Shown piece by piece: positions 1 through 64,000 of a DNA stretch of 64,000 nucleotides (its first letter is position 1; every line of letters starts with the position of its first letter). The DNA lies in the NCBI RefSeq assembly GCF_014207705.1, contig NZ_JACHIU010000001.1, positions 4,146,501-4,210,500 of the forward strand, read 5' to 3'. A program made the translations under genes and the position numbers. Below the pieces are notes generated by a model. It was given only the letters and a program-made list of their open reading frames with translations. It was not told where the DNA came from and did not search any database. This stretch comes from Sphaerisporangium rubeum (GTDB lineage Bacteria; Actinomycetota; Actinomycetes; Streptosporangiales; Streptosporangiaceae).

Positions 1-2
1 CG

Positions 3-1562
3 GGACAGGCGGCGGGGGAACCGCCGGACAAGGACCGGCCCGAGTCCCCGCCACCTCCCTCACGTGCGCCGCGCACCCCGAGGGGGCCGCGCTTCGCCAA
101 GCCGCTGACGACGGGTGGCATCATCGGCTGGACCCTGCTGTCGGCCCTGCTGCCGGGTGCGGCGCACCTGCGCGCCGGACGGCGGCGCACCGGGTACATC
201 CTGCTCGGCGCGTTCGCGGCGCTGCTGCTGGCCGCGGGAGGGTTCGCGCTGCTCATCCGGTCCGACCTCGGGTTCGCCGCCAAGGACAGCACACTGGTGG
301 GCCTGATGGCGGTCGCGGGTCTCGGCGCGCTCGGGTGGTTCGCGCTCCTGATCACCTCCTACGTCGCGCTCGGGCCCGACCGGCTGCCGCAGACCGGCCA
401 GGTCATCTCCGGCATCGTCGTCGGCGTGCTGTGCGTCGGGGTGATGGCGCCGTTCGCGCTGACCGCCGGCAGCGTCATGACCCTGCGCAACACCGCAAAC
501 GCGGTGTTCCCGAGCGAGCCGGACGACCCGGCGGCGGCCTCCCCGATCCGGCAGGAGGACCCGTGGGACGGACAGCGCCGGGTCAACTTCCTGCTCATCG
601 GCGGCGACGCCGCAGGCAACCGCACCGGGGTGCGGACCGACAGCATGACGGTGGCGAGCGTGGACGTGCGGACCGGCAACTCGGTCATGTTCGGCCTGCC
701 GCGCAACCTGCAGTTCGTGCGCTTCCCCAAGGGCGACCCGCTGGCGGAGCGGTTCCCGCAGGGCTTCACCGGTGACTCCGGCCAGGGCCTGCTCAACGAG
801 GTGTGGCAGTACGCCGAGGACCACCTCGGCAAGGGACACGGCCCGCGGGAGCTCAAGGCCGCGATCGGCCACACCCTCGGCCTGCGCATCGACTACTACG
901 TGATCGTCGACATGTACGGCTTCGCGGCGCTGGTGGACGCCATCGGGGGCCTGCGCATCCGGGTCGAGCAGGACATCAAGTGGGGCGGCCACTTCGGCAC
1001 GGCCGGCACCATCAAGGCGGGGTACCGCAAGCTCGACGGCGAGCACGTGCTCTGGTACGGCCGGTCCCGGGTGAACAGCGACGACTTCTCGCGCATGTCA
1101 CGCCAGCGGTGCGTCATGGGTGCGCTGCTGGACCAGGCGACGCCGAGCGTGGTGCTGGCCAACTTCGGCAAGATCGCCTCGGCGACCCGGCACCTGTTCC
1201 GCACCGACATCCCCCGCGACCTGATCGAGCACCTGGTGCCGCTGGCGCTGAAGGTCAAGGACGCGAGGATCACCAGCCTGCAGTTCGTGCCGCCGACCAT
1301 CTGGCCGGGTTCGGCGGACTGGCTCAAGATCCGCCGCCTCACCTCGCAGGCGCTGCGCGAGTCGGCCCGCACCGCGCGGCCCCCGCTGGCCGCCGGCGTG
1401 ACCGCCACCCCGTCGGGGTCCGGCACCGCGGACCCGTCCGCGAGCGGCCCGTCCCCCACCCCGTCCCGCGCCGTGACCGCCACACCGTCACGCACCCCGA
1501 CCCCGAACGACCAGGGCAAGAAGGAAGGGGCCAAGTCCCTCGCCGAGTCCTGCGGGTTCTGA
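3..1562 (+). CDS. LCP (LytR-CpsA-Psr) family wall-polymer ligase, 5' partial
   Basis: The reading frame is open from the left edge to the stop at 1562, so the start lies before the window and 519 residues are visible. After a Pro/Arg-rich cytoplasmic stretch come about four hydrophobic segments (near residues 37-55, 62-82, 98-120 and 130-155), then an LCP domain. The domain shows the RTDSMT segment, the strand ending in PRNL, the DYYVIVD and GGLRIRVEQDI segments, and the YGRSR..SDDFSRMSRQR segment. A Ser/Thr/Pro-rich tail follows. LCP enzymes transfer undecaprenyl-linked glycopolymers (teichoic acid, arabinogalactan and similar) onto peptidoglycan outside the membrane. Most LCP proteins have one N-terminal helix, so several helices before the domain is a less usual layout. 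The target polymer cannot be told from sequence. The teichulosonic-type locus at 53-60 kb is one possible client in the same genome (inference). Confidence 0.88.
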   Translation, partial: GQAAGEPPDKDRPESPPPPSRAPRTPRGPRFAKPLTTGGIIGWTLLSALLPGAAHLRAGRRRTGYILLGAFAALLLAAGGFALLIRSDLGFAAKDSTLVGLMAVAGLGALGWFALLITSYVALGPDRLPQTGQVISGIVVGVLCVGVMAPFALTAGSVMTLRNTANAVFPSEPDDPAAASPIRQEDPWDGQRRVNFLLIGGDAAGNRTGVRTDSMTVASVDVRTGNSVMFGLPRNLQFVRFPKGDPLAERFPQGFTGDSGQGLLNEVWQYAEDHLGKGHGPRELKAAIGHTLGLRIDYYVIVDMYGFAALVDAIGGLRIRVEQDIKWGGHFGTAGTIKAGYRKLDGEHVLWYGRSRVNSDDFSRMSRQRCVMGALLDQATPSVVLANFGKIASATRHLFRTDIPRDLIEHLVPLALKVKDARITSLQFVPPTIWPGSADWLKIRRLTSQALRESARTARPPLAAGVTATPSGSGTADPSASGPSPTPSRAVTATPSRTPTPNDQGKKEGAKSLAESCGF

Positions 1563-1622
1563 CGGGACGGCCCTCAGGGCGAAGACGCGACACCCCCGGC
1601 GGGGGGACGCGACGACCTCCGG

Positions 1623-1670
1623 CACGAAAGGGCCCGGTGACCGCCTCCGGTCACCGGGCCCTTTCTCGTG
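1623..1670. terminator. Bidirectional hairpin terminator
   Basis: A perfect 16-bp stem (1627-1642 with 1649-1664) and six-base loop lies between the convergent ends of the LCP gene and the spermidine-synthase-like gene. Outer CACG/CGTG arms lengthen it. The A/T ends of the stem (AAAG...CTTT) give a short U-run on either strand. Confidence 0.8.
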
Positions 1671-1677
1671 TCACGGG

Positions 1678-3816
1678 CTAGGCCACCGCTTTGGTCCCTC
1701 GGGGCATGAGAGCGAAGGCGCCGAGGTAGAGCAGGCCGGCGACGATGAGCAGGCCGTTGTAGCCGATCACCAGGGACAGGTACTCCAGGCAGCCGCCGAG
1801 GATCGCGCCGAGCAGGTTCGCGCCGAACGCCGTGGTGGCGTCGGCGGTGTCGTTGAACCGTTTGGCGAACACGACGTTGGCCGCGAAGATCGGCAGGAAC
1901 GCCACCACCACCGCGCACACGGCCCGCAGCGGCAGCGGAAGACCGAGCAGCCACGAGTTCGGCACGAGCGCCGCCAGCACCAGCCCGCCGAACAGGATGC
2001 CGTACATCACCGGTAGTGACGGCGTCCTGAACCGCCGGGTCACCTCGACGGCGGCGAGCACCGCCACGAGCACACCGGCGAACACCACGGCGTTCACCAC
2101 CCAGGTGGTGCCGAACAGCAGCGCGAAACCGGTGATGTTCTTGGTCTCCAGCAGCAGGAACGACACGCCGAGCAGGAACAGGTCGGCGTACGGCCGCATC
2201 CGGCGGAACGGCCCGGCGACCGCACGGACCGCGAGCACGCTGACCAGCAGGATCAGCCCGAGCGCGATCAGGTAGATGGACGGGATGTCCCTGCCGTGCA
2301 GGTAGAGGAACGGCCGGTCGTCCACCGCCGGCGGCGGGGTGCCGGCGCTCGCGCCGAGCCAGGTGCTCGGGCAGACCTGCGCGTCCGGGGTGAACCCGGC
2401 GGTGATCACGGCCTGCCGTCCCGCGCCGACCTCGTCCACGCAGGGTTTGTGGCCGAACGCCGCCTCGGCGGTCGAGGCCAGCCGGTCCACCAGCCACAGC
2501 TCGCGGTAGTAGTTGTACATCGCGAACGCGCCGCCGGGCTTGAGGTGGTTCCGCGCGGCGCGCATGGACTCCTCGGTGAACAGGTAGCTCTCCAGGCGCA
2601 GCGAGCTGGCGCCGGACACCAGGGTCAGCGAGTCGGGGAGCGCGAACAGGATCAGGTCGTACTTGCGGTCGGTGCGTTCGAGGAACGCGCGGCCGTCGGT
2701 GATGTGCGTGGTGACCCGGGGATCGCTGTAGGGCCGGTCGGGGTGGTTCTTGAAGCCGAGCTCACGCAGCTTGGGGTCGATCTCGACCGCGTCGACGTGC
2801 TTGGCGCCTTTGGACAGCGCGATCGCGACGTCGGTGCCGCTGCCGGCGCCGACGATGAGCACGTCGTCCAGGCGGCCCTGCGTGCCGACGGCGGTGCGCT
2901 CGTACGGCAGTGCGTACTGGCGTTCCCACTCCAGGCGGTTGCGCGCCGGGATGGCCTGCTGGTGCGGGATGCCGTTCACCTGGATGTCCATGATCGGCAC
3001 GTCGCCGACCGCGAAGAACTTGTGGGTCACCTTGTAGTACGGCGACCACAGCGCGCCGGCGTTGAGCGTCTCGAAGGCCAGCGCGCCGACGATCACCAGT
3101 GAGGGGACCGTCACCAGGCCGACGTACCGGCCGAGCGACCTCGGCTGCAGCAGCACACCGTAGGCGACGGCGACGATGAGGCCCCAGGCGACCGGCGGCG
3201 CGCTCAGGAACGACAGCGCGGAGAACAGCACGATGCCGGTGAGACTGCCGATCAGGTCGTAGCGGTAGGCGTCGAGCCGGGACAGTTCGGTGAAGCAGCG
3301 GCCGACCATCTCGGCCGGGCCCATCAGCACGACCGCGGCGGCCACGAAGATGACCGGCAGGATGGCCCACGCCGGCGGGCCGCTCGTGGACAGGCTGGTG
3401 AAGTACAGGATGCCTTCGGCCTCGCGGTTCACCGTGACGGGGAACCGCAGCACGATCAGCACGAGCGCGGCCAGCACCAGCGGCGAGTAGTACGGCTGCC
3501 GCGTGGTGCGTCCCGCCCTGAGGAACCCGAGCCCGATGCCGAGGAAGGACCCGAGCAGCACGAAGTTCGTGAAGTAGCTCAGGTGCACGATGTTGGAACC
3601 GGTCCAGCGGATGAGGGCCAGTTCGAGGAACAACATGAACGCGCTGGCCACCACCAGCCTCGGCCGCACGGCGAGCCGGGGTGCCCGCGCGGCACCGGAG
3701 TCAGGGTGAGGTGGGGTGTCAACGGCGATCACGGGTGACAACGTAGTCAAAAGGCCCCCGCTCGGGAAGCCTGCGGAGGTGAGTCGCGGTGGCTCCGGCC
3801 GGTCACTGCGCGTCAT
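1678..3816 (-). CDS. Polytopic membrane protein with spermidine-synthase-like methyltransferase-fold domain
   Basis: The protein has 712 residues. An N-terminal block of about six or seven hydrophobic helices (residues 50-270) precedes a soluble domain of the spermidine synthase/SAM-methyltransferase fold. That domain shows VLIVGAGSGTDVAIAL (nucleotide-binding loop), AVEIDPKLRELG (acidic end of strand 2) and YDLILFALPDS. More helices follow to the C-terminus. Actinobacteria commonly carry such fused spermidine synthase-like transporters of unknown substrate. Polyamine synthesis should not be assumed, because the aminopropyltransferase catalytic loop is not clearly present. ATG at 3816 gives the full frame. 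The first 50 residues are poor in secondary structure, and an in-frame GTG at 3732 is a plausible alternative start. The gene diverges from the subtilase gene. Confidence 0.8.
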   Translation of the reverse strand: MTRSDRPEPPRLTSAGFPSGGLLTTLSPVIAVDTPPHPDSGAARAPRLAVRPRLVVASAFMLFLELALIRWTGSNIVHLSYFTNFVLLGSFLGIGLGFLRAGRTTRQPYYSPLVLAALVLIVLRFPVTVNREAEGILYFTSLSTSGPPAWAILPVIFVAAAVVLMGPAEMVGRCFTELSRLDAYRYDLIGSLTGIVLFSALSFLSAPPVAWGLIVAVAYGVLLQPRSLGRYVGLVTVPSLVIVGALAFETLNAGALWSPYYKVTHKFFAVGDVPIMDIQVNGIPHQQAIPARNRLEWERQYALPYERTAVGTQGRLDDVLIVGAGSGTDVAIALSKGAKHVDAVEIDPKLRELGFKNHPDRPYSDPRVTTHITDGRAFLERTDRKYDLILFALPDSLTLVSGASSLRLESYLFTEESMRAARNHLKPGGAFAMYNYYRELWLVDRLASTAEAAFGHKPCVDEVGAGRQAVITAGFTPDAQVCPSTWLGASAGTPPPAVDDRPFLYLHGRDIPSIYLIALGLILLVSVLAVRAVAGPFRRMRPYADLFLLGVSFLLLETKNITGFALLFGTTWVVNAVVFAGVLVAVLAAVEVTRRFRTPSLPVMYGILFGGLVLAALVPNSWLLGLPLPLRAVCAVVVAFLPIFAANVVFAKRFNDTADATTAFGANLLGAILGGCLEYLSLVIGYNGLLIVAGLLYLGAFALMPRGTKAVA

Positions 3817-4021
3817 CGATCTCTGTCCGCCGGAGAGCCGCGAAACTTACATCGCGGTGGCCGCGCGTGATCCCGGCCGTCCGCCGGAAATTGACCACAT
3901 CGACTTTGTGGCAATCGTGGGGAAATGGCGGTGCACACGGTATTTCTGCTGGTAGACGGGCCGGAATACGTACGGCACGGTTGTGGGATTCGCGTCGTCG
4001 TCTCTTCGAGGTGGTGTCCTC

Positions 4022-5386
4022 ATGCGGGTCCTGATCCAGTTGCGTCCCGATCCCGATCTCGTCACCGCGGTGGCGACCCCCGGCATGACGGCGACCACCG
4101 CCGACGTGGCCGGGGAGTTGCCGGGGGTCGACCTCGACCTCGGTTTCACGCCGGTCGTGGTGCCCCGCGCGCGGCCCGCCGCGCCGGACGGCGACCCGTT
4201 GTCGCTGCACCAGCCGCTGGTCTTCTCCATGGCGGCCGAGGAGGCGTCGGTGCTGGTGCGCGGCGAGATCGCCGACGACGAGAGCACGACGCGCATGGCG
4301 ATGCTGCACACGCGGCACCGCGACGTCGTCGGGGTGTACGCCGACCCGGTGATCGAGACAACGCTGACATGTGGCGGTTCCCCGCCGGTGGGGTCCTGGC
4401 AGGACGTCGAGCGGCTGATGGCGGTGCGTGAGCTGCTCGCCGAGGGGTGCGACGGCACGGGGGTGGCGCTGGCCGTCTGCGACACCGGCGTCAACGCGGC
4501 GCACGTCACGCGCAAGATCGGCCGCGAGTGCGTGATCGATCACGAGCGGAGCTGGAACCCCGCCGGTGTCGAGGGCAGGCCCGGCGCGTTCGAGGTGGAC
4601 CACGGCACGATGTGCGCCTTCGACGCGCTGATCTGCGCGCCGCGCGCCTCGGTGATCGACGTCCCTGTGCTGCTGTCGCGGCGCAAGGGCGAGACGGTGA
4701 TGGACGGCCTGCTGTCCGACGCCGTCGCCGCCTTCGCGCACCTGCGCACGGTGCTCGACGCGCAGCCCGAGGACCGGCGGGCCCTGGTGGTCAGCAACAG
4801 CTGGGGGTCGTTCTCCCCGCTGTGGGACCTGCCGCCTGGCCGGCCCGGCAACTACTCCGACAACCCCGCGCACCCGTTCAACATCATCGTCGGCAGCCTC
4901 GCGCAGGCCGGCGCCGACATCCTGTTCGCGGCCGGCAACTGCGGGGCCGAGTGCCGCGACGCGCGCTGCGCCTACCCGCGACGGCCCATCGTCGGCGCCA
5001 ACTCCCACCCGCAGGCGCTGTCCATCGGCGGGGTCGACACCAACGGCCGGCGCGTCGGTTACTCCTCGCAGGGTCCCGGCCGGCTCAGCGACCGCAAGCC
5101 CGACATCTGCGCCTACACCCACTTCGCCGGCTCCGAGGCCTTCGGCGACGGCAAGCCCGACTCCGGCACCTCGGCCGCCTGCCCCGTGGCGGCCGGCCTG
5201 GTGGCCGCCGTCCGCACCCGCTGGCCCGCCTCGGTCCTGCCGCCGGCGCAACTGCGTGCCCTCCTGCAACGCACCGCCGAGGACCGCAGCGACGTGGGTT
5301 ACGACTACGACTACGGATACGGCATCACCGACCCGGTCGCGCTCCTCGCCGCCTTGGAACGCCGCGCGTCGGCGTTCGTCCACTGA
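4022..5386 (+). CDS. S8 family serine peptidase (subtilase), no signal peptide
   Basis: The protein has 454 residues. ATG at 4022 is chosen because GAGGTGG (4008-4014) sits seven bases upstream; an in-frame start at 3983 has no such site. The triad is readable: Asp154 in CDTGVNAAH, His194 in VDHGTM and Ser384 in SGTSAACP. The oxyanion-hole Asn is in FAAGNCG. About 140 residues with no recognised domain precede the catalytic domain. There is no signal peptide, so the enzyme is either cytoplasmic or exported by a non-classical route. The catalytic domain has several Cys (around GNCGAECRDARC). A small gene follows after 129 bp. The substrate is unknown. Confidence 0.88.
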   Translation: MRVLIQLRPDPDLVTAVATPGMTATTADVAGELPGVDLDLGFTPVVVPRARPAAPDGDPLSLHQPLVFSMAAEEASVLVRGEIADDESTTRMAMLHTRHRDVVGVYADPVIETTLTCGGSPPVGSWQDVERLMAVRELLAEGCDGTGVALAVCDTGVNAAHVTRKIGRECVIDHERSWNPAGVEGRPGAFEVDHGTMCAFDALICAPRASVIDVPVLLSRRKGETVMDGLLSDAVAAFAHLRTVLDAQPEDRRALVVSNSWGSFSPLWDLPPGRPGNYSDNPAHPFNIIVGSLAQAGADILFAAGNCGAECRDARCAYPRRPIVGANSHPQALSIGGVDTNGRRVGYSSQGPGRLSDRKPDICAYTHFAGSEAFGDGKPDSGTSAACPVAAGLVAAVRTRWPASVLPPAQLRALLQRTAEDRSDVGYDYDYGYGITDPVALLAALERRASAFVH

Positions 5387-5431
5387 TCCCGCGTCGCATC
5401 GCCGGGCCGTGACGTGCCGCATGCCGACCCG

Positions 5432-5497
5432 CCGTCCCGGCCGGACCGTGGCGTGGCGGGTGGTCATGTACCGTCACGGCCGGACCGTGGCGTGGCG
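5432..5497. repeat. Pair of 27-bp direct repeats between the subtilase and the small gene
   Basis: Bases 5432-5458 and 5471-5497 match at 26 of 27 positions, with a 39-bp period. They lie in the leader of the small gene at 5516. They could be a regulator-binding pair, or one of the many short tandem duplications seen across this window. Confidence 0.7.
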
Positions 5498-5515
5498 ATC
5501 ACGTAACGTGGTGCC

Positions 5516-5746
5516 ATGGTCCTGATCACCGTGCATCTGCCGACCGGTGCGACCCTGGCCGACGCTCGGCGCGAGCTCGGCCTCACCGAGGAGGAAGTGG
5601 ACGACGCCTACGGCCTCGTCCCCCTTGACCCCGGCCAGGGCCTGTACGCCTTGCGGGTCACCGAACCCGCCGCGCGCCGCGCCGCACCCCCCGGCGGCGG
5701 CCCTTACTCCGACCCGCCGATCGAGCCGTTCGGGCCTCCCCGGTGA
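5516..5746 (+). CDS. Small protein of unknown function, 76 aa
   Basis: The product begins MVLITVHLPTGATLADARREL and ends in a Pro-rich tail (PYSDPPIEPFGPPR). Residues 1-55 have the charge and hydrophobic pattern of a small folded domain: a beta-strand, an acidic helix LTEEEVDDAY, then another strand. There is no membrane segment. No clear Shine-Dalgarno sequence precedes ATG at 5516; an in-frame GTG lies slightly upstream. It stands alone downstream of the subtilase and could be its partner, inhibitor or substrate (inference from position only). I do not recognise the family. Confidence 0.6.
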   Translation: MVLITVHLPTGATLADARRELGLTEEEVDDAYGLVPLDPGQGLYALRVTEPAARRAAPPGGGPYSDPPIEPFGPPR

Positions 5747-5812
5747 CCCGGAACGGCGGGAAGCGCTCGGTCCCGGCCCGGCGGGGACCACGCACCGTCG
5801 AAAGGCGCGCGG

Positions 5813-6427
5813 CTAGCGCGAGTAGTGCTCGACGACGAGCTGTTCGTCGACGGGAAGCCGGATCTGTGCGCGTTCCGGCTTGGCGGTGAGCGTGAAGGTC
5901 AGGTTCGCGAGGTCCGCCGTCAGGTACGGCGCGGTGACCTCGTCGGCGTGCACGCCTTCGGCGGCGGCGACGAACGGCTGCATCGCGCGCGACTTCGGCC
6001 GGACCGCCACCACCTGGCCGGGTCGCACCAGGTAGCTCGGGATGTCGACCTTGCGGCCGTCCACGGTGATGTGGCCGTGGCCGACGTACTGGCGTGCGGC
6101 GTAGATGGACGGCGCGAGCCCGGCTCTCAGCACCAGCGACGCGAGGCGGCTCTCCAGGATGGCCACCAGCTCGGCCCCGGACCTGCCGGGCCGGCGCCGC
6201 GCGAGGGCCCAGTACCGGCGCATCTGCTTCTCCGACACGTCGTAGTACCAGCGCAGCTTCTGCTTCTCCAGCCGGCGCACGCCGTAGTCCCCGGCCGTGC
6301 GGCGGCTGGTCGTGCGGCCGTGCTCGCCGGGTGGGTAGGGCCGCGCCTCGAAGTAGCGGACGGCCTTGCGGGTCAGCGGGACCCCTGCTCTGCGTGACAG
6401 CCGCACCTTGGGACCGGTGTAGCGCAC
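5813..6427 (-). CDS. rpsD: Ribosomal protein S4 paralogue lacking the zinc-binding cysteines
   Basis: S4 binds 16S rRNA and starts assembly of the small ribosomal subunit. The protein starts RYTGPKVRLSRRAGVPLTRK and keeps the S4 features RPYPPGEHGR, LEKQKLRWYYDVSEKQ, an S4 RNA-binding domain (RQYVGHGHITVDGRKVDIPSYLV) and a C-terminus ERAQIRLPVDEQLVVEHYSR. The zinc-binding cysteines near the N-terminus of the usual actinobacterial S4 are absent (no Cys at all). I prefer GTG at 6427 (204 aa), because GAGG at 6433-6436 is correctly spaced and the protein then begins MRYTG like canonical S4. GTG at 6433 would place that site inside the gene. The gene is far from any ribosomal protein cluster, so it is probably a second, conditionally used copy. 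An iron-box region lies just upstream. Confidence 0.9.
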   Translation of the reverse strand: MRYTGPKVRLSRRAGVPLTRKAVRYFEARPYPPGEHGRTTSRRTAGDYGVRRLEKQKLRWYYDVSEKQMRRYWALARRRPGRSGAELVAILESRLASLVLRAGLAPSIYAARQYVGHGHITVDGRKVDIPSYLVRPGQVVAVRPKSRAMQPFVAAAEGVHADEVTAPYLTADLANLTFTLTAKPERAQIRLPVDEQLVVEHYSR

Positions 6428-6443
6428 GATCACCTCACTGTGG

Positions 6444-6477
6444 TTAGGTAAGCCTTACTTAGGTAACCCTAACATCA
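6444..6477. promoter_or_regulatory. Two overlapping iron boxes (IdeR/DmdR/DtxR type)
   Basis: Bases 6444-6462 read TTAGGTAAGCCTTACTTAG, matching about 15 of 19 positions of the actinobacterial iron box TTAGGTTAGSCTAACCTAA. A second, weaker copy begins 15 bp later (6459-6477) and shares the central TTAGG. The site lies between the divergent S4 paralogue and DUF2470 gene, at promoter distance from both. Binding of iron-loaded repressor would shut both genes off in iron-replete cells (inference). Confidence 0.7.
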
Positions 6478-6527
6478 GTGCCGACGTGGCCGCGGGACCA
6501 CCCGCGACGAGAACCAGGAGCATCACC

Positions 6528-7259
6528 ATGCACGTCACGGTCCCGCCGATCTCCGAGCGCGTCCGGGGCCTGGCCCTGACCGCCGCACCCACCCACGTCT
6601 CCCTGGACGGCACCGCGCACACGGCCCGCGGCGCGGTGGACGAGGCCGGCCGTCCCCTGCTGCTGGTCCGGCCCGGCGAGCCGCTGCACACCCTGCGGGA
6701 CGAGGCCGTGGTGACCGTGGACCTCACCGCCACCCGCGCTCTGGCCGGGATCGACCACCCTCGCGGCCTGCTGAAGATCCAGGGCTGGGCCGAGGCCGTA
6801 CCGGAGGCGGGCCTGCGGGCCGCGGCGGTGGCGGTCGCCGCGCGCTGTCCCGACGAGTCCCTGTTCGCCGCCGTCGAGAACGACCCGGCGGGACCACGGC
6901 TGTTCCAGGTGGACGTCGCACAGGTGATCTACCTGACCGGCCAGGAGTCAGGCATGCTGGACGCCGAGGATTACTTCGGCACCGGTCCCGACCCGCTGCT
7001 GGAGGCGGCCGAGCGCATGCTGGCGCACGTCAACGGGTCTCATCGCGAGCAGTTGCACGGCGCGCTCGCCGTCCTGCTCGGCCACCCGGTGCGGGACGCG
7101 TGGCTGTGGGAGCTGGACCGCTACGGCGTGACCGTGCGCTCCGGCGTCGAGGACCCCACCCTCATCCGCCTGCCGTGGCCCTCACCGGTGACCACCCCGC
7201 ACGCTCTGGAGCGCGCGCTGGCCGCCATGCTCTGCCCCCACGAGCGCCGCCGACCGTAG
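6528..7259 (+). CDS. DUF2470 protein, HugZ/split-barrel-like, putative iron or heme enzyme
   Basis: The protein has 243 residues. ATG at 6528 is chosen for the AGGAG at 6516-6520. The N-terminal two thirds resemble the flavin-reductase-like split barrel of pyridoxamine-phosphate-oxidase relatives. The C-terminus is a DUF2470 domain (about residues 155-240; LLEAAERMLAHVNGSHREQL). This architecture is that of HugZ-like heme-degrading or heme-binding proteins, and in actinomycetes it is common near siderophore genes. An iron box directly upstream supports a role in iron or heme use. Heme-ligand residues are not proven here. The 3' end overlaps the convergent ROK regulator by 78 bp. Confidence 0.75.
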   Translation: MHVTVPPISERVRGLALTAAPTHVSLDGTAHTARGAVDEAGRPLLLVRPGEPLHTLRDEAVVTVDLTATRALAGIDHPRGLLKIQGWAEAVPEAGLRAAAVAVAARCPDESLFAAVENDPAGPRLFQVDVAQVIYLTGQESGMLDAEDYFGTGPDPLLEAAERMLAHVNGSHREQLHGALAVLLGHPVRDAWLWELDRYGVTVRSGVEDPTLIRLPWPSPVTTPHALERALAAMLCPHERRRP

Positions 7260-8423
7260 CGCCGTGTCCACGGCCTCCGGTGCGAGGATGTGGTCGATCA
7301 CCATGAGCGCGCAGCCGACGATGCCGGCGGACGGGCCGAGGCGGGTGCGCTCCACGCGCAGGCTGCGGGTGGCCAGGGCCGTGGAGCGGCGGTGCACGAC
7401 CTCGCGCACGGCCGACACCAGGGGCTGGAAGCTCTCTGTGACGTCGCCGCCGAGGACGACGACGGCGGGGTTGAGCAGGTTGACGGCGCTCGCCACCACC
7501 TCGCCGAGGAGGCGGCCGGCGCGGCGCACCACCGCCATGGTCTCGGCGTCACCGGCGCGCACCAGCGTGACGACGTCGGCGAGTGAGGAGACCTCGCGTC
7601 CGCGGGCCCGCAGGTCGCGCAGGATGGCGGTGCCGCTGGCCACCGAGTCGACGCAGTCGATGTTGCCGCATCTGCACAGCACGCCGCCGCCGTCGCGCAC
7701 GGGGATGTGGCCGATCTCGCCGGCGGCGCCGAGCGCGCCGCGCAGGATGCCGCCGCCGGCGATGACGCCGGCGCCGATGCGGGTGGAGACCTTCACGAAC
7801 AGCAGGTCGTCGACCTCGGGTGCGTACGCGGCGCGGTATTCCCCCATCGCGATCACGTTGACGTCGTTGTCGACGAACACCGGCACCGGGTAGCGTGCCG
7901 CGACGATCGGCGGGATGATCACGCCGGTCCAGCTCGCCATGACGCGCGCGCTCTCGACGCGGCCCGCGGCGAACTCCACCGTCGCCGGCATCCCCATGCC
8001 GACCCCGCGCACCGACGACAGGGGCCGGTCGCCGAGCAGGCCGGCCCAGTGGTCCATCAGCAGCGGCAGCACCACGTCGGGGCCGCGCTCGACGTCGATC
8101 TCCAGCTCGGTGCGGGCCAGCTCGCGGGCCGCCAGGTCGCACATCGCGATCTGCGTGCGTCCCGCGCCGAGCGAGGCGACGAGCACGACTCCCCCGGTCG
8201 CGTCGAACCTGAGCCGGGCCGGCGGCCTGCCTCCGGTGGAAGGGCCCTCGGTGTCCTCGACCACGAGGCCGTGCTCCAGCAGCTCGCCGACCCGCAGGGC
8301 CACGGCGGGCCGGGACAGCCCGGTGACCCGGCCGATGTCGGCGCGGGTGACCGCCTCACCCGACCTGATCAGGCCGAGCACGTCACCGCTGGTGGCCAGC
8401 GTGGCCGCTGATCGTCGCCGCAC
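7182..8423 (-). CDS. ROK-family transcriptional repressor
   Basis: The protein has 413 residues. A winged-helix DNA-binding domain (residues 1-75; TRADIGRVTGLSRPAVALRVGEL) is fused to a sugar-kinase-like ROK domain. The ROK domain carries the zinc signature GHIPVRDGGGVLCRCGNIDC and the GIVGCALM C-terminal region. ROK repressors sense sugars or sugar phosphates and often control adjacent catabolic genes. This gene diverges from edd-glk-eda with 291 bp between the starts, so it is the best candidate regulator of that operon (inference). The effector is unknown; glucose, gluconate or KDPG are reasonable guesses. The 3' end overlaps the DUF2470 gene. Confidence 0.88.
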   Translation of the reverse strand: MRRRSAATLATSGDVLGLIRSGEAVTRADIGRVTGLSRPAVALRVGELLEHGLVVEDTEGPSTGGRPPARLRFDATGGVVLVASLGAGRTQIAMCDLAARELARTELEIDVERGPDVVLPLLMDHWAGLLGDRPLSSVRGVGMGMPATVEFAAGRVESARVMASWTGVIIPPIVAARYPVPVFVDNDVNVIAMGEYRAAYAPEVDDLLFVKVSTRIGAGVIAGGGILRGALGAAGEIGHIPVRDGGGVLCRCGNIDCVDSVASGTAILRDLRARGREVSSLADVVTLVRAGDAETMAVVRRAGRLLGEVVASAVNLLNPAVVVLGGDVTESFQPLVSAVREVVHRRSTALATRSLRVERTRLGPSAGIVGCALMVIDHILAPEAVDTALRSAALVGAEHGGQRALQSVRGGHR

Positions 8424-8497
8424 GGGGACAAGTCAACCACACCCACTTTTGTAACGCAAAGTTCCTAAGTTGCTCATATCAATCGGCAAAACTGTGC

Positions 8498-8526
8498 TTG
8501 TGTCCGGCATAAGTTACGGCTAGTGT
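8498..8526 (+). promoter_or_regulatory. edd: Candidate promoter of the edd operon
   Basis: TTGTGT (8498-8503) and TAGTGT (8521-8526) are separated by 17 bp, the spacing of housekeeping sigma promoters. Transcription would start near 8533, leaving a leader of about 180 nt. The region 8424-8520 between the two divergent genes is AT-rich for this DNA and is the likely place for a ROK operator, but I see no convincing palindrome. Confidence 0.4.
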
Positions 8527-8714
8527 CCGGTCTGTCCGTGACTGGCCGATCCTTCGGAACGGTGCCGTACCCGAACCCCCGCCACCACCGACGAACGGCG
8601 CGTGTCCGGCGACGGAAGGCACCGCCTCGGCACGCACCCGGCCGGCACCGCCGGACCGGACCCCGCACGTGAACCGCCCGGCCACGGCCGGGCCCGGCAC
8701 GAGGAGAACCTGCC

Positions 8715-10754
8715 GTGAACCCCGTCGTCGAGGAGGTCACCGCACGCGTCACCGCACGCAGCCGGTGGAGCCGCGCCGCCTACCTGCGGCGCGTGGAGGC
8801 CGCGGCACGCGAGGCCCGTGAGCGTGGCCCCGCGCGCACCGCGCTCGGCTGCGCCAACCTGGCCCACGGATTCGCCGCCTGCTCCCCCGCCGACAAGCTG
8901 GCGCTGCGCGGCGCGGAACGGCCCGGTGTGGCGATCGTGTCGGCGTACAACGACATGCTGTCGGCGCACCAGCCGTACGAGACCTACCCGCCGCTGCTGA
9001 AGGCGGCGGTGCGCGAGGCCGGCGGCGTGGCGCAGTTCGCCGGCGGGGTCCCCGCGATGTGCGACGGCGTCACGCAGGGCCGTCCCGGCATGGAGCTGTC
9101 GCTGTACAGCCGCGAGGTCATCGCCATGGCCACCGCGATCGCGCTGTCGCACGACATGTTCGACGCCTCGCTGCTGCTCGGTGTGTGCGACAAGATCGTG
9201 CCGGGCCTCCTGATCGGCGCGCTGCACTTCGGCCACCTGCCGGCGCTGTTCGTCCCCGCGGGGCCGATGCCGTCCGGGCTGCCGAACAAGGTCAAGGCGC
9301 GGGCCCGCCAGGCGTTCGCGGAAGGCAAGATCGGCCGCGGCGAGATGCTGGACGCCGAGGCGAAGTCCTACCACTCCCCCGGCACGTGCACCTTCTACGG
9401 CACGGCCAACTCCAACCAGGTGCTCATGGAGGTCATGGGCCTGCACCTGCCGGGCTCGACGTTCGTCAACCCCGGCACCGAACTGCGGGACGCGCTGACC
9501 GCCGCGGCGGGACGGCGTGCCGTCCAGATCACCGCGCACGGCGAGGAGTACACCCCGGTCGGCGAGGTGGTGGACGAGAAGGCCGTGGTGAACGCGGCCG
9601 TGGCGCTGCTGGCCACCGGCGGCTCCACCAACCACACCATGCACCTGGTGGCGATCGCCGCCGCGGCCGGCGTCGAACTGCTGTGGGACGACCTCGCGGC
9701 GCTGTCGGCGCATGTGCCGCTGCTGACCCGCATGTACCCCAACGGCCAGGCGGACGTGAACCACTTCGAGGCGGCCGGCGGCATGCAGGTGCTGATCGGC
9801 GACCTGCTGGACAACGGGCTGCTGCACGAGGACGTGCTGACCGTCGCGGGCCGCGGCCTCGGCCGCTACCGCGAACGTCCCACTCTCAGCGGCGGCGCGC
9901 CGGTATGGGCCGAGGCGCCGGGGGTGAGCGCCGACCTCGACGTGCTGCGGCCGGTGGCCGAGCCGTTCTCCGCCGACGGCGGCATCCACATTGTGCACGG
10001 CAACCTCGGCCGCGCGGTCAGCAAGGTGTCGGCGGTCAAGCCCGAGCACCTGGTGATCGAGGCCCCCGCCAAGGTCTTCGACGACCAGGCGGAACTGCTC
10101 GCGGCGTTCGAGGCAGGCGCACTGGACGGCCAGGACTTCGTCGCGGTGATCCGCTACCAGGGGCCGCGCGCCAACGGCATGCCGGAACTGCACAAGCTGA
10201 CGCCGCCGCTCGCGGTGCTCCTGGACCGGGGGATGAAGGTCGCGCTGGTCACCGACGGCCGCATGTCCGGCGCGTCCGGCAAGGTGCCGGCGGCCATCCA
10301 CCTGTCCCCCGAGGCGGCCGACGGCGGCCCCATCGCGCTGGTGCGCGACGGCGACCCGATCCGGCTGGACTCCGCGGCCGGCACGCTGGAACTGCTGGTG
10401 CCGGAGGCAGAGCTGGCCTCCCGCACCCCGGCGGGCCGTCCCCTGGCCGACGACGAGTGGGTGGGGACGGGACGCGAGCTTTTCACCGCGTTCCGCCGCA
10501 TGGCGGCCCCGCCGGAGCGGGGTGCCGGGGTCTTCGCGTTGAGTGGCGCGGAGACCGCGACCTTCGGCGGTCTGCCGGTGGCGCGCGACGACGCCGGCGG
10601 CATGAGCCTGCGTACCGGGGACGGGACGCGAAAGAGCCAGGCATCCGGTGACGGGACGCGCGGAGGCCGGGGATCCGGGATCGGTGCGCGGGGGGTCCTC
10701 ACGGAAGGCGCGCGGGGTCGTCGCGCGGCGGAGTTCGCGGAGGGTCGCGCGTGA
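8715..10754 (+). CDS. edd: 6-phosphogluconate dehydratase (Entner-Doudoroff)
   Basis: This enzyme dehydrates 6-phosphogluconate to 2-keto-3-deoxy-6-phosphogluconate (KDPG). It belongs to the IlvD/Edd iron-sulfur family. The usual signature segments are visible: [53 protein letters not shown] and [14 protein letters not shown], with cysteines for the iron-sulfur cluster. GTG at 8715 follows a GAGGAG site. At 679 residues it is about 60-70 longer than typical Edd. The excess is a Gly/Arg-rich C-terminal tail (from about residue 630) built of degenerate repeats (SGDGTR, TGDGTR), probably extended by local duplication. Its stop overlaps the glucokinase start (GTGA). Confidence 0.93.
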
Positions 10755-11848
10755 GCGGCATCGCGCCGCCGTCGGCGGCGGCGCCGTGGCTGGTGGCCGA
10801 CATCGGCGGGACCAACGCGCGGTTCGGGCTCGTGACGGCGCCGCAGGGACGGCCGGAGTCGGTGGCCGTGCTGCCGGTGGCGGAGTACGACGGTCTGGAC
10901 GGCGCCGTGCGCGCGTACCTGCGGACGCACAGCGGGGGCGTGCGGCCGGAGGCGGCGTGCCTGGCGATCGCCGGGCCGGTGCACCGCGACCGGTACCGGC
11001 TGACCAACGCGGGGTGGTCGGGGTCGGTGGCCGGGCTCGGCATCCCGCACGTCGAGCTGCTCAACGACTTCGAGGCCCTTGCGCTGTCGCTGCCGCGGCT
11101 GACCGGTGAGGAGGACCTCGCGTCCCTCGGCGGTCCCGTCCCGGCACCCGGCATGGTGAAGGCCGTGCTCGGGCCCGGCACGGGTCTCGGCGTGGCGGGG
11201 CTGGTGCCGGCGCGCGGGGGCTGGGTGCCGGTGCCGGGAGAAGGCGGCCACGTGTCGGCGCCGGCCGTGACCGACCTGGAGATCGAGGTGGTCCGGGCCC
11301 TGCGCTCCGACGGCATGGCGTTCGTGGACGCCGAGCACCTGCTGTCCGGGCCCGGTCTGGAGCGGCTGCGGCACGGGCTGGCGCTGGTCGAGGGGGTCGC
11401 GGTGGCGCCGCTGCCGGCCGCCGAGATCGTGGCACGGGTGGATGATTCACTATGCTCACAGACCGTTTCGGTGTTCTGTGGGCTACTGGGGAGCTTTGCG
11501 GCTAATGTCGCGTTGACGCTCGGCGCACACGGCGGGGTGTACCTCGGGGGTGGGATCGTGCCGCGGATCGTCCGGCGCATACGGGAGAGCGACTTCCGGC
11601 GCCGCTTCGAGGCCAATCTCGTGCTGTCGGGGTACCTGACCGGCATTTCCACGACGGCCATCGTGGCGAGGCAGCCCGCGCTGACCGGCGCGACGGCCTG
11701 GCTCGGCCAGAAGTTCGCCGACCAGCGGCCCGGCCCGAAGCCCGGCTACGCCGACCGTGTGGCGTCACCCGCGCCGCCGGCCGGCCCACCGTCCCCGGGG
11801 ACCGCCGGACCGGCGGCGTCCCCACGAACGAGGAGCACCGCGCAGTGA
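10751..11848 (+). CDS. glk: Glucokinase, E. coli Glk type
   Basis: ATP-dependent phosphorylation of glucose to glucose-6-phosphate. The phosphate-binding loop [12 protein letters not shown], the catalytic segment [12 protein letters not shown], the [11 protein letters not shown] loop and EGGHVS identify the non-ROK Glk family. GTG at 10751 overlaps the edd stop, and the gene end overlaps eda by GTGA, so the three genes are translationally coupled. The length of 365 residues includes a Pro-rich C-terminal extension of about 40 residues (from 330) that E. coli-type Glk lacks. Placing a glucokinase between the two ED enzymes suggests a unit that feeds glucose into the ED route. Confidence 0.9.
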
Positions 11849-12459
11849 GCGTTCTCGACCTGGCACCCGTCGTCCCCGTCGTCGTGGTGGAGGACGTGGC
11901 GACCGCCGTGCCGATGGCCCAGGCGCTGGTGGCGGGGGGTCTGCCTGCCATCGAGGTGACGCTGCGCACCTCCTGCGCGCTGGAGGCGGTGGCGCGGATC
12001 GCCGCCGAGGTGCCGGGTGCGGTGGTCGGCGCGGGGACCGTGCGCACCCCGGCCGAGGTCACCGCGGCGGTGGACGCGGGGGCGCGGTTCCTCGTCAGCC
12101 CCGGAGCCACCCCGGCGCTGCTCGACGCGATGGCGGGCTCCGGCGTGCCGTACCTGCCCGGCGCGGCGACCGCCTCCGAGGTGATGGCGCTCGCCGAGCG
12201 GGGCCTGACCGAGGTGAAGTTCTTCCCCGCGGTCCCGGCCGGCGGCGTGGCGTACCTGAAGGCGCTCGGCGGGCCGCTGCCCGAGGTGCGGTTCTGCCCC
12301 ACCGGGGGGATCCGGCCGCAGACCGCGCCGGAGTTCCTCGCGCTGCCGAACGTCGGCTGCGTCGGCGGCACCTGGCTCACCCCGGCCGGCGCGCTCGCCG
12401 CCGGCGACTACACCCGCATCGAGAAGCTCGCCGCCGAGGCCGCCGCGCTGCGCGGCTGA
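11845..12459 (+). CDS. eda: KDPG aldolase (2-dehydro-3-deoxyphosphogluconate aldolase)
   Basis: It splits KDPG into pyruvate and glyceraldehyde-3-phosphate, the last committed ED step. The protein has 204 residues, the normal size for class I KDPG aldolase. The Schiff-base Lys is in EVKFFPAVPAGG, the catalytic Glu in IEVTLRTS, and phosphate-binding loops are GAGTVRTP and PTGGI. GTG at 11845 is preceded by AGGAG (11831-11835) and overlaps the glk stop. It ends the edd-glk-eda operon. A zwf-type gene is not in this unit, so glucose-6-phosphate dehydrogenase must be encoded elsewhere. Confidence 0.94.
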   Translation: MSVLDLAPVVPVVVVEDVATAVPMAQALVAGGLPAIEVTLRTSCALEAVARIAAEVPGAVVGAGTVRTPAEVTAAVDAGARFLVSPGATPALLDAMAGSGVPYLPGAATASEVMALAERGLTEVKFFPAVPAGGVAYLKALGGPLPEVRFCPTGGIRPQTAPEFLALPNVGCVGGTWLTPAGALAAGDYTRIEKLAAEAAALRG

Positions 12460-12554
12460 CCCCCCTGTCCGCCTGCGGCCTTCCCTCCTCTCTCGGAAGG
12501 CGCGCGGGTGAACGCCATGAAGTCGCCGTGACCCGATCGACGTTCATGGACCTC

Positions 12555-12589
12555 GGCCCGTGGCCCGCCTCACCCGGCGGCCACGGGCC
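12555..12589. terminator. Hairpin between eda and the convergent MFS gene
   Basis: An 11-bp perfect stem (12555-12565 with 12579-12589), with further GCC/GGC pairs inside, lies at the convergent junction and overlaps the last codons of the MFS gene. There is no U-tract, as is usual in such GC-rich DNA. Confidence 0.6.
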
Positions 12590-14036
12590 CGTCCTCCTCA
12601 GCGCCGCCGGTCCTCATCGACAGCGACGGGGCCACGTCCTCCAGGGGACGGCGCTCGGCGCTCACGCCGAACAGCAGGGCCACCAGCCCGGCCACCAGCA
12701 TCAGCACCGCCGCGCCGAGGTAGCCGAGGAACAGGCGCTCGGGTTCGGGCCGGTCGCCGATCAGCGCGCCGAACACCACTGGGCCGAGCGCGCCGAACAA
12801 CTGCGCGAGCGAGAAGAACATCGCGATCACCAGGGCCCGCAGCTCCAGCGGGAACAGTTCGCTGACGGTCAGGTAGCCGGAGCTGGCCGCCGCCGAGGCG
12901 ACGAAGAACATCACCGACCACAGCAGCGTCTGGGTGGTGGCCGTGAGCAGGCCCTGGCGGAACAGGACGCTCGTCACGGCGAGCACCGCGCCGGCCGCCA
13001 GGTACGTCCCGGCGATCATGGGCCGGCGGCCCACGATGTCGAACAGCGGCCCGAGCAGCACGGGCCCCGCGAGGTTCCCCGCGGCGAACAGCAACAGGTA
13101 CAGCGACGCGTCGTGCGGGGAGACGCCGTAGAACGTGCCGAGCACCAGCACGTACGTGAAGAAGATCGAGTTGTACAGGAACGACTGGCTGATCATCAGC
13201 GTGGCGCCGAGCACGGCACGCCGGGGATAGTCACGCAGCACCACCCGCGCGATCCGCCGGTACGACGGCGTCCCGTGCGGCCGCAGCTCGACGGCCCGCG
13301 ACTGGTCCACCGGCGGCAGTTCCCGGCCGCCTTCCCGCACCGCCGCCTCGACCCGCGCCGTCTCCCGCTCGGCCTCGGCGGCGTGGCCGTGCGTCATCAG
13401 CCACCGCGGGCTCTCCGGCAGGTGCCGCCGCAGGCCCCAGATCAACAGCCCGAGTCCCGGCCCGATCAGCAGCGCCAGCCGCCACCCGAGGTCGGCCGGC
13501 AGCAGGTCGGGGTTCAGCAGGAAGTACGTCCCCGCCGTCCCGATCATGGCGCCGAGCCAGTAGGTGCCGCTCACCGTCAGGTCGACCCGGCCCCGGTAGT
13601 GCGACGGGATCAGCTCGTCGACGGCCGAGTGGACCGCCGCGTACTCGCCGCCGATCCCGGCCCCCGCGAAGAAGCGGAACACCAGCAGGAACGCCAGGCC
13701 CGGCGAGAACGCCGTGATCCCGTTCGCCACCAGGTACAGCGACAAGGTGAACAGGAACAGTTTCCTGCGGCCGAACCGGTCCGCCAGCCTCCCGAAGACC
13801 AGCGCACCGGCGACCTCCCCGACCAGGTAGACCGTGGCGGTGAGCCCCACCTCGACCGACGTCAGCCCGAGCGTGGCCCTCTGCCGCAGCACCGACCCGA
13901 TGGCGCTGGCGATGGTGATCTCCATGCCGTCCAGCACCCAGGCCACCCCGAGCGCCACCACGAGCCGCGTGTGGAACCCCGACCACGGCAAACGGTCCAG
14001 CCTCGCGGGCACCAGGCTCCGCACGACGTCCCCCAT
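12570..14036 (-). CDS. MFS transporter (sugar/metabolite-type), paralogue A
   Basis: The protein has 488 residues and about 12 membrane helices. It carries the MFS loop motif GRLADRFGRRK after helix 2, RFFAGAGIGGEYAA in helix 4, a central loop with LPESPRWL, and a mirrored DIVGRRP motif in the second half. These are features of the sugar-porter/metabolite-proton-symporter branch. The substrate is unknown. The gene is nearly collinear, essentially without gaps, with the second MFS gene at 15041-16513; most residues are identical by eye except in the central loop and tail. It may feed the neighbouring ED operon (inference). ATG at 14036. Confidence 0.88.
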   Translation of the reverse strand: MGDVVRSLVPARLDRLPWSGFHTRLVVALGVAWVLDGMEITIASAIGSVLRQRATLGLTSVEVGLTATVYLVGEVAGALVFGRLADRFGRRKLFLFTLSLYLVANGITAFSPGLAFLLVFRFFAGAGIGGEYAAVHSAVDELIPSHYRGRVDLTVSGTYWLGAMIGTAGTYFLLNPDLLPADLGWRLALLIGPGLGLLIWGLRRHLPESPRWLMTHGHAAEAERETARVEAAVREGGRELPPVDQSRAVELRPHGTPSYRRIARVVLRDYPRRAVLGATLMISQSFLYNSIFFTYVLVLGTFYGVSPHDASLYLLLFAAGNLAGPVLLGPLFDIVGRRPMIAGTYLAAGAVLAVTSVLFRQGLLTATTQTLLWSVMFFVASAAASSGYLTVSELFPLELRALVIAMFFSLAQLFGALGPVVFGALIGDRPEPERLFLGYLGAAVLMLVAGLVALLFGVSAERRPLEDVAPSLSMRTGGAEEDGPVAAG

Positions 14037-14283
14037 GCGGCGAGACGTTATCCACCGGGAGAGGCCGCCGGCCGCGCGGCGTTTTCGTGTGGCCGGAGAA
14101 ATGCCGCTCTCGTTGGTGAATCAGGAGGTCTCGGCGGGACCGGCAACGTCAATATCCACCATAATCGCGACATAACACCTTTAGGCGGTTTTTCGCAGCG
14201 CGTTTCCTTTCACGCTGGTTATCATGGAATTCCGCAGGTGATCCGCATTCAGTCCGGCTGTTCAGGCCGCCGTCCGACAGGCC

Positions 14284-15120
14284 ATGATGGAACCCGAAGT
14301 CGTCGTCGCGCTCGTCACCGGCACCACCGGGCTCATTGTCGGACTTGTCGGCGTGCCGCTCACATACGTCACCAATCTGCGTATGCGGCGGCACCACACA
14401 CGCGACCTGATGGCACGCTACCGCGACCCTTTACTGTGGGCCGTCCACGACCTGCGCAACAGGCTGCGGGTCATCCTGTATCACGGCCACCTCGCGAGGT
14501 ACGTCGCGGAGGGGTCCAGCGAGTTCCGCAGGACCTACGCGATACGCCACACGATGTTCGTGCTCGCCGAGTACCTCGGCTGGGTGGAGATCCTGCGGCG
14601 GTCCATCGGCTTCCTCGACCTCGGCGACCGCGCGAGCAACCGCAGGCTCGTCGAGCAGCTCGTCCGGGTGCGCAGGGTGCTGTGGGACCCCGAGCTCGAC
14701 CCGGGCTTCCTCGTGCCGTCCGGGCACCAGCGCGCCATCGGTGAGCTGATGCTCGTCGCCGACGACTCGGTCGCCGAGCGGGGGTGGCGCTGCATCGGGT
14801 TCGCCGAGTTCTGCGACCGGCTCGACGGCGACCCGAGATTCGGCTACTGGTTCGAACCGCTGGCGCGGCAGATCGTCGACCTGGCCGCCGAGGCCGGCGC
14901 CGATCCCGCCACTGAGGTGGGTGGCCCGCGCGTCCGACTCCTGTACTCCCGGCTGGAGGAGCTGGTCCAGCTGCTCGACCCGGACGGCGCACGGTTCCCG
15001 CTCAAGGCGGAGCGGGAACCGGGTGCGACGTCACCTGAGGTCAGCGCGTCTCCGCCGCCTGCACGTCCCGCATCGACAGCGACGGTGTCAGGTCCTCCAG
15101 AGACCGGCGCTCGGCCTTGA
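14284..15120 (+). CDS. Membrane-anchored protein of unknown function between twin MFS genes
   Basis: The protein has 278 residues. One N-terminal hydrophobic helix (about residues 6-28, VVVALVTGTTGLIVGLVGVP) is followed by basic residues (RMRRHH), so most of the protein probably lies in the cytoplasm. The soluble part is helical and rich in Arg, Leu and Trp (residues 35-245). The C-terminal 35 residues are Pro/Ser/Thr-rich and overlap the convergent MFS gene by 80 bp. ATG at 14284 or 14287 gives nearly the same protein. Upstream 14037-14283 is relatively AT-rich and probably carries its promoter. I do not recognise the family. Its place between two copies of a transporter may only reflect the duplication. 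Confidence 0.75.
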   Translation: MMEPEVVVALVTGTTGLIVGLVGVPLTYVTNLRMRRHHTRDLMARYRDPLLWAVHDLRNRLRVILYHGHLARYVAEGSSEFRRTYAIRHTMFVLAEYLGWVEILRRSIGFLDLGDRASNRRLVEQLVRVRRVLWDPELDPGFLVPSGHQRAIGELMLVADDSVAERGWRCIGFAEFCDRLDGDPRFGYWFEPLARQIVDLAAEAGADPATEVGGPRVRLLYSRLEELVQLLDPDGARFPLKAEREPGATSPEVSASPPPARPASTATVSGPPETGARP

Positions 15121-16513
15121 CGGCGAACCGCCAGGCGACGAGGCCGGCGCCGACCATGAGGGCCGCGGCGAACAGGTAGCCGTAGAACAGGCCGGTGGGG
15201 TCGGGATCGTCCTGGTCGCCGATGAGCGCGCCGAAGATCACCGGGCCGAGCGCGCCGCAGCCCTGCGCGACGGAGAAGAACACGGCGATGGCGAGGGCCC
15301 GGATCTCCAGGGGGAACAGCTCGCTGACGGTCAGGTAGCCGGAGCTCGCCGCCGCCGAGGCCACGAAGAAGATGACCGACCACAGCAGGGTCTGGGTGAA
15401 GGCGTTCAGCACCCCGAGGTGGAACAGCCAGCCGGTGATCGCCAGCAGCACGCCGGACACGATGTAGGTGCCGGAGATCATGGGCCGGCGGCCGATGGTG
15501 TCGAACAGCGGGCCGAGGACGAACGGGCCGGCCAGGTTGCCGACCGCGAACGCCAGCAGGTAGACGGAGGAGTCGCTCGCGGAGACGTCGTAGAAGGTGC
15601 CGAGCACCAGCACGTACGTGAAGAAGATCGCGTTGTAGAGGAACGACTGGCTGATCATCATGGTCAGGCCGAGGATGGTGCGGGTCGGATACTCCTTCAC
15701 CACCACCCTGATGATCTCCCGGTAGGTCGGCGACCCGTGCGGCCGCATGTGCAGCGCCTTGTCCTCCGGCACCGGCGGCAGTTCCTTGCCGCTGCCGGCG
15801 ACGTGCCGCTCGACCTCCGCGACGGCCGCCTCGGCCTCCTCGTGCCTGCCATGCATGAGCAGCCAGCGCGGGCTCTCCGGCAGGTGCCGCCGCAGCACCC
15901 AGATCGCGGCGCCGAGCACCGGGCCGATCAGCAGGCCGGCCCGCCACCCGAGGTCGACCGGCAGCAGGTCGGGGTTGAGCAGGATGTAGGTGCTCGCGGT
16001 GCCGATGATGGCGCCGAGCCAGTACGTCCCGCTGACCGCGAGGTCCACCCTGCCGCGGAACCGGGACGGGATCAGCTCGTCGATCGCCGAGTGGATGGCG
16101 GCGTACTCACCGCCGATGCCGGCCCCGGCGAAGAACCGGAACACCAGCAGGAACGCGTAGTTCGGCGAGAACGCCGTGATGCCGTTGGCGATGAGGTACA
16201 GCGCGAGCGTCAGGATGAACAGCCTGCGCCGGCCGAACCGGTCCGACAGCCGGCCGAACACCAGCGCACCCACGACCTGGCCGATCAGGTACACCGTCGC
16301 GGTGAAGCCGACCTGGACCGCCGACAGCCCCAGCGTGGCCCTTTCCTGCAGCACCGACCCGACCGCGCTGGCGATCGTGATCTCCATGCCGTCCAGCACC
16401 CAGGCGACCCCGAGGGCCACCACGAGCCTGGTGTGGAACCGCGACCACGGCAACCGGTCCAGCCGCGCCGGCACCAGTGTCCTGACCACCCCGTCGGTAT
16501 CTGTAGCAGCCAT
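15041..16513 (-). CDS. MFS transporter (sugar/metabolite-type), paralogue B
   Basis: The protein has 490 residues and is a close paralogue of the product at 12570-14036: the same LVPARLDRLPWS start, identical HTRLVVALGVAWVLDGMEIT helix 1, GRLSDRFGRRR loop and ISQSFLYN helix 7. The differences lie mainly in the central cytoplasmic loop (residues 240-275) and the C-terminal tail, which could change regulation more than substrate. ATG at 16513 has GGTGG just upstream. Same-strand twins with one divergent gene between them point to a local duplication. Confidence 0.88.
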   Translation of the reverse strand: MAATDTDGVVRTLVPARLDRLPWSRFHTRLVVALGVAWVLDGMEITIASAVGSVLQERATLGLSAVQVGFTATVYLIGQVVGALVFGRLSDRFGRRRLFILTLALYLIANGITAFSPNYAFLLVFRFFAGAGIGGEYAAIHSAIDELIPSRFRGRVDLAVSGTYWLGAIIGTASTYILLNPDLLPVDLGWRAGLLIGPVLGAAIWVLRRHLPESPRWLLMHGRHEEAEAAVAEVERHVAGSGKELPPVPEDKALHMRPHGSPTYREIIRVVVKEYPTRTILGLTMMISQSFLYNAIFFTYVLVLGTFYDVSASDSSVYLLAFAVGNLAGPFVLGPLFDTIGRRPMISGTYIVSGVLLAITGWLFHLGVLNAFTQTLLWSVIFFVASAAASSGYLTVSELFPLEIRALAIAVFFSVAQGCGALGPVIFGALIGDQDDPDPTGLFYGYLFAAALMVGAGLVAWRFAVKAERRSLEDLTPSLSMRDVQAAETR

Positions 16514-16626
16514 CCGGCCACCGCCTTCGAACCCCGGCCGCTCGCCTGTGGGCGGCCGTCCACGGCGACGCCACCTGCCCTCCGGCAGGCACTCCTAACA
16601 CGGGTGCCCGCGCGGCGTGAGAAGGG

Positions 16627-17787
16627 TCAGGCGCGCTTGGCGATCGCGGTGATCCAGGGCTGGACCAGGCGTGCGGCGAGGGGGCCGAACGCGGCGAGGA
16701 TGAGGACGTACGCGGCGGCGAGCGGGCCGAGGTCGGGGTGGGCCCCGGCGGCCACGGCCAGGCCCGCGATGACGATGTTGAACTCGCCGCGTGGGATCAG
16801 GGAGATGCCGGCCCGCGCGCGGCCCGCACGGCCGATGCCGGCGCGACGCGCGGCGTACGCGCCGGTGAGCAGCTTGGTGACCATGGAGACCAGCGCCAGG
16901 ACCACGGCGAGCCCCGCCACCGGGCCGATCTTGGTGGGGTCGGTCTGGAGGCCGAAGAACACGAAGAACACCGCGGCGAACAGGTCACGCAGCGGGGTGA
17001 GCAGCGCGCGGGCCTCCTCGGCGAGCTCACCCGACAGCGCGATGCCGACGAGGAACGCGCCGACCGCGGCGGACACCTGGAGCTGCTGCGCCACCCCGGC
17101 CACCAGCAGCGCGAGACCCACGACCTTCAGCAGCAGGACCTCGTTGTTGGGGCTGGACACGAACGCCTCGATGAACCTGCCGAAGCGCAGCGCGATCAGC
17201 AGGACGACGCTGACCGTGCCGAGCGCGATCGCGACCGTCACCGCGCCGGCCATGAGGCTCAGCCCCGCCAGCAGCGCGGTCAGCACCGGCAGGTAGATCG
17301 CCATGGTGAGGTCCTCGAACACCAGCAGGGACAGCACCACCGGGGTCTCGCGGTTACCGATCCAGCCGAGGTCGGACAGGACCTTGGCGGTGATGCCGGA
17401 GGACGTGGCGTAGGTGACGCCGGCCATCGCCACGGCCGCCACCGGGCCCCAGCCGAGCAGTAACGCGCAGATGGCGCCGGGTGCCGCGTTGAGCACCAGG
17501 TCGACCAGGCCCGCGCGCGCGTTGCCCTTGAGGCTGGTCACCAGTTCGTCGGCGTTGTACTCCAGGCCGAGGGTGAGCAGCAGCAGGATGACGCCGAGCT
17601 CGGCGCCGACGGCGGTGAACTCCTCGCTCGTCGCGAGAGGCAGGATGCCGCCGGTGCCGAACGCCAGCCCGGCCACGAGGTAGAGGGGAATGGGGGAGAT
17701 GCCGACCCGGAGCGCCAGTGCCCCGAGGATGCCGAGACCCAGAAGAACCGCGCCGAACTCGAGAAACAGTATCGCCGTGTGGTGCAA
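16627..17787 (-). CDS. khtU: CPA2-family cation:proton antiporter, KhtU-like
   Basis: The protein has 386 residues and about 11-12 hydrophobic helices, without the soluble RCK domain of KefB/KefC. It carries VGLALLVAGVAQQLQVSAAVGAFLVGIALSG-type helices of the CPA2 core and RGEFNIVIAGLA near the C-terminus. The start is TTG at 17787, nine bases after the stop of the regulatory gene. Together they match the KhtT-KhtU potassium/proton exporter pair: an antiporter plus a separate RCK_C regulator. KhtTU-type systems expel potassium under alkaline or toxic-electrophile stress. Substrate assignment rests on family knowledge. Confidence 0.85.
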   Translation of the reverse strand: MHHTAILFLEFGAVLLGLGILGALALRVGISPIPLYLVAGLAFGTGGILPLATSEEFTAVGAELGVILLLLTLGLEYNADELVTSLKGNARAGLVDLVLNAAPGAICALLLGWGPVAAVAMAGVTYATSSGITAKVLSDLGWIGNRETPVVLSLLVFEDLTMAIYLPVLTALLAGLSLMAGAVTVAIALGTVSVVLLIALRFGRFIEAFVSSPNNEVLLLKVVGLALLVAGVAQQLQVSAAVGAFLVGIALSGELAEEARALLTPLRDLFAAVFFVFFGLQTDPTKIGPVAGLAVVLALVSMVTKLLTGAYAARRAGIGRAGRARAGISLIPRGEFNIVIAGLAVAAGAHPDLGPLAAAYVLILAAFGPLAARLVQPWITAIAKRA

Positions 17788-17796
17788 CAGCCCGTC

Positions 17797-18294
17797 CTAC
17801 CCCTTGGCCAGGATCTCGGCGACCGCGGCCGTGCTCTCCGCTCCGCCGACGACCACCACGACGTCTTCGACCTCAAGGACGAAGTCGGGCCCCGGACTCG
17901 CCACCACCTGCCCGCCGCGCACCACCGCCACGATGGACGCACCGGTGCGGGTGCGCACGCGCGCGTCCCCCATGGGCCGTCCCACGTACGGCGAACCCGT
18001 CGCGATCGGCAACTGGTGGCTGACCAGCCCCTCGACCTCCCGATGGAGGTCGTTGAGCCGCTGCACGATGCGTGGCGCGCCGAGGAGCTCGGCCAGCGCG
18101 TCGGCCTCCTCGTCGTTGAGCCGCACGCTCTCGCAGGCCCGGTCCGGGTCACCCGAGTCGTAGATGACCAGATCGCGCTGCCCCGTGCGATGCGACACGA
18201 CCCCGACGCGTCGTCCGGCCCGTGTCGTGAACTCGTGCCGCAACCCGATCCCGGGCAACGCCGTCTGCTCGACCTCCACCGCACCGTCCTCCAC
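17797..18294 (-). CDS. khtT: Antiporter regulatory subunit with RCK_C (TrkA-C) domain, KhtT-like
   Basis: The protein has 165 residues. The N-terminal half (ALPGIGLRHEFTTRAGRRVGVV) is the KhtT-type domain. The C-terminal half is an RCK_C domain (about 90-165; GASIVAVVRGGQVVASPGPDFVLEVEDVVVVVGG). RCK_C domains bind small ligands, in several firmicutes c-di-AMP, and gate the partner transporter. It is the first gene of a two-gene operon with the antiporter. GTG at 18294; no strong Shine-Dalgarno sequence is seen. It diverges from the sigma-factor gene with about 100 bp between the starts. Confidence 0.85.
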   Translation of the reverse strand: MEDGAVEVEQTALPGIGLRHEFTTRAGRRVGVVSHRTGQRDLVIYDSGDPDRACESVRLNDEEADALAELLGAPRIVQRLNDLHREVEGLVSHQLPIATGSPYVGRPMGDARVRTRTGASIVAVVRGGQVVASPGPDFVLEVEDVVVVVGGAESTAAVAEILAKG

Positions 18295-18396
18295 GCCGGG
18301 AATAGCCTGTTTCCGCCCCAGACCCTACCAATCCCCGACCGCGGTCGCGCCGGTCGGCCGACAGCGGACCGCGGCCGTGGTGCAGAATCGGTTGAT

Positions 18397-19428
18397 GTGA
18401 ACAAAATTTCGGAACATGCCTCCGACGAGGCCGATCTCCGCTCGGCGCGCGAGGGGGACGGCGCGGCGTTCACCCGGCTGGTGGAGCCGCTGCGCGGGGA
18501 GCTGCACGCGCACTGCTACCGCATGCTGGGGTCGGTCCACGACGCCGACGACGCGCTGCAGGACGCGATGGTGCGGGCCTGGCGGGGGCTCGCGGGGTTC
18601 GAGGGACGCGGGTCGGTGCGGTCGTGGCTGTACACGGTGGCCACCCGCACGTGCCTGGACCTCGTCCGCACCCGCGGCGCGCGTGCGCTCCCGGTCGACC
18701 TCGGTCCCGCCAGTGACCGCGCCGTGCTCGCGGACGTGCCGCTGACCGAGGTCGCGTGGCTCGGGCCCTATCCGGCGGCGGGACTGCCGGAGGAGACGGC
18801 GGGGCCGCACGCGCGCTACGAGCAGCGGGAGGCCGTCGAGCTGGCGTTCGTGGCGGCGCTCCAGCACCTGCCGGGGAACCAGCGCGCGGCGCTGCTGCTG
18901 TTCGAGGTGCTCGGTTTCTCCGCGGCCGAGATCGCCGCGATGATGGGCACCACGGTCGCGTCGGTGAACAGCGCGCTGCAACGGGCCCGGTCGGCCGCCG
19001 CCGAGCGGATCCCGTCCCTCAGCCAGCAGCGCACGCTGCGCACACTGGGTGACACCCGGCTGCGTGAGATCGTCGCCGGTTTCTCGTCCGCGCTGGAGCG
19101 TGGCGACGCCGGGGCCCTGGTCGCTCTGCTGACCGAGGACGTGACCTGGTCCATGCCGCCGCTCCCCCACTGGTACCAGGGCCGGGGCCCGGCGATGGAG
19201 TTCGCCGTGAAGGTCCCGCTGACGACCTGTGGCGACTGGCGCCACATCCCCGTCGACGCCAACGGTCAGGCCGCGGTCGCGTGCTACCTGCGCGACGACG
19301 ACGCCGGAGTGCATCACGCCTGGTCGGTCAGCGTCCTCACCCTGCGTGGCGACCGCGTCGCCGCGATCACGTCTTTTGTCGGGGCCGATCACTTCCCCGC
19401 CTTCGGCCTGCCGGCCTTCCTCACCTGA
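18397..19428 (+). CDS. ECF-type RNA polymerase sigma factor with C-terminal SnoaL-like domain
   Basis: The protein has 343 residues. Sigma region 2 (residues 25-90; LHAHCYRMLGSVHDADDALQDAMVRAWRGL) and region 4 (140-205; LPGNQRAALLLFEVLGFSAAEIA) are followed by a SnoaL/NTF2-like domain of about 120 residues. Sigma factors of this layout are usually not controlled by a classical anti-sigma factor; the C-terminal domain itself tunes activity. GTG at 18397 is chosen as the first start after the divergent intergenic gap, and VNKISEHASDEADL fits family N-termini. No anti-sigma gene is adjacent. It sits between two potassium-transport operons and might control them (positional inference only). Confidence 0.88.
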   Translation: MNKISEHASDEADLRSAREGDGAAFTRLVEPLRGELHAHCYRMLGSVHDADDALQDAMVRAWRGLAGFEGRGSVRSWLYTVATRTCLDLVRTRGARALPVDLGPASDRAVLADVPLTEVAWLGPYPAAGLPEETAGPHARYEQREAVELAFVAALQHLPGNQRAALLLFEVLGFSAAEIAAMMGTTVASVNSALQRARSAAAERIPSLSQQRTLRTLGDTRLREIVAGFSSALERGDAGALVALLTEDVTWSMPPLPHWYQGRGPAMEFAVKVPLTTCGDWRHIPVDANGQAAVACYLRDDDAGVHHAWSVSVLTLRGDRVAAITSFVGADHFPAFGLPAFLT

Positions 19429-19614
19429 CCTTCGCCGCGTCATGACTTGTCGCGATAAGTCCGCCTGGTGGGAAGGTCCGGTGTCTGTGCACGCGGGCCA
19501 CCTCCGGTCGTCTACGGTCGTAGGCGTGCTCGCCTCCGGCATCGCCGTCCACCGGCCCGCCGCCGTACCACCGCGCCGTCCCCGCGGCGCGTCCTCGTCC
19601 CTGCGGGAGGCGGG

Positions 19615-20967
19615 GTGAGCCGGGGCGGGTCGATCCTGCTTGACCGGTTCCACCACCCCGCGCAGGTCGTCGTCATGGGGTTCGGGTTCGCCATCGCGGT
19701 CGGCACGCTGCTGTTGCGGCTGCCGCTGGCCACCACCACCGGCGAGTCCGCGCACTGGCTGACCGCGCTCTTCACGGCGACGTCGGCCGTGTGCGTCACC
19801 GGGCTCGCGGTGGTGGACACCTCCACCCACTGGTCGGTGTTCGGCGAGGCCATGATCGCGCTGCTGATGCAGGTCGGCGGGCTCGGGGTGATGACGCTCG
19901 GCACGGTGTTCACCCTGCTGGTGTCCAAGCGGCTCGGCGTGCGGGCCAGGATGCTCGCGCAGATGGAGACCAAGACGCTGAGTCTCGCCGACATCCGGCG
20001 CATCGTGGCCCGGGTCGTGATGTTCAGCCTCGCCTGCGAGGCGGTCGCCGCGACCGTCCTGACCGTCCGGTTCCTCACCGGGTACGGCGAGCCGTTCGGC
20101 CGTGCGGCCTACTACGGCGTCTTCCACGCGGTGTCGGCGTTCAACAACGGGGGATTCGCGCTGTGGGACGACAGCCTCATGCGCTTCGTCTCCGACCCCT
20201 GGATCTGCCTCACCATCGCCGTCACCGTCGTCGTCGGCGGCCTCGGCTTCCCCGTGGTGTTCGAGCTGATGCGCTCGTGGCGGCGTCCGGGCCGCTGGAG
20301 CATCCTGACGCGCATCACGGTCGCCACCACCGCGGGGCTGCTGCTGTCCGGCACCGTGGTGTTCCTCGTCACCGAGTGGTCCAACCCCGGCACCTTCGGG
20401 CCGCTGGACACCGCAGGCAAGTGGCTCGCGGCGTTCTTCACCGCGGTGATGCCGCGCAGCGGCGGGTTCAACGTGGTGGACATCTCGCAGATGTACCCGT
20501 CGAGCTGGCTCGTCACCGACCTGCTGATGTTCATCGGCGGGGGAAGCGCCGGCACTGCCGGCGGCATCAAGGTCACGACGTTCGGGCTGTTCGCCTTCAT
20601 CGTATGGGCCGAGCTGCGCGGCGAGCCGCGGGTCAACATCGGCCACCGGAGCCTGCCGGAGGCCGCGCAACGCCAGGTGGTGGCGATCATGGCGCTCGGC
20701 ACCGGTATCGTGGCCGTCGCCACATACGTCCTGCTCGTCATCACGCCGTACACCCTGGACAAGGTGCTGTTCGAGGTCATCTCGGCCTTCGCCACCGTCG
20801 GCGTCTCGACCGGCATCACCACCGGGCTCGGCAGCCCCGAGCAGGTGGTGCTGGTCGTCCTGATGTTCATCGGCCGCCTCGGCCCCCTCACCCTCGGCTC
20901 CGCCTTGGCGCTCAAGGAGCGGAGCCGCCGTTACCAGCTACCCGAGGAGCGAGTGATCGTTGGCTGA
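19615..20967 (+). CDS. TrkH/KtrB-family potassium uptake channel subunit
   Basis: The protein has 450 residues. GTG at 19615 has GGGAGG four bases upstream; the upstream in-frame stretch from 19468 looks non-coding. Four pore-loop repeats are visible (TATSAVCVTGLAVVDT, AFNNGGFALWDD, MPRSGGFNVVD, AFATVGVSTGI), as in the Trk/Ktr/HKT superfamily. The pore forms the membrane part of a potassium importer that needs a cytosolic RCK ring. That ring subunit is encoded directly downstream with an 8-bp overlap. The region 19429-19614 holds no gene I can support and no recognisable riboswitch. Confidence 0.92.
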   Translation: MSRGGSILLDRFHHPAQVVVMGFGFAIAVGTLLLRLPLATTTGESAHWLTALFTATSAVCVTGLAVVDTSTHWSVFGEAMIALLMQVGGLGVMTLGTVFTLLVSKRLGVRARMLAQMETKTLSLADIRRIVARVVMFSLACEAVAATVLTVRFLTGYGEPFGRAAYYGVFHAVSAFNNGGFALWDDSLMRFVSDPWICLTIAVTVVVGGLGFPVVFELMRSWRRPGRWSILTRITVATTAGLLLSGTVVFLVTEWSNPGTFGPLDTAGKWLAAFFTAVMPRSGGFNVVDISQMYPSSWLVTDLLMFIGGGSAGTAGGIKVTTFGLFAFIVWAELRGEPRVNIGHRSLPEAAQRQVVAIMALGTGIVAVATYVLLVITPYTLDKVLFEVISAFATVGVSTGITTGLGSPEQVVLVVLMFIGRLGPLTLGSALALKERSRRYQLPEERVIVG

Positions 20968-21619
20968 CAGATCGAAGGACCCCGTGGTGGTCATCGGCCT
21001 CGGCCGCTTCGGCACCGCTCTGGCCCTGGAGCTGACCCGCCGCGGCAACGAGGTGCTGGCCATCGACCACCGCGCCAAGGTCACCCAGCACCTGGCCGGC
21101 CAGATCACCCAGATCGCCACCGCCGACGCCACCGACATGGAGGCCCTCCAGCAACTCGGCGTCCCCGACTTCACCCGCGCCGTGGTCGGCATCGGCGGCG
21201 ACCTGGAGGCCAGCATCCTGACGGCGTCGCTGCTGGTCGAACTGGAGATCGACTCCATCTGGGCCAAGGCCATCAGCCGCCAGCACGGCCGCATCCTGGA
21301 CCGCCTCGGCGTCCATCACGTCGTCTTCCCCGAACACGACATGGGTGAGCGGGTGGCCCACCTGGTCAGCGGCCGCATGCTCGACTACATGCAGGTCGAC
21401 GACGACTTCGCGCTCGTCAAGACCCGGCCCCCGAAGGACTACGTCGGCATCCCCCTCGGCCGGTCCAACCTGCGGCGCAAGTACGGCGTCACCATCGTCG
21501 CCGTCAAGACCAGGGACGAGGGCTTCACCTACGCCGACTCCGAGACCGTCCTCACCTACGACGACACCATCCTCGTCTCCGGCCGCGCCGAACAGGTGGA
21601 GCGCTTCTCGGAGCTGTGA
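20960..21619 (+). CDS. KtrA/TrkA-family RCK regulatory subunit of the potassium channel
   Basis: The protein has 219 residues. A Rossmann RCK_N domain starts with VVVIGLGRFGTALALEL and has an acidic residue at the end of strand 2 (IDHRAK). An RCK_C domain follows from about residue 145 (DYVGIPLGRSNLRRKYGVTIVAV). It gates the TrkH-like pore in response to nucleotides (ATP/ADP or NAD in relatives), and c-di-AMP can bind the RCK_C domain in some families. TTG at 20960 overlaps the channel gene. Its 3' end overlaps the convergent small membrane-protein gene by 68 bp. Confidence 0.92.
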   Translation: MADRSKDPVVVIGLGRFGTALALELTRRGNEVLAIDHRAKVTQHLAGQITQIATADATDMEALQQLGVPDFTRAVVGIGGDLEASILTASLLVELEIDSIWAKAISRQHGRILDRLGVHHVVFPEHDMGERVAHLVSGRMLDYMQVDDDFALVKTRPPKDYVGIPLGRSNLRRKYGVTIVAVKTRDEGFTYADSETVLTYDDTILVSGRAEQVERFSEL

Positions 21620-21902
21620 CGGCCCGGCCGCGCCTCACGACGACGCGCAGGCCGTGGAAGAGCCCGGTGTACAGCGGCAGCAGCACGACGTCGTGCAGGA
21701 CGGCCGCGCCGAGGAACCACAGCAGGAACCCGGCGAGAATGCCGGCGGCGGCCACGCGGCTGAGGACGTAGGCGGCCACCGCGAAGCAGACGGCCATCAC
21801 GAACGCGTGCCCCGGCCCCGCGCCGTACCGGCTGACGTTCCCGTGACCACTGTCCATGTGACCGGCGTCCACGTGACCGCCGCTCATGTGACCGCCGCTC
21901 AT
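21552..21902 (-). CDS. Small His-rich membrane protein coupled to the molybdoenzyme gene
   Basis: The product has 116 residues. ATG at 21902 overlaps the stop of the molybdopterin oxidoreductase (ATGA). The N-terminus is a run of short Gly/His repeats (GGHMSGGHVDAGHMDSGHG), and its DNA is a 15-bp repeat. One or two hydrophobic helices follow (residues 33-85, with LWFLGAAVLHDVVLLPLYTGLFHG), then a basic tail. The His-rich segment could bind metal, and His in the helices could serve heme or quinone chemistry; both are guesses. I do not recognise a named family. The 3' end runs antisense into the KtrA gene. Confidence 0.6.
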   Translation of the reverse strand: MSGGHMSGGHVDAGHMDSGHGNVSRYGAGPGHAFVMAVCFAVAAYVLSRVAAAGILAGFLLWFLGAAVLHDVVLLPLYTGLFHGLRVVVRRGRAVTAPRSAPPVRRGRRRGWCRRR

Positions 21903-23269
21903 GTGAACCGCCGGAACTCGAGCCGGCGCACCCACTTGGTGTTGTGGACGCCGGGAGCGCCGGGGACGATGATCCGTGCGGGGAAGCCGTGGTCCGGCGA
22001 CAGGTCGGCGCCGTTGACCCGCAGAGCGAGCAGCGAGCGGGGGTCGGCGGCCTGGGTGGCGCTCAGCGACGCGTGGCTGAAGGCGCCGCCTTCCTGCAAG
22101 GAGGCGACGTACACGCCGGCGGCGTCCGGGGCCCCGCACAGCCGCGCGAGGTCGGCGAGGCGGACACCGGTCCACTCCTGCTCGGTCGACCAGCCCTCCA
22201 CGCAGGCGATCGGCAGCCGGTAGGTGCGCTGTGCCAGGGCCAGCAGTTCCTCACGCGACAGCCGTACCTCGTGCGTGCCGGCCAGGGCCAGGCGCCACGA
22301 CGGGCCGGTCAGCGAGGGGTCGATGCCGGCGCTCGCGGCGGTCGTGTTGACCTGGAAGCCGCCGGCTTCGGGGCCGTGGGAACGGCTGTGCGGGATGAGC
22401 AGGGCCGTACCGCGCAGCGGGCCGTCCAGGGTCTGGCCCACCGACAGGCCGAACACGGCCAGCGAGGCCCCGCCGGTGAAGGCGAGCAGCCCGCGGCGTG
22501 ACATGGCGGGCCGCGCGGGATCCCCGGCCACACCGCGATTCCCGGCCGCGCCAGGATCCCCGGCCGCGCCAGGATCCCCGGCCGCGCCAGGATTCCCGGC
22601 CGCGCCGGGGTGCGGCGGTCCGGGGTGGGGGTCACGCGGCGGGGTGCGCGGTTCCTGACGCGGGCCGCGGGTCCGGAGCGCGGCGACGACGCGGGGCCAC
22701 TTCAGCGCTACGTGCGCGACGAGCGCGGCCAGGAAGATCCACGCGCCGTACAGGTGGGCCGGGTAGAAGGAGAACGGGAAGACGTAGAGGCGCTGGATGT
22801 TGAGTATGCCGGTGAGGAACTCGAACACCGCGCCACCGACGAGCAGCAGCACACTCACCCGTTCCAGCGCGTGCGCCGGCGACCGGACCGGGGGCCAGGC
22901 GAACAGCTTGGGGATCACCGACCACAGCTTGGCCAGCAGCACAGGCACCAGCGTCAGCCCAAGGATCACATGCGTGCCCTGGGTGACGCGGTACAGCCAC
23001 ACCGGCCGGGTGGGCCAGCCGAACAGGTAGAAGCCGAGCAGCCCCCGGTCCGGGGTGAGGTCGTTCCCCGGCAGCCGGGGCTCGTAGGCGGCGTACGACA
23101 ACAGCCCCGTGACGGCCACGACCGGGATGCCGGCCAGCAGCACCAGACCGAGCACCGACGTCAGCCACGGCGTACGCAGCGGGCTGCGCCAGAACCCCGG
23201 CCGGAACGGCCCCGGCGGCCGTTCCCTCCCGAGCATCCAGGCCGGCACGCGCGTCGGCCACCGGACCAT
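21899..23269 (-). CDS. Membrane cytochrome-b-like domain fused to a sulfite-oxidase/YedY-type molybdopterin oxidoreductase
   Basis: The protein has 456 residues. Residues 30-200 form about four helices with His residues, resembling a cytochrome b561 or formate-dehydrogenase gamma-type heme membrane domain. A Gly/Ala/Pro repeat linker (about 210-250) follows, then a second hydrophobic segment preceded by twin arginines (SRRGLLAFTGG, a Tat-like motif). After that comes a molybdopterin domain with the Mo-ligand Cys in LPIACVEGWSTEQEW and a C-terminal HNTKWVRRLEF segment. It probably passes electrons between the membrane pool and an extracytoplasmic oxide or sulfoxide substrate. ATG at 23269 (or GTG 23272) overlaps the stop of the DUF2064 gene, so it is the third gene of a coupled operon. 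Confidence 0.85.
   Translation of the reverse strand: MVRWPTRVPAWMLGRERPPGPFRPGFWRSPLRTPWLTSVLGLVLLAGIPVVAVTGLLSYAAYEPRLPGNDLTPDRGLLGFYLFGWPTRPVWLYRVTQGTHVILGLTLVPVLLAKLWSVIPKLFAWPPVRSPAHALERVSVLLLVGGAVFEFLTGILNIQRLYVFPFSFYPAHLYGAWIFLAALVAHVALKWPRVVAALRTRGPRQEPRTPPRDPHPGPPHPGAAGNPGAAGDPGAAGDPGAAGNRGVAGDPARPAMSRRGLLAFTGGASLAVFGLSVGQTLDGPLRGTALLIPHSRSHGPEAGGFQVNTTAASAGIDPSLTGPSWRLALAGTHEVRLSREELLALAQRTYRLPIACVEGWSTEQEWTGVRLADLARLCGAPDAAGVYVASLQEGGAFSHASLSATQAADPRSLLALRVNGADLSPDHGFPARIIVPGAPGVHNTKWVRRLEFRRFT
22507..22612. repeat. 18-bp tandem repeat in the oxidoreductase linker
   Basis: About five copies of an 18-bp unit (best copies 22543-22560, 22561-22578 and 22579-22596; unit CGGCCGCGCCAGGATCCC) encode a Gly-Ala-Ala-Gly-Asp/Asn-Pro hexapeptide between the membrane and molybdopterin domains. 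Copy number is likely to vary between strains. Confidence 0.85.
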
Positions 23270-24033
23270 CACGAGCCGTTCGCCGGCCCAGCGGCCCGCG
23301 AGGCGCCGCCGACAACCTGCCAGGCGCCGTCCACGATCCGTGGCACACCATCCACGACCCGTGGTACATCGCCGACGCTCCGCGACGCGCCGTCCACGAC
23401 CCGCGACGCGCCGCCGACGGCTCGTAGCGCGGCGGCGAACCGTGTTCCCGGTGCCAGCGCGGCGACCCGCGCCGCGTCGGCCGCGGTGTCGACATCGCGC
23501 AGCTCCGGCATGGCCGCCACGCTCAGGCCGGCCTGCCGCAGCCGCCGGAGCTGCGCCGCGCCGGTCTCCGGGACCGACATCGGCACGCCGAGCAGGAGCG
23601 CGGGGTCGGGACGGCGCAGGCCGAGGAGCCACCAGCCGCCGTCCGCCGCCGGCCCGAACACCGCGTCGTACCGGCCGAGCGCGGCGCAGGCCACGCGCAG
23701 CAGCGCGGGGGTGACCTGCGGGGTGTCCATGCCGATGAGCACGACAGGACCGGGACGCCGTTCGTGCGCGTCGGTGAACGCGGCGGCGATCCGCTGGTCC
23801 AGCCCGTCCCCGCGTTGCGCGATCACGTCGAAACCGTCCGGCAGCCACGGCCCCGGCACGCCGCGCAGGGCCAGCACCCGGTGCCGGGGCCCCGCGTCCG
23901 CCACGGTGCGCAGCGTGTCCTCCAGCGCGGCGGCGGCCAGACCGGCCGCCTGCTCGGGGGTGAACGGCGGACACAGCCGGGTCTTGACCCGGCCCGGCAC
24001 GGGTTCCTTGGCGATGACCACGATCTGCGTCAC
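23269..24033 (-). CDS. DUF2064 (TIGR04282) glycosyltransferase-A-like protein
   Basis: The protein has 254 residues. GTG at 24033 is preceded by GGGAG at correct spacing and yields MTQIVVIAKEPVPGRVKTRLCP, the standard start of this family. The core has nucleotidyl/glycosyltransferase-A features (VVLIGMDTPQVTPALL; YDAVFGPAADGGWWLLGL). The family has no settled activity; it usually sits next to a GT2 gene, as here. The C-terminal 50 residues are six degenerate seven-residue repeats (VVDGASR, VVDGVPR and variants) not needed for the fold. It lies between a GT2 gene and the molybdoenzyme gene in one operon. Confidence 0.85.
   Translation of the reverse strand: MTQIVVIAKEPVPGRVKTRLCPPFTPEQAAGLAAAALEDTLRTVADAGPRHRVLALRGVPGPWLPDGFDVIAQRGDGLDQRIAAAFTDAHERRPGPVVLIGMDTPQVTPALLRVACAALGRYDAVFGPAADGGWWLLGLRRPDPALLLGVPMSVPETGAAQLRRLRQAGLSVAAMPELRDVDTAADAARVAALAPGTRFAAALRAVGGASRVVDGASRSVGDVPRVVDGVPRIVDGAWQVVGGASRAAGPANGS
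23296..23421. repeat. 21-bp degenerate tandem repeat encoding the DUF2064 protein tail
   Basis: Six consecutive 21-bp units encode seven-residue repeats of the form (V/I)V(D/G)G(A/V)(S/P)R. They occupy the last 42 codons before a short AAGPANGS end. Confidence 0.75.
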
Positions 24034-24122
24034 GCCGTCTCCCCGATGACGTACCGCCTGGCGCGTCACACCGTCCCCGGTTCCCCCCGCCACGTGCCGC
24101 GTCACGCCGTCTCCCGGATGAC
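24027..24122. repeat. Duplicated start region between GT2 and DUF2064 genes
   Basis: Bases 24027-24050 and 24099-24122 match at 23 of 24 positions (72-bp period), with a partial middle copy at 24063. One copy spans the Shine-Dalgarno/GTG start of the DUF2064 gene and the other spans the stop of the GT2 gene. The 68-bp gap between these genes seems to have grown by duplication of the start region. Confidence 0.65.
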
Positions 24123-24758
24123 GCGCCGCATGTCGGCGATCGCACGTGCGGTGCCGCGCACCGTGCCGGTGACCTTGGACCGGCCGGCCCGTGCCAGGTA
24201 GTCCACGTCGGTCTCGATGATCGCCCAGCCGGCCGCCGACGCGCGCAGCACCATCTCCAGGGGGTAGCCGAACCTGCGGTCCCGCAACCCGAGCGCGAGC
24301 AGGCCGGTCCGTGTGGCGGCCCGCATCGGCCCGAGGTCGCGCAGCGGCACCCCGGTGCGTCCGCGCAGCATGCGCGCGAGCGCGGCGTTGGCGAGCCGCG
24401 CGTGCGGCGGCCACGCGCCGCGTTCGGCGGGGACGCGCCGTCCGAGCACCAGGCCGGCCCGGCCCTCGCGCACGGGGTCCGCGACCCGGGGAAGCTGCCG
24501 GGGGTCGAGGGTGGCGTCGGCGTCCATGAAGCAGACGATGTCGCCGCGTGCCGCCGTCAGCCCGGCGTGGCAGGCGGCCCCGAACCCGCGCCGTGGCTCG
24601 GTCACCACGGTCGCGCCGAGACGCGCGGCGATCGCGGCCGACCCGTCGGTGGAGCCGTTGTCGACCACGATGGGCCGGTATCCCTCCGGCATCCGCTCCA
24701 GCACCCGGGTGAGCGCCGCCGCCTCGTTCAGGCAGGGCAGCACGACATCGATGTCCAT
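24102..24758 (-). CDS. Family 2 glycosyltransferase
   Basis: The protein has 218 residues. ATG at 24758 gives the canonical start MDIDVVLPCLNEAAAL. GT-A features are VDNGSTDGSA and CFMDADATLDP (the metal-binding DxD region), with GRRVPAERGAWPP later. Short enzymes of this type resemble dolichol- or polyprenyl-phosphate-sugar transferases. It heads the operon GT2-DUF2064-molybdoenzyme-small membrane protein and diverges from a polytopic membrane-protein gene with about 106 bp between. Donor and acceptor are unknown. A lipid-linked sugar used by the neighbouring membrane protein would fit (inference). Confidence 0.86.
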   Translation of the reverse strand: MDIDVVLPCLNEAAALTRVLERMPEGYRPIVVDNGSTDGSAAIAARLGATVVTEPRRGFGAACHAGLTAARGDIVCFMDADATLDPRQLPRVADPVREGRAGLVLGRRVPAERGAWPPHARLANAALARMLRGRTGVPLRDLGPMRAATRTGLLALGLRDRRFGYPLEMVLRASAAGWAIIETDVDYLARAGRSKVTGTVRGTARAIADMRRVIRETA

Positions 24759-24864
24759 GGGCCCAACGTTACGATCAAGACGGCCGTCCAACTCTTACGA
24801 AGCGATGACGTCCCGGCCGGGTATGCGCAGTTCAGGCCTATCGTTGGACCGTGACGGGACGATC

Positions 24865-26226
24865 ATGACGGCGGACGCCGAGGGCCGGGGTGCGCTGCGG
24901 GCCTGGGTGGGCCTGGTGGCCGGAGCGTTCGCGGTGGGAGCGGTCCTGCACGGCGCGGGGGTGCTCGCCATCGACCATCTGCCGCCGCTGCACGGCCATT
25001 TCCGGTTCCTCACGTTCGCGCTGCTGCCTGCCGCCGCCTTCGCGGCGGTCGCCGTCCCGGTGCTGCCTCGGCTGACGGCACGGGCCGGCTTCGGTGTGGC
25101 GTGCCTGGCCGCGTACGGCTGCGCGCTGGCGTGGACGGTGCTGCTGGCGGCGCCGTCCGACGGGCCGGCGGCGCCGTTCACGCATCCGCAGGAGTACCTG
25201 GCGGTGCTGCCGCAGGTGGGTCACGACCCCCTGGGGTGGCTGGCCACGTTCACCGAGCGGCTGCCGTCGTACCCCACGCATGTGCGCGGCCATCCGCCGC
25301 TGCCGGTGCTCGTGGTGTGGGCCCTCGCGGGGGCGGGGCTCACCGGGCCGCTGCCGGCGGCGCTGCTGGTGATCGCGGTCGGCTGCTCGGCGACGGTGGC
25401 GATCGGCCTGACGGTGCGGCGGGTCGCCGGCGAGGCGGCCGCGCGGCGCGCGCTTCCGTTCCTCGCGCTGGCTCCGGCGTCGGTGTGGATCGCCACGAGC
25501 ATGGACGCGTTCTTCGCGGGGGCCGGCGCGTGGGGGGTCGCGTTGCTGGTGACGGGACGGCGGCCGGTGACCAGGGTGGTGTCCTGCGGCGGCGCCGGGG
25601 TGCTGCTCGGCGCGCTGCCGTACCTGAGCTACGGCCTCGTGCCCTACCTGCTGATCCCCGTCGTGGTGGCGGTGGCCGTCCGGCCGCCGCTCCCGGCGGT
25701 GTGCGCGGCCCTCGGCGGCGCGGCGGCGGTGACGGCCGCGTTCGCCGCCGGCGGCTTCTGGTGGCCGGCCGGTGTGGCGGCCACCCACGCGCAGTGGACC
25801 GCCGACCCCGGGGCCGCACGTCCGTACCTGTACTTCCTGGTGGCGAACCTCGCGGTCCTCGCGCTGCTCACCGGCCCCGCCACCGCCGTCGGCCTCGCGC
25901 GGTCCTGGCGCCGCCTGGTCACCGGACCGGTCACGGCCGCAGGCACGGCCCGCGCCTGGCGCCGTCTGGTCACCGGACCGGTCGCGGCCCTCGTACGGGC
26001 CTGGCACCGTCTGCTTCCCGGCGGCACGGTCGTGGTGGCGGCGGCGCTGGTCGCGGTGCTGGCCCTCGACGTGAGCGGGGTGACGCGCGGCGAGGTGGAG
26101 CGGATCTGGGTGCCGTACGCCTTGTGGGTGACGGTGGCCGCCGCGCTCGCGCCGTGGCGCCACGCGCTCACCGCGCAGGCGGTGACCGGACTGCTGCTGC
26201 AGGGGCTCGTGCTTTCACCCTGGTGA
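24865..26226 (+). CDS. Polytopic membrane protein, possibly GT-C-like glycosyltransferase
   Basis: The protein has 453 residues. ATG at 24865 is chosen because the upstream in-frame stretch is antisense to the GT2 gene. About 11-12 hydrophobic helices are visible. The loop HPQEYLAVLPQVGHDPLGWLATFTERLPSYPTHVRGHPPLPV and the helix SVWIATSMDAFFAGAGAW resemble extracytoplasmic loops of GT-C mannosyltransferase-like proteins. The catalytic acid cannot be named with certainty. Residues 347-385 contain a duplicated Arg/Trp-rich loop (RRLVTGPV) from a DNA repeat. Its position beside a polyprenyl-sugar-type GT2 and an epimerase suggests work on the same glycan. Confidence 0.7.
   Translation: MTADAEGRGALRAWVGLVAGAFAVGAVLHGAGVLAIDHLPPLHGHFRFLTFALLPAAAFAAVAVPVLPRLTARAGFGVACLAAYGCALAWTVLLAAPSDGPAAPFTHPQEYLAVLPQVGHDPLGWLATFTERLPSYPTHVRGHPPLPVLVVWALAGAGLTGPLPAALLVIAVGCSATVAIGLTVRRVAGEAAARRALPFLALAPASVWIATSMDAFFAGAGAWGVALLVTGRRPVTRVVSCGGAGVLLGALPYLSYGLVPYLLIPVVVAVAVRPPLPAVCAALGGAAAVTAAFAAGGFWWPAGVAATHAQWTADPGAARPYLYFLVANLAVLALLTGPATAVGLARSWRRLVTGPVTAAGTARAWRRLVTGPVAALVRAWHRLLPGGTVVVAAALVAVLALDVSGVTRGEVERIWVPYALWVTVAAALAPWRHALTAQAVTGLLLQGLVLSPW
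25904..25989. repeat. 35-bp direct repeats inside the polytopic membrane-protein gene
   Basis: Bases 25904-25938 and 25955-25989 match at 33 of 35 positions with a 51-bp period (17 codons), duplicating the loop segment WRRLVTGPV in frame. Confidence 0.8.
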
Positions 26227-26255
26227 CGCGGCGAGCCATCCAGTGACACGCCGAG

Positions 26256-27242
26256 TCATCCCAGCGGCGCGGCGGCGAACTCCCTCATGCCTTCGGCGAA
26301 CGGGGTGCGTGCCTGGAAGCCCAGTTCCTTGGCCGCGAGGTCCGGTGCGGCTGTGACGTGCCGTACGTCGCCGAGCCGGTACTCCCCTGTGACCACCGGC
26401 TCGGGGCCGCCGTAGGCCGCCGCCAGCGCCGCGGCCATCTCCCCCACGGTGTGCGGGTGACCGCTCGCGATGTTGTACGCCACCAGCCGGCCGGGCCGGC
26501 CGCCTGCGAGTGCGGCGACGTTGGCTTCGGAGATGTCGCCGACATGCACGAAGTCCCGGCGCTGGCCGCCGTCCTCGAACACCCGGGGGGCCCGGCCGGC
26601 CTCCAGGGCCGACCGGAAGATCGCCGCCACACCCGAGTACGGGGTGTCCCTCGGCATGCCGGGTCCGTACACGTTGTGGTAGCGCAACGCCACCGCGACA
26701 CCACCGGTCTCCCTGGCCCAGCCGGCGGCGAGGTGCTCCTGTGCGAGCTTGGTGGTGGCGTAGGCGTTGCGCGGATCGGCCGGCGCGTCCTCGGCGATCA
26801 TCGCGGGGGCCAGCGGCGCCGCGCAGTCAGGGCAACGCGGCTCGAACCGTCCTCGATCCAGGTCGGCGACGGTGCGGGGGCCCGGCCGTACCCGGCCGTG
26901 CCGCGCGCAGTCGTAGGCCCCTTCCCCGTAGACGACCATCGACGACGCCAGCACCAGGCGGCCGGTGCCGTGCCGTGCCATCGCCGCGAGCAGTTCGGCC
27001 GTGCCGTACACGTTGACCGACGCGTAGTCCGGCAGGTCGGCCACGTCCACCCCGAGCCCGACCTTGGCCGCCTGGTGGACCACGGCCTCCACTCCCGGCA
27101 ACGCCAGGTCCAGATCGGCGGCGGACCGCACGTCGCCACCGGTCCTGACGTCCAGACCGGTCACGTCGTGCCCCGCCGCCTCCAGCGCACGCGCCACGTG
27201 ACCGCCGATGAACCCGGCCGCGCCGGTGAGCAGAATCCTCAT
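26256..27242 (-). CDS. NAD-dependent sugar epimerase/dehydratase with a CxxC insert
   Basis: The protein has 328 residues. ATG at 27242 starts MRILLTGAAGFIGGHVA, the Rossmann glycine motif of extended short-chain dehydrogenases. The catalytic segment SSMVVYG and the YATTK pair (Tyr-x3-Lys) are present. Between them lies an insert with CPDC and another nearby Cys (DCARHG), reminiscent of dTDP-L-rhamnose 4-epimerase-like enzymes and possibly a structural zinc site. It likely interconverts a nucleotide sugar, but the substrate cannot be fixed from sequence. It ends 29 bp from the polytopic membrane-protein gene, convergent with it. Confidence 0.82.
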   Translation of the reverse strand: MRILLTGAAGFIGGHVARALEAAGHDVTGLDVRTGGDVRSAADLDLALPGVEAVVHQAAKVGLGVDVADLPDYASVNVYGTAELLAAMARHGTGRLVLASSMVVYGEGAYDCARHGRVRPGPRTVADLDRGRFEPRCPDCAAPLAPAMIAEDAPADPRNAYATTKLAQEHLAAGWARETGGVAVALRYHNVYGPGMPRDTPYSGVAAIFRSALEAGRAPRVFEDGGQRRDFVHVGDISEANVAALAGGRPGRLVAYNIASGHPHTVGEMAAALAAAYGGPEPVVTGEYRLGDVRHVTAAPDLAAKELGFQARTPFAEGMREFAAAPLG

Positions 27243-27367
27243 CCCGCCGAGCGTAGGCGCGGCCCGCGCCGCCGGCACGGCGCGGCGCGCACGCGTTCGC
27301 GGACCGTAAGAGATGCGGCTGCACAGAGCAGTGATATGACCGCTTCAAGCAAAGACCTTGTGATTTT

Positions 27368-27383
27368 CTGAACGCACGTTTAG
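27368..27383. promoter_or_regulatory. Palindromic operator candidate for the TetR gene
   Basis: CTGAACGCACGTTTAG is an inverted repeat with one mismatched pair, ending ten bases before the GTG start of the TetR gene. TetR repressors usually bind such sites in their own promoter. Confidence 0.55.
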
Positions 27384-27393
27384 ATTTCTGCAT

Positions 27394-27999
27394 GTGCCGT
27401 CAGAAGCGCGGTCGTTCATCGAACAGGCGCGGCGCGCGCAGATCGTCGCCTGCGCCATCGACGCCATCGCGACGCTCGGGTACGGCAACGCTTCGCTGGC
27501 GAAGATCGCCAAGCTGGCCAAGGTGAGCACCGGGGTGATCATTTATCACTTCGGCAGCAAGGACGAGCTGATCAGGGCCGTCGTGGAGGAGGTGGCCCGG
27601 ATCGCGACCGAGATGATGGTGCCGCGGATCATGGCGGAGACCACCGCGACCGGCGGGCTGCGCGCGTACATCGAGTCGAACCTGGACTTCATGCGGCTGC
27701 ATCCCCGGCCGTTGCTCGCGCTCGTGGAGATCGTGGGACACGGACGCGCGGAGGACGGCGGGCCGGGGCCGTACGCGGCGCAGCACGAGACCGCGCTCAC
27801 CGATCTCGCCAAGGTCCTGGACTGGGGACGGCACACCGGGGAGTTCCGTGACTTCGCCACGCGGCCGATGGCGCTCGCCATACGCGGGGCCATCGACGCC
27901 GTCCCCGCGGAAATGATCAAAAACCCTGAGCTGGACCTGCGGGAGATCTCCCGCGAACTCGTCACCGTCTTCACGCTCGCGACCCGGAGCACACCATGA
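27394..27999 (+). CDS. TetR-family transcriptional regulator
   Basis: The protein has 201 residues. The N-terminal helix-turn-helix (residues 15-62; LGYGNASLAKIAKLAKVSTGVIIYHFGSKDELI) is typical TetR, and the ligand-binding half is helical. GTG at 27394. The stop overlaps the ATG of the ABC ATPase gene (ATGA), so regulator and transporter are one operon, probably autoregulated through the palindrome at 27368. The ligand is probably a compound the transporter exports (inference from the common arrangement). Confidence 0.9.
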   Translation: MPSEARSFIEQARRAQIVACAIDAIATLGYGNASLAKIAKLAKVSTGVIIYHFGSKDELIRAVVEEVARIATEMMVPRIMAETTATGGLRAYIESNLDFMRLHPRPLLALVEIVGHGRAEDGGPGPYAAQHETALTDLAKVLDWGRHTGEFRDFATRPMALAIRGAIDAVPAEMIKNPELDLREISRELVTVFTLATRSTP

Positions 28000-28751
28000 T
28001 CCCCGCATTACAGACCTCCCGCCTGCGCAAGGCCTTCGGCGACAAGATCGCCGTCGACGACATCGACCTGACCATCCCGGCGGGCTCCTTCTACGGCCTC
28101 GTCGGCCAGAACGGCGCCGGCAAGACCACCACGCTGTCCATGGCCGTCGGCCTGCTGCGGCCCGACGGCGGCAGCGCGCGGATCTTCGGTGCGGACGTGT
28201 GGTCCGACCCCGCCGTGGCGAAGGCCCTGGTGGGGGTGCTGCCGGACGGCCTGGCCATGCCGGAGCGGCTCACCGGCCGCGAGGTGCTCACCTACCTCGG
28301 GCTGCTGCGCGGGCTTCCGCGTGAGGTGGTGGACCAACGGGCCGCCGAGCTGCTGGCCGTGCTGGAGCTGGACGAGGCGGAGAAGACCCTGGTCATCGAG
28401 TACTCCACCGGCATGCGCAAGAAGATCGGCCTCGCCACCGCGCTGCTGCACGCGCCGCGGCTGCTGGTGCTCGACGAGCCGTTCGAGGCCGTGGACCCGG
28501 TGTCCGCCGCGACCATCAAGACCATCTTGCGCGGCTTCGTGGCGGGTGGCGGTTCCATCGTGCTGTCCAGCCACGTCATGGCCCTGGTCGAGCAGCTCTG
28601 CGACCACGTCGCGGTGATCGACAAGGGCCGGGTGGCGGCGGCAGGCACCCTGGACGAGGTGCGCGGCGCGAGCACCCTGGAGGACGCCTTCGTCGGGCTC
28701 GTCGGCGCCGAGAGCGGCGGGATCAAGGAGCTGGCGTGGCTGTCGCGATGA
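27996..28751 (+). CDS. ABC transporter ATP-binding protein
   Basis: The protein has 251 residues. Walker A is GQNGAGKTTT, the signature is YSTGMRKKIGLA, Walker B is LLVLDEPFEAVD, and the H-loop His is in SSHVM. It belongs to the drug/polyketide-export (ABC-2-like) ATPase group. Start and stop both overlap neighbouring genes by ATGA, so it is co-translated with the regulator and permease. Confidence 0.92.
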   Translation: MIPALQTSRLRKAFGDKIAVDDIDLTIPAGSFYGLVGQNGAGKTTTLSMAVGLLRPDGGSARIFGADVWSDPAVAKALVGVLPDGLAMPERLTGREVLTYLGLLRGLPREVVDQRAAELLAVLELDEAEKTLVIEYSTGMRKKIGLATALLHAPRLLVLDEPFEAVDPVSAATIKTILRGFVAGGGSIVLSSHVMALVEQLCDHVAVIDKGRVAAAGTLDEVRGASTLEDAFVGLVGAESGGIKELAWLSR

Positions 28752-30562
28752 CCATGGTCAAGATGAAGGTCGCCGTGCTGCGCCACTCCATGAGCGGCCA
28801 GCGCGCGGGCTTCACGGTGATGGGTGCGGTGACGGGGCTGGTCCTCGCCGGCGGCACGATCTGGCTGGGGCTCGGCACGGCGGAGCTGCTCGCCGCCGCG
28901 TACGCCGTGTGGATGCTCGGCTGGATCTTCGGCCCGGCGTTCGCCGGAGGCGGTGACGAGACGCTGCGGCCGGAGTTCTTCACCCTGCTCGGCCTGCCGC
29001 CACGCCGCCTGGCCTCGGGGCTCCTGGTGTCGGCGTTCGTCGGTGTGGCGCCGGTCATCAGCCTGCTGGCCCTCGCCGGTCTGACCGTCCACGGTGCGCG
29101 TCTCGGGGCCGTCGCGGCGCTGGTGTCGGTACCCGTGGCGCTGACGCAGCTCGCGGTGTTCGTGCTGCTGTCGCGGGTGGCCGTCGCGCTGCTCGGCATC
29201 GCGCTGCGGTCCCGGGCCGGCGCGGTCGGCGCGGGGCTGGCCAACGGCCTGGTGCTGGCGCTGCTCGGCCAGATCTGGGTGGTGTTCGTCGCGCTCGGCC
29301 GGCCAGGCGGCGTGCCGCCGGTGGTAGGTGAGGTGGCGCGTCACCTGCCGTCCGGCTGGGGTGTGGTCGCGGTGGAGGCCGCGGGGTCGGGTGACTGGGT
29401 CAGGGCAGGCGCGGCGCTCGCCGCGCAGGTGGTGCTGGCGGTGCTGCTGCTGGCCGCGTGGGCCGCGCTGCTCACCCGGCGCGCGGGGGCCACGCGCACC
29501 GCGCCGAGGGGCCGGGCCCCGATGCGGGTCACCACGGCGTCAGGCGCGGTGCTCTCCAAGGAGTTGCGCACCTGGTCGCGCGACCTGGTGCGGACCCACC
29601 AGTTCATGTTCGCGCTGGCGTACGGGGTGTTCTTCGCCGCCGCTCCGCTGCTGATCGGCGTTCCGGACATGCTGCCGCTGGCCGGGCCGATCTTCGTGGT
29701 GATGGCCGCGGCGCTGTCGGCCAACCTGTACGGCACCGACGGCACCGCGCTGTGGCTCGCGCTCATGACGCCGGGGACCGCGGACGTGCGGGGACGGCAG
29801 CACGCGTGGCTGCTCACCGTCGCGCCGGTGGCGGTCGTGCTGACCGTCGCGCCGGTCGCCGCCGTGGACGGTTCCTGGCCCGTGATGCTCGCGCTGCTGG
29901 TGTCGCTGCTCGGCGGCGGCGCCGGCCTGGTGCCGCTGGCCTCGGTGTACGCGCTGGTCCCCGGCATCGACCCGCACAAGCGCGGTGGCAACCCGCTGCG
30001 CTTCACCGAGGAGGACGGCACGGTCACCGGCATGGTGTACGCCGTGCTGGCGCTGGTCCTGGTCACCGCGGCCCCCGCGACCGTGGTCGCGGCGCTGACC
30101 GGCTGGCCCGGGGTCGCCGTGGGGGTCGTGACGGGAGCGCTGTGCTACTGGGGTTTCGGCCTGCTCGCCGAGCGTGCCCTGCTCGCGCGCGGCCCGGAAC
30201 TGCTGGAGACGATGCGCACCGGCCGCCGGCCGTCCCCCGCCACCACCTCCGGCACGCCGCGCAGGTGGACCCGCTACGAGAACCTGTCGCGCCGCGACCG
30301 CCTCGTCGTCGGCGTGTGCTACACCGTCGGCGCGATCCCCCTGTTCCCCCAGGGTGTGCTCCCCGCGGTCTTCAAGGTGAACGGCGAGGACACCCGCGCG
30401 TGGTTCCTGGCCCTGTACCTGCCGGAGCCCTGGCAGTGGCCCGTCATCGCCTTCATGATCGCGCTCGGTGTCGCCATCTACGCGACCGCGGTCGTCATCC
30501 CGCTGCGCCGCGGGCCGGAGGCGACCGGGGAACCCGGCGGCGAGCAGGCCGCGGTCACCTGA
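28748..30562 (+). CDS. ABC transporter permease, large polytopic
   Basis: The protein has 604 residues with 12 or more hydrophobic segments in two halves (about 20-260 and 275-590). ATG at 28748 overlaps the ATPase stop; an in-frame GTG at 28736 adds four residues. No drug specificity can be read. It resembles the large single-chain permeases that pair with one ATPase in actinobacterial TetR-linked exporters. It is the last gene of the operon and is followed by an AT-richer gap with a hairpin. Confidence 0.85.
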   Translation: MTMVKMKVAVLRHSMSGQRAGFTVMGAVTGLVLAGGTIWLGLGTAELLAAAYAVWMLGWIFGPAFAGGGDETLRPEFFTLLGLPPRRLASGLLVSAFVGVAPVISLLALAGLTVHGARLGAVAALVSVPVALTQLAVFVLLSRVAVALLGIALRSRAGAVGAGLANGLVLALLGQIWVVFVALGRPGGVPPVVGEVARHLPSGWGVVAVEAAGSGDWVRAGAALAAQVVLAVLLLAAWAALLTRRAGATRTAPRGRAPMRVTTASGAVLSKELRTWSRDLVRTHQFMFALAYGVFFAAAPLLIGVPDMLPLAGPIFVVMAAALSANLYGTDGTALWLALMTPGTADVRGRQHAWLLTVAPVAVVLTVAPVAAVDGSWPVMLALLVSLLGGGAGLVPLASVYALVPGIDPHKRGGNPLRFTEEDGTVTGMVYAVLALVLVTAAPATVVAALTGWPGVAVGVVTGALCYWGFGLLAERALLARGPELLETMRTGRRPSPATTSGTPRRWTRYENLSRRDRLVVGVCYTVGAIPLFPQGVLPAVFKVNGEDTRAWFLALYLPEPWQWPVIAFMIALGVAIYATAVVIPLRRGPEATGEPGGEQAAVT

Positions 30563-30822
30563 TCCTTTTCTTTTAGCGCCTTTTACCCGGCATCAGCGGC
30601 AGATGGCTGCTTAACTAATATCTGCCGCGAAGACCTCTATTGCCGTAAAGCACCTCACTACGCCTGTTTTCCGATGTCAGAGTAGGTGGCCGGGGAGTAC
30701 CTGCCACTAAAAATATGCATTTATGTCCCTTTTGACGGTTAGTGCTGCGGTTGATTTGTCGCGGATATCCCCCTGCTCCCTGGACCCGCCGCCGCGGGTC
30801 GCGCGTTCCTGTGAGGCACTCT
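30563..30822 (+). promoter_or_regulatory. AT-richer leader region of the peptide-synthetase operon
   Basis: This 260-bp gap is visibly poorer in GC than its surroundings, with several A/T runs between 30563 and 30760. It holds the hairpin at 30596-30628 and a possible -35 element TTGACG (30732-30737) without a good -10 at standard spacing. No ORF in it is convincing. It probably carries the promoter and regulator sites of the synthetase genes. Confidence 0.5.
30596..30628 (+). terminator. Hairpin after the ABC exporter operon
   Basis: A perfect nine-base stem (GCGGCAGAT with ATCTGCCGC) and 15-base loop lies 34 bp after the permease stop. No U-run follows, so it is only a probable terminator. 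Confidence 0.45.
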
Positions 30823-32622
30823 GTGACAGACACCAAAAGCCGTCTTGTTCAGCTCATTCACCGGCACGCGGCCGGCCCCGGATCGGGGGTCGCGCTGGAG
30901 CAGGGCCGCAGGAGCGTGACCTACCGCGAACTGGCCGGGCTCGTGGCGGAGCGCGCTTCTGAGCTGGAGGCGCTCGGAGCGCGCGGTGCGTTCGTGGCGG
31001 TCGAGCGGGTGAAGTCGGTGGAGTTCGTGCTCGACCTGCTCGCCGTGCTCGCGGCGGGTGGGACGGTGGTGCCGGTCGATCCGGACACACCGGCCGAGCG
31101 GCGCGCGGTGTTCCTGGACCTCGCGCGGCCGGAGTTCCTGGTGGACGGCGCCGAGGTGCTGCGGCTCGGTGCGCACCGGCACCCGGGGGTGCCGCCGGAC
31201 GCGGCGTTCGTGTACTTCACCTCCGGGTCCACCGGCACGCCGAAACCGGTGCTCGGGTCGGCGGCGGCGGTCGCCGGGTTCGCCGAGTGGTTCGGGCCCG
31301 AGTTCGGTGTGCGGCCACAGGACAGGTTCGCGTTCCTCACCGGGCTGAGCTTCGAGGCGTGCCTGCGGGACGTCTTCCCGCCACTGGCGGCCGGCGCGAC
31401 GCTGGTGCTGCCTGAGGAAGGCGCGGCGGCCGACCCCGAGGCGACCGTCGCGTGGCTGGCCCGGCGGGACATCAGCGTGGTCACGGTCGTGCCGTCGGTG
31501 GCGCGCGCGTGGCTGCGGCACGGACGTGAGGTGTGCCCCTCGGTGCGCGCGGTGTTCTTCGTCGGGGAACCCCCTGGCGCGGATCTGCTCGGCCGGTGGC
31601 GTGACCTGTTCCCGGACACGACACTGCGCGTCAATTCGTACGGCTCCACCGAGAGCGGCCAGGCCACCGTGTACAACCGCATACCGGACGACCTGTCCGG
31701 CGACGCGGCGATCCCCGCCGGCCGTCCCGTCCCCGGCACGCGGTACTGCTTCATCGAACCGGAGTCCGTGCTCAGGGCCGGACTGGTGCGGGAACGGCTG
31801 GACCACCCGGTGCGCGCCGGGGAGATCGTGCTGGTGAGCCGTTCGTGCAGCCACGGCTACCTCGGGATGCCGGAGGAGAACGCCGCGAGGTTCGCGGTGC
31901 TCGGCGACGGCGTCACGGCGTACCGGACCGGCGACCTCGGCCGGGTGGACGACAACGGTGACCTGGTGGTCGTCGGCAGGGCCGACGACGAGGTGAAGAT
32001 CAACGGGGTGCGGGTGCACCCGGCGGAGGTGCTGCGGGCCGTCCGCGCGCACCCGGCGGTGCGCGACGCGTTCGTCGCCGCCACCAGGGCCGCGGACGGG
32101 TCGGCGAGCCTGACCGCGTACGTCGTCCCGGCCGGTGACCTGGAGGTCGCGCACCTGCGGCGGGACCTCGCCGACACCCTGCCGCAGGCGATGATCCCCG
32201 CACGGTTCACCGAGGTCCCCGAGTTGCCGCGCACCCGGACCGGAAAGGTGGACAGGGCCGCGCTGACCGACCTCGCCGGACGTGCCGCGCCGGCCTTCGC
32301 CGAACCGTCCGGCGAGGAGGAACGATGGGTGGCCGCGCGGTTCGCCGAGCTGCTCGGCGTGGCGCGCGTGTCGGCGGCCGACGACCTGTTCGCGCTCGGC
32401 GGCGACTCGATCACGGCCACCCGCCTGCTGTCGCGCATCTGGCAGGAGTACGGCGTGCGGCCGTCCCCACGCGAGGTGTTCACCGCCGCCACCGTCACGG
32501 GGATCGCGGCGTTGATCCTCGAGTACCGGCTGCTCGCCGAGGACCCCGACGAGTTGCGCGCGCTGCTCGACACACTGGACGGCCCCGGCGACGGCGGCCC
32601 GTCAGGCGGGGACGCGTCATGA
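30823..32622 (+). CDS. NRPS loading/first module, free-standing A-T didomain
   Basis: The protein has 599 residues. GTG at 30823 is chosen because GTGAGG sits six bases upstream. Adenylation domain, about residues 15-500: A3 YFTSGSTGTPKP, A5 NSYGSTES, A7 YRTGDLG, A8 GRADDEVKINGVRVHP and A10 TGKVDR with the catalytic Lys. The thiolation domain at about 510-585 has the phosphopantetheine Ser in LGGDSI. The specificity pocket, aligned by eye to GrsA positions 235/236/239/278/299/301/322/330/331/517, reads E-A-R-T-F-V-S-Q-A-K. Position 235 is Glu (in LSFEACLRD) instead of the Asp that clamps the alpha-amino group, so the substrate may not be an ordinary alpha-amino acid. It should load the first unit and pass it to the C domain of the next protein. 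Confidence 0.9.
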   Translation: MTDTKSRLVQLIHRHAAGPGSGVALEQGRRSVTYRELAGLVAERASELEALGARGAFVAVERVKSVEFVLDLLAVLAAGGTVVPVDPDTPAERRAVFLDLARPEFLVDGAEVLRLGAHRHPGVPPDAAFVYFTSGSTGTPKPVLGSAAAVAGFAEWFGPEFGVRPQDRFAFLTGLSFEACLRDVFPPLAAGATLVLPEEGAAADPEATVAWLARRDISVVTVVPSVARAWLRHGREVCPSVRAVFFVGEPPGADLLGRWRDLFPDTTLRVNSYGSTESGQATVYNRIPDDLSGDAAIPAGRPVPGTRYCFIEPESVLRAGLVRERLDHPVRAGEIVLVSRSCSHGYLGMPEENAARFAVLGDGVTAYRTGDLGRVDDNGDLVVVGRADDEVKINGVRVHPAEVLRAVRAHPAVRDAFVAATRAADGSASLTAYVVPAGDLEVAHLRRDLADTLPQAMIPARFTEVPELPRTRTGKVDRAALTDLAGRAAPAFAEPSGEEERWVAARFAELLGVARVSAADDLFALGGDSITATRLLSRIWQEYGVRPSPREVFTAATVTGIAALILEYRLLAEDPDELRALLDTLDGPGDGGPSGGDAS

Positions 32623-32666
32623 GGCGACCGTCGCCTGCCGAGCGCCTGACCGGAGCCGTGTCATGA
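32619..32666 (+). CDS. Possible 15-codon micro-ORF bridging the two synthetase genes
   Basis: ATG at 32619 overlaps the A-T gene stop and its own TGA overlaps the ATG of the large synthetase (ATGA at both joints). It reads MRRPSPAERLTGAVS. It may let ribosomes pass from one gene to the other, or it may be chance: the large gene has its own GGAG (32652-32655). Confidence 0.2.
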   Translation: MRRPSPAERLTGAVS

Positions 32667-35600
32667 CCGAGTCCTCTCTCGCCGACCGCCTGAGCCGGCT
32701 GTCACCCGAGCAGCGGGCCCGGCTGAGCCGCATGATGCGGGACCGGGACCCGGCGGCCGCCGACGACCTCGGTCCCATCCCGGCGGCCGACCGCTCGTCC
32801 GGGGTGCTGCCGATGTCGTTCGCGCAGCGCAGGCACTACTTCCTGCAGCGGCTGCGGCCGGAGAGCCCCGCGTACAACACCGTCGAGGCGGTACGGCTGC
32901 TCGGGCCGCTGGACGCCGAGGCGCTGCGGCACGCGGTGGCGGCGTCGGTGGCGCGGCACGAGGTGCTGCGGACCCGGTGCGTGCCGGGGCCGGGGGAACC
33001 GGTACTGGTCGCGGACGGCGGCGGCCCGGTCGTCGAGTTCACCGAGGTCTCCCCCGGCGGCACGGCGGGTGAGCTGTTCTCGCGCCTCGCCGAGCGGCCG
33101 TTCGACCTGGAACGTGAGACGCCGCTGCGGGTCACCGTGGCGCGGCTCGGCGAGGACGACCACGCGCTGCTGCTCGTCGTGCACCACATCGCCTCCGACG
33201 CGTGGACGTGCCGTCTGCTGATGGAGGAGATCTTCCGCGGGTACGCCGGCGCGACGAAGGAGCCACCGCCGATCCGGTCGACCGGCACGGCGGAGCCTCC
33301 GCGGGAGCGGTACGGCGGCACGGCGGAGCCTCCGCCGGAGCGGTACGCCGGACCGGTGGAACCGCCGCTGCCGGTGCAGTACGCCGACTACGCCGCCTGG
33401 CAGCGGGCCAGGACGGAGTCCGGCGCGGCGCGCGCGTCGCTGGCGTACTGGCGTGAGCGGCTGGCCGGCGCGCCGCCGGTGCTGGAGCTGCCGCTGGAGC
33501 ACCCGAGGCCCGCCGTGCGGTCCGACCACGGCGCCGAGCTGCGCGTGGACCTCGGCGCGGACGTGCGGCGGCGCCTGCACGCCACCGCGAAGGACGCCGC
33601 GGTGACGCCGTTCGCGCTGCTGCTCACCGCGTTCGGGTACGTGCTGCACCGGCACTGCGCCACCGGCGACGTGGTGGTGGCGACACCCGTGTCGGGTCGC
33701 GACCGTGTGGAGACCGAGCGGCTCGCCGGCTGTTTCGTCAACACGATCGTGCTGCGCCTCGGCTTCGGCGGCCCCGGCACCCGGCGTGACCTGGTACGGC
33801 GGGTGTGGCGGGACACCCTGGACGACCTCGCGCACCAGGACGTGCCGTTCGAGCACCTGGTGGCGGAACTCGGCCAGGACCGCGACCTCAGCGCCGGCCG
33901 GCTCGCGCAGGTGATGATCAACTACTATCCCGCCACCGAGGTCGCGGCCCGCGTCCCCGGCCTCGCGATCGTGCCGCTCGACGTCCCGCGCGCACGCGCC
34001 AAGTTCGACCTGACCTGCACGGTGGTCGACGCCGGCGACGCGCTGCGCGTGACGTTCACCTACGCCACCGACCTGCTCGGCCCCGGCCTCGTGGCCCGCC
34101 TCGGCGAGCACGTCACCGCCGTCCTCACCGGACTGCTCACCGACCTCGACTCCCCCGCCGCGACCCTGCCGGCGGCGCCACCCGGCGACCCCGCCCCTGA
34201 GCCGGCCCCCGCCGCACGGGACGCCGTCCCCGTCCTGGCGCGGTTCCACGCGCAGGTCGCGGCGCACCCGGACCGGGTCGCGGCGCGATGCCGCGAGGAG
34301 GCCGTGACCTACCGCGAGCTCGACGAACGAGCGGAACAGGTGGCGTCCTACCTGCGCGGCCGTGTCACGCCTGGCCACCGGGTCGCGTTGCTGTTCGAGC
34401 GATCGACCGGCTATGTGGCGGCGATCCTCGGCGCGCTGAAGGCCGGAGTGAGCTACGTACCCCTCGACCCGGCGATGCCGGCCGGCCACCTCGCGGCGGT
34501 CCTGGAGTCGTCCGGGGCCGAGGTCGTCCTCAGCCACGCGGAGGTGGACGCGACGACGGTACCGGACGGCGTGCCGGTGACCCGGCTGGAGGACCTGCCG
34601 GCGGCACACGACCCTTCACCGGCGGAACCCTCCGCCACCGGACGTCAGGACGAACCCGGCGGACACCCCGCTGACGCACATCGAGACGGAGCCGGCGGAC
34701 ATGTCGCCACTGATCCGCCGAGCGGATCCGGCGGCGCCAGGAGCGCCGCGGCCGACTCGGAGATGTATGTGCTGTTCACCTCGGGGTCGACCGGACGGCC
34801 CAAGGGGGTGGTGGTCGAGCACCGGCACTTCTCGGCCTACCTGGACTCCGTCCTCGCGCGGATGCGGGTCCCCGGCGGGCTGCGCTTCGCGATCGTGTCC
34901 ACGTTCGCCGCGGACCTCGGGCTGACCAACCTCTTCGGCGCGCTCGCCACCGGGGGGACGCTGCATGTGCTGCCGTACGAGCACGCGGCCGACCCGGCGC
35001 GGTTGGCGGCGTACTTCCGGCGGCACCCGATCGACTTCATGAAGCTGGTGCCGAGCCACCTGCAGGCCGTCGCCGAGGCGGGGCTGCTCGCGGACGTGGT
35101 GCCGGCGCGGTTCCTCGTGCTGGCCGGTGAGCCGTGTCCGTGGGACCTGGTGGCGGCCGTGCGCGCGGCCCGGCCGGGGGTCGCGGTGTGGAACCACTAC
35201 GGGCCGACCGAGACGACCGTGTCGGTGCTGGCGTACGAGATCCCCGCCTCGGCCCCACCCGGCGCCGCCGTCCCCCTCGGGTTCCCGCTCGACCACGTCC
35301 GCGCGCATGTCGTGGACGGTGACCTGCGGCCGGTTCCCCGGGGGACGGCGGGTGAGCTGCTGATCACCGGCGCGAGCGTGGCACGGGGATACCTGGACCC
35401 GGCCGACGTCCCAGCGCGCGCGGCCGGGTCCGCCGGTGCGGCGAGTACATCCGGGCCCGCCGGCACGGCCGGCCCCGCGGCGGCCGCGGCCCGGCCCCAC
35501 GGTGGCGCCGGTGACCGGTTCGTGCGCGACCCGTTCTCCGTGGACGCGCGGGCCTACCGCACCGGGGACCGCGCGCGACTGCTGCCGGACGGCGCGGTGG

Positions 35601-38600
35601 AGTTCCTCGGACGGCTGGACCGGCAGGTGAAGATCCGCGGCCACCGGGTCGAGCCGTCGCACGTGGAGGCGGTGCTGCGGCGCCACCCCGGCGTCGCCGA
35701 GGTCGCGGTCGACGTCCGGCGCGACCGTGAGGGACGCGCGTTCCTCGCGGCCTTCTACGTGCCGGCCCACGGCACCGCGCACGACGGCACGGCATCTCCG
35801 GAGGACGACACCGCCGGCCGCACGCGAACCGGCGCGGGGATCGGTGCGGGGGTGACCGGGCTTGTGGAGTTCGCGCGGGACTCCATGCCGCCGTACATGG
35901 TGCCGGCGGCGTGGGCCGTGATCGGCAAGGTGCCGCTCACCCCGAACGGCAAGGTGGACTGGCCGGCGTTGCCTGAGGCCGTTCCCGCCGCGCGCCGCAG
36001 CGCCGCCACTCCCCCGCGGGACGCCAGGGACGCGCGGATCCTGCGCGTCTGGAAAGAGGTGCTGGGCCTCGAAGAGGCCGGTATCGACGACGACTTCTTC
36101 GAGTCGGGTGGCGACTCGTTCAGCGCCATGCGGCTCGCGCGGCGCGTCGGGGAGGACGTGCGGGTCATCTCGGTCTTCCGGCACCCCACCGTGCGGGGGC
36201 TCGCCGACCACCTCGGGGAAGGCGCCGCCGGTGGGTACCTGTGGCGGCTCCCCGGTGCGGGGACGACGGCACGGGTCGCCGGTGCGGGGACGGACGGCCG
36301 GGTCGCCGGTGCGGGGACGGTGGCGGGGGTCACCGCGACGGTGGTCGCGGTGCCGTTCGGCGGGGGGACCGCGGCGGCGTACGCGGAGCTGGCCGGCGCG
36401 CTGCCGCCGGAGTTCCCGCTGTACGCGGTCGACCTGCCGGGTCACGACCCCGCGCTGCCGGAGCGGGAGCTCGAGCCGTTCGCGGTCACGGCCGAGGGTG
36501 TCGCGCGGGAGGTGCTCGCCACGGTCGAGGGGCCGGTGGTCGTGTACGGCCACTGTGTCGGCGCGGCCCTGGCGTACGACATCGCACGGCGCGTCGAGGC
36601 GGCCGGCGGCCGGGTCGCGGGGGTGGTGCTCGGCGGGGCCTTCCCCGCGCCGCGCCTGCCGGGACGCCTGTTCGACCTGTGGGCCCGGGTGTTCCCCAGC
36701 GACCGGTGGCGCTCGGACCGGCTGTACCGCGACATGCTGCGCGGCATCGGCGGCCTCACCGGTGTGCTCGACGCGCGGGAGCAGGCCCTGACGCTGCGCG
36801 CGGTGCGGCACGACGCACGCGAGTCCGAGGAGCTGTACACACGGCTGTGCGCGTCCCCCGGCCCCCGCACGCTGCGCGCGCTCAGCGTGGTCGGCGAACG
36901 GGACCGCATCACCGAGTTCCACGAGGAGCGGTACCGCGAGTGGGACCTGCTGTGCGCGGACAGCGACCTCGCGGTCATCCCCGCCGCCGGCCACTACTTC
37001 CTCAAACACCAGCCGGACCTCTTGGCCGCCGCCATCACGACGTGGACCGAGCGGTTCCTCGGCACCACCTCGGCCCTCGACGTCCCGGCCGCCTCGCCGG
37101 TCCACACGAAACCATCATCGGCGGCGGTGCCGTCCCCGGATCACTCACCGGCCCACCCAACCCCCCGGGAGACGCCGGACGAGGCACCGGTCACGCGCTC
37201 CCCCACCACGACCGGCGCACCCCTCACACCACCGGCCCCCCGAGAGACACCGGACGAGGCACCGGTCGCGCACTCCCCCGCCGGATCCCCCACACCCCCG
37301 GCTCCTCCCCCGCCGCGTCCCGGATCGTACGGCAGTGCGGCGACGCTGCGTGCGTTCGCGCTGGTCACGGCGGGTCAGCTGTTGTCGATGACCGGCAGCA
37401 GAGCGCTGGCGTTCGCGCTCGGGGTCTGGGTCTATCTGCGGACGGGGAGCGCGACCCAGTTCTCCGTGATCCTGGTGGTGGCGCTGCTGCCGGGGCTGCT
37501 GGCGCTGCCGTTCGCCGGAGCGGCGGCCGACCGGTGGAACCGGCGGTCGCTGCTGATCGGGGCCGAGGTGGCGAACGCCGCCGGCACGGGGTTCTGCCTG
37601 GTGACGTTCGCGGCGGGGTCGCTCCAGGTGTGGCACATCTACGTGGCGGCGGCCGTCGGTTCGGTCGCCACGTCGTTCCAGCAGCCGGCGTACCTGGCGG
37701 CGGCGGCGCAGCTCATACCGAAGCGGTACCTGGCGCGGGCCAACGGCGTCCTGCAGGTGGTGACGGCGCTGAGCCAGGCAGGCGGGCCGCTGCTCGGCGG
37801 GGTGCTGATCGCGTCGGCCGGGGTCGGCGGCGCCATGGTCGCCGACCTCGGGACGACGATCGCCGCGACGGCCACGCTGCTGGTGGTCCGTTTCCCCGAC
37901 CTGCTGTTCCGCAGGCGTGAGGAGCCGATCGGCAAGGAGATCGCCGGTGGGTTGCGGTACATCGCGCGGCGTCCGCCGCTGGTCGCCATGGTGGTGTTCT
38001 TCCTCGGCTACAACCTGATGCTCGGCTTCGCGCTCGCGCTGTTCCCGCCGATGGTGCTCCAGTTCGCCGGTACCGGCACGCTGAGCGTCGCCACCATGGC
38101 AGGCGCGGTCGGCGGGATCGTGGGTGGCACGGTGATGGCGCTGTGGGGCGGGTTCGAGCGGCGCGCGACGGGGATGGTGGGCTTCGTGCTGCTCACCGGC
38201 CTCGGCATGGCCGTCGCGGGGCTGCGGCCCGAGCCGCCGTACCCGGTGATCGGCCTGGCGCTCGTCATGGGGTCCATCGCGCTGATCAACGGTCACTGGC
38301 AGACGATGATCCAGCTCAAGGTCGGCATGGAACTGCAGGGCCGGGTGCTCGCCACCAACCGCATGACCGCCAACCTCACCGAGCCCCTCGGCTATCTGGC
38401 CGCAGGCGCGCTCGCGGACGCGCTGTTCGAGCCGGCCATGGCGCCGGACGGCCCCCTGGCCGGGACCGCCGGAGGGCTGCTCGGCACCGGGCCGGGCCGC
38501 GGCATGGCCCTGATGATCGTGCTGCTCGGCGCCGCGCAGGTCGCGCTGGCCGTCGCGGGCCTTCGGTGGCGCACCCTTCGCCACATGGAGGACGTGCTGC

Positions 38601-38695
38601 CTGACTCCGTGCCTGGCGCGGTCGTCACGTGGGACCGCGACGAACTGCAGCGCGCCTCCGACGACGAGCTGGACGACCCCGCCGCACGGAGATGA
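32663..38695 (+). CDS. NRPS-exporter fusion: C-A-T-TE-MFS, 2010 aa
   Basis: Domain order by residue. C domain about 45-485, with active-site HHIASDA at 174-180. A domain about 525-1090: LFTSGSTGRPKG, HYGPTETT, YRTGD, GRLDRQVKIRGHRVEP, TPNGK. T domain about 1110-1185, Ser1152 in ESGGDSFSA. Alpha/beta-hydrolase thioesterase about 1215-1465, with GHCVG (Cys1298 where Ser is normal), Asp in GERDRI and His in AAGHYFLK. A Pro-rich linker precedes a complete MFS transporter, about 1555-1985, with 12 helices. The A-domain pocket read by eye is D-L-T-K-V-A-H-V-S-K, close to published Asp codes (DLTKVGHIGK). It should join its residue to the unit from the A-T protein, release a dipeptide-sized product, perhaps cyclised by the Cys thioesterase, and export it. 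Three tandem repeats lie in linkers. No frameshift or stop separates TE from MFS. No MbtH gene is nearby. Confidence 0.9.
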   Translation: MTESSLADRLSRLSPEQRARLSRMMRDRDPAAADDLGPIPAADRSSGVLPMSFAQRRHYFLQRLRPESPAYNTVEAVRLLGPLDAEALRHAVAASVARHEVLRTRCVPGPGEPVLVADGGGPVVEFTEVSPGGTAGELFSRLAERPFDLERETPLRVTVARLGEDDHALLLVVHHIASDAWTCRLLMEEIFRGYAGATKEPPPIRSTGTAEPPRERYGGTAEPPPERYAGPVEPPLPVQYADYAAWQRARTESGAARASLAYWRERLAGAPPVLELPLEHPRPAVRSDHGAELRVDLGADVRRRLHATAKDAAVTPFALLLTAFGYVLHRHCATGDVVVATPVSGRDRVETERLAGCFVNTIVLRLGFGGPGTRRDLVRRVWRDTLDDLAHQDVPFEHLVAELGQDRDLSAGRLAQVMINYYPATEVAARVPGLAIVPLDVPRARAKFDLTCTVVDAGDALRVTFTYATDLLGPGLVARLGEHVTAVLTGLLTDLDSPAATLPAAPPGDPAPEPAPAARDAVPVLARFHAQVAAHPDRVAARCREEAVTYRELDERAEQVASYLRGRVTPGHRVALLFERSTGYVAAILGALKAGVSYVPLDPAMPAGHLAAVLESSGAEVVLSHAEVDATTVPDGVPVTRLEDLPAAHDPSPAEPSATGRQDEPGGHPADAHRDGAGGHVATDPPSGSGGARSAAADSEMYVLFTSGSTGRPKGVVVEHRHFSAYLDSVLARMRVPGGLRFAIVSTFAADLGLTNLFGALATGGTLHVLPYEHAADPARLAAYFRRHPIDFMKLVPSHLQAVAEAGLLADVVPARFLVLAGEPCPWDLVAAVRAARPGVAVWNHYGPTETTVSVLAYEIPASAPPGAAVPLGFPLDHVRAHVVDGDLRPVPRGTAGELLITGASVARGYLDPADVPARAAGSAGAASTSGPAGTAGPAAAAARPHGGAGDRFVRDPFSVDARAYRTGDRARLLPDGAVEFLGRLDRQVKIRGHRVEPSHVEAVLRRHPGVAEVAVDVRRDREGRAFLAAFYVPAHGTAHDGTASPEDDTAGRTRTGAGIGAGVTGLVEFARDSMPPYMVPAAWAVIGKVPLTPNGKVDWPALPEAVPAARRSAATPPRDARDARILRVWKEVLGLEEAGIDDDFFESGGDSFSAMRLARRVGEDVRVISVFRHPTVRGLADHLGEGAAGGYLWRLPGAGTTARVAGAGTDGRVAGAGTVAGVTATVVAVPFGGGTAAAYAELAGALPPEFPLYAVDLPGHDPALPERELEPFAVTAEGVAREVLATVEGPVVVYGHCVGAALAYDIARRVEAAGGRVAGVVLGGAFPAPRLPGRLFDLWARVFPSDRWRSDRLYRDMLRGIGGLTGVLDAREQALTLRAVRHDARESEELYTRLCASPGPRTLRALSVVGERDRITEFHEERYREWDLLCADSDLAVIPAAGHYFLKHQPDLLAAAITTWTERFLGTTSALDVPAASPVHTKPSSAAVPSPDHSPAHPTPRETPDEAPVTRSPTTTGAPLTPPAPRETPDEAPVAHSPAGSPTPPAPPPPRPGSYGSAATLRAFALVTAGQLLSMTGSRALAFALGVWVYLRTGSATQFSVILVVALLPGLLALPFAGAAADRWNRRSLLIGAEVANAAGTGFCLVTFAAGSLQVWHIYVAAAVGSVATSFQQPAYLAAAAQLIPKRYLARANGVLQVVTALSQAGGPLLGGVLIASAGVGGAMVADLGTTIAATATLLVVRFPDLLFRRREEPIGKEIAGGLRYIARRPPLVAMVVFFLGYNLMLGFALALFPPMVLQFAGTGTLSVATMAGAVGGIVGGTVMALWGGFERRATGMVGFVLLTGLGMAVAGLRPEPPYPVIGLALVMGSIALINGHWQTMIQLKVGMELQGRVLATNRMTANLTEPLGYLAAGALADALFEPAMAPDGPLAGTAGGLLGTGPGRGMALMIVLLGAAQVALAVAGLRWRTLRHMEDVLPDSVPGAVVTWDRDELQRASDDELDDPAARR
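33283..33348. repeat. 33-bp tandem duplication in the C domain
   Basis: Two adjacent 33-bp units (33283-33315, 33316-33348) with few mismatches encode an 11-residue GTAEPP(R/P)ERYG repeat. They form a Pro-rich insert after the HHxxxD motif. Confidence 0.8.
36254..36334. repeat. 27-bp triple tandem repeat in the T-TE linker
   Basis: Three adjacent 27-bp units (36254-36280, 36281-36307, 36308-36334) encode the nine-residue repeats GAGTTARVA, GAGTDGRVA and GAGTVAGVT between the carrier and thioesterase domains. Confidence 0.85.
37164..37279. repeat. 41-bp direct repeats in the TE-MFS linker
   Basis: Copies at 37164-37204 and 37239-37279 (75-bp period, a few mismatches) encode PRETPDEAPV followed by (T/A)(R/H)SP, twice, in the Pro-rich hinge between thioesterase and transporter. 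Confidence 0.82.
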
Positions 38696-38716
38696 TCGGG
38701 ACGTACAGTACAGCGC

Positions 38717-39748
38717 ATGGGACTGGACATCACCGAGGCACAGAAGTTGTGGGACCCCATGCCGGGCTGGCTGGACAGCGCCAGTTACGGCCTGCCGCCG
38801 CGGCCCGCGTTCGAGGCGCTGCAGAGCGCGCTGGCCGACTGGCGCGTGGGCCGTACGAGCTGGCGACCGTGGAACGACTCGACGGCGCGGGCCCGTGCCG
38901 CGTTCGCCGCCATGATGGGGGTCGCGGCGCAGGACGTCGCGGTGGGGGCCACGGTGTCGCAGATGCTCGCTCCGGTCGCGTCGTCGCTGCCGCCGGGGTC
39001 GCGGGTCGTGGCGCCGGAGGAGGAGTTCACCTCCAACCTGTTCCCCTGGGCCGTGTCGGCCGACCTGCGTACCGTCCCCATGGACCGGCTGGCCGACGCG
39101 GTGGACGCCGGCACCCGGGTGGTCGCGTTCAGCCTGGTGCAGTCGGCCGACGGCCGGGTGGCCCCGATCGACGACATCCTCGCCGCGGCGCGCACCCATG
39201 ACGCGCTGGTGTGCGTGGACGCCAGCCAGGCCTGCGGCTGGCTGCCGGTGGACGCGTCGCGGTTCGACGTCCTGGTCTGCGGCGCGTACAAGTGGCTGAT
39301 GGCCCCGCGCGGCGCCTCCTACGGCTATCTGTCCCCGAGGGCCCGGGCCGTCTCGCGGCCCACCGCCGCCAACTGGTTCGCGGCTGACGACCCGTTCGCG
39401 GCGTTCTACGGCCCGCCGCTGCGCCTGGCGGAGGACGCGCGTGCCTTCGACCTGTCCCCCGCGTGGTTCTGCCAGGTCGGCGCGGCTCCGGCCCTGGAAC
39501 TGCTCAACGAGATCGGTGTGGAGGCCGTCCACACCTACAACACCGCTCTCGCGGCGCGTTTCCTCACGGCCCTGGACCGCGAGCCGACCGGCAGCGCGAT
39601 CGTCACCGTGGACGTCCCCGGCGCGGAGGAACGCCTGAACGCGGCGGGGATCCGCACCTCGGTCCGCGCCGGCAAGGTCCGCGCGTCTTTTCACCTGTAC
39701 TCGACGGAGGACGACGTCGATCAGGCGGTGAAGGCCCTGACCGGCTGA
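38717..39748 (+). CDS. Class V aminotransferase-fold PLP enzyme
   Basis: The protein has 343 residues. The PLP Lys192 lies in VCGAYKWLMAPRGASYGYL, and the cofactor-binding Asp is in VCVDASQACGW. The fold is shared by cysteine desulfurases, kynureninases and isopenicillin-N-epimerase-like enzymes, so the reaction is open: transamination, desulfuration, epimerisation or another PLP step. It starts 21 bp after the synthetase-exporter stop and could supply or modify a building block. However, it could be an unrelated housekeeping gene, because no strong Shine-Dalgarno sequence or overlap ties it to the operon. Confidence 0.85.
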   Translation: MGLDITEAQKLWDPMPGWLDSASYGLPPRPAFEALQSALADWRVGRTSWRPWNDSTARARAAFAAMMGVAAQDVAVGATVSQMLAPVASSLPPGSRVVAPEEEFTSNLFPWAVSADLRTVPMDRLADAVDAGTRVVAFSLVQSADGRVAPIDDILAAARTHDALVCVDASQACGWLPVDASRFDVLVCGAYKWLMAPRGASYGYLSPRARAVSRPTAANWFAADDPFAAFYGPPLRLAEDARAFDLSPAWFCQVGAAPALELLNEIGVEAVHTYNTALAARFLTALDREPTGSAIVTVDVPGAEERLNAAGIRTSVRAGKVRASFHLYSTEDDVDQAVKALTG

Positions 39749-39830
39749 TCATCGGGAGAGCCGCCAGGTCACAGGTTCGCGGCCGTCGAAGCCGGGCAGT
39801 GCCCCGGCACCGACAGGGGGGAGGCCGGGG

Positions 39831-41513
39831 ATGCGGCGACCGGAGATCGAGGTTGCGGACGCGGAGCGGCAGGGGCCGGCGCCGAGCGCGGAGACCGAGG
39901 CGCTGTGCGCGCGGACGGCGCGCAGCGCTCTCGGGCTCACGGAGCTGCGGCCCGGCCAGCTGGAGGCGATGGCGGCGCTCGCCGAGGGCCGCGACACGCT
40001 TGCCGTGATGCCGACCGGCAGCGGGAAGTCCGCGATCTACCAGGTGCCGGCGCTGCTCCTGCCGGGGCCGACGCTGGTGGTGTCGCCGTTGATCGCCTTG
40101 CAGCGCGACCAGGTGCGTGCGCTGCGCGCGCACGACGAGGAGGCGCGCAGCGTGGACGCGGGTACCTCGGCGCGGGAGAGGGAGGCCACGTTCCAGGCGC
40201 TGCGCGCCGGTACGGCGGAGTTCCTGTTCTGCGCACCGGAGCAGCTCGCGCGGCCCGACGTGGTGAAGGAGCTGGCCGCCGCGGCTCCTTCGCTCATGGT
40301 GGTGGACGAGGCGCACTGCGTGTCGACGTGGGGGCACGACTTCCGGCCCGACTACCTGCGGCTCGGCGCGGTCGCCGACGCCATCGGCCGTCCGGCGATC
40401 GTGGCGCTGACGGCGACCGCGGCGCCGCCGGTGCGTGCGGAGATCGTCGAACGGCTCGGCATGCGCGACCCCGTGACGATCGTCCGGGGGTTCGACCGGC
40501 CCAACATCTCCCTTGAGGCGCGGTGGGTGCACGGGGACGCCACGGACGAGGTGACGGCGGCCGTGCGGGAGCAGCCGCAGCCGGGCATCGTGTACGTCGC
40601 GACGCGCAAGAGGACGGGACAACTGGCGCGGGTGCTCGGCGAGGCGGGGCTGCGCGCGGCGCCGTACCACGCGGGGCTGCCGCGCGCGGAACGCCACGAG
40701 GTGCATGAGCGGTTCCTGAAGGGTGACCTCGACGTCGTGGTGGCGACCAACGCGTTCGGCATGGGTATCGACAAGCCGGACGTCCGCTACGTCTTCCACG
40801 CCGAGGTTCCCGGCTCGCTCGACGCCTACTACCAGGAGATCGGCCGCGCGGGCCGTGACGGCGGCCCCGCGCGGGCCGTGTTGTTCTACCGGCCCGAGGA
40901 CCTCGGCCTGCAGCGGTTCTTCACCGGGTCGGTCCCCGACGCCGGCACTCTCGAGAGGGTCGCGGAGGCCGTCGCGGACGGCACCGGGGAACGGCGGCGG
41001 CTCGCCGAGCGTGCCGGGGTGTCGCCGCGGCGGCTGACGCTGCTGCTCGACCTGCTGCGGCGGGTCGGCGCGGTACGCGTGGGGTCCCGCGCGATCACAC
41101 CGGTCGCCGGCGGGCCCGATCCGGCCACCGCGGCGGACCTCGCGCGGGGCCTCGCCGAACGCCGCCGTGACATCGAGCGCACCCGGCTGGAGATGATGCG
41201 CCGCTACGCCGAGACCGGCGACTGCCGCCGCCGCCTGCTCCTCGGCTACTTCGGCGAGCACCTGCCGAGCCCGTGCGGCGACTGCGACACCTGCCACGCC
41301 GGCACGGCCATGGAACCGGCACCCGGCGAGGGTCCTTTCCCGGTGCACACCCACGTGGAGCACGCCACGTGGGGCCCCGGCCAGGTCATCCGGCGGGACG
41401 ACGACCGGCTCATCGTGCTGTTCGAGGAGGCGGGCTACCGGGAACTGCTCCTTGAGGCCGTCCTGGAGCACGACCTGCTGCGCGAGACCGGACCAGGGTC
41501 CACCGGGACGTGA
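39831..41513 (+). CDS. recQ: RecQ-family ATP-dependent DNA helicase
   Basis: The protein has 560 residues. Helicase motifs: Walker A MPTGSGKS, DEAH in VVDEAHCVSTWGHDFRPDY, TATAAPPV, and motif VI YYQEIGRAGRDG. A RecQ zinc-binding region near the C-terminus has Cys in DCRRRLLLGYFGE and CGDCDTC, followed by a small beta-domain. An HRDC domain is absent. RecQ unwinds forked and recombination intermediates 3' to 5'. ATG at 39831 follows GGGGGAGG. It is next to the peptide-synthetase locus but is a housekeeping gene, and likely marks its right edge. Confidence 0.92.
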   Translation: MRRPEIEVADAERQGPAPSAETEALCARTARSALGLTELRPGQLEAMAALAEGRDTLAVMPTGSGKSAIYQVPALLLPGPTLVVSPLIALQRDQVRALRAHDEEARSVDAGTSAREREATFQALRAGTAEFLFCAPEQLARPDVVKELAAAAPSLMVVDEAHCVSTWGHDFRPDYLRLGAVADAIGRPAIVALTATAAPPVRAEIVERLGMRDPVTIVRGFDRPNISLEARWVHGDATDEVTAAVREQPQPGIVYVATRKRTGQLARVLGEAGLRAAPYHAGLPRAERHEVHERFLKGDLDVVVATNAFGMGIDKPDVRYVFHAEVPGSLDAYYQEIGRAGRDGGPARAVLFYRPEDLGLQRFFTGSVPDAGTLERVAEAVADGTGERRRLAERAGVSPRRLTLLLDLLRRVGAVRVGSRAITPVAGGPDPATAADLARGLAERRRDIERTRLEMMRRYAETGDCRRRLLLGYFGEHLPSPCGDCDTCHAGTAMEPAPGEGPFPVHTHVEHATWGPGQVIRRDDDRLIVLFEEAGYRELLLEAVLEHDLLRETGPGSTGT

Positions 41514-41529
41514 CCGAAGCCGCGTGGCA

Positions 41530-41544
41530 GGTCGGTGGCCGACC
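41530..41544 (+). terminator. Small hairpin after recQ
   Basis: GGTCGG and CCGACC form a perfect six-base stem with a three-base loop, 16 bp past the recQ stop. A weak terminator candidate. Confidence 0.35.
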
Positions 41545-41565
41545 AGGGGGCCGGGGCCGGTGGCC

Positions 41566-41621
41566 GGTCAGCGGCTCACCAGGGGACCGGAGCAGGCGGC
41601 GGGTCAGCGGCTCACCAGGGG
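41566..41621. repeat. 20-bp direct repeats at the LacI gene end
   Basis: Bases 41566-41585 and 41602-41621 are identical (36-bp period). The second copy contains the stop codon and last codons of the LacI gene, so the gene end has been duplicated into the intergenic gap. Confidence 0.75.
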
Positions 41622-42650
41622 GCCCGAGCCGGTGGAGCCGCGGACGATCAGCTCGGGCTGGAAGATCAACTCGGTGTTCTTGAGCTTGGTGCCGTCGATC
41701 TCCTCCAGGAGGGTCTGCACGGCGGCGGCGGCCATGGGGCCGATGGGTTTGCGGACGGTGGTCAGCGGCGGGTCGGTGAAGGCGATCAGCGGGGAGTCGT
41801 CGAAGCCGACGACCGAGACGTCGCCGGGGACGGTGAGGCCCCTGCCGCGCGCGGCGCGGATGGCGCCGAGCGCCATGAGGTCGCTGGCGCAGACGATACC
41901 GGTGCAGCCGCGGTCCAGCAGGGCCGCCGCCGCGGCCTGGCCGCCTTCCACGGTGAACAGGGAGTGCTGGACGAGGTCCTCGCAGTCGTCCTCCCCGAGC
42001 AGCGAGGACATGGCCTCGGTGAAGCCCTCGATCTTCCTGATGACGGGGACGAAGCGGCGCTGGCCGGTGGCGAGGCCGATGCGCTGGTGACCGAGCGTGA
42101 CGAGGTGCTGGACGGCGAGCCGCGCGGCCATGCGGTCGTCGGGTGAGATGAAAGGCGCCTCGATCAGAGGGCTGTAGCCGTCCACCAGGACGATCGGCAG
42201 GCCGCGGTCGGTCAGGCGGGTGTAGCGGTCCATGCGCGCGGTGGTGTCGGCGTGCAGGCCGCTGACGAAGACGATGCCGCTGACGTCCCGTTCGAGCAGC
42301 AGCTCGGTGAACTCGTCCTCGGGTGCGCCGCCGGGGGTCTGCGTGCACAGCACGGGGGTGTAGCCGTGGTGGGTCAGGGACTTCTCCACGGCCTGCGCGA
42401 AGGCCGGGAAGATGGGGTTGTCCAGTTCGGGGGTGACCAGGCCGATCAGTCCGTTGCTGCGCTGACGCAGGCGCTGCGGACGTTCGTAGCCGATCAGGTC
42501 CAGCGCGGTGAGGACGAGTTGCCGGGTGTGAGCGGAGACTCCTGCCTTGCCGTTGAGCACACGGCTCACCGTGGCTTCGCTCACGCCGGCCTGAGCGGCG
42601 ATATCGGACAGGCGGGTGTTTCCTCCGTGCACGTTCTGTACTTTACGCAC
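41604..42650 (-). CDS. LacI-family transcriptional regulator of the alpha-glucoside operon
   Basis: The protein has 348 residues. The helix-turn-helix is TRLSDIAAQAGVSEATVSRVLNG, followed by the hinge and a periplasmic-binding-protein-like sugar domain ending in FQPELIVRGSTG. GTG at 42650 overlaps the alpha-glucosidase stop by eight bases; GTG at 42632 is an alternative. It is the last gene of the operon binding protein-permease-permease-alpha-glucosidase-regulator. By analogy with MalR and AglR-type regulators it should repress the operon until an alpha-glucoside binds. A candidate operator lies upstream of the binding-protein gene at 47560-47578. Confidence 0.9.
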   Translation of the reverse strand: MRKVQNVHGGNTRLSDIAAQAGVSEATVSRVLNGKAGVSAHTRQLVLTALDLIGYERPQRLRQRSNGLIGLVTPELDNPIFPAFAQAVEKSLTHHGYTPVLCTQTPGGAPEDEFTELLLERDVSGIVFVSGLHADTTARMDRYTRLTDRGLPIVLVDGYSPLIEAPFISPDDRMAARLAVQHLVTLGHQRIGLATGQRRFVPVIRKIEGFTEAMSSLLGEDDCEDLVQHSLFTVEGGQAAAAALLDRGCTGIVCASDLMALGAIRAARGRGLTVPGDVSVVGFDDSPLIAFTDPPLTTVRKPIGPMAAAAVQTLLEEIDGTKLKNTELIFQPELIVRGSTGSGPLVSR

Positions 42651-44256
42651 TGTCTGCCGTCCACCACGCGGCGGACTCCGGAGGCAGGAGCACGGTGCGG
42701 GTGTCCGCCGTCAGGGGGGAGCTGGCGAGCAGGAGCGTGCCGGGGAGCGGCACGGCGACCGGGGACGCCGAGACGTTCACCGTGCAGACGAACCCGCCTC
42801 GGGAGAAGGCCAGGGTGCCGGGTGGGGAGTCCAGCCAGGTCAGTGCGCCGTCGCCGAGCGCGGGGTGCGCGCGGCGCAGCCGCAGGGCCTCCTTGTAGAG
42901 GTTCAGGGTGGAGGCCGGGTCGGCCTGCTGGGCCGCCACGGTGAGCGGGCCGAAGGACGCGGGGACGGGGAGCCACGTCGCGGTGACGCCGGGAGGGCTG
43001 AACGCGAACGGCGGCTCGGTGTCCCCCCACGGCAGGGGGACGCGGCAGCCGTCGCGGCCGTCGCCGGGTGCGCGCAGCCGCTGCGGGTCCTGGCAGACCT
43101 CGTCGGGGAGGTCGAGGACCTCCGGCAGTCCGAGCTCCTCGCCTTGGTAGATGTAGGCGGACCCCGGCAGCGCCAGCATCAGCAGCGCGGCGGCCCTGGC
43201 GCGGCGCAGGCCGCCGGGGCCGTCGCCGTAGCGGGTGACGTGGCGTTTGACGTCGTGGTTGGACAGCACCCAGGTGGAGGGTGCGCCGACGGGGGCGACG
43301 GTGGCGATGGACTCGTCGATGACGGCGCGCAGCGCCGCGGCGTCCCAGGGGGCCTTGAGGAAGTGGAAGTTGAACGCCTGGTGCAGTTCGTCGGGACGGA
43401 CGTAGCGTGCCAGGCGTTCGGGGCTGCGGGCCCAGGCCTCGGCGACGCCGATGCGTTCGCCGTCGTAGGAGTCGAGCAGGCGGCGCCACGCGCGGTGGAT
43501 GGCGTGCACGCCGTCCTGGTCGAAGTACGGCAGGTCCTCGACGCCGAGCATCTCGACGTGGCCGGGCCTGCCGACGTCCGGCAGGCCGGGAGCCTTGACC
43601 ATGCCGTGCGCCACGTCGATGCGGAAGCCGTCCACGCCGAGGTCCAGCCAGAAGCGCAGGACGGAGTCGAACTCCTCGTGCACCTCGGGGTGGTCCCAGT
43701 TGAGGTCGGGCTGCTGCGGGGCGAACAGGTGCAGGTACCACTCGCCGTCCGGCAGCCGGGTCCAGGCGGGGCCGCCGAACACCGACTCCCAGTCGTTCGG
43801 CGGCGACTCCCCCGCCGCGCCGCGGCCGGGACGGAAGATGTAACGGTCCCGCTCGGGTGCGCCTGGGCCGGCGGCGAGCGCGGCGGTGAACCACACGTGC
43901 CGGTCGGAGGTGTGGTTCGGCACCACGTCGATGATGACGCGCAGTCCGTGCCGGTGCGCGTCCTCGATGAGGGCCCGCGCGTCGGCGAGCGTGCCGAAGA
44001 TCGGGTCGACGTCGCGGTAGTCGGCGACGTCGTACCCGAAGTCGGCCATCGGCGAGGTGTAGAACGGCGTGAGCCACAGCGCGTCGACGCCGAGGTCCGC
44101 CAGGTGACCGAGCCTGCCGCGCACCCCGAGCAGGTCGCCGATCCCGTCGCCGTCGCCGTCGGCGAAGCTGCGGACGTAGACCTGGTAGATGACGGCGTCC
44201 CGCCACCAGCGGACGGGTGCGGTCACCGGGTGGGCCGCGCGGGCGAGGTCGGTCAT
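42643..44256 (-). CDS. GH13 alpha-glucosidase (oligo-alpha-glucosidase type)
   Basis: The protein has 537 residues without a signal peptide, so it is cytoplasmic. GH13 conserved regions: DVVPNHTSDRHVWF, GFRIDVAHG (nucleophile Asp), VAEAWA (acid/base Glu) and LSNHDVKRH (third Asp). The start WWRDAVIYQVYVRSFADGDGDGIGDL is typical of the oligo-1,6-glucosidase/alpha-glucosidase group. It should hydrolyse imported maltose, isomaltose or other alpha-glucosides to glucose. ATG at 44256. It follows the MalG-type permease after 38 bp and overlaps the LacI gene. Confidence 0.9.
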   Translation of the reverse strand: MTDLARAAHPVTAPVRWWRDAVIYQVYVRSFADGDGDGIGDLLGVRGRLGHLADLGVDALWLTPFYTSPMADFGYDVADYRDVDPIFGTLADARALIEDAHRHGLRVIIDVVPNHTSDRHVWFTAALAAGPGAPERDRYIFRPGRGAAGESPPNDWESVFGGPAWTRLPDGEWYLHLFAPQQPDLNWDHPEVHEEFDSVLRFWLDLGVDGFRIDVAHGMVKAPGLPDVGRPGHVEMLGVEDLPYFDQDGVHAIHRAWRRLLDSYDGERIGVAEAWARSPERLARYVRPDELHQAFNFHFLKAPWDAAALRAVIDESIATVAPVGAPSTWVLSNHDVKRHVTRYGDGPGGLRRARAAALLMLALPGSAYIYQGEELGLPEVLDLPDEVCQDPQRLRAPGDGRDGCRVPLPWGDTEPPFAFSPPGVTATWLPVPASFGPLTVAAQQADPASTLNLYKEALRLRRAHPALGDGALTWLDSPPGTLAFSRGGFVCTVNVSASPVAVPLPGTLLLASSPLTADTRTVLLPPESAAWWTADSA

Positions 44257-44294
44257 TGAAGGACCCCCGAATCTCCGTGTTTCGTTACCGGACA

Positions 44295-45161
44295 TCAGGC
44301 CTTGGTGGCTCCGGCGGTGAGGCCGGTCACCAGGTGGCGCTGCACGAGCAGGAAGACCAGCGCCGCGGGTGCGGCGATCAGCACCGAGGAGGCGGTGAGC
44401 AGCCCCCACTCGGCCTTGTGCTGGCCGACGAACTGGCCGAGCCCCACGGCCAGCGTGTACTTGTCGTCGCCGGTCATGAACGCGGTGGCGTACGCGACCT
44501 CGGCCCACGCGGTGATGAACGAGTAGAACGCCGCGACCGCGAGCCCCGGCTTCGACAGCGGCAGGATGAGCCGCCAGAACGTGCCGAAATGGGTCAGCCC
44601 GTCCACCCGTCCCGCCTCGTCGATCTCCACGGGGACGGTGTCGAAGTACCCCTTCATCATCCACGCGCAGAACGGCACGGCGGAGGTCAGGTAGGCGATG
44701 ACCAGCCCGGGGAACTGGTTGATCAGGCCGAGCCCCGCCAGCAGGTTGTAGATCGGCACGATGAGGATGGCCACGGGGAACATCTGGGTGATCAGCAGCA
44801 TCCACATGATCGACCGGAAGCCGGGGAAGCGGAACCTGCTGACCGCGTAGCCGGTGCTGGCCGACATCACCACACCGAGCACGGTGGTGAGCGCCGCGAC
44901 CAGCAGCGAGTTGAACAGCCACCGCGGGAAGGCGGTCTGCGTGAGCACCTGGACGTAGTTGGCCAGGGTGGGGCTGTCGAAGAGCTGGACGGTGGTGCTC
45001 TGCCAGGCGTCACGCGGCTTGATCGAGGTGAGCACCAGCCAGGCGACCGGGAAGAGGGCCACCAGGCTCGCCACGATCAGCGCGGCGTGGAGCGCGACGG
45101 AGGCACCCCGCGAACGAGTGGAACGCGTGCGTGTGGCGCGGGCCGGGGCGACGCTCACCAT
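44295..45161 (-). CDS. Sugar ABC permease, MalG type
   Basis: The protein has 288 residues and six membrane helices. The EAA loop that contacts the ATPase reads EIDEAGRVDGLTHFGTFWRLILPLSKPG. ATG at 45161 overlaps the MalF-type gene by seven bases. It forms the translocation pore with the partner permease. The substrate is inferred as an alpha-glucoside from the GH13 gene downstream. Confidence 0.92.
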   Translation of the reverse strand: MVSVAPARATRTRSTRSRGASVALHAALIVASLVALFPVAWLVLTSIKPRDAWQSTTVQLFDSPTLANYVQVLTQTAFPRWLFNSLLVAALTTVLGVVMSASTGYAVSRFRFPGFRSIMWMLLITQMFPVAILIVPIYNLLAGLGLINQFPGLVIAYLTSAVPFCAWMMKGYFDTVPVEIDEAGRVDGLTHFGTFWRLILPLSKPGLAVAAFYSFITAWAEVAYATAFMTGDDKYTLAVGLGQFVGQHKAEWGLLTASSVLIAAPAALVFLLVQRHLVTGLTAGATKA

Positions 45162-46141
45162 GCCTCCCCTGCGCGGCGCAGCGCGCGCCGGTAGACGACG
45201 GCCATGACGACGAGCAGCGCCAGGATGAGCACTCCCCACGCGGCCGATCCCGAGTAGTTGCGGATGCCTTCGAACGCCTGGCGGTAGGCGTAGGTGACGA
45301 GGATCTCGCTGGACCCGCCGGGGCCGCCTTTGGTGACCAGGAAGATGACGGGGAACTGGTTGAACGTCCAGATGGTGCCGAGCAGCACCACGGTGCTGGA
45401 CACCGGCCGCAGGCCCGGCAGCGTGATGTGCCTGAACCGCTGCCACGGCGACGCGCCGTCCACCTCGGCCGCCTCGTACAGCTCACGCGGGATGGCCTGC
45501 AGGCCGCCGAGCAGCGCCAGCATCATGAACGGCACGCCGAGCCAGACGTTCACCCCGATGACCGACACCTTGGCCCAGAACGGGTCGTCCAGCCAGGTGA
45601 CCCCGGCGAACCCCACGGCGCGCAGCATGGCGTTGACCACGCCGAACTCGCCGTTCAGCAGGTAGCGCCAGATGAACGCCGACACGAACACCGGCACGGC
45701 CCACGGCAGCACCAGCAGCATGCGGTACAGCGACCGCAGCCGCACCGGCCGGTTGAGCAGCATCGCGAGGCCGAGGCCGAGGCCGTAGTGCAGCGCGACG
45801 CAGGCGACGGTCCACACGACGGTCCAGCCGAGCCGGGACAGGAACTCGGCGCTGGTGACGATCGCGGTGTAGTTGGCGAGGCCGACGAACTCATAGGTGG
45901 AGGGGATGACGTTCATCCCGATGGTCCGCCCCATGTTGGCCTCGGTCGCGTCGGTGAGCGACAGGTAGATCCCCCGGACCAGCGGGTACCCGACCAGCAC
46001 CAGCGTGACGATCACCACAGGAGCGCACATGGCCCAGGCGTACCAGTGCCGGGAGTACGCGCGTCCGCGGCGCATCGGGTCGCGGGCCCGGCCGCGGGCA
46101 GGGGTGCCCGCGGCCGTCCCGTCGGCGACCTGTGCGGTCAT
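45155..46141 (-). CDS. Sugar ABC permease, MalF type
   Basis: The protein has 328 residues and six helices after a basic N-terminus. The EAA loop is ELYEAAEVDGASPWQRFRHITLPGLRP. ATG at 46141 follows the binding-protein stop by three bases. Pairs with the MalG-type subunit. The large periplasmic P2 loop of enteric MalF is absent, as usual in Gram-positive homologues. Confidence 0.92.
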   Translation of the reverse strand: MTAQVADGTAAGTPARGRARDPMRRGRAYSRHWYAWAMCAPVVIVTLVLVGYPLVRGIYLSLTDATEANMGRTIGMNVIPSTYEFVGLANYTAIVTSAEFLSRLGWTVVWTVACVALHYGLGLGLAMLLNRPVRLRSLYRMLLVLPWAVPVFVSAFIWRYLLNGEFGVVNAMLRAVGFAGVTWLDDPFWAKVSVIGVNVWLGVPFMMLALLGGLQAIPRELYEAAEVDGASPWQRFRHITLPGLRPVSSTVVLLGTIWTFNQFPVIFLVTKGGPGGSSEILVTYAYRQAFEGIRNYSGSAAWGVLILALLVVMAVVYRRALRRAGEAW

Positions 46142-46144
46142 CGG

Positions 46145-47434
46145 TCAGAGGCTCCAGCCCTTGAGCAGACCCTGGTAGGCCTTGGCGACCCCCTGCATCA
46201 TGGGCTCGGCACCCTGCTGACCGGCGGCGAGCTTCTGGTAGCCCTCGACCAGCGGCTGGAAGAGCTGGCCCCCCTCGGGGATCCAGGGACGCTGGACGGC
46301 CGCGGCCATCGGCTCCTTCCACTTGCCGATCATGTCGTTGGCGGCGGCCTCCGGCATGGTGTACGCGGACTGGCGGGTCGGGAGCAGGCCCAGCTTGCCG
46401 GCGATCTTGGCCTGGCTCTCGGCGGAGTCCATGAACTGGACGAACAGGTAGGACGCGTCGAGGTTCTGCGAGCCGGCGTAGACCGCGTAGTCGTGGCCGC
46501 CGGTGGGGGCTCCGGCCTTCGCCGTGCCGGCCGGGACCGGGGCGATGCCGAAGTTGTCAGGGTCGTTCTTGAAGACCTTGCCGCCGAGGTTGTCGGTGTT
46601 GGACCACGGCCCGTTGAAGATCATGGCCACCTTGCCTTCCTTGAAGGCGGCCTGCGCGTTGTTGTAGCTGTCCTGGATGGCGGGCTTGGCGGCGGCGCCG
46701 GAGGTGATGAGGTCCTCCACGACCTTGACGCCGGCGACCGACTGCGGGGACGCGACGGTGATCTTCTTGGTGGTCACGTCGAGCAGGTCGCCGCCTTCGC
46801 CGTAGATGAACGGCAGCAGGAAGTAGGCGTCGACGTTCAGCGCGAGGCCCTCGGCGCCGGTCTTGGACTTGACGTCGAGCGCGGTCTGCTTGAGCTCGGC
46901 GAACGTCTTCGGCGGCGCGTCGTGACCGGCCTTCTCCAGCAGCTTCTTGTTGTACAGCAGGCCGAGGGTGTCGGTGACCTGCGGCACGGCGTAGGTCTTG
47001 CCGTCGTACTTGCCGCTGCTCGCCGGGCTGGCCAGGAAGTCCTCGGGCTTGTCGACCGCAGGGGTGCCGTCGAGCGGCGCGAGGTAGCCGAGGGAGGCGA
47101 ACTCGGCGACCCAGCCGACCTCGGTGCGCAGCACGTCCGGCGCGCCGGAGCCGCTCTGCGCGGCCGTCTTGAACTTGTTCTGCGCCTCGGCGAACGGCAC
47201 GTTGACGTAGTTGACCGTGATCTTGGGGTATTTGGCCTGGAACTCCTTGATGAGCTCCTGGAACACGGGCCCCTCGTGGGTGGCGTCCGAGGTGTCCCAC
47301 CAGGTCACCTGGCCCGAGGGCTCCGCGGCCCCTGTGGCCGTCGCGGCCGGTTGCTCGGGTGTGCCGCCGCCGCAGGCGGATACCGCCAGCGCCAGCGCCG
47401 CGGCCGCCGCCGCGGCCGAGATGGCTCGCCGCAT
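46145..47434 (-). CDS. Sugar-binding lipoprotein of the alpha-glucoside ABC transporter
   Basis: The protein has 429 residues. ATG at 47434 follows AAGGAG. A lipoprotein signal peptide ends in AVSAC with the lipid-modified Cys21, followed by a Thr/Ala-rich linker and a family 1 solute-binding fold (VTWWDTSDATHEGPVFQELIKEFQAKYPKI). It captures the sugar outside the membrane. First gene of the five-gene operon. Confidence 0.92.
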   Translation of the reverse strand: MRRAISAAAAAAALALAVSACGGGTPEQPAATATGAAEPSGQVTWWDTSDATHEGPVFQELIKEFQAKYPKITVNYVNVPFAEAQNKFKTAAQSGSGAPDVLRTEVGWVAEFASLGYLAPLDGTPAVDKPEDFLASPASSGKYDGKTYAVPQVTDTLGLLYNKKLLEKAGHDAPPKTFAELKQTALDVKSKTGAEGLALNVDAYFLLPFIYGEGGDLLDVTTKKITVASPQSVAGVKVVEDLITSGAAAKPAIQDSYNNAQAAFKEGKVAMIFNGPWSNTDNLGGKVFKNDPDNFGIAPVPAGTAKAGAPTGGHDYAVYAGSQNLDASYLFVQFMDSAESQAKIAGKLGLLPTRQSAYTMPEAAANDMIGKWKEPMAAAVQRPWIPEGGQLFQPLVEGYQKLAAGQQGAEPMMQGVAKAYQGLLKGWSL

Positions 47435-47851
47435 GTGTGCACTCCTTGCTGAAAGCGTCATTGCCCAAGGATTCGGCGCACCGTCCGCCTCCCCGGGAGC
47501 GGGACGGTGGCACCGGGGTACGCGGAACGTAACAGCCGCACGAAGGTCGATGAAAGGCCTTACGGAAACTTTCTGCAAACTGTGATGTCGGCGTCGTTAC
47601 ACCTGTGTTGCCTGGCCAGACAGGGTCGGGGGGCCGAGGGCCGGCCGCCGGGCGGGCACACCGGCGGCACAGGGCCCGTCACGTCGGCGTTCGCGGCCGT
47701 CCTGACCTCGGCGGACGCTCACAAGTCAAGTAACGGGTGGATGAGCGATTTATAACTCAACGTATGGACACGATGCCCCGGTACACGATGTACTACCTCA
47801 TCAATCACAATGACGGCTGGGGATCCGGGCGCGGCTGCCCGGGAGGAACGA
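47435..47851. promoter_or_regulatory. Divergent control region between binding-protein and ATPase genes
   Basis: This 417-bp gap has no convincing gene. It contains the LacI-type palindrome at 47560-47578 and a second perfect 13-bp palindrome GTACACGATGTAC at 47781-47793, near the ATPase start. The stretch 47720-47820 is AT-richer and probably holds the ATPase promoter. Possible small ORFs here overlap known signals and look random. Confidence 0.55.
47560..47578. promoter_or_regulatory. Candidate LacI-family operator
   Basis: TTACGGAAACTTTCTGCAA is an imperfect palindrome centred on 47569 (outer TT/AA, inner GAAA/TTTC, C/G pairs), 126 bp before the binding-protein start. The shape fits LacI-family operators with a central single base. 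Confidence 0.5.
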
Positions 47852-49165
<1,314 letters not shown>

Positions 49166-49203
49166 CCCGCCGGGTCCGCCGCTCTCCGCAGGCACGCCAC
49201 GCC

Positions 49204-49824
49204 TCAGGCGACCGAGCTCGTCGACACCAGCAGCGCGACGATCTCGACGACGCGCTGCACCTTGTCCAGCTCCACCTGGTGGAACGGCGGCCCCTCCGTG
49301 CGCGCCACCACCACGTGCAGCCCGGCCGGCCGCACCGGCAGGCTCAGCAGGTGGAGCGAGCCCTCGCTGAACGCGGCGGGACGCAGCGGCGTCAGGTCCG
49401 GCATGTCCTCCACGCCGGGAGCCTGCCAGCTCCCGTGCACCACCGCACCGGTCCCGGAGTCGACCGCGACGGCCCACTGGGCACCCACCAGGTCCGGCAC
49501 CGCGTCGACGAGGGTGACGAACGCGCGGTCGGCGTCGGTCACGACATGACCGATCAGGTCGTAGTCCGGACTGCTCCCCGGCACCTCCCGGGTCGGCCAC
49601 GCGCCGTCCACCCGCACCCCCGGCACGACGGACAGCCGCTCACGCAGCTCCTCGGGGGAGAAACCCCCCGGCCAGGACACCGTGAAGTCGTCCATGGCCC
49701 GGCCCGCCTCGCGTTCCAGCACCGTCACCTGCAGGATGTCCGCACCGAGCACGCCGAACGCCCGCGCCACCTGACCGAGCGCGCCGGGACGGTCGGGCAG
49801 CGACACACGTACCCGCAGCACCAT
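49204..49824 (-). CDS. ACT-domain protein, putative amino-acid-sensing regulator
   Basis: The protein has 206 residues. ATG at 49824 follows GGAGG. The N-terminus MVLRVRVSLPDRPGALGQVARAFGVLGADILQVTVLE is an ACT domain. The rest (about 85-206) may be a GAF-like regulatory domain, and I do not recognise it with certainty. Stand-alone ACT proteins of this type are common in actinobacteria without known function. It ends 38 bp from the convergent ATPase gene. Confidence 0.78.
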   Translation of the reverse strand: MVLRVRVSLPDRPGALGQVARAFGVLGADILQVTVLEREAGRAMDDFTVSWPGGFSPEELRERLSVVPGVRVDGAWPTREVPGSSPDYDLIGHVVTDADRAFVTLVDAVPDLVGAQWAVAVDSGTGAVVHGSWQAPGVEDMPDLTPLRPAAFSEGSLHLLSLPVRPAGLHVVVARTEGPPFHQVELDKVQRVVEIVALLVSTSSVA

Positions 49825-49913
49825 CCGCGTACCTCCATGTTCCACGTCACGCCACAGCGTGCCGGACCGAGGTTTCCAGCATGTTCCCGCGCCATGTCCG
49901 GAATGAGTCGTAC

Positions 49914-51329
49914 TCAGTACTGATAGGCACCTGAGTCCGGCTTCCGGTGCCGGGGGACGGCCCGTCCGGCCGCGTCGTGCGGCGGCCACGCGTCCCGGTA
50001 CCACGAGGGGCCGAGCCGCAGGCCGCGGCCGATGGCCGGTGAGCCCGCGCGCAGCCGCAGGTCGCTCCGGCTCCGGAACATCGGGTCGGCCCGCACCGAC
50101 CCCCGGCCGGGCCGGAAGTGTCCCAGCCTGCCGTGGTAGACCCCACCCGCGTCGTCGATGCCGGAACCGTCCTCGAAACCGACGTCGCCCCCCACCCGCA
50201 GCACGTTGTTGCGCAGGGTCAGCACGCCGCCGGAGCAGCCGTCGGCGCAGGAGAAGCCGATGGTGCGGCGCGCCGGAAGGTAGACCGAGTTGTGCACCGC
50301 CACCGTGCCGCGCACCGGCCCGACCGCGTGACCGGGACCGCGGGTGATGAGGAACGATCCTCGCGGACGCGAGGACGTCACCACGTTGTGCGCGAACACG
50401 TTGCCGGTGGCCGTGCCACCCGGCTCGTGGCCGAGCTCGGTGAAGGTCTCGTTGTCCCTGGCGAGGTTGTGCGTGACGATGTTGCGGTCCCCGCCGTACA
50501 CCTCCACCGCGGCGCCGTCGGCCACGTAGTCGTGGCTGCGCGCGTAGCTGCCGGTGATGAGGTTGCCGACGACGCGGTTGTCGTCGCCGTTGAGCAGCAC
50601 GCCGAACGCTCCGGAGTCGTTGTCGGGCTCGTCGTCGTCGACGCTCATGCGGTCGTTGCCGCGCATCTGACTGCCCCGCAGGACGTTCCTCGCGCCGTCC
50701 GGGGTGAACCACACGCCGGTGACATTGTGATCGGCGTAGACGTCCCACAGGTCGTTGTAGCGGCCCTCCACGCGGAACCCGGCCCAGCCGCAGCGCGAGG
50801 CCCGCAGCTCCGACACCCGCAAGTACGAGCCCGCCACGACGACGCAGTCGTCTCCCTTGGCGCTGATCCGGGGCCGGGGCCCTCTGCCGTACCCCCCGAC
50901 GACGATCGGCCGCGCCGCCGTCCCCTTGCCGGTCAGCTCAAGCGTGCCCTGCCACCGTCCGCCGCGCCGCAGCAGCAGGGTGTCCCCCGGCCGCAGGCGC
51001 TGCGCGCCGGCCCTGCGCAGGGACCGCCACGCGCGCCTCGGCGTGGTGCCGCGCGCGTCGTCGTCCCCCTTGGCGGCGTCCACGTAGAAGACACGGCCGG
51101 CCGCGGCCCGGTGGGACGCGCGGCGGCCTTCGGCCACCCGGTGGAGCGCACGGCGCTCGGCGGCCCGGTGGGACGCGTGGCGCTCGGCCGCCGGGTGGAG
51201 GTCGCGGCCCGCGGCCGCGGTGACCGGTGGCACCGGAGTGCCCTCGTGCAAGGGACGCGCCGCCGGGTCGGCGAGCAGCACGCAGATCAGAGGTAAAGAA
51301 AGACCCGTCCGCCAGAAGTTCGGCGCCAT
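49914..51329 (-). CDS. Secreted right-handed parallel beta-helix protein
   Basis: The protein has 471 residues. ATG at 51329 gives a plausible signal peptide (MAPNFWRTGLSLPLICVLLA). Residues 30-75 are a His/Arg/Ala-rich stretch with internal repeats (HRAAERRALHRVAE). Then comes FYVDAAKGDDDARGTTPRRAWRSL, the usual start of DUF1565/PbH1-type beta-helix proteins, and about ten coils with NxV/NLI ladders (NRVVGNLITG, NIVTHNLARDN, NVFAHNVVTS, LTLRNNVLRV). Such folds often degrade or bind polysaccharide, but no catalytic residues can be named. It diverges from the histidine-kinase gene. Confidence 0.82.
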   Translation of the reverse strand: MAPNFWRTGLSLPLICVLLADPAARPLHEGTPVPPVTAAAGRDLHPAAERHASHRAAERRALHRVAEGRRASHRAAAGRVFYVDAAKGDDDARGTTPRRAWRSLRRAGAQRLRPGDTLLLRRGGRWQGTLELTGKGTAARPIVVGGYGRGPRPRISAKGDDCVVVAGSYLRVSELRASRCGWAGFRVEGRYNDLWDVYADHNVTGVWFTPDGARNVLRGSQMRGNDRMSVDDDEPDNDSGAFGVLLNGDDNRVVGNLITGSYARSHDYVADGAAVEVYGGDRNIVTHNLARDNETFTELGHEPGGTATGNVFAHNVVTSSRPRGSFLITRGPGHAVGPVRGTVAVHNSVYLPARRTIGFSCADGCSGGVLTLRNNVLRVGGDVGFEDGSGIDDAGGVYHGRLGHFRPGRGSVRADPMFRSRSDLRLRAGSPAIGRGLRLGPSWYRDAWPPHDAAGRAVPRHRKPDSGAYQY

Positions 51330-51498
51330 AACCCCACACTTGGTAATCAGATCATCGCTGACGCACACCGTAGCGTTCCACGCACCGCCGCGCGAGGGGG
51401 GAGAACGCCGGGGGATCGGCGGGAGTTTGCCGGTGCTTGCCCAGCTCTTTCCCCTCTCGCGGGGCCTTGTGTGGGTGTGGCGGCAGTAGCCTTTGCGA

Positions 51499-52854
51499 AT
51501 GTCCCGCCGACGCGTCCCCCTGTGGCCCCGCACGATCAGAGGACAGGTCACGTTCCTCGCGCTCGTGCTGACCACGGTGTTCCTGACCCCCCTGGGTCTG
51601 GCGGCGGACGCGGTGATCAGGAGCGCCGTCGCGCAGTCGCTCTGGCGCGAGACCAGGAGCGTCGCGGCCCGCACCGTCGACGCCTACCAGGAGGCGAGGC
51701 TGCGCAACCCGATCCCCGTCCCGGCGGGGTCACGGGTCCTCGTGCAGGTGATCGGGCCGGGGAACCACGTGCTGGCCGCCTCGGAGTCCGCCGCCGGCCT
51801 GCCGGTGCTCGCGAGCCCGCCGTCCGGGCTCCCCGACCGCGCGATCGACTTCCGTACCTGCCCGGCTGGCCGCAGAGAGTGCTACCACGCCACGGCGATC
51901 CTCACCGGGAGCCGCGCGGAAGCGCCTGTGGTGTACGCCGCCGCGCGGACACCCGGTCTGCTGCGGGGCCACCTCATCGACATCTCGATCGGCGTGCAGG
52001 TCGCGCTGCTCGTCGGGCTGGCCGGCTGGGTGGCCGCCAAGGCCACGGGCCGCGCACTCGGCACGATCGACAACATCAAGGCGGAGCTGGCGCACATCAC
52101 CGCGAGCGACCTGTCGCGCCGGGTGTGCGAACCGCCTGGCGACGACGAGATCTCGGGGCTGGCCCGCACCGTCAACTCCACCCTGGCCCGGCTGGAGCAC
52201 TCGGTGGAGCAGCAGCGCCGTTTCGCCGCCGACGCCTCCCACGAGCTGCGCACCCCCATCGCCGGCCTGCGCGCGCAGCTGGAGGACGCCTGGCTGTACC
52301 CCGAGGACACCGATCTGCGGAGCCTGGTCCAGGGGACGCTGCGCGACACCGACCGCATCGAGACCATCATCACCGACCTGTTGTTCATGGCGCGCCTCGG
52401 GTCCAGCGGCCCCGCCGTGCAGGAGCGGGTGGATCTCGGCCGTCTGACCGCCGAGGAGATACGGCGCTGCGGGGAGCGGGTACCGGTCGCTGCGGACCTC
52501 CAGGACGACGTCATGGTGCACGGCGTGCCGACCCACCTCGTCCGGGTCGTCGCCAACCTGCTGGACAACGCGCAGCGGCACGCCGACCGCCAGGTCACCG
52601 TGCAGGTACGCGCCACGCGCGGCACGGCCGTGCTGTCGGTGACCAACGACGGCGACCGCATCCCGGTCGAGGACCGCGAACGGGTCTTCCAGCGGTTCAC
52701 CCGCCTGGACGAGGCACGCAGCAGGAACCGCGGCGGCACGGGCCTCGGGCTCGCCATCGCCAGGGACGTCGCCATCGCGCACGACGGGACGCTGCGGGTG
52801 GAGGACTGCTCGACCGGCACGAGATTCGTGCTGAGACTGCCGGTCGCGGAGTGA
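51499..52854 (+). CDS. Orphan sensor histidine kinase
   Basis: The protein has 451 residues. Two membrane helices (about 18-42 and 158-180) flank an extracytoplasmic sensor with two Cys (FRTCPAGRRECYHA). A HAMP domain, HisKA (phospho-acceptor His248 in DASHELRTPIAGL) and HATPase (LLDNAQRHAD; GGTGLGLAIARD) follow. No response-regulator gene is adjacent on either side. ATG at 51499 has no clear Shine-Dalgarno sequence; TTG at 51493 is an alternative. The two sensor cysteines could form a disulfide. Confidence 0.9.
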   Translation: MSRRRVPLWPRTIRGQVTFLALVLTTVFLTPLGLAADAVIRSAVAQSLWRETRSVAARTVDAYQEARLRNPIPVPAGSRVLVQVIGPGNHVLAASESAAGLPVLASPPSGLPDRAIDFRTCPAGRRECYHATAILTGSRAEAPVVYAAARTPGLLRGHLIDISIGVQVALLVGLAGWVAAKATGRALGTIDNIKAELAHITASDLSRRVCEPPGDDEISGLARTVNSTLARLEHSVEQQRRFAADASHELRTPIAGLRAQLEDAWLYPEDTDLRSLVQGTLRDTDRIETIITDLLFMARLGSSGPAVQERVDLGRLTAEEIRRCGERVPVAADLQDDVMVHGVPTHLVRVVANLLDNAQRHADRQVTVQVRATRGTAVLSVTNDGDRIPVEDRERVFQRFTRLDEARSRNRGGTGLGLAIARDVAIAHDGTLRVEDCSTGTRFVLRLPVAE

Positions 52855-52970
52855 CGGCGGGAACAGGGCTCCCCAAGAGTTAACAGGAGCGACGGCGGGT
52901 GTTCAGCTCCGGCTCCCCTTACCGGTGAGGACCGGTGGTTAGCGTGCCTGACACCCACGAGCGTGCCTAG

Positions 52971-52994
52971 AGGCGAGCGCTCGCTTTTTCGCCT
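52971..52994 (+). promoter_or_regulatory. Stem-loop and palindrome in the leader of the nonulosonate gene
   Basis: AGGCGA (52971-52976) pairs with TCGCCT (52989-52994), enclosing half of a perfect 12-bp palindrome GCGAGCGCTCGC (52973-52984) and a T-run. It lies just upstream of the AGGGAG ribosome-binding site (52998-53003). It may end transcription of the kinase gene or control the downstream operon. Confidence 0.4.
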
Positions 52995-53009
52995 ATCAGG
53001 GAGTCACTA

Positions 53010-55094
53010 GTGCGAGTCCTGGCCGTCGTCCCCGCCCGCGGAGGTTCCGTAGGCGTCCCGCTGAAGAACCTCGCGAAGGTCGGGGGTCTGCCCCTGGTCA
53101 CCCGCGCGGTGAACGCCTGCGTCGCGGCCGGGCTCGTGGACGAGGTCGTGGTCAGCACCGACCACGCCGGCATCGCCGAGGCCGCCGCGGCGGCCGGCGC
53201 GCGGATCGTGGACCGGCCCGCCGGGCTGAGCGGCGCCACCGCCTCCTCCGAGTCCGCCGTGCTCCACGCGCTCCACCAGCTCGCCGGCACCGGTGAGCCC
53301 GAGGTCGTCGTGCTGGTGCAGTGCACCAGCGCCTTCATCGATCCCGCCGACCTGGACGCCGCGGTGGCCAAAGTCCTCGCCGGGGAGGCCGACGTGGTGT
53401 TCTCCGCCGTGGAGACCCACGAGTTCGTGTGGAACCAGGCCGGCGCCGGTGTCGGCGGCGTCAACCACGACCCGGCGCACCGGCCGCGCCGCCAGGACCG
53501 CGCACCCGAGTACCGCGAGACCGGCGCCTTCTACGTCATGCGCGCCGCGGGCCTGCGCGAGCACGGCCACCGCTTCTTCGGCGCCGTCGCCGTCCAGACC
53601 GTGCCGGCCGGCCACGCCGTGGAGGTCGACACCCCCGGCGACCTGGAGATCGTCCGCGCGCTCGCCCCCGTCGTGGACCGGCCGGGTCCCATCGACGTGG
53701 ACGCCGTGATCACCGACTTCGACGGTGTGCACACCGACGACCACGTGTACGTCGACCAGGAGGGCCGCGAGGCCGTCGCGGTGTCCCGTTCCGACGGCCT
53801 CGGCTTCGACCTGCTGAAGCGGGCCGGGGTGAAGGTGCTCGTGCTGTCCACCGAGCGCAACCCGGTGGTGACGGCGCGCGCGCGCAAGCTCGGCGTGCCG
53901 GTGCTCCAGGGGCTGTCGGCCAAGCACACGGCGCTGCGCGACTGGCTGAGCATCGAGGGCCTGGACCCGGCGCGGGTCGCCTACGTCGGCAACGACGTCA
54001 ACGACCTCGGCTGCCTGGACCTGGTCGGCTGGCCGGTGGCCACCCCCGGCGCGCACCCCCGGGTGCTGGCCGCCGCGCGGGTCGTGCTGACCCGAGCGGG
54101 TGGCGACGGCGCCGTGCGTGAACTGTGCGACCGCGTGCTCGCCGCGCGTCCCGGCGGGCCGGCACCCACCGCGCCGGCCGTCCGCGCCGCCGTCCCCGCT
54201 CCGCGCACGCCGCGGGTCCAGGCCGCTCCCGTCGGCATCGGCGGGTCGCTCGTCGGGCCGGGGCAGCCGGTGTACGTCATCGGTGAGATCGGCATCAACC
54301 ACAACGGCGACCTGGACATCGCGCGCCGCCTCATCGACGTGGCCGCCGACGCCGGCTGCCAGGCCGTGAAGTTCCAGAAGCGCACCCCGGAGATCTGCGT
54401 GCCGGTCGAGCAGCGCGACCTGATCCGGCAGACGCCGTGGGGTGAGATGACCTACCTGGAGTACAAGCACCGGGTGGAGTTCGGCGCCGCCGAGTACGCC
54501 GAGATCGGCCGGTACTGCGCCGAGCGCGGCATCGACTGGTTCGCCTCCCCGTGGGACGTGCCGTCGGTGGACTTCCTCGAGGACATGGACGTCGTCGCGC
54601 ACAAGGTCGCCTCGGCGAGCGTCACCGACCTGGAGCTGCTGCGCAGGCTCGCCGATACCGGCAAGCCGCTCATCCTGTCGACCGGCATGTCGACCCTGGA
54701 GGAGATCGACACGGCCGTGGAGATCCTCGGCACGTCCAAACTCGTGATGATGCACGCCACCTCGACCTACCCGCTGCCTCCCGAGGAGGCCAACCTGCGC
54801 GCGATCGTGACGCTGCGCGAGCGGTACGGCGTGCCGGTGGGGTACTCCGGCCACGAGCGCGGCCTGCAGATCTCGCTGGCGGCGGTCACCCTCGGCGCGG
54901 TGACCGTCGAGCGGCACATCACGCTGGACCGGACGATGTGGGGCTCCGACCACGCCGCCTCGCTGGAGCCGAGCGGCCTGGAGCACCTGGTGCGCGACAT
55001 CCGCATCATCGAGACCGCGCTCGGCGACGGGGTCAAGCGGGTGTTCCCCGGCGAGGAGGCCCCGAAGTCCCGGCTGCGCCGCGTGACGGTCTGA
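53010..55094 (+). CDS. Three-domain nonulosonate enzyme: NeuA-type cytidylyltransferase, HAD phosphatase, NeuB-type synthase
   Basis: The protein has 694 residues; GTG at 53010 after AGGGAG. Residues 1-228 are a CMP-acylneuraminate cytidylyltransferase (VVPARGGSVGVPLKNL, LVQCTSAFIDPADLD). Residues 230-385 are a KdsC-like HAD phosphatase (D236-F-D238, LSTERNP, GNDVNDLGCL). After an Ala/Pro linker, residues 420-694 are the NeuB TIM barrel (IGEIGINHNGD, VKFQKRTPEI, STGMSTLEEID, GYSGHERG). The SAF (antifreeze-like) domain that normally ends NeuB is missing; the protein stops after KSRLRRVTV. One chain could therefore condense PEP with a sugar phosphate, dephosphorylate, and activate the nonulosonic acid as CMP-sugar. 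Streptomyces coelicolor has a comparable locus for Kdn-containing teichulosonic acid with separate genes, so Kdn is a plausible product (inference). Confidence 0.92.
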   Translation: MRVLAVVPARGGSVGVPLKNLAKVGGLPLVTRAVNACVAAGLVDEVVVSTDHAGIAEAAAAAGARIVDRPAGLSGATASSESAVLHALHQLAGTGEPEVVVLVQCTSAFIDPADLDAAVAKVLAGEADVVFSAVETHEFVWNQAGAGVGGVNHDPAHRPRRQDRAPEYRETGAFYVMRAAGLREHGHRFFGAVAVQTVPAGHAVEVDTPGDLEIVRALAPVVDRPGPIDVDAVITDFDGVHTDDHVYVDQEGREAVAVSRSDGLGFDLLKRAGVKVLVLSTERNPVVTARARKLGVPVLQGLSAKHTALRDWLSIEGLDPARVAYVGNDVNDLGCLDLVGWPVATPGAHPRVLAAARVVLTRAGGDGAVRELCDRVLAARPGGPAPTAPAVRAAVPAPRTPRVQAAPVGIGGSLVGPGQPVYVIGEIGINHNGDLDIARRLIDVAADAGCQAVKFQKRTPEICVPVEQRDLIRQTPWGEMTYLEYKHRVEFGAAEYAEIGRYCAERGIDWFASPWDVPSVDFLEDMDVVAHKVASASVTDLELLRRLADTGKPLILSTGMSTLEEIDTAVEILGTSKLVMMHATSTYPLPPEEANLRAIVTLRERYGVPVGYSGHERGLQISLAAVTLGAVTVERHITLDRTMWGSDHAASLEPSGLEHLVRDIRIIETALGDGVKRVFPGEEAPKSRLRRVTV

Positions 55095-55133
55095 CCGGGT
55101 GACCAGACCGTTGACCGTCCGCGGAGACCGCCG

Positions 55134-56093
55134 GTGATCACCCTTTCCGTGGTGGTGCCGGTGCGCGACGCCGAGCCGTACATCGCCGACGCGCTCACGT
55201 CGCTGACGCGCAACGCGCGCGCCGACTTCGAGTTCATCGTGGTCGACGACGGCTCGGCGGACGAGACCCCGCTGATCGTCGAGGACTTCCGCGGCGAGCT
55301 GCCCGGCCTCACCGTGCTGCGCAACACGGTGGCGGCCGGGCTGGCCGACGCGCGCAACCTCGGCCTGTCCCTGGCGTCCGGACGGTACGTCACGTTCCTC
55401 GACGGCGACGACTGGGTGGCGCCGGGGTACCTGGCCCGCCTGGTCGAGGCCGTCGACGGGCTCGGCTGCGATTTCGTGCGGGTGGACCACGTGCAGGTGG
55501 AGGGCCGCAGACGCGTGCTGAACCGCGCGCCTGAACACCGGCGGGGGGTGGTGCTGCCGCCGCGTGAGGGGATCCTGCCGTCGAACACCAAGACGATGGT
55601 CGACTACCCCTACGCGTGGGCCGGGATCTACCGGCGCGACCTCGGCGACCTGCTGACCTTCCCCGGCCACCTGCACACCGCCGAGGACCGGCCGTGGATC
55701 TGGCGGCTGCACCGCGAGGCGCGGTCCTTCGCGGCGGTGTCGCTCGCCGGGGTGTTCTACCGGCGGCTCGTGCCGAACTCGCTCACCCGGATCGGCGACG
55801 AACGCCAGCTCCACTTCTTCGACGCCTTCGAGCTGGTCTTCGCGCAGGTCCGCGACGAGGAGGACCTGCTGCCGAAGGCGGTCCGCAGCTTCTGCGCGCT
55901 GCTGGCCCACCACCTGGAGCTGTCGGACCGGTACTCCCCCGAACTGCGGCGGCGCTTCACCGCGCGGGCCGGCGAGGTGCTGGCCGGCCTGCCTCCCGCG
56001 CTGGTGGCGGGAAGCGGGCTGGAGCCCGAGCGGGCCGAGCTGCTTCGTCCCCTGCTTCCCGACGACGTCTACGCCGAGGTGCGCCTGCCGTGA
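55134..56093 (+). CDS. Family 2 glycosyltransferase of the wall-glycopolymer locus
   Basis: The protein has 319 residues. GTG at 55134 follows GGAG. The GT-A core shows VVVPVRDAEPYIADAL, VVDDGSADET and FLDGDDW (DxD). The C-terminal third (AEDRPWIWRLHREA) carries the acceptor side. It is 39 bp downstream of the nonulosonate enzyme and overlaps the next gene by GTGA, so all three are one operon. It probably adds the second sugar of the repeating unit. Confidence 0.9.
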   Translation: MITLSVVVPVRDAEPYIADALTSLTRNARADFEFIVVDDGSADETPLIVEDFRGELPGLTVLRNTVAAGLADARNLGLSLASGRYVTFLDGDDWVAPGYLARLVEAVDGLGCDFVRVDHVQVEGRRRVLNRAPEHRRGVVLPPREGILPSNTKTMVDYPYAWAGIYRRDLGDLLTFPGHLHTAEDRPWIWRLHREARSFAAVSLAGVFYRRLVPNSLTRIGDERQLHFFDAFELVFAQVRDEEDLLPKAVRSFCALLAHHLELSDRYSPELRRRFTARAGEVLAGLPPALVAGSGLEPERAELLRPLLPDDVYAEVRLP

Positions 56094-57367
56094 CCCAGGT
56101 CTTCTACAGCTCGACGCTGTTCGGCGCGATGACGCTGGCCGCCGCCGTGGACGAGGGGAGGTTCGGGCCGCACACGGGACGGCGGCTGCTGCTGGTGTCG
56201 AACAACGCCGCCATCCCGGAGATCACGCCGGGGGTGGACGAGACCGAGGGGTTCGCGGCGATCCGGGCCCGGTTCGACGAGGTGCGGTCGTGGAACGAGA
56301 TCGTGGCGCCGCTGCACCCGTCGGACTGGAAGGCGCGCCAGGCCGAGCTGCCGATGCTCGGCCGCCTGCTGCTGCGCGACCTCGGCCTCGGCGACGGGCC
56401 GGCGGAGCTGGTCGTCGAGTCGATCGCGGTGCCGCCGTCGCGCACGCTCGCCGCGCTGATCCGCGACTGCCCGATCACGGTGTACTCCGACGGGCTGATG
56501 AGCTACGGCCCGACCCGCGACCCGCTGCCGGCGGAGATCGCCGGCCGGATCACCCGGCTGCTTCACCTGGACCTCGTGCCGGGTCTCGCGCCGCTGCTGC
56601 TGCGCGAGGCCGGGGTGGCGCCGCAGGCGATACCGGACGCCGCGTTCGCCGGGGTCATCGACGCGATCGGCGCGCCGGACGGCCTGGAGGGCGAGGCGGT
56701 GATCCTCGGGCAGTACCTGGCGGCGCTCGGCATCCTCAGCGACGAGGAGGAGGCCGCGACGCACGCGGCCATGCTGGAGGCCGTGGCGGCGCGCGGCCAC
56801 CGCACGGTGCTGTTCAAGCCGCACCCGGCGGCCGGACGGCGGCACGCGAGACGCCTGCGGACGGCGGCGGAGGCGCTCGGCGTGGACCTGCGGGTCGCGC
56901 CGGAGACCGTCCCCGCCGAGGTGTGCGTCAAGGCGCTGCGGCCCCGGCTGGTCGTGGGCTGCTTCTCCACCGCGCTGGTCACCTCGCGGCGGCTGTTCGG
57001 CGCGCGGGTCGCCACGATGGGCTGCGAGACCGTCCTTGAACGGCTCACACCGTACGAGAACAGCAACAGGATCCCCGCCACGATCATCGACGCGACCCTC
57101 CCCCGGCTGGCGCGCGACGGCTCGATCACCGATCCGCCGGCCGCCGACCTGCCGGGCCTGGTGGAGGCCGTCGGCTACTGCATGCAAAGCGAGCAGTACC
57201 CCGGCCTGCGGGAGGCCGCGGTGCGGTACCTCGCCGCGCACGGCCCGCAGGCCCGGTACTTCAAGAGCCGCCGCCTCAGCGCGCTCGGCCTCGTCGAGGT
57301 CCCCCCGCCGCACAGGCCCGGCCGCGGCGGCGCGCTCGGCCGCCTGCGCCGCGCGCTCACCCGCTGA
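56090..57367 (+). CDS. Polysialyltransferase-like enzyme
   Basis: The protein has 425 residues. GTG at 56090 overlaps the GT2 stop. The motifs of bacterial sialyl/polysialyltransferases are visible: an acidic-Gly motif in YSDGLMSYGP, the HP motif in FKPHPAAGRR, and a Ser/Thr motif in GCFSTALVTSR. These use CMP-nonulosonic acids as donors, which the first gene of the operon would provide. It is the best candidate for polymerising or attaching the nonulosonate. No signal peptide, so it works on the cytoplasmic face. Confidence 0.85.
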   Translation: MTQVFYSSTLFGAMTLAAAVDEGRFGPHTGRRLLLVSNNAAIPEITPGVDETEGFAAIRARFDEVRSWNEIVAPLHPSDWKARQAELPMLGRLLLRDLGLGDGPAELVVESIAVPPSRTLAALIRDCPITVYSDGLMSYGPTRDPLPAEIAGRITRLLHLDLVPGLAPLLLREAGVAPQAIPDAAFAGVIDAIGAPDGLEGEAVILGQYLAALGILSDEEEAATHAAMLEAVAARGHRTVLFKPHPAAGRRHARRLRTAAEALGVDLRVAPETVPAEVCVKALRPRLVVGCFSTALVTSRRLFGARVATMGCETVLERLTPYENSNRIPATIIDATLPRLARDGSITDPPAADLPGLVEAVGYCMQSEQYPGLREAAVRYLAAHGPQARYFKSRRLSALGLVEVPPPHRPGRGGALGRLRRALTR

Positions 57368-57389
57368 GAACCAGGCGGCTCCGGCCGCC

Positions 57390-57443
57390 GGAGACGCCTA
57401 CCGGGCTTTCCCGTGACGGAGACGCCTACCGGGCTTTCCCGTG
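57390..57443. repeat. 26-bp perfect direct repeats in a convergent gap
   Basis: Bases 57390-57415 and 57418-57443 are identical (28-bp period), just after the polysialyltransferase-like gene. Each contains a short CGGG/CCCG inverted repeat. Confidence 0.85.
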
Positions 57444-57445
57444 CC

Positions 57446-57480
57446 GGGCCGCCGGGGGGGACACCCCGCCACGGCGGCCC
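57446..57480. terminator. Hairpin terminator in the convergent gap
   Basis: A perfect nine-base stem GGGCCGCCG/CGGCGGCCC with a 17-base loop lies between the convergent polysialyltransferase-like and DUF6716-like genes. Confidence 0.6.
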
Positions 57481-57494
57481 GTCCTCGTGCCGGG

Positions 57495-58715
57495 TCAGGA
57501 CATCGCCTTCAGGTAGCGGCGCATGCGGCGGCTCGCGCGGTAACCGGCGCGCATGACGTTCGGCGGCAGCTCCACGCGCAGACGCGCGCGCCTGCGCGCG
57601 GCGGCGTGCGCCGGTCCGTCGAGCAGGGGACGCGGCGCGGGGAGGCGGCCGGCGCGCGCGTCGTCCACCAGTGCGGCGACCCGGGGCACCCAGTCGCTGG
57701 CCGACGGGTCGTGGAAGTAGTTGGCGTCGCACCAGGCGCCGGTGGGCCGCCGGAAACCCGCGGCGGTGAGCTCCTCCAGAGTGCCGAGGCAGCCGCTGTC
57801 CTCGAACACCAGGTTGATCATCTCGGCGCTCACCCCGAAGTCCGACAGCACGAGCAGCGGCACCCCGGCGGCGATGGCCTCCAGCGCGGCGGTCGAGCTC
57901 ACCGTGACGAAACCCGCCGCCTCGGCCAGCTGATCGCGCATCGCCCCCGCGGCGAACCGCACCGCTCCCTCCGGCACCGCGCCGGCCGCGGCCAGGTCAC
58001 GCCACAGCCGCTCGTAGTGGTGCCGCTCGTTGTGGGTCTGCCGCTCGGTCTCCAGGGCCCGCAGCTTCACCACCACGTCGAGGTCGGGACGGCGCGCGGC
58101 CAGCGCGGCGAGCGCCATCAGGACCGACTCGCGCTCCTCGCGCCGCCGCGGCACCTTGGCCTGGGTCGCGAACACCACCCGGCGGCCGGTCCCCGCGGTC
58201 ATCGGCCGGCCGGTGACGTGGTCGAGGTAGGGCAGCCTCGCCAGGGCGACGGCGCCGGTCGCGCCGAGCTCCTTGCCGATGCGGCCGAACTCGGCGACCT
58301 CCTTGCCGCTGTGCACGACGAACAGGTCGCACGCGCCGCGGTACAGCCAGGCCTTCTCCGTGGCGGGGATCGAGATCCCCGGCAGGCCCGACACGAACAC
58401 CGGCCGCGGGCTCATGCCGCCGAGAACGCCGCTGACCAGCACGTCGACCACGGGTCCTGTGCAGGCGACGAGCACCACGTCGGGCCTGGTCCGCTCGGCG
58501 AGACGGCGCAGCCCGCGCGCCGAGGCCACGACCGGCGGCTCGCCGCCGCCGAGGCGGGTGCCGCTGACCGCGGCCGCGATCTGCGCGGCGGACGGGGTGA
58601 TCGGCGTGCGCACGACGGCGAGCGTCCGCGTCCATTCCGCCGGAAGCTGGTCGAGCAGGCCCGCCGCCCATTTCAGATAGCTGTCGGAGTCGGCGACGGC
58701 GAGAACCCGGGTCAA
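57495..58715 (-). CDS. Putative glycosyltransferase (DUF6716-like) of the wall-glycopolymer locus
   Basis: The protein has 406 residues. TTG at 58715 overlaps the stop of the preceding gene (TTGA), and MTRVLAVADSDSYLKWAAGLL is a natural N-terminus. The protein resembles GT-B enzymes: VFVSGLPGISIPATEKAWLYRGACDLFVVHSGKEVAEF in the first half, KLRALETERQTHNERHHYE and FVTVSSTAALEAIAAGVPLLVLSDFGVSAEMIN in the second, like nucleotide-binding C-domains. Actinobacterial teichulosonate-type loci carry this type beside NeuA/NeuB. The exact sugar is unknown. Confidence 0.72.
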   Translation of the reverse strand: MTRVLAVADSDSYLKWAAGLLDQLPAEWTRTLAVVRTPITPSAAQIAAAVSGTRLGGGEPPVVASARGLRRLAERTRPDVVLVACTGPVVDVLVSGVLGGMSPRPVFVSGLPGISIPATEKAWLYRGACDLFVVHSGKEVAEFGRIGKELGATGAVALARLPYLDHVTGRPMTAGTGRRVVFATQAKVPRRREERESVLMALAALAARRPDLDVVVKLRALETERQTHNERHHYERLWRDLAAAGAVPEGAVRFAAGAMRDQLAEAAGFVTVSSTAALEAIAAGVPLLVLSDFGVSAEMINLVFEDSGCLGTLEELTAAGFRRPTGAWCDANYFHDPSASDWVPRVAALVDDARAGRLPAPRPLLDGPAHAAARRRARLRVELPPNVMRAGYRASRRMRRYLKAMS

Positions 58716-59743
58716 GGAGCAGCCCTTTCGTGCGCGAACATCTGCAGGTGCGACCGGAGCGAGGCGGTGGCCGATGGGGTCCACCAGTCGTCCGGGACGT
58801 CGACGGTCTCCACCCGCACGCCGCGCGCCGACAACAGCACGCGCAGCGACGTCACCGCGGTGGAGGGAAGGCTGAGCACACGCTGGCCGGGACGCAGGTC
58901 GCGCAGCGTCATCTCGACCGGCGCGCCGCCGTCGTACACGGTGACCCCCGGATGCTCGCGCACCGCGGCGAGATCGCCGGGATCCTCCCGCCGGTGCGGA
59001 TAGTACGCCACCGGGCCTTCGAGCGCGAAGAGCCAGGACAGGTAGCGGTCCCGGTGGATCAGGCCGTTGCGTACCAGCGACGTGCCGAGCACGACGGTGC
59101 TCTCGGGGGGACGGGGATGCGCGGCGGCGGGCTGGGAACGCAGCCACGCGAAGTCGTGCGTGACCAGCTCGGCTCCGGTGTCCCTGACGGACGCGGCCAG
59201 CGCGGCGGGTACGGGCAGCGCGGTGAAGATCGTGAGCCGGCCGGACCTGGCGGCGGCGCGCAGCCGCAGTGAGGCGGCGGCGCCGAGCGCGCGGCGCGTC
59301 CAGGTGGCGGTGGTCCTGGCCCGCAGCAGCGGCGTGCCGGGACGCGCGGTCAGCAGTTCGAGCAGCCGGATCGTGGCGAGCCCGTCGTCGACCACCACCA
59401 GGTGGCGCGGCGCGGCGCCGAGCGAGGTGAGCTGCACACGGCCGGAGAAGGCGTCCCCCAGCACCCAGGACTCGCGGCGGCCCGGCCGGGGCATGTGGTC
59501 ACCCGCGGTGGACAGGCGCAATCCGTCCGGCAGGGCCAGCGCGGCGAGCTCGGTGCGGGTCACCCGCAGGCCCGGCAGCTTCCCTCTGGCCACCACCTGG
59601 AGATCGGGCCCCACCACTCCGGCGTACCGCGCCTCGACCGCGCAGAGCAGCTGGAGTGGCGACTCCACCCAGGCGACGGCCGGACCCTGCTCCCGCACGC
59701 GGCTTCGACCGATCCTCTCCACGCCGGGTGATGAGACGTTCAC
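58712..59743 (-). CDS. Putative sialyltransferase-like (GT52-like) protein
   Basis: The protein has 343 residues; ATG at 59743. No clear signal peptide or membrane helix. Motifs are spaced as in nonulosonate transferases of the GT52/polysialyltransferase type: LVVVDDG (acidic-acidic-Gly), YYPHRRED (His motif, with Arg in place of the usual Pro) and LSLPSTAVTSL (Ser/Thr). It is the first gene of a two-gene operon convergent with the nonulosonate operon and probably adds or primes the CMP-linked sugar. Family assignment is by motif only. Confidence 0.65.
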   Translation of the reverse strand: MNVSSPGVERIGRSRVREQGPAVAWVESPLQLLCAVEARYAGVVGPDLQVVARGKLPGLRVTRTELAALALPDGLRLSTAGDHMPRPGRRESWVLGDAFSGRVQLTSLGAAPRHLVVVDDGLATIRLLELLTARPGTPLLRARTTATWTRRALGAAASLRLRAAARSGRLTIFTALPVPAALAASVRDTGAELVTHDFAWLRSQPAAAHPRPPESTVVLGTSLVRNGLIHRDRYLSWLFALEGPVAYYPHRREDPGDLAAVREHPGVTVYDGGAPVEMTLRDLRPGQRVLSLPSTAVTSLRVLLSARGVRVETVDVPDDWWTPSATASLRSHLQMFAHERAAP

Positions 59744-59890
59744 GACGTAGGCAACGTAGTGCCGGGACCCTAAGCGGCGGGTAACGTACGGTGAACGGCG
59801 GACAACCGGCGAAGGTCATGCGGTGCGGGACGATCAGGGACCAGGTGTTTGCCGTCGCCCACATAGGGCAACCTGAGTGGTTTGTCCTAT

Positions 59891-59919
59891 TTGCACCTCT
59901 TTGTCCGATGTATTACTGT
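59891..59919 (+). promoter_or_regulatory. Candidate promoter of the CHAP hydrolase gene
   Basis: TTGCAC (59891-59896) and TACTGT (59914-59919) are 17 bp apart. Transcription from about 59926 would give a 258-nt leader containing the riboswitch. The rest of the 59744-59890 gap holds the divergent promoter of the GT52-like gene and nothing else I can name. Confidence 0.5.
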
Positions 59920-60039
59920 AGGGGGACTTCACCTGGGGAAACATCCCGCGTCAGGGAGATCCCGCCGGGTGGAGACCAGCCGGAGCGAGGCCGGTCCGCC
60001 GCGGAGATCCCTTCTCCCGCCGGTACGCCCCGGACGCCG

Positions 60040-60170
60040 AGTCCGCTTCTCGCGGAGCCGGGGACCCAGGTTCTCTTGGGGTGAATCGGCGCGTCGTTTC
60101 CCACGGACGCGTCGTAGGGCGGCTTCCAGGCCCGAACCCGTCAGCTAACCCGGTAGGCGCCTTTGGAAGA
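60040..60170 (+). ncRNA. ydaO-yuaA (c-di-AMP) riboswitch
   Basis: The conserved blocks of the c-di-AMP riboswitch appear in order: CGGAGCCGGGGACCCA (60053-60068), TGGGGTGAATCGGC, CCCACGGACGCG, GGGCGGCTTCCAGG, CCGAACCCGTCAGCTAACC (60132-60150) and CGGTAGGCGCC. The element ends close to the AAGGAG ribosome-binding site (60170-60175) of the CHAP gene. In actinobacteria this class typically sits ahead of wall-hydrolase and resuscitation-factor genes and lowers their expression when c-di-AMP is high. End points are approximate. Confidence 0.9.
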
Positions 60171-60183
60171 AGGAGTCTCCTAA

Positions 60184-60861
60184 TTGTCAACGTTCACGCA
60201 GCGACTCATGGATGCCCCCCGACATCGCGTGATCGGCATGGCCCTCGGCGGGCTGATCCTCGCCCAGGTGGCGACCGGCACCGCCCTCGCCCACGCCGAC
60301 ACCCCTCCCGGTGACACGCTCGCCAAGGTCGCCTCGGCCGAGGCGCACGGCGCTCCGCGCTCCGAGGCCCGGGTCACCGCCGCACAGGTGCTCGACCTCG
60401 CGAGGAAGCAGGTCGGCATCACGGAGAACAGCCTCGGTGGCGGCACCAAGTTCCACGCGTGGTACATGAGCAGTCCCCGCGCGGTCGAGACGATCGCCAG
60501 GGACACCGGCAAGATCTCCGACTACGCCAACGCGCCGTGGTGCGACATGTTCGTCTCGTGGATCGGCGAGCAGCTCGGCATCCAGGACACGATGGGGCAG
60601 GACGCCTACACCGTGCAGCACGCCAAGTGGTTCGAGTCGCAGGGCCGGTTCGGCTCCGCGCCGAAGCCCGGCGCTGTGGCGTTCTTCGCCTGGAGCGGCG
60701 GCGGCATCGAGGCCATCGAGCACGTCGGCTTCGTCGTCAAGGACAACGGCGACGGCACCATCGAGACGATCGAGGGCAACACGGGCAACGGGAAGGTCGA
60801 GATCCGCAACCGGCCGACCTACCAGGTGGCCGGCTACGGCTACCCCGCCTACGCGACCTGA
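60184..60861 (+). CDS. Secreted CHAP-domain peptidoglycan hydrolase
   Basis: The protein has 225 residues. TTG at 60184 is eight bases after AAGGAG. A signal peptide (about residues 1-38, VIGMALGGLILAQVATGTALAHA) is followed by a CHAP (Cys/His amidohydrolase-peptidase) domain with Cys120 in NAPWCDMFVSW and His180 in IEHVGFV. The C-terminal IEGNTGNGKVEIRNR is typical. It should cut peptide or amide bonds in peptidoglycan outside the cell. The c-di-AMP riboswitch in its leader ties it to wall and osmotic control. Confidence 0.92.
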   Translation: MSTFTQRLMDAPRHRVIGMALGGLILAQVATGTALAHADTPPGDTLAKVASAEAHGAPRSEARVTAAQVLDLARKQVGITENSLGGGTKFHAWYMSSPRAVETIARDTGKISDYANAPWCDMFVSWIGEQLGIQDTMGQDAYTVQHAKWFESQGRFGSAPKPGAVAFFAWSGGGIEAIEHVGFVVKDNGDGTIETIEGNTGNGKVEIRNRPTYQVAGYGYPAYAT

Positions 60862-60882
60862 CGGACGACCCTCGTCGCGACC

Positions 60883-60925
60883 GGGCGGGTGTCCCGGCTC
60901 ACCCACTCCCATGGGACACCCGCCC
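60883..60925 (+). terminator. Terminator of the CHAP gene
   Basis: A perfect 13-bp stem (60883-60895 with 60913-60925) and 17-base loop starts 22 bp after the CHAP stop. Very stable, without a U-run. Confidence 0.7.
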
Positions 60926-60930
60926 TCCCC

Positions 60931-60975
60931 GCCGCCGTACGGCCCAACCAGCCCGCGAACCGGCCGTACGGCGGC
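60931..60975. terminator. Second hairpin after the CHAP gene
   Basis: A perfect 14-bp stem (60931-60944 with 60962-60975), again with a 17-base loop, lies five bases beyond the first hairpin. It may be a backup terminator insulating the cebEFG promoter. Confidence 0.55.
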
Positions 60976-61016
60976 ATCTTCGTGCCCGCGTCGCGCGGAC
61001 GCGTGTCCGGTAGTGA

Positions 61017-61030
61017 TGGGAGCGCTCCCA
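61017..61030. promoter_or_regulatory. CebR operator 1
   Basis: TGGGAGCGCTCCCA, the exact 14-bp CebR-box known from Streptomyces cellobiose and cellotriose uptake genes. It lies 276 bp upstream of cebE and 35 bp before a TATATT sequence (61065-61070) that could be a -10 element. Confidence 0.85.
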
Positions 61031-61146
61031 ATACCGCCAATGGCCTTTTTGCCGGTTATCACCGTATATTGCACTTCTGGGAACCCCAGGAGTAACAGTT
61101 AGGTTTCGGCATATTGACGCCAGCGTTGCCCATCGGGGACTCTTCG

Positions 61147-61160
61147 TGGGAGCGCTCCCA
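61147..61160. promoter_or_regulatory. CebR operator 2
   Basis: A second exact TGGGAGCGCTCCCA, 130 bp after the first and 132 bp before the cebE start. The two boxes flank the likely promoter, so looping or roadblock repression is possible. The rest of the 60862-61292 gap contains only the two hairpins. Confidence 0.85.
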
Positions 61161-61292
61161 AATCTCGCCCGCGGGACCATCCTCCCGCGGTTCACGACTT
61201 GAGGGATCCAGCACATCGCGGGGCCCGACTGTCGGGGCCGGCCCTCGATGCATCTCCCAATGATCGGGCAACCACCTTGAGAGGGGTCCGGA

Positions 61293-62639
61293 ATGATGAA
61301 CTCAATGCGCCGCGGCAGGATGCTCGCGGTCGCATCGGTGATGACCGCCGCGCTCGTGACCAGCGCCGCCTGTTCTTCAGGTGGCGGTGAAGGTGACGCC
61401 GGCGCCAGCGGCGCCGCGTCCGCGCCGGCGGAGAAGATCACCCTTACGCTTCAGACCTTCGGCGGTGGCACCAACTTCGGTTACAAGGCCGCCGTGGAGA
61501 AGTGGAACGCCGAGCACCCGAACGTGCAGGTCAAGTACACCAACCTGACCGACAGCTTCGAGAACGTCTACTGGCCGCAGATGCTCCAGTGGCTGCAGTC
61601 CGGCACCGGTGCCGGCGACGTCGTCGGCATCGACGAGGGCGGCATGGGTCTGGCCAAGGCCCGTCCCCAGTTCTTCGCCGACCTCGGCGAGTACGGCCTG
61701 CAGAGCCGCCAGGCCGACTTCCCCGCGTGGAAGTGGGAGAACGGCATCAACACCGACGGCAAGCTGTTCGCCCTCGGCACCGACGTCGGCGGCATGAGCA
61801 TCTGCTACCGCACCGACCTGTTCGAGAAGGCCGGCCTGCCGACCGACCGGGCCAAGGTGTCCGAGCTGTGGAAGACCTGGGACGACTTCATCAAGGTCGG
61901 CCAGCAGTTCCAGGGCAAGGTCAAGGACGCGAAGTTCGTCGACAGTGTCAACACCATTTACAACGTGGTGCTGTCGCAGGAGGCCGCCAAGAACGGCAAC
62001 GTCACCTACTTCGACAAGAACCAGCAGCTCATCGTGGACAAGAACCCCGCGGTGAAGGGTGCCTTCGACTTCACCCAGAAGATCAGCAAGGCCGGTCTCA
62101 CCGCCAAGCTGCAGAACTTCACCGACCCGTGGAACACCGGGTTCGTCAAGTCGCAGTTCGCCACCCTCGGCTGCCCGGGCTGGATGCTCGGTGTGGTGTC
62201 CGGCACCGCCGGTGACGAGTTCAAGGGCAAGTGGGACGTCGCGACCGTTCCCGGTGGCGGCGGCAACTGGGGCGGCTCCTGGCTGGCCGTGCCGAAGCAG
62301 TCCAAGCACCCGAAGGAGGCCGCCGAGCTGGCCAGCTACCTGACCAGCCCCGAGGCCCAGCTCATGGCGTTCAAGGAGGGTGGCAACCTTCCGAGCACCG
62401 TCCCGGCTCAGGACAACCCCGAGCTGCAGAGCGCCAAGAACGAGTACTTCAACAACGCGCCGATCGGCGAGATCTTCGGCCCGTCCATCAAGAGCCTTCA
62501 GCCGACCTTCCTCGGTGAGAAGCACGCTCAGGTGAAGGCGGCCGTCGAGCAGGTCGTCATCGGTATGGACCAGGGCGCGGTGCCTTACGACCAGGCCTGG
62601 CAGAAGTTCGTCGAGGCGGGACAGAAGGCGGCGGGCTGA
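61293..62639 (+). CDS. cebE: Cellobiose/cellotriose-binding lipoprotein CebE
   Basis: The protein has 448 residues. ATG at 61293 (or 61296) follows GAGAGGGG. A lipoprotein signal peptide ends in TSAAC, with lipid-modified Cys27, followed by a family 1 solute-binding protein (LTLQTFGGGTNFGYKAAVEKWNAEHPNVQVKYTNL). Assignment to CebE rests on the two exact CebR boxes and the following CebF/CebG-type permeases. It should deliver cello-oligosaccharides to the permease. In plant-associated streptomycetes CebE is also the sensor input for cello-oligosaccharide signalling. Confidence 0.88.
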   Translation: MMNSMRRGRMLAVASVMTAALVTSAACSSGGGEGDAGASGAASAPAEKITLTLQTFGGGTNFGYKAAVEKWNAEHPNVQVKYTNLTDSFENVYWPQMLQWLQSGTGAGDVVGIDEGGMGLAKARPQFFADLGEYGLQSRQADFPAWKWENGINTDGKLFALGTDVGGMSICYRTDLFEKAGLPTDRAKVSELWKTWDDFIKVGQQFQGKVKDAKFVDSVNTIYNVVLSQEAAKNGNVTYFDKNQQLIVDKNPAVKGAFDFTQKISKAGLTAKLQNFTDPWNTGFVKSQFATLGCPGWMLGVVSGTAGDEFKGKWDVATVPGGGGNWGGSWLAVPKQSKHPKEAAELASYLTSPEAQLMAFKEGGNLPSTVPAQDNPELQSAKNEYFNNAPIGEIFGPSIKSLQPTFLGEKHAQVKAAVEQVVIGMDQGAVPYDQAWQKFVEAGQKAAG

Positions 62640-62652
62640 CCAACCCTCCGGC

Positions 62653-62693
62653 GTCACCGGCCCGCCGTGGCGACCCTCCAGCGGGCCGGTGAC
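62653..62693 (+). promoter_or_regulatory. Intercistronic hairpin between cebE and cebF
   Basis: A perfect 13-bp stem (62653-62665 with 62681-62693) and 15-base loop starts 13 bp after the cebE stop. Such hairpins often protect the binding-protein mRNA and lower permease expression by partial termination. Confidence 0.65.
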
Positions 62694-62766
62694 CACCGTC
62701 GAGCGAGCGGCGGCAGCGGGACACGCGCTGCCGCCCTTCGCGCCGACCGCCGAAAGGACGACTTCA

Positions 62767-63012
62767 TTGACCTTTCCCGCACGGACGACCTCCGAAGACC
62801 TGCCTGAGAAGGGACTGGTCGTACGCGGCACCGCGCCGCGTCCGGCGAGACGGCCTTCCGCAGCGGCCGAGCGTGCGCGCACCCGGTCCCGCGACGCCGC
62901 CACCGGACGCGGCGCCGTGGTGTGCGGGTACCAGTCCGTCACTCACCAGCGAAGGAGTAAGGGGCCCCGCCCGCCTGGCCGCAGGCCAGTGGCCGCCCCG
63001 GAAATCCGATGA
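62767..63012 (+). CDS. Possible small ORF between cebE and cebF, 81 aa
   Basis: TTG at 62767 has AAGGAC nearby upstream, and the TGA overlaps the ATG of cebF (ATGA). The product is Arg/Pro/Ala-rich with no recognisable domain. CebF itself has only a weak ribosome-binding site, so coupled translation through this ORF is possible. Otherwise the 62640-63008 gap (369 bp) holds only the hairpin. The ORF may also be a decayed remnant. Confidence 0.3.
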   Translation: MTFPARTTSEDLPEKGLVVRGTAPRPARRPSAAAERARTRSRDAATGRGAVVCGYQSVTHQRRSKGPRPPGRRPVAAPEIR

Positions 63013-63983
63013 GCGTCAACCTCTCTCCGCAGCGGGCGGATCCGGCGCCGGTGCGGCCACGGCCAGGCCGGCACCAGCAGCCCTCACGCCGCTTCTGGTC
63101 GCAGCTCGACATCAAGGCGACCCCGTACTTCCTGATCTCGCCGTACTTCATCCTCTTCGCGATCTTCGGGCTCTTCCCGCTCGTCTTCACGTTCTGGGTG
63201 TCGCTCCACGACTACGAGCTGGCCGGCGGCGACGCCGAGTTCACCGGCTTCGCCAACTACGCCAGCCTGCTGACCGACAGCGCGTTCTGGAACGCGGTGA
63301 TCAACACCGTCGGCATCTTCATCCTCGCCACGGTGCCGCAGCTGGTCCTCGCGCTGATGCTCGCCAACGCGCTGAACAAGAAGCTGCGCGGCCGGCTGTT
63401 CTTCCGCCTCGGTGTGCTGATCCCCCTGGTCACCTCGGTGGTCGCGGTGGCCATCGTGTTCACCCAGTTGTACGGCCGCGACTTCGGCATGATCAACTGG
63501 ATTCTCGGCTGGTTCGGCGTCGAGAACATCAACTGGCAGAACGCCAAGTGGTCGTCCTGGATCGCCATCGCCAGCATGGTCGACTGGCGCTGGACCGGCT
63601 ACAACGCGATCATCTACCTGGCCGGCATGCAGACCATCCCGCGGGACCTGTACGAGGCCGCGTCCATCGACGGCGCGTCGCCGCGCCGGCAGTTCTGGAG
63701 CATCACGCTCCCGATGATCCGTCCCACGATCATCTTCACGGTCTTCATCTCCACCATCGGCGGGCTCACGCTGTTCGCCGAACCGGTCATGTTCGGCAGC
63801 AACCGAATGGAGGGTGGTAGCACCGGCCAATTCCAGACAATCGCCATGTACATCGTCAAAGAGGGCTTCCGGGACTTCGACTACGGGTACGCGGCGGCGG
63901 CCGCGTGGCTGCTGTTCGTGCTCATCCTGATCGGCGTGGCGATCAACTACACGTTCGTCCGCCGGATCGGAGGCACCAAGTGA
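63009..63983 (+). CDS. cebF: Cellobiose/cellotriose ABC permease CebF
   Basis: The protein has 324 residues and six helices after a basic Pro/Gln-rich N-terminus. The EAA loop is DLYEAASIDGASPRRQFWSITLPMIRP. It overlaps cebG by GTGA. Pairs with CebG; the ATPase is not in the operon as far as it can be seen and may be the MsiK-like protein at 47852-49165. Confidence 0.9.
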   Translation: MSVNLSPQRADPAPVRPRPGRHQQPSRRFWSQLDIKATPYFLISPYFILFAIFGLFPLVFTFWVSLHDYELAGGDAEFTGFANYASLLTDSAFWNAVINTVGIFILATVPQLVLALMLANALNKKLRGRLFFRLGVLIPLVTSVVAVAIVFTQLYGRDFGMINWILGWFGVENINWQNAKWSSWIAIASMVDWRWTGYNAIIYLAGMQTIPRDLYEAASIDGASPRRQFWSITLPMIRPTIIFTVFISTIGGLTLFAEPVMFGSNRMEGGSTGQFQTIAMYIVKEGFRDFDYGYAAAAAWLLFVLILIGVAINYTFVRRIGGTK

Positions 63984-64000
63984 CCGCCATCGCGCAGGGC
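63980..64000 (+). CDS. cebG: Start of second cellobiose permease gene (CebG), 3' partial
   Basis: GTG at 63980 overlaps the cebF stop, and seven codons (VTAIAQG) are visible before the window ends. The call is by operon position only. Confidence 0.6.

Follow-up and report, generated by a model that had tools for sequence, protein, structure and literature searches.

A fused gene for NeuA, HAD phosphatase and SAF-less NeuB domains in Sphaerisporangium rubeum, a putative CMP-Kdn-forming enzyme

The window, a stretch of 64,000 nucleotides of the S. rubeum genome, contains a genuine conserved trifunctional chain of a known pathway type, and the NeuB active site of this chain differs more deeply than the original prediction, made from the sequence alone, had seen. 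The reading that we prefer (probability of roughly 0.62, judged from sequence) is that this chain is an enzyme with three functions that forms CMP-Kdn, born from the fusion of adjacent neuA-HAD and neuB genes, and that this enzyme feeds a phosphate-free Kdn wall polymer when phosphate is short. The pathway context is already known in Streptomyces; what is new here is that all the SAF-less NeuBs compared also lack the acid at the position of Glu134 of the Neisseria enzyme.

Results

Domain organization of the fused gene

The gene and the parts of it referred to below are as follows.

53010 to 55094, + strand: fused gene NeuA, HAD phosphatase, SAF-less NeuB, 694 aa (Pfam and NCBIfam; conserved in relatives)
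53010 to 53657, + strand: CMP-sugar synthetase (NeuA) domain, residues 1–216 (Pfam CTP_transf_3, NCBIfam PseF)
53694 to 54155, + strand: KdsC-like HAD phosphatase domain, residues 229–382, containing the Glu/Lys pair known from Kdn-9-P phosphatase (NCBIfam; 3mmz; residue comparison)
54156 to 54260, + strand: Ala/Pro-rich, weakly conserved linker, residues 383–417 (alignment conservation; split genes of relatives)
54261 to 55079, + strand: SAF-less NeuB (PEP-condensing) barrel, residues 418–690 (Pfam PF03102; AlphaFold2 model)
54378 to 54383, + strand: codons of Lys457-Arg458, in the motif KFQKRT, a putative site for the phosphate of the acceptor (conservation)
54618 to 54620, + strand: codon of Ser537, at the position of Neisseria NeuB Glu134 (sequence comparison)

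The open reading frame starts with GTG and has a coding-type GC content at codon positions 1, 2 and 3 (0.77, 0.48 and 0.96). In Pfam, CTP_transf_3 spanned residues 5–140 (E = 5.9e-20) and NeuB PF03102 was matched over its full length (1–241 of 241) at residues 441–676 (E = 4.9e-83); in NCBIfam, PseF-type NeuA covered residues 4–215 and KdsC residues 230–380, both with scores below the cut-offs. The domain order in both databases bore out what had been predicted, with the same coordinates: condensation, dephosphorylation and CMP activation are encoded in reverse order, and it is confirmed that one chain carries the three successive enzymes. The linker lies where relatives have the boundary between two separate genes. 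An antisense frame of 968 aa (53007–55913) runs over the fused gene.

Absence of the SAF domain

Most, though not all, NeuB enzymes carry a C-terminal antifreeze-like (SAF) domain; typically they form domain-swapped dimers, each subunit using this domain to complete the active site of its partner. The prediction that the NeuB part stops before this domain held: no SAF was present among the Pfam matches to the fused protein down to E = 1, the NCBIfam NeuB_NnaB model was aligned only up to position 277 of 329, and the chain ends with RLRRVTV closely after the barrel. Two observations had been named as contrary to the prediction, and neither appeared. A SAF domain elsewhere was searched for in the complete genome of the strain (single contig, 7.5 Mb, 99.07% complete), where PF08666 gave 0 matches at E = 0.001; the same search found matches in 8 of 14 control genomes, and the genome of the strain contained one full-length NeuB and two weak partial matches. 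Close homologues with a C-terminal SAF numbered 0 of 29 by Pfam, and a home-made SAF profile found 0 among 80 named loci (the best 80 of 582 confirmed relatives). In addition, the C-terminus was in the same place (RLRR plus three to four residues) in 30 of 30 close copies, namely the protein itself and 29 others (the best 30 of 57).

Spread and origin of the fusion

When 150 genomes sampled from the order were surveyed, 77 showed any match: 57 (the genome of the strain included) had an uninterrupted whole-protein match, 11 had NeuA-HAD and SAF-less NeuB as adjacent separate genes, and the remaining 9 had contig-end fragments or distant paralogues only. The fused protein was 78–84% identical, over its full length, to the copies in 56 other genomes, which excludes chance as the source of the fused frame. 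A sample of 396 genomes from the phylum contained 49 with a match at 1e-20; besides the window, only two matches were full length, and both had a stop between the halves. In a tree of 170 NeuB rows, the 14 fused rows formed one group (support 97) nested within split rows. The fusion arose once in this sample, by the joining of neighbouring genes, and the “reverse” domain order thus just preserves that of the original genes. One Streptomyces-like genome carried a separate fusion, of NeuA with NeuB, that lacks the HAD. Among the named loci (best 80 of 582 relatives), NeuA and HAD shared one frame in 57, the HAD was separate in 15, and 8 had no HAD; in the same set, the SAF-less NeuB branch occurred in several bacterial phyla and in one archaeal MAG. 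The idea of a one-chain factory therefore stands as far as the single 694-aa frame is concerned, but the gene is no lone case: it belongs to a lineage-wide fusion of a gene pair that is adjacent in several phyla.

Gene neighbourhood

Three neighbouring genes encode putative transferases.

55134 to 56093, + strand: family 2 glycosyltransferase (GT2; Pfam PF00535)
56090 to 57367, + strand, start inferred: alpha-2,8-polysialyltransferase-like protein (Pfam PF07388, 1.4e-24)
57495 to 58739, − strand, start inferred: DUF6716 putative glycosyltransferase (Pfam PF20471, 2.3e-132)

GT2 came after NeuB in every locus examined, 11 of them split and 3 fused, and all 11 split loci showed the order NeuA-HAD, SAF-less NeuB, GT2 and a gene similar to the PF07388 gene of the window. 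Homologues of DUF6716 were found in part of the relatives' stretches. Many of the named loci (best 80 of 582) are from Streptomyces; in the seven Streptomyces-like loci, the SAF-less NeuB was accompanied by GT2, polysialyltransferase-like and DUF6716-like genes, and NeuA-HAD and NeuB were separate in six of the seven. NeuA and NeuB thus occur with polymer transferases in a conserved order, as in actinomycete teichulosonic-acid clusters. The stretches examined from other actinobacteria (L060 to L065) had DUF6716-like neighbours and no GT2 or polysialyltransferase-like match; not every locus, then, carries the full set of polymer genes.

The teichulosonic-acid cluster of S. coelicolor was reportedly first described by Ostash in 2014, and the account given here follows papers that cite that work. 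SCO4873-4882 is this cluster and is under PhoP control (PMC13011467), the region was earlier reported as a locus with neuAB (PMC2267785), and Streptomyces teichulosonic acid is built of galactose and Kdn (PMC11481543, PMC7831098). In the portion consulted of a Pho-regulon table for Planobispora rosea, a member of the Streptosporangiaceae, a “sialic acid synthase” is given as the SCO4880 orthologue and a SCO4881 orthologue is absent (PMC8269224), which is what a fusion would predict. The likeness to the S. coelicolor cluster was judged from the named Streptomyces loci, other relatives and these papers. Our literature search found no wall chemistry for Streptosporangiaceae.

Pho-box-like element upstream of the gene

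One further feature was recognised in the alignment of upstream regions.

52879 to 52922, + strand: Pho-box-like element in which GTTAA and GTTCA are spaced by 22 nt, matching the phase of an 11-nt repeat

The pattern GTTMA-N17-GTTCA, with a spacing of exactly 22 nt, preceded all 30 genes compared (that of the window and those of 29 relatives). The Streptomyces Pho box is described as 11-nt repeats of GTTCACC (PMC4415409). Scored against an 11-nt GTTCACC model, the upstream pair was barely above shuffled sequences and its consensus match was imperfect; because the 22-nt pattern was picked after the alignment had been viewed, its rate in shuffles is no fair P-value. Within these limits, the conserved element makes Pho control of the fused gene likely.

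The SAF-less NeuB branch

The final comparison comprised 172 NeuB rows (116 SAF-less and 56 SAF-bearing); L216, a cut SAF-bearing locus, and L207 and L208, long frames with a NeuB-like start running into another domain, were excluded. None of the 116 SAF-less NeuBs had an acid at the position of Neisseria Glu134, and all 56 SAF-bearing ones did. The Lys457-Arg458 pair was found in 115 of 116 SAF-less NeuBs, in all nine SAF-bearing NeuBs linked to a HAD (eight of which had been picked because of their HAD) and in 2 of 47 SAF-bearing NeuBs without a HAD. Before the Bacteroidota set described below was added, 101 of 111 SAF-less NeuBs had a KdsC-like HAD within 3 kb (the other 10 had none inside that distance), as did 1 of 48 SAF-bearing NeuBs. 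This association between the HAD and the loss of SAF rests on few evolutionary events and on differently drawn samples: the SAF-less set covered several phyla and was gathered by similarity to SAF-less queries, whereas the 48 SAF-bearing controls were all from Actinomycetota.

The Bacteroidota set consisted of 14 loci, taken from 60 and 15 genomes with a phosphatase match and chosen for a relative of the Bacteroides Kdn-9-P phosphatase, so that HAD linkage was given by construction; 13 of the NeuBs were usable. The best matches to the B. thetaiotaomicron phosphatase were 64% and 67% identical, and the loci are thus those of relatives, not of B. thetaiotaomicron itself. SAF was kept in 8 of the 13 NeuBs beside these Kdn-9-P-phosphatase-like genes. 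The rule that a SAF-less NeuB means a phosphorylated acceptor, near-perfect with the Actinomycetota controls, failed on this set and was replaced by a model with two features. If the phosphatase marks the phosphate route, that route needs no loss of SAF, and a different sugar alone does not explain the missing lid. The original prediction was right to put the Man-6-P/Kdn-9-P route forward for testing first, but its alternative of “another lid or a different sugar” was too simple: with SAF, the acid at 134 has gone as well, in every one of the 116 SAF-less rows, so that the whole active site has been remodelled.

In a tree of 146 rows (28 Streptomyces rows excluded, with fewer fused rows than the 170-row tree), every Lys-Arg row fell in one superclade (support 96), inside which two SAF-less groups stood apart, the main one (84 rows, support 99) and one from Bacteroidota (5 rows, support 100). 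This suggests that SAF was lost twice within the superclade, although a single loss is also compatible with the tree. Further marks of the main SAF-less group were Arg473, the hairpin TPWG.MTY, YSGHE and MWGSD. Nine positions that we take to be the PEP, metal and sugar sites (Glu25, Lys53, Lys129, Ser132, Ser154, Tyr186, His215, His236 and Asp247 in Neisseria numbering) were kept in 111 of 111 SAF-less sequences, and the NeuB domain was strongly conserved among 30 close copies.

The NeuA-HAD half and the NeuB half were modelled separately with AlphaFold2. In the NeuB model, the barrel was predicted with confidence (pLDDT 91.8) and carried two short strands, at residues 62–65 and 68–71 of the model, within protein residues 472–481. 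Its fold matched 6ncs, Neisseria NeuB and PseI, followed by DAH7P and KDO8P synthases, enzymes that have phosphorylated acceptors and no SAF lid. KFQKRT may play the part of the KANRS motif of KDO8P synthase; a profile comparison of the NeuB domain with E. coli KdsA (KDO8P synthase) gave no meaningful alignment. We found no description of the SAF-less NeuB branch in the open-licence literature.

Evidence on the sugar

The equivalents of Glu56 and Lys67 of the Bacteroides Kdn-9-P phosphatase, which were mutated according to the PDB titles of 4hgq and 4hgr (E56A and E56A/K67A), were each kept in 102 of 103 HADs, that of the window included; the KdsC or KdsC-like chains 3ij5, 3i6b and 2p9j have Arg and Thr/Glu at these positions. 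The nearest solved HAD chain was 3mmz from Streptomyces avermitilis. The Kdn-9-P phosphatase model NF058599 scored 81.4 bits (cut-off 180), less than the KdsC model at 98.9 bits (cut-off 208), both below their cut-offs. In HAD motif IV, 88 of 103 HADs have Asn instead of Bacteroides Asp103, presumably a magnesium ligand, and the phosphatase activity of the HAD would for this reason not be assured. Among solved NeuA chains, the CMP-Kdn synthetase 9t4z was the best match to the NeuA domain in both sequence and fold. The genome of the strain contained one bact-PGI_C gene and no match to a type I PMI; the bact-PGI_C family, as we understand it, includes phosphomannose isomerases, but the function of this protein could be glucose-specific. 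Characterised Kdn-9-P synthetases are described as taking Man-6-P, one of them exclusively among seven sugars tried (PMC6200933).

Discussion

Proposed route and the alternatives

In the preferred reading, the NeuB domain would condense PEP with Man-6-P to Kdn-9-P, the HAD domain would remove the 9-phosphate, and the N-terminal NeuA domain would join Kdn and CMP to CMP-Kdn, with Kdn-9-P and Kdn handed on within the same chain. PEP and Mn would be bound as in NeuB, and the phosphate of Man-6-P would probably be held by Lys457-Arg458, the pair that follows the PEP lysine. SAF, with its Arg, and the acid at 134 may have formed one unit, lost together; the TPWG hairpin and the MWGSD loop may now close the active site, the hairpin TPWGEMT being the candidate for a substitute lid. 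The neighbouring transferases would then build a phosphate-free, Kdn-containing wall polymer of the teichulosonic-acid type during phosphate shortage. Only tentatively, as somewhat less probable than its opposite, we put forward the generalisation that SAF-less Lys-Arg NeuBs form a distinct and widespread family of Kdn-9-P synthases that take Man-6-P. In this family the lid and the acid at 134 would have been lost as one unit, the TPWG hairpin would close the site, and the acceptor would be bound through its phosphate in the manner of KDO8P and DAH7P synthases.

The same phosphate route could instead run with N-acetylated sugars, from ManNAc-6-P through Neu5Ac-9-P and Neu5Ac to CMP-Neu5Ac, as in animals. 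The best-scoring NeuB family model was indeed that of a Neu5Ac synthase (TIGR03569, NeuB_NnaB; 271.8 bits, below the curated cut-off of 399.65), one neighbour is polysialyltransferase-like, and the mouse CMP-Neu5Ac synthetase 1qwj ranked second among NeuA structures in sequence as well as in fold. We nevertheless consider this route improbable: of the enzymes that could supply the ManNAc-6-P, the search covered epimerases, and the only Epimerase_2 match in the genome of the strain was WecB-type, with no NeuC-type epimerase, the teichulosonic acid of Streptomyces contains Kdn according to the sources cited above, and the chain lacks the SAF with the Arg mutated, by their titles, in 4ipi and 4ipj (Arg314 in Neisseria NeuB, presumably the contact of the N-acetyl group). 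A different nonulosonate or octulosonate, be it pseudaminic/legionaminic-like, Kdo-like or an unknown sugar, is just as improbable. The original prediction likewise allowed a different sugar, and the top-scoring models were the pseudaminate model TIGR03584 for the NeuA domain and KdsC for the HAD, all below the cut-offs; yet the HAD carries Glu at the site occupied by Arg in KdsC-type chains, Pfam showed nothing like an enzyme for diamino precursors among 20 neighbouring frames, and the Streptomyces relatives resemble a Kdn polymer cluster.

The two remaining explanations concern the NeuB domain itself. A lid provided in trans, SAF-like or of another kind, with nothing unusual in the chemistry of NeuB, is very unlikely: a SAF match occurred somewhere in all 10 same-genus genomes other than that of the window, but the strain itself has none at the threshold given above, the SAF frames lay on other contigs in the three same-genus genomes in which the fused gene was also placed, and the acid at the Glu134 position has gone too. 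Least likely of all, with hardly a chance of being right, is a relic or regulatory barrel that no longer condenses PEP. SAF with Arg314 and Glu134, features of Neisseria NeuB that we take to be important there, are both missing; against this stand the complete retention of the PEP, metal and sugar positions in the SAF-less sequences and the strong conservation of the domain.

Since this large branch has neither SAF nor the acid at 134, comparing it with SAF-bearing NeuBs offers a direct way to test what each of the two does. For Chloroflexota, Chlorobiota and similar groups, the branch further points to Kdn-type sugars, which to our knowledge have hardly been studied there. In addition, the three-in-one chain could serve as a compact catalyst that turns Man-6-P, PEP and CTP into CMP-Kdn.

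Comparison with known systems

Neisseria meningitidis NeuB (1xuu, 4ipi, 4ipj) shares the barrel fold (TMq 0.85) and the PEP and metal residues with the NeuB domain of the window, but differs from it in having SAF and Glu134 and in lacking a basic pair behind the PEP lysine. The nearest solved chain, the Leptospira NulO synthase 6ncs (36% identity), was crystallised as 290 residues without room for a SAF; it lacks the TPWG hairpin and the Lys-Arg pair, has Asp at 134, and may be a cut construct. For L. interrogans, a NulO-pathway fusion with a C-terminal endonuclease-like domain is reported (PMC3438082).

The mouse CMP-sialic acid synthetase (1qwj, 3ewi) likewise joins a solved NeuA domain to a C-terminal KdsC-like HAD domain, but has no NeuB part. 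Its HAD domain, we assume, has no phosphatase activity.

The Kdn pathway of Bacteroides thetaiotaomicron (Kdn-9-P synthase BT1714, phosphatase, CMP-Kdn synthetase) comprises the same three steps as those proposed here; the HAD specificity residues are common to both, and the Lys-Arg pair is present in NeuBs beside the related phosphatase. Bacteroides-type loci differ in that 8 of 13 synthases (those of relatives, not BT1714 itself) have SAF together with the acid at 134, and in those with SAF the synthase and the phosphatase are separate frames. The S. coelicolor cluster SCO4873-SCO4882 is similar in that its Streptomyces-like relatives have NeuA-HAD, SAF-less NeuB, GT2, polysialyltransferase-like and DUF6716-like genes; it differs in that NeuA-HAD and NeuB are two genes in most of these Streptomyces-like loci (six of seven), whereas in S. 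rubeum they are one.

Motif IV of the HAD domain

Asn replaced the motif IV Asp (Asp103 of the Bacteroides Kdn-9-P phosphatase) in the HAD domain of the fused gene and in 88 of the 103 HADs compared, a set that includes this domain. The residue is Asn328, encoded at window positions 53991-53993, and the adjoining Asp residues were retained.

Gene neighborhood

Two neighboring genes were recorded:

51493-52854, (+), sensor histidine kinase, directly upstream of the fused gene
60184-60861, (+), CHAP-domain protein, downstream of the sugar cluster

A scan of neighboring frames yielded no response regulator. The CHAP-domain protein is possibly a wall hydrolase.

Other fusion forms

Two Bacteroidota loci, chosen for a relative of the Bacteroides phosphatase, each carried a single open frame of approximately 600 aa that combines NeuB and SAF with a partial match of NeuA type:

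L209, 2813-4612, (+)
L210, 5850-7646, (-)

These single frames are a further fusion form; HAD adjoins the NeuA/NeuB/SAF frames in both loci. A NeuA-NeuB fusion with no HAD between its halves was observed in a Streptomyces-like genome (L072, 5331-7334, minus strand, 668-aa open frame), for which another NeuA and NeuB copy of the same kind was also listed. NeuBs with SAF and an additional C-terminal stretch of approximately 280 residues were present in two further loci (L073 and L175), and this extension perhaps resembles the endonuclease-like domain of the fused NulO-pathway synthase of Leptospira interrogans (PMC3438082).
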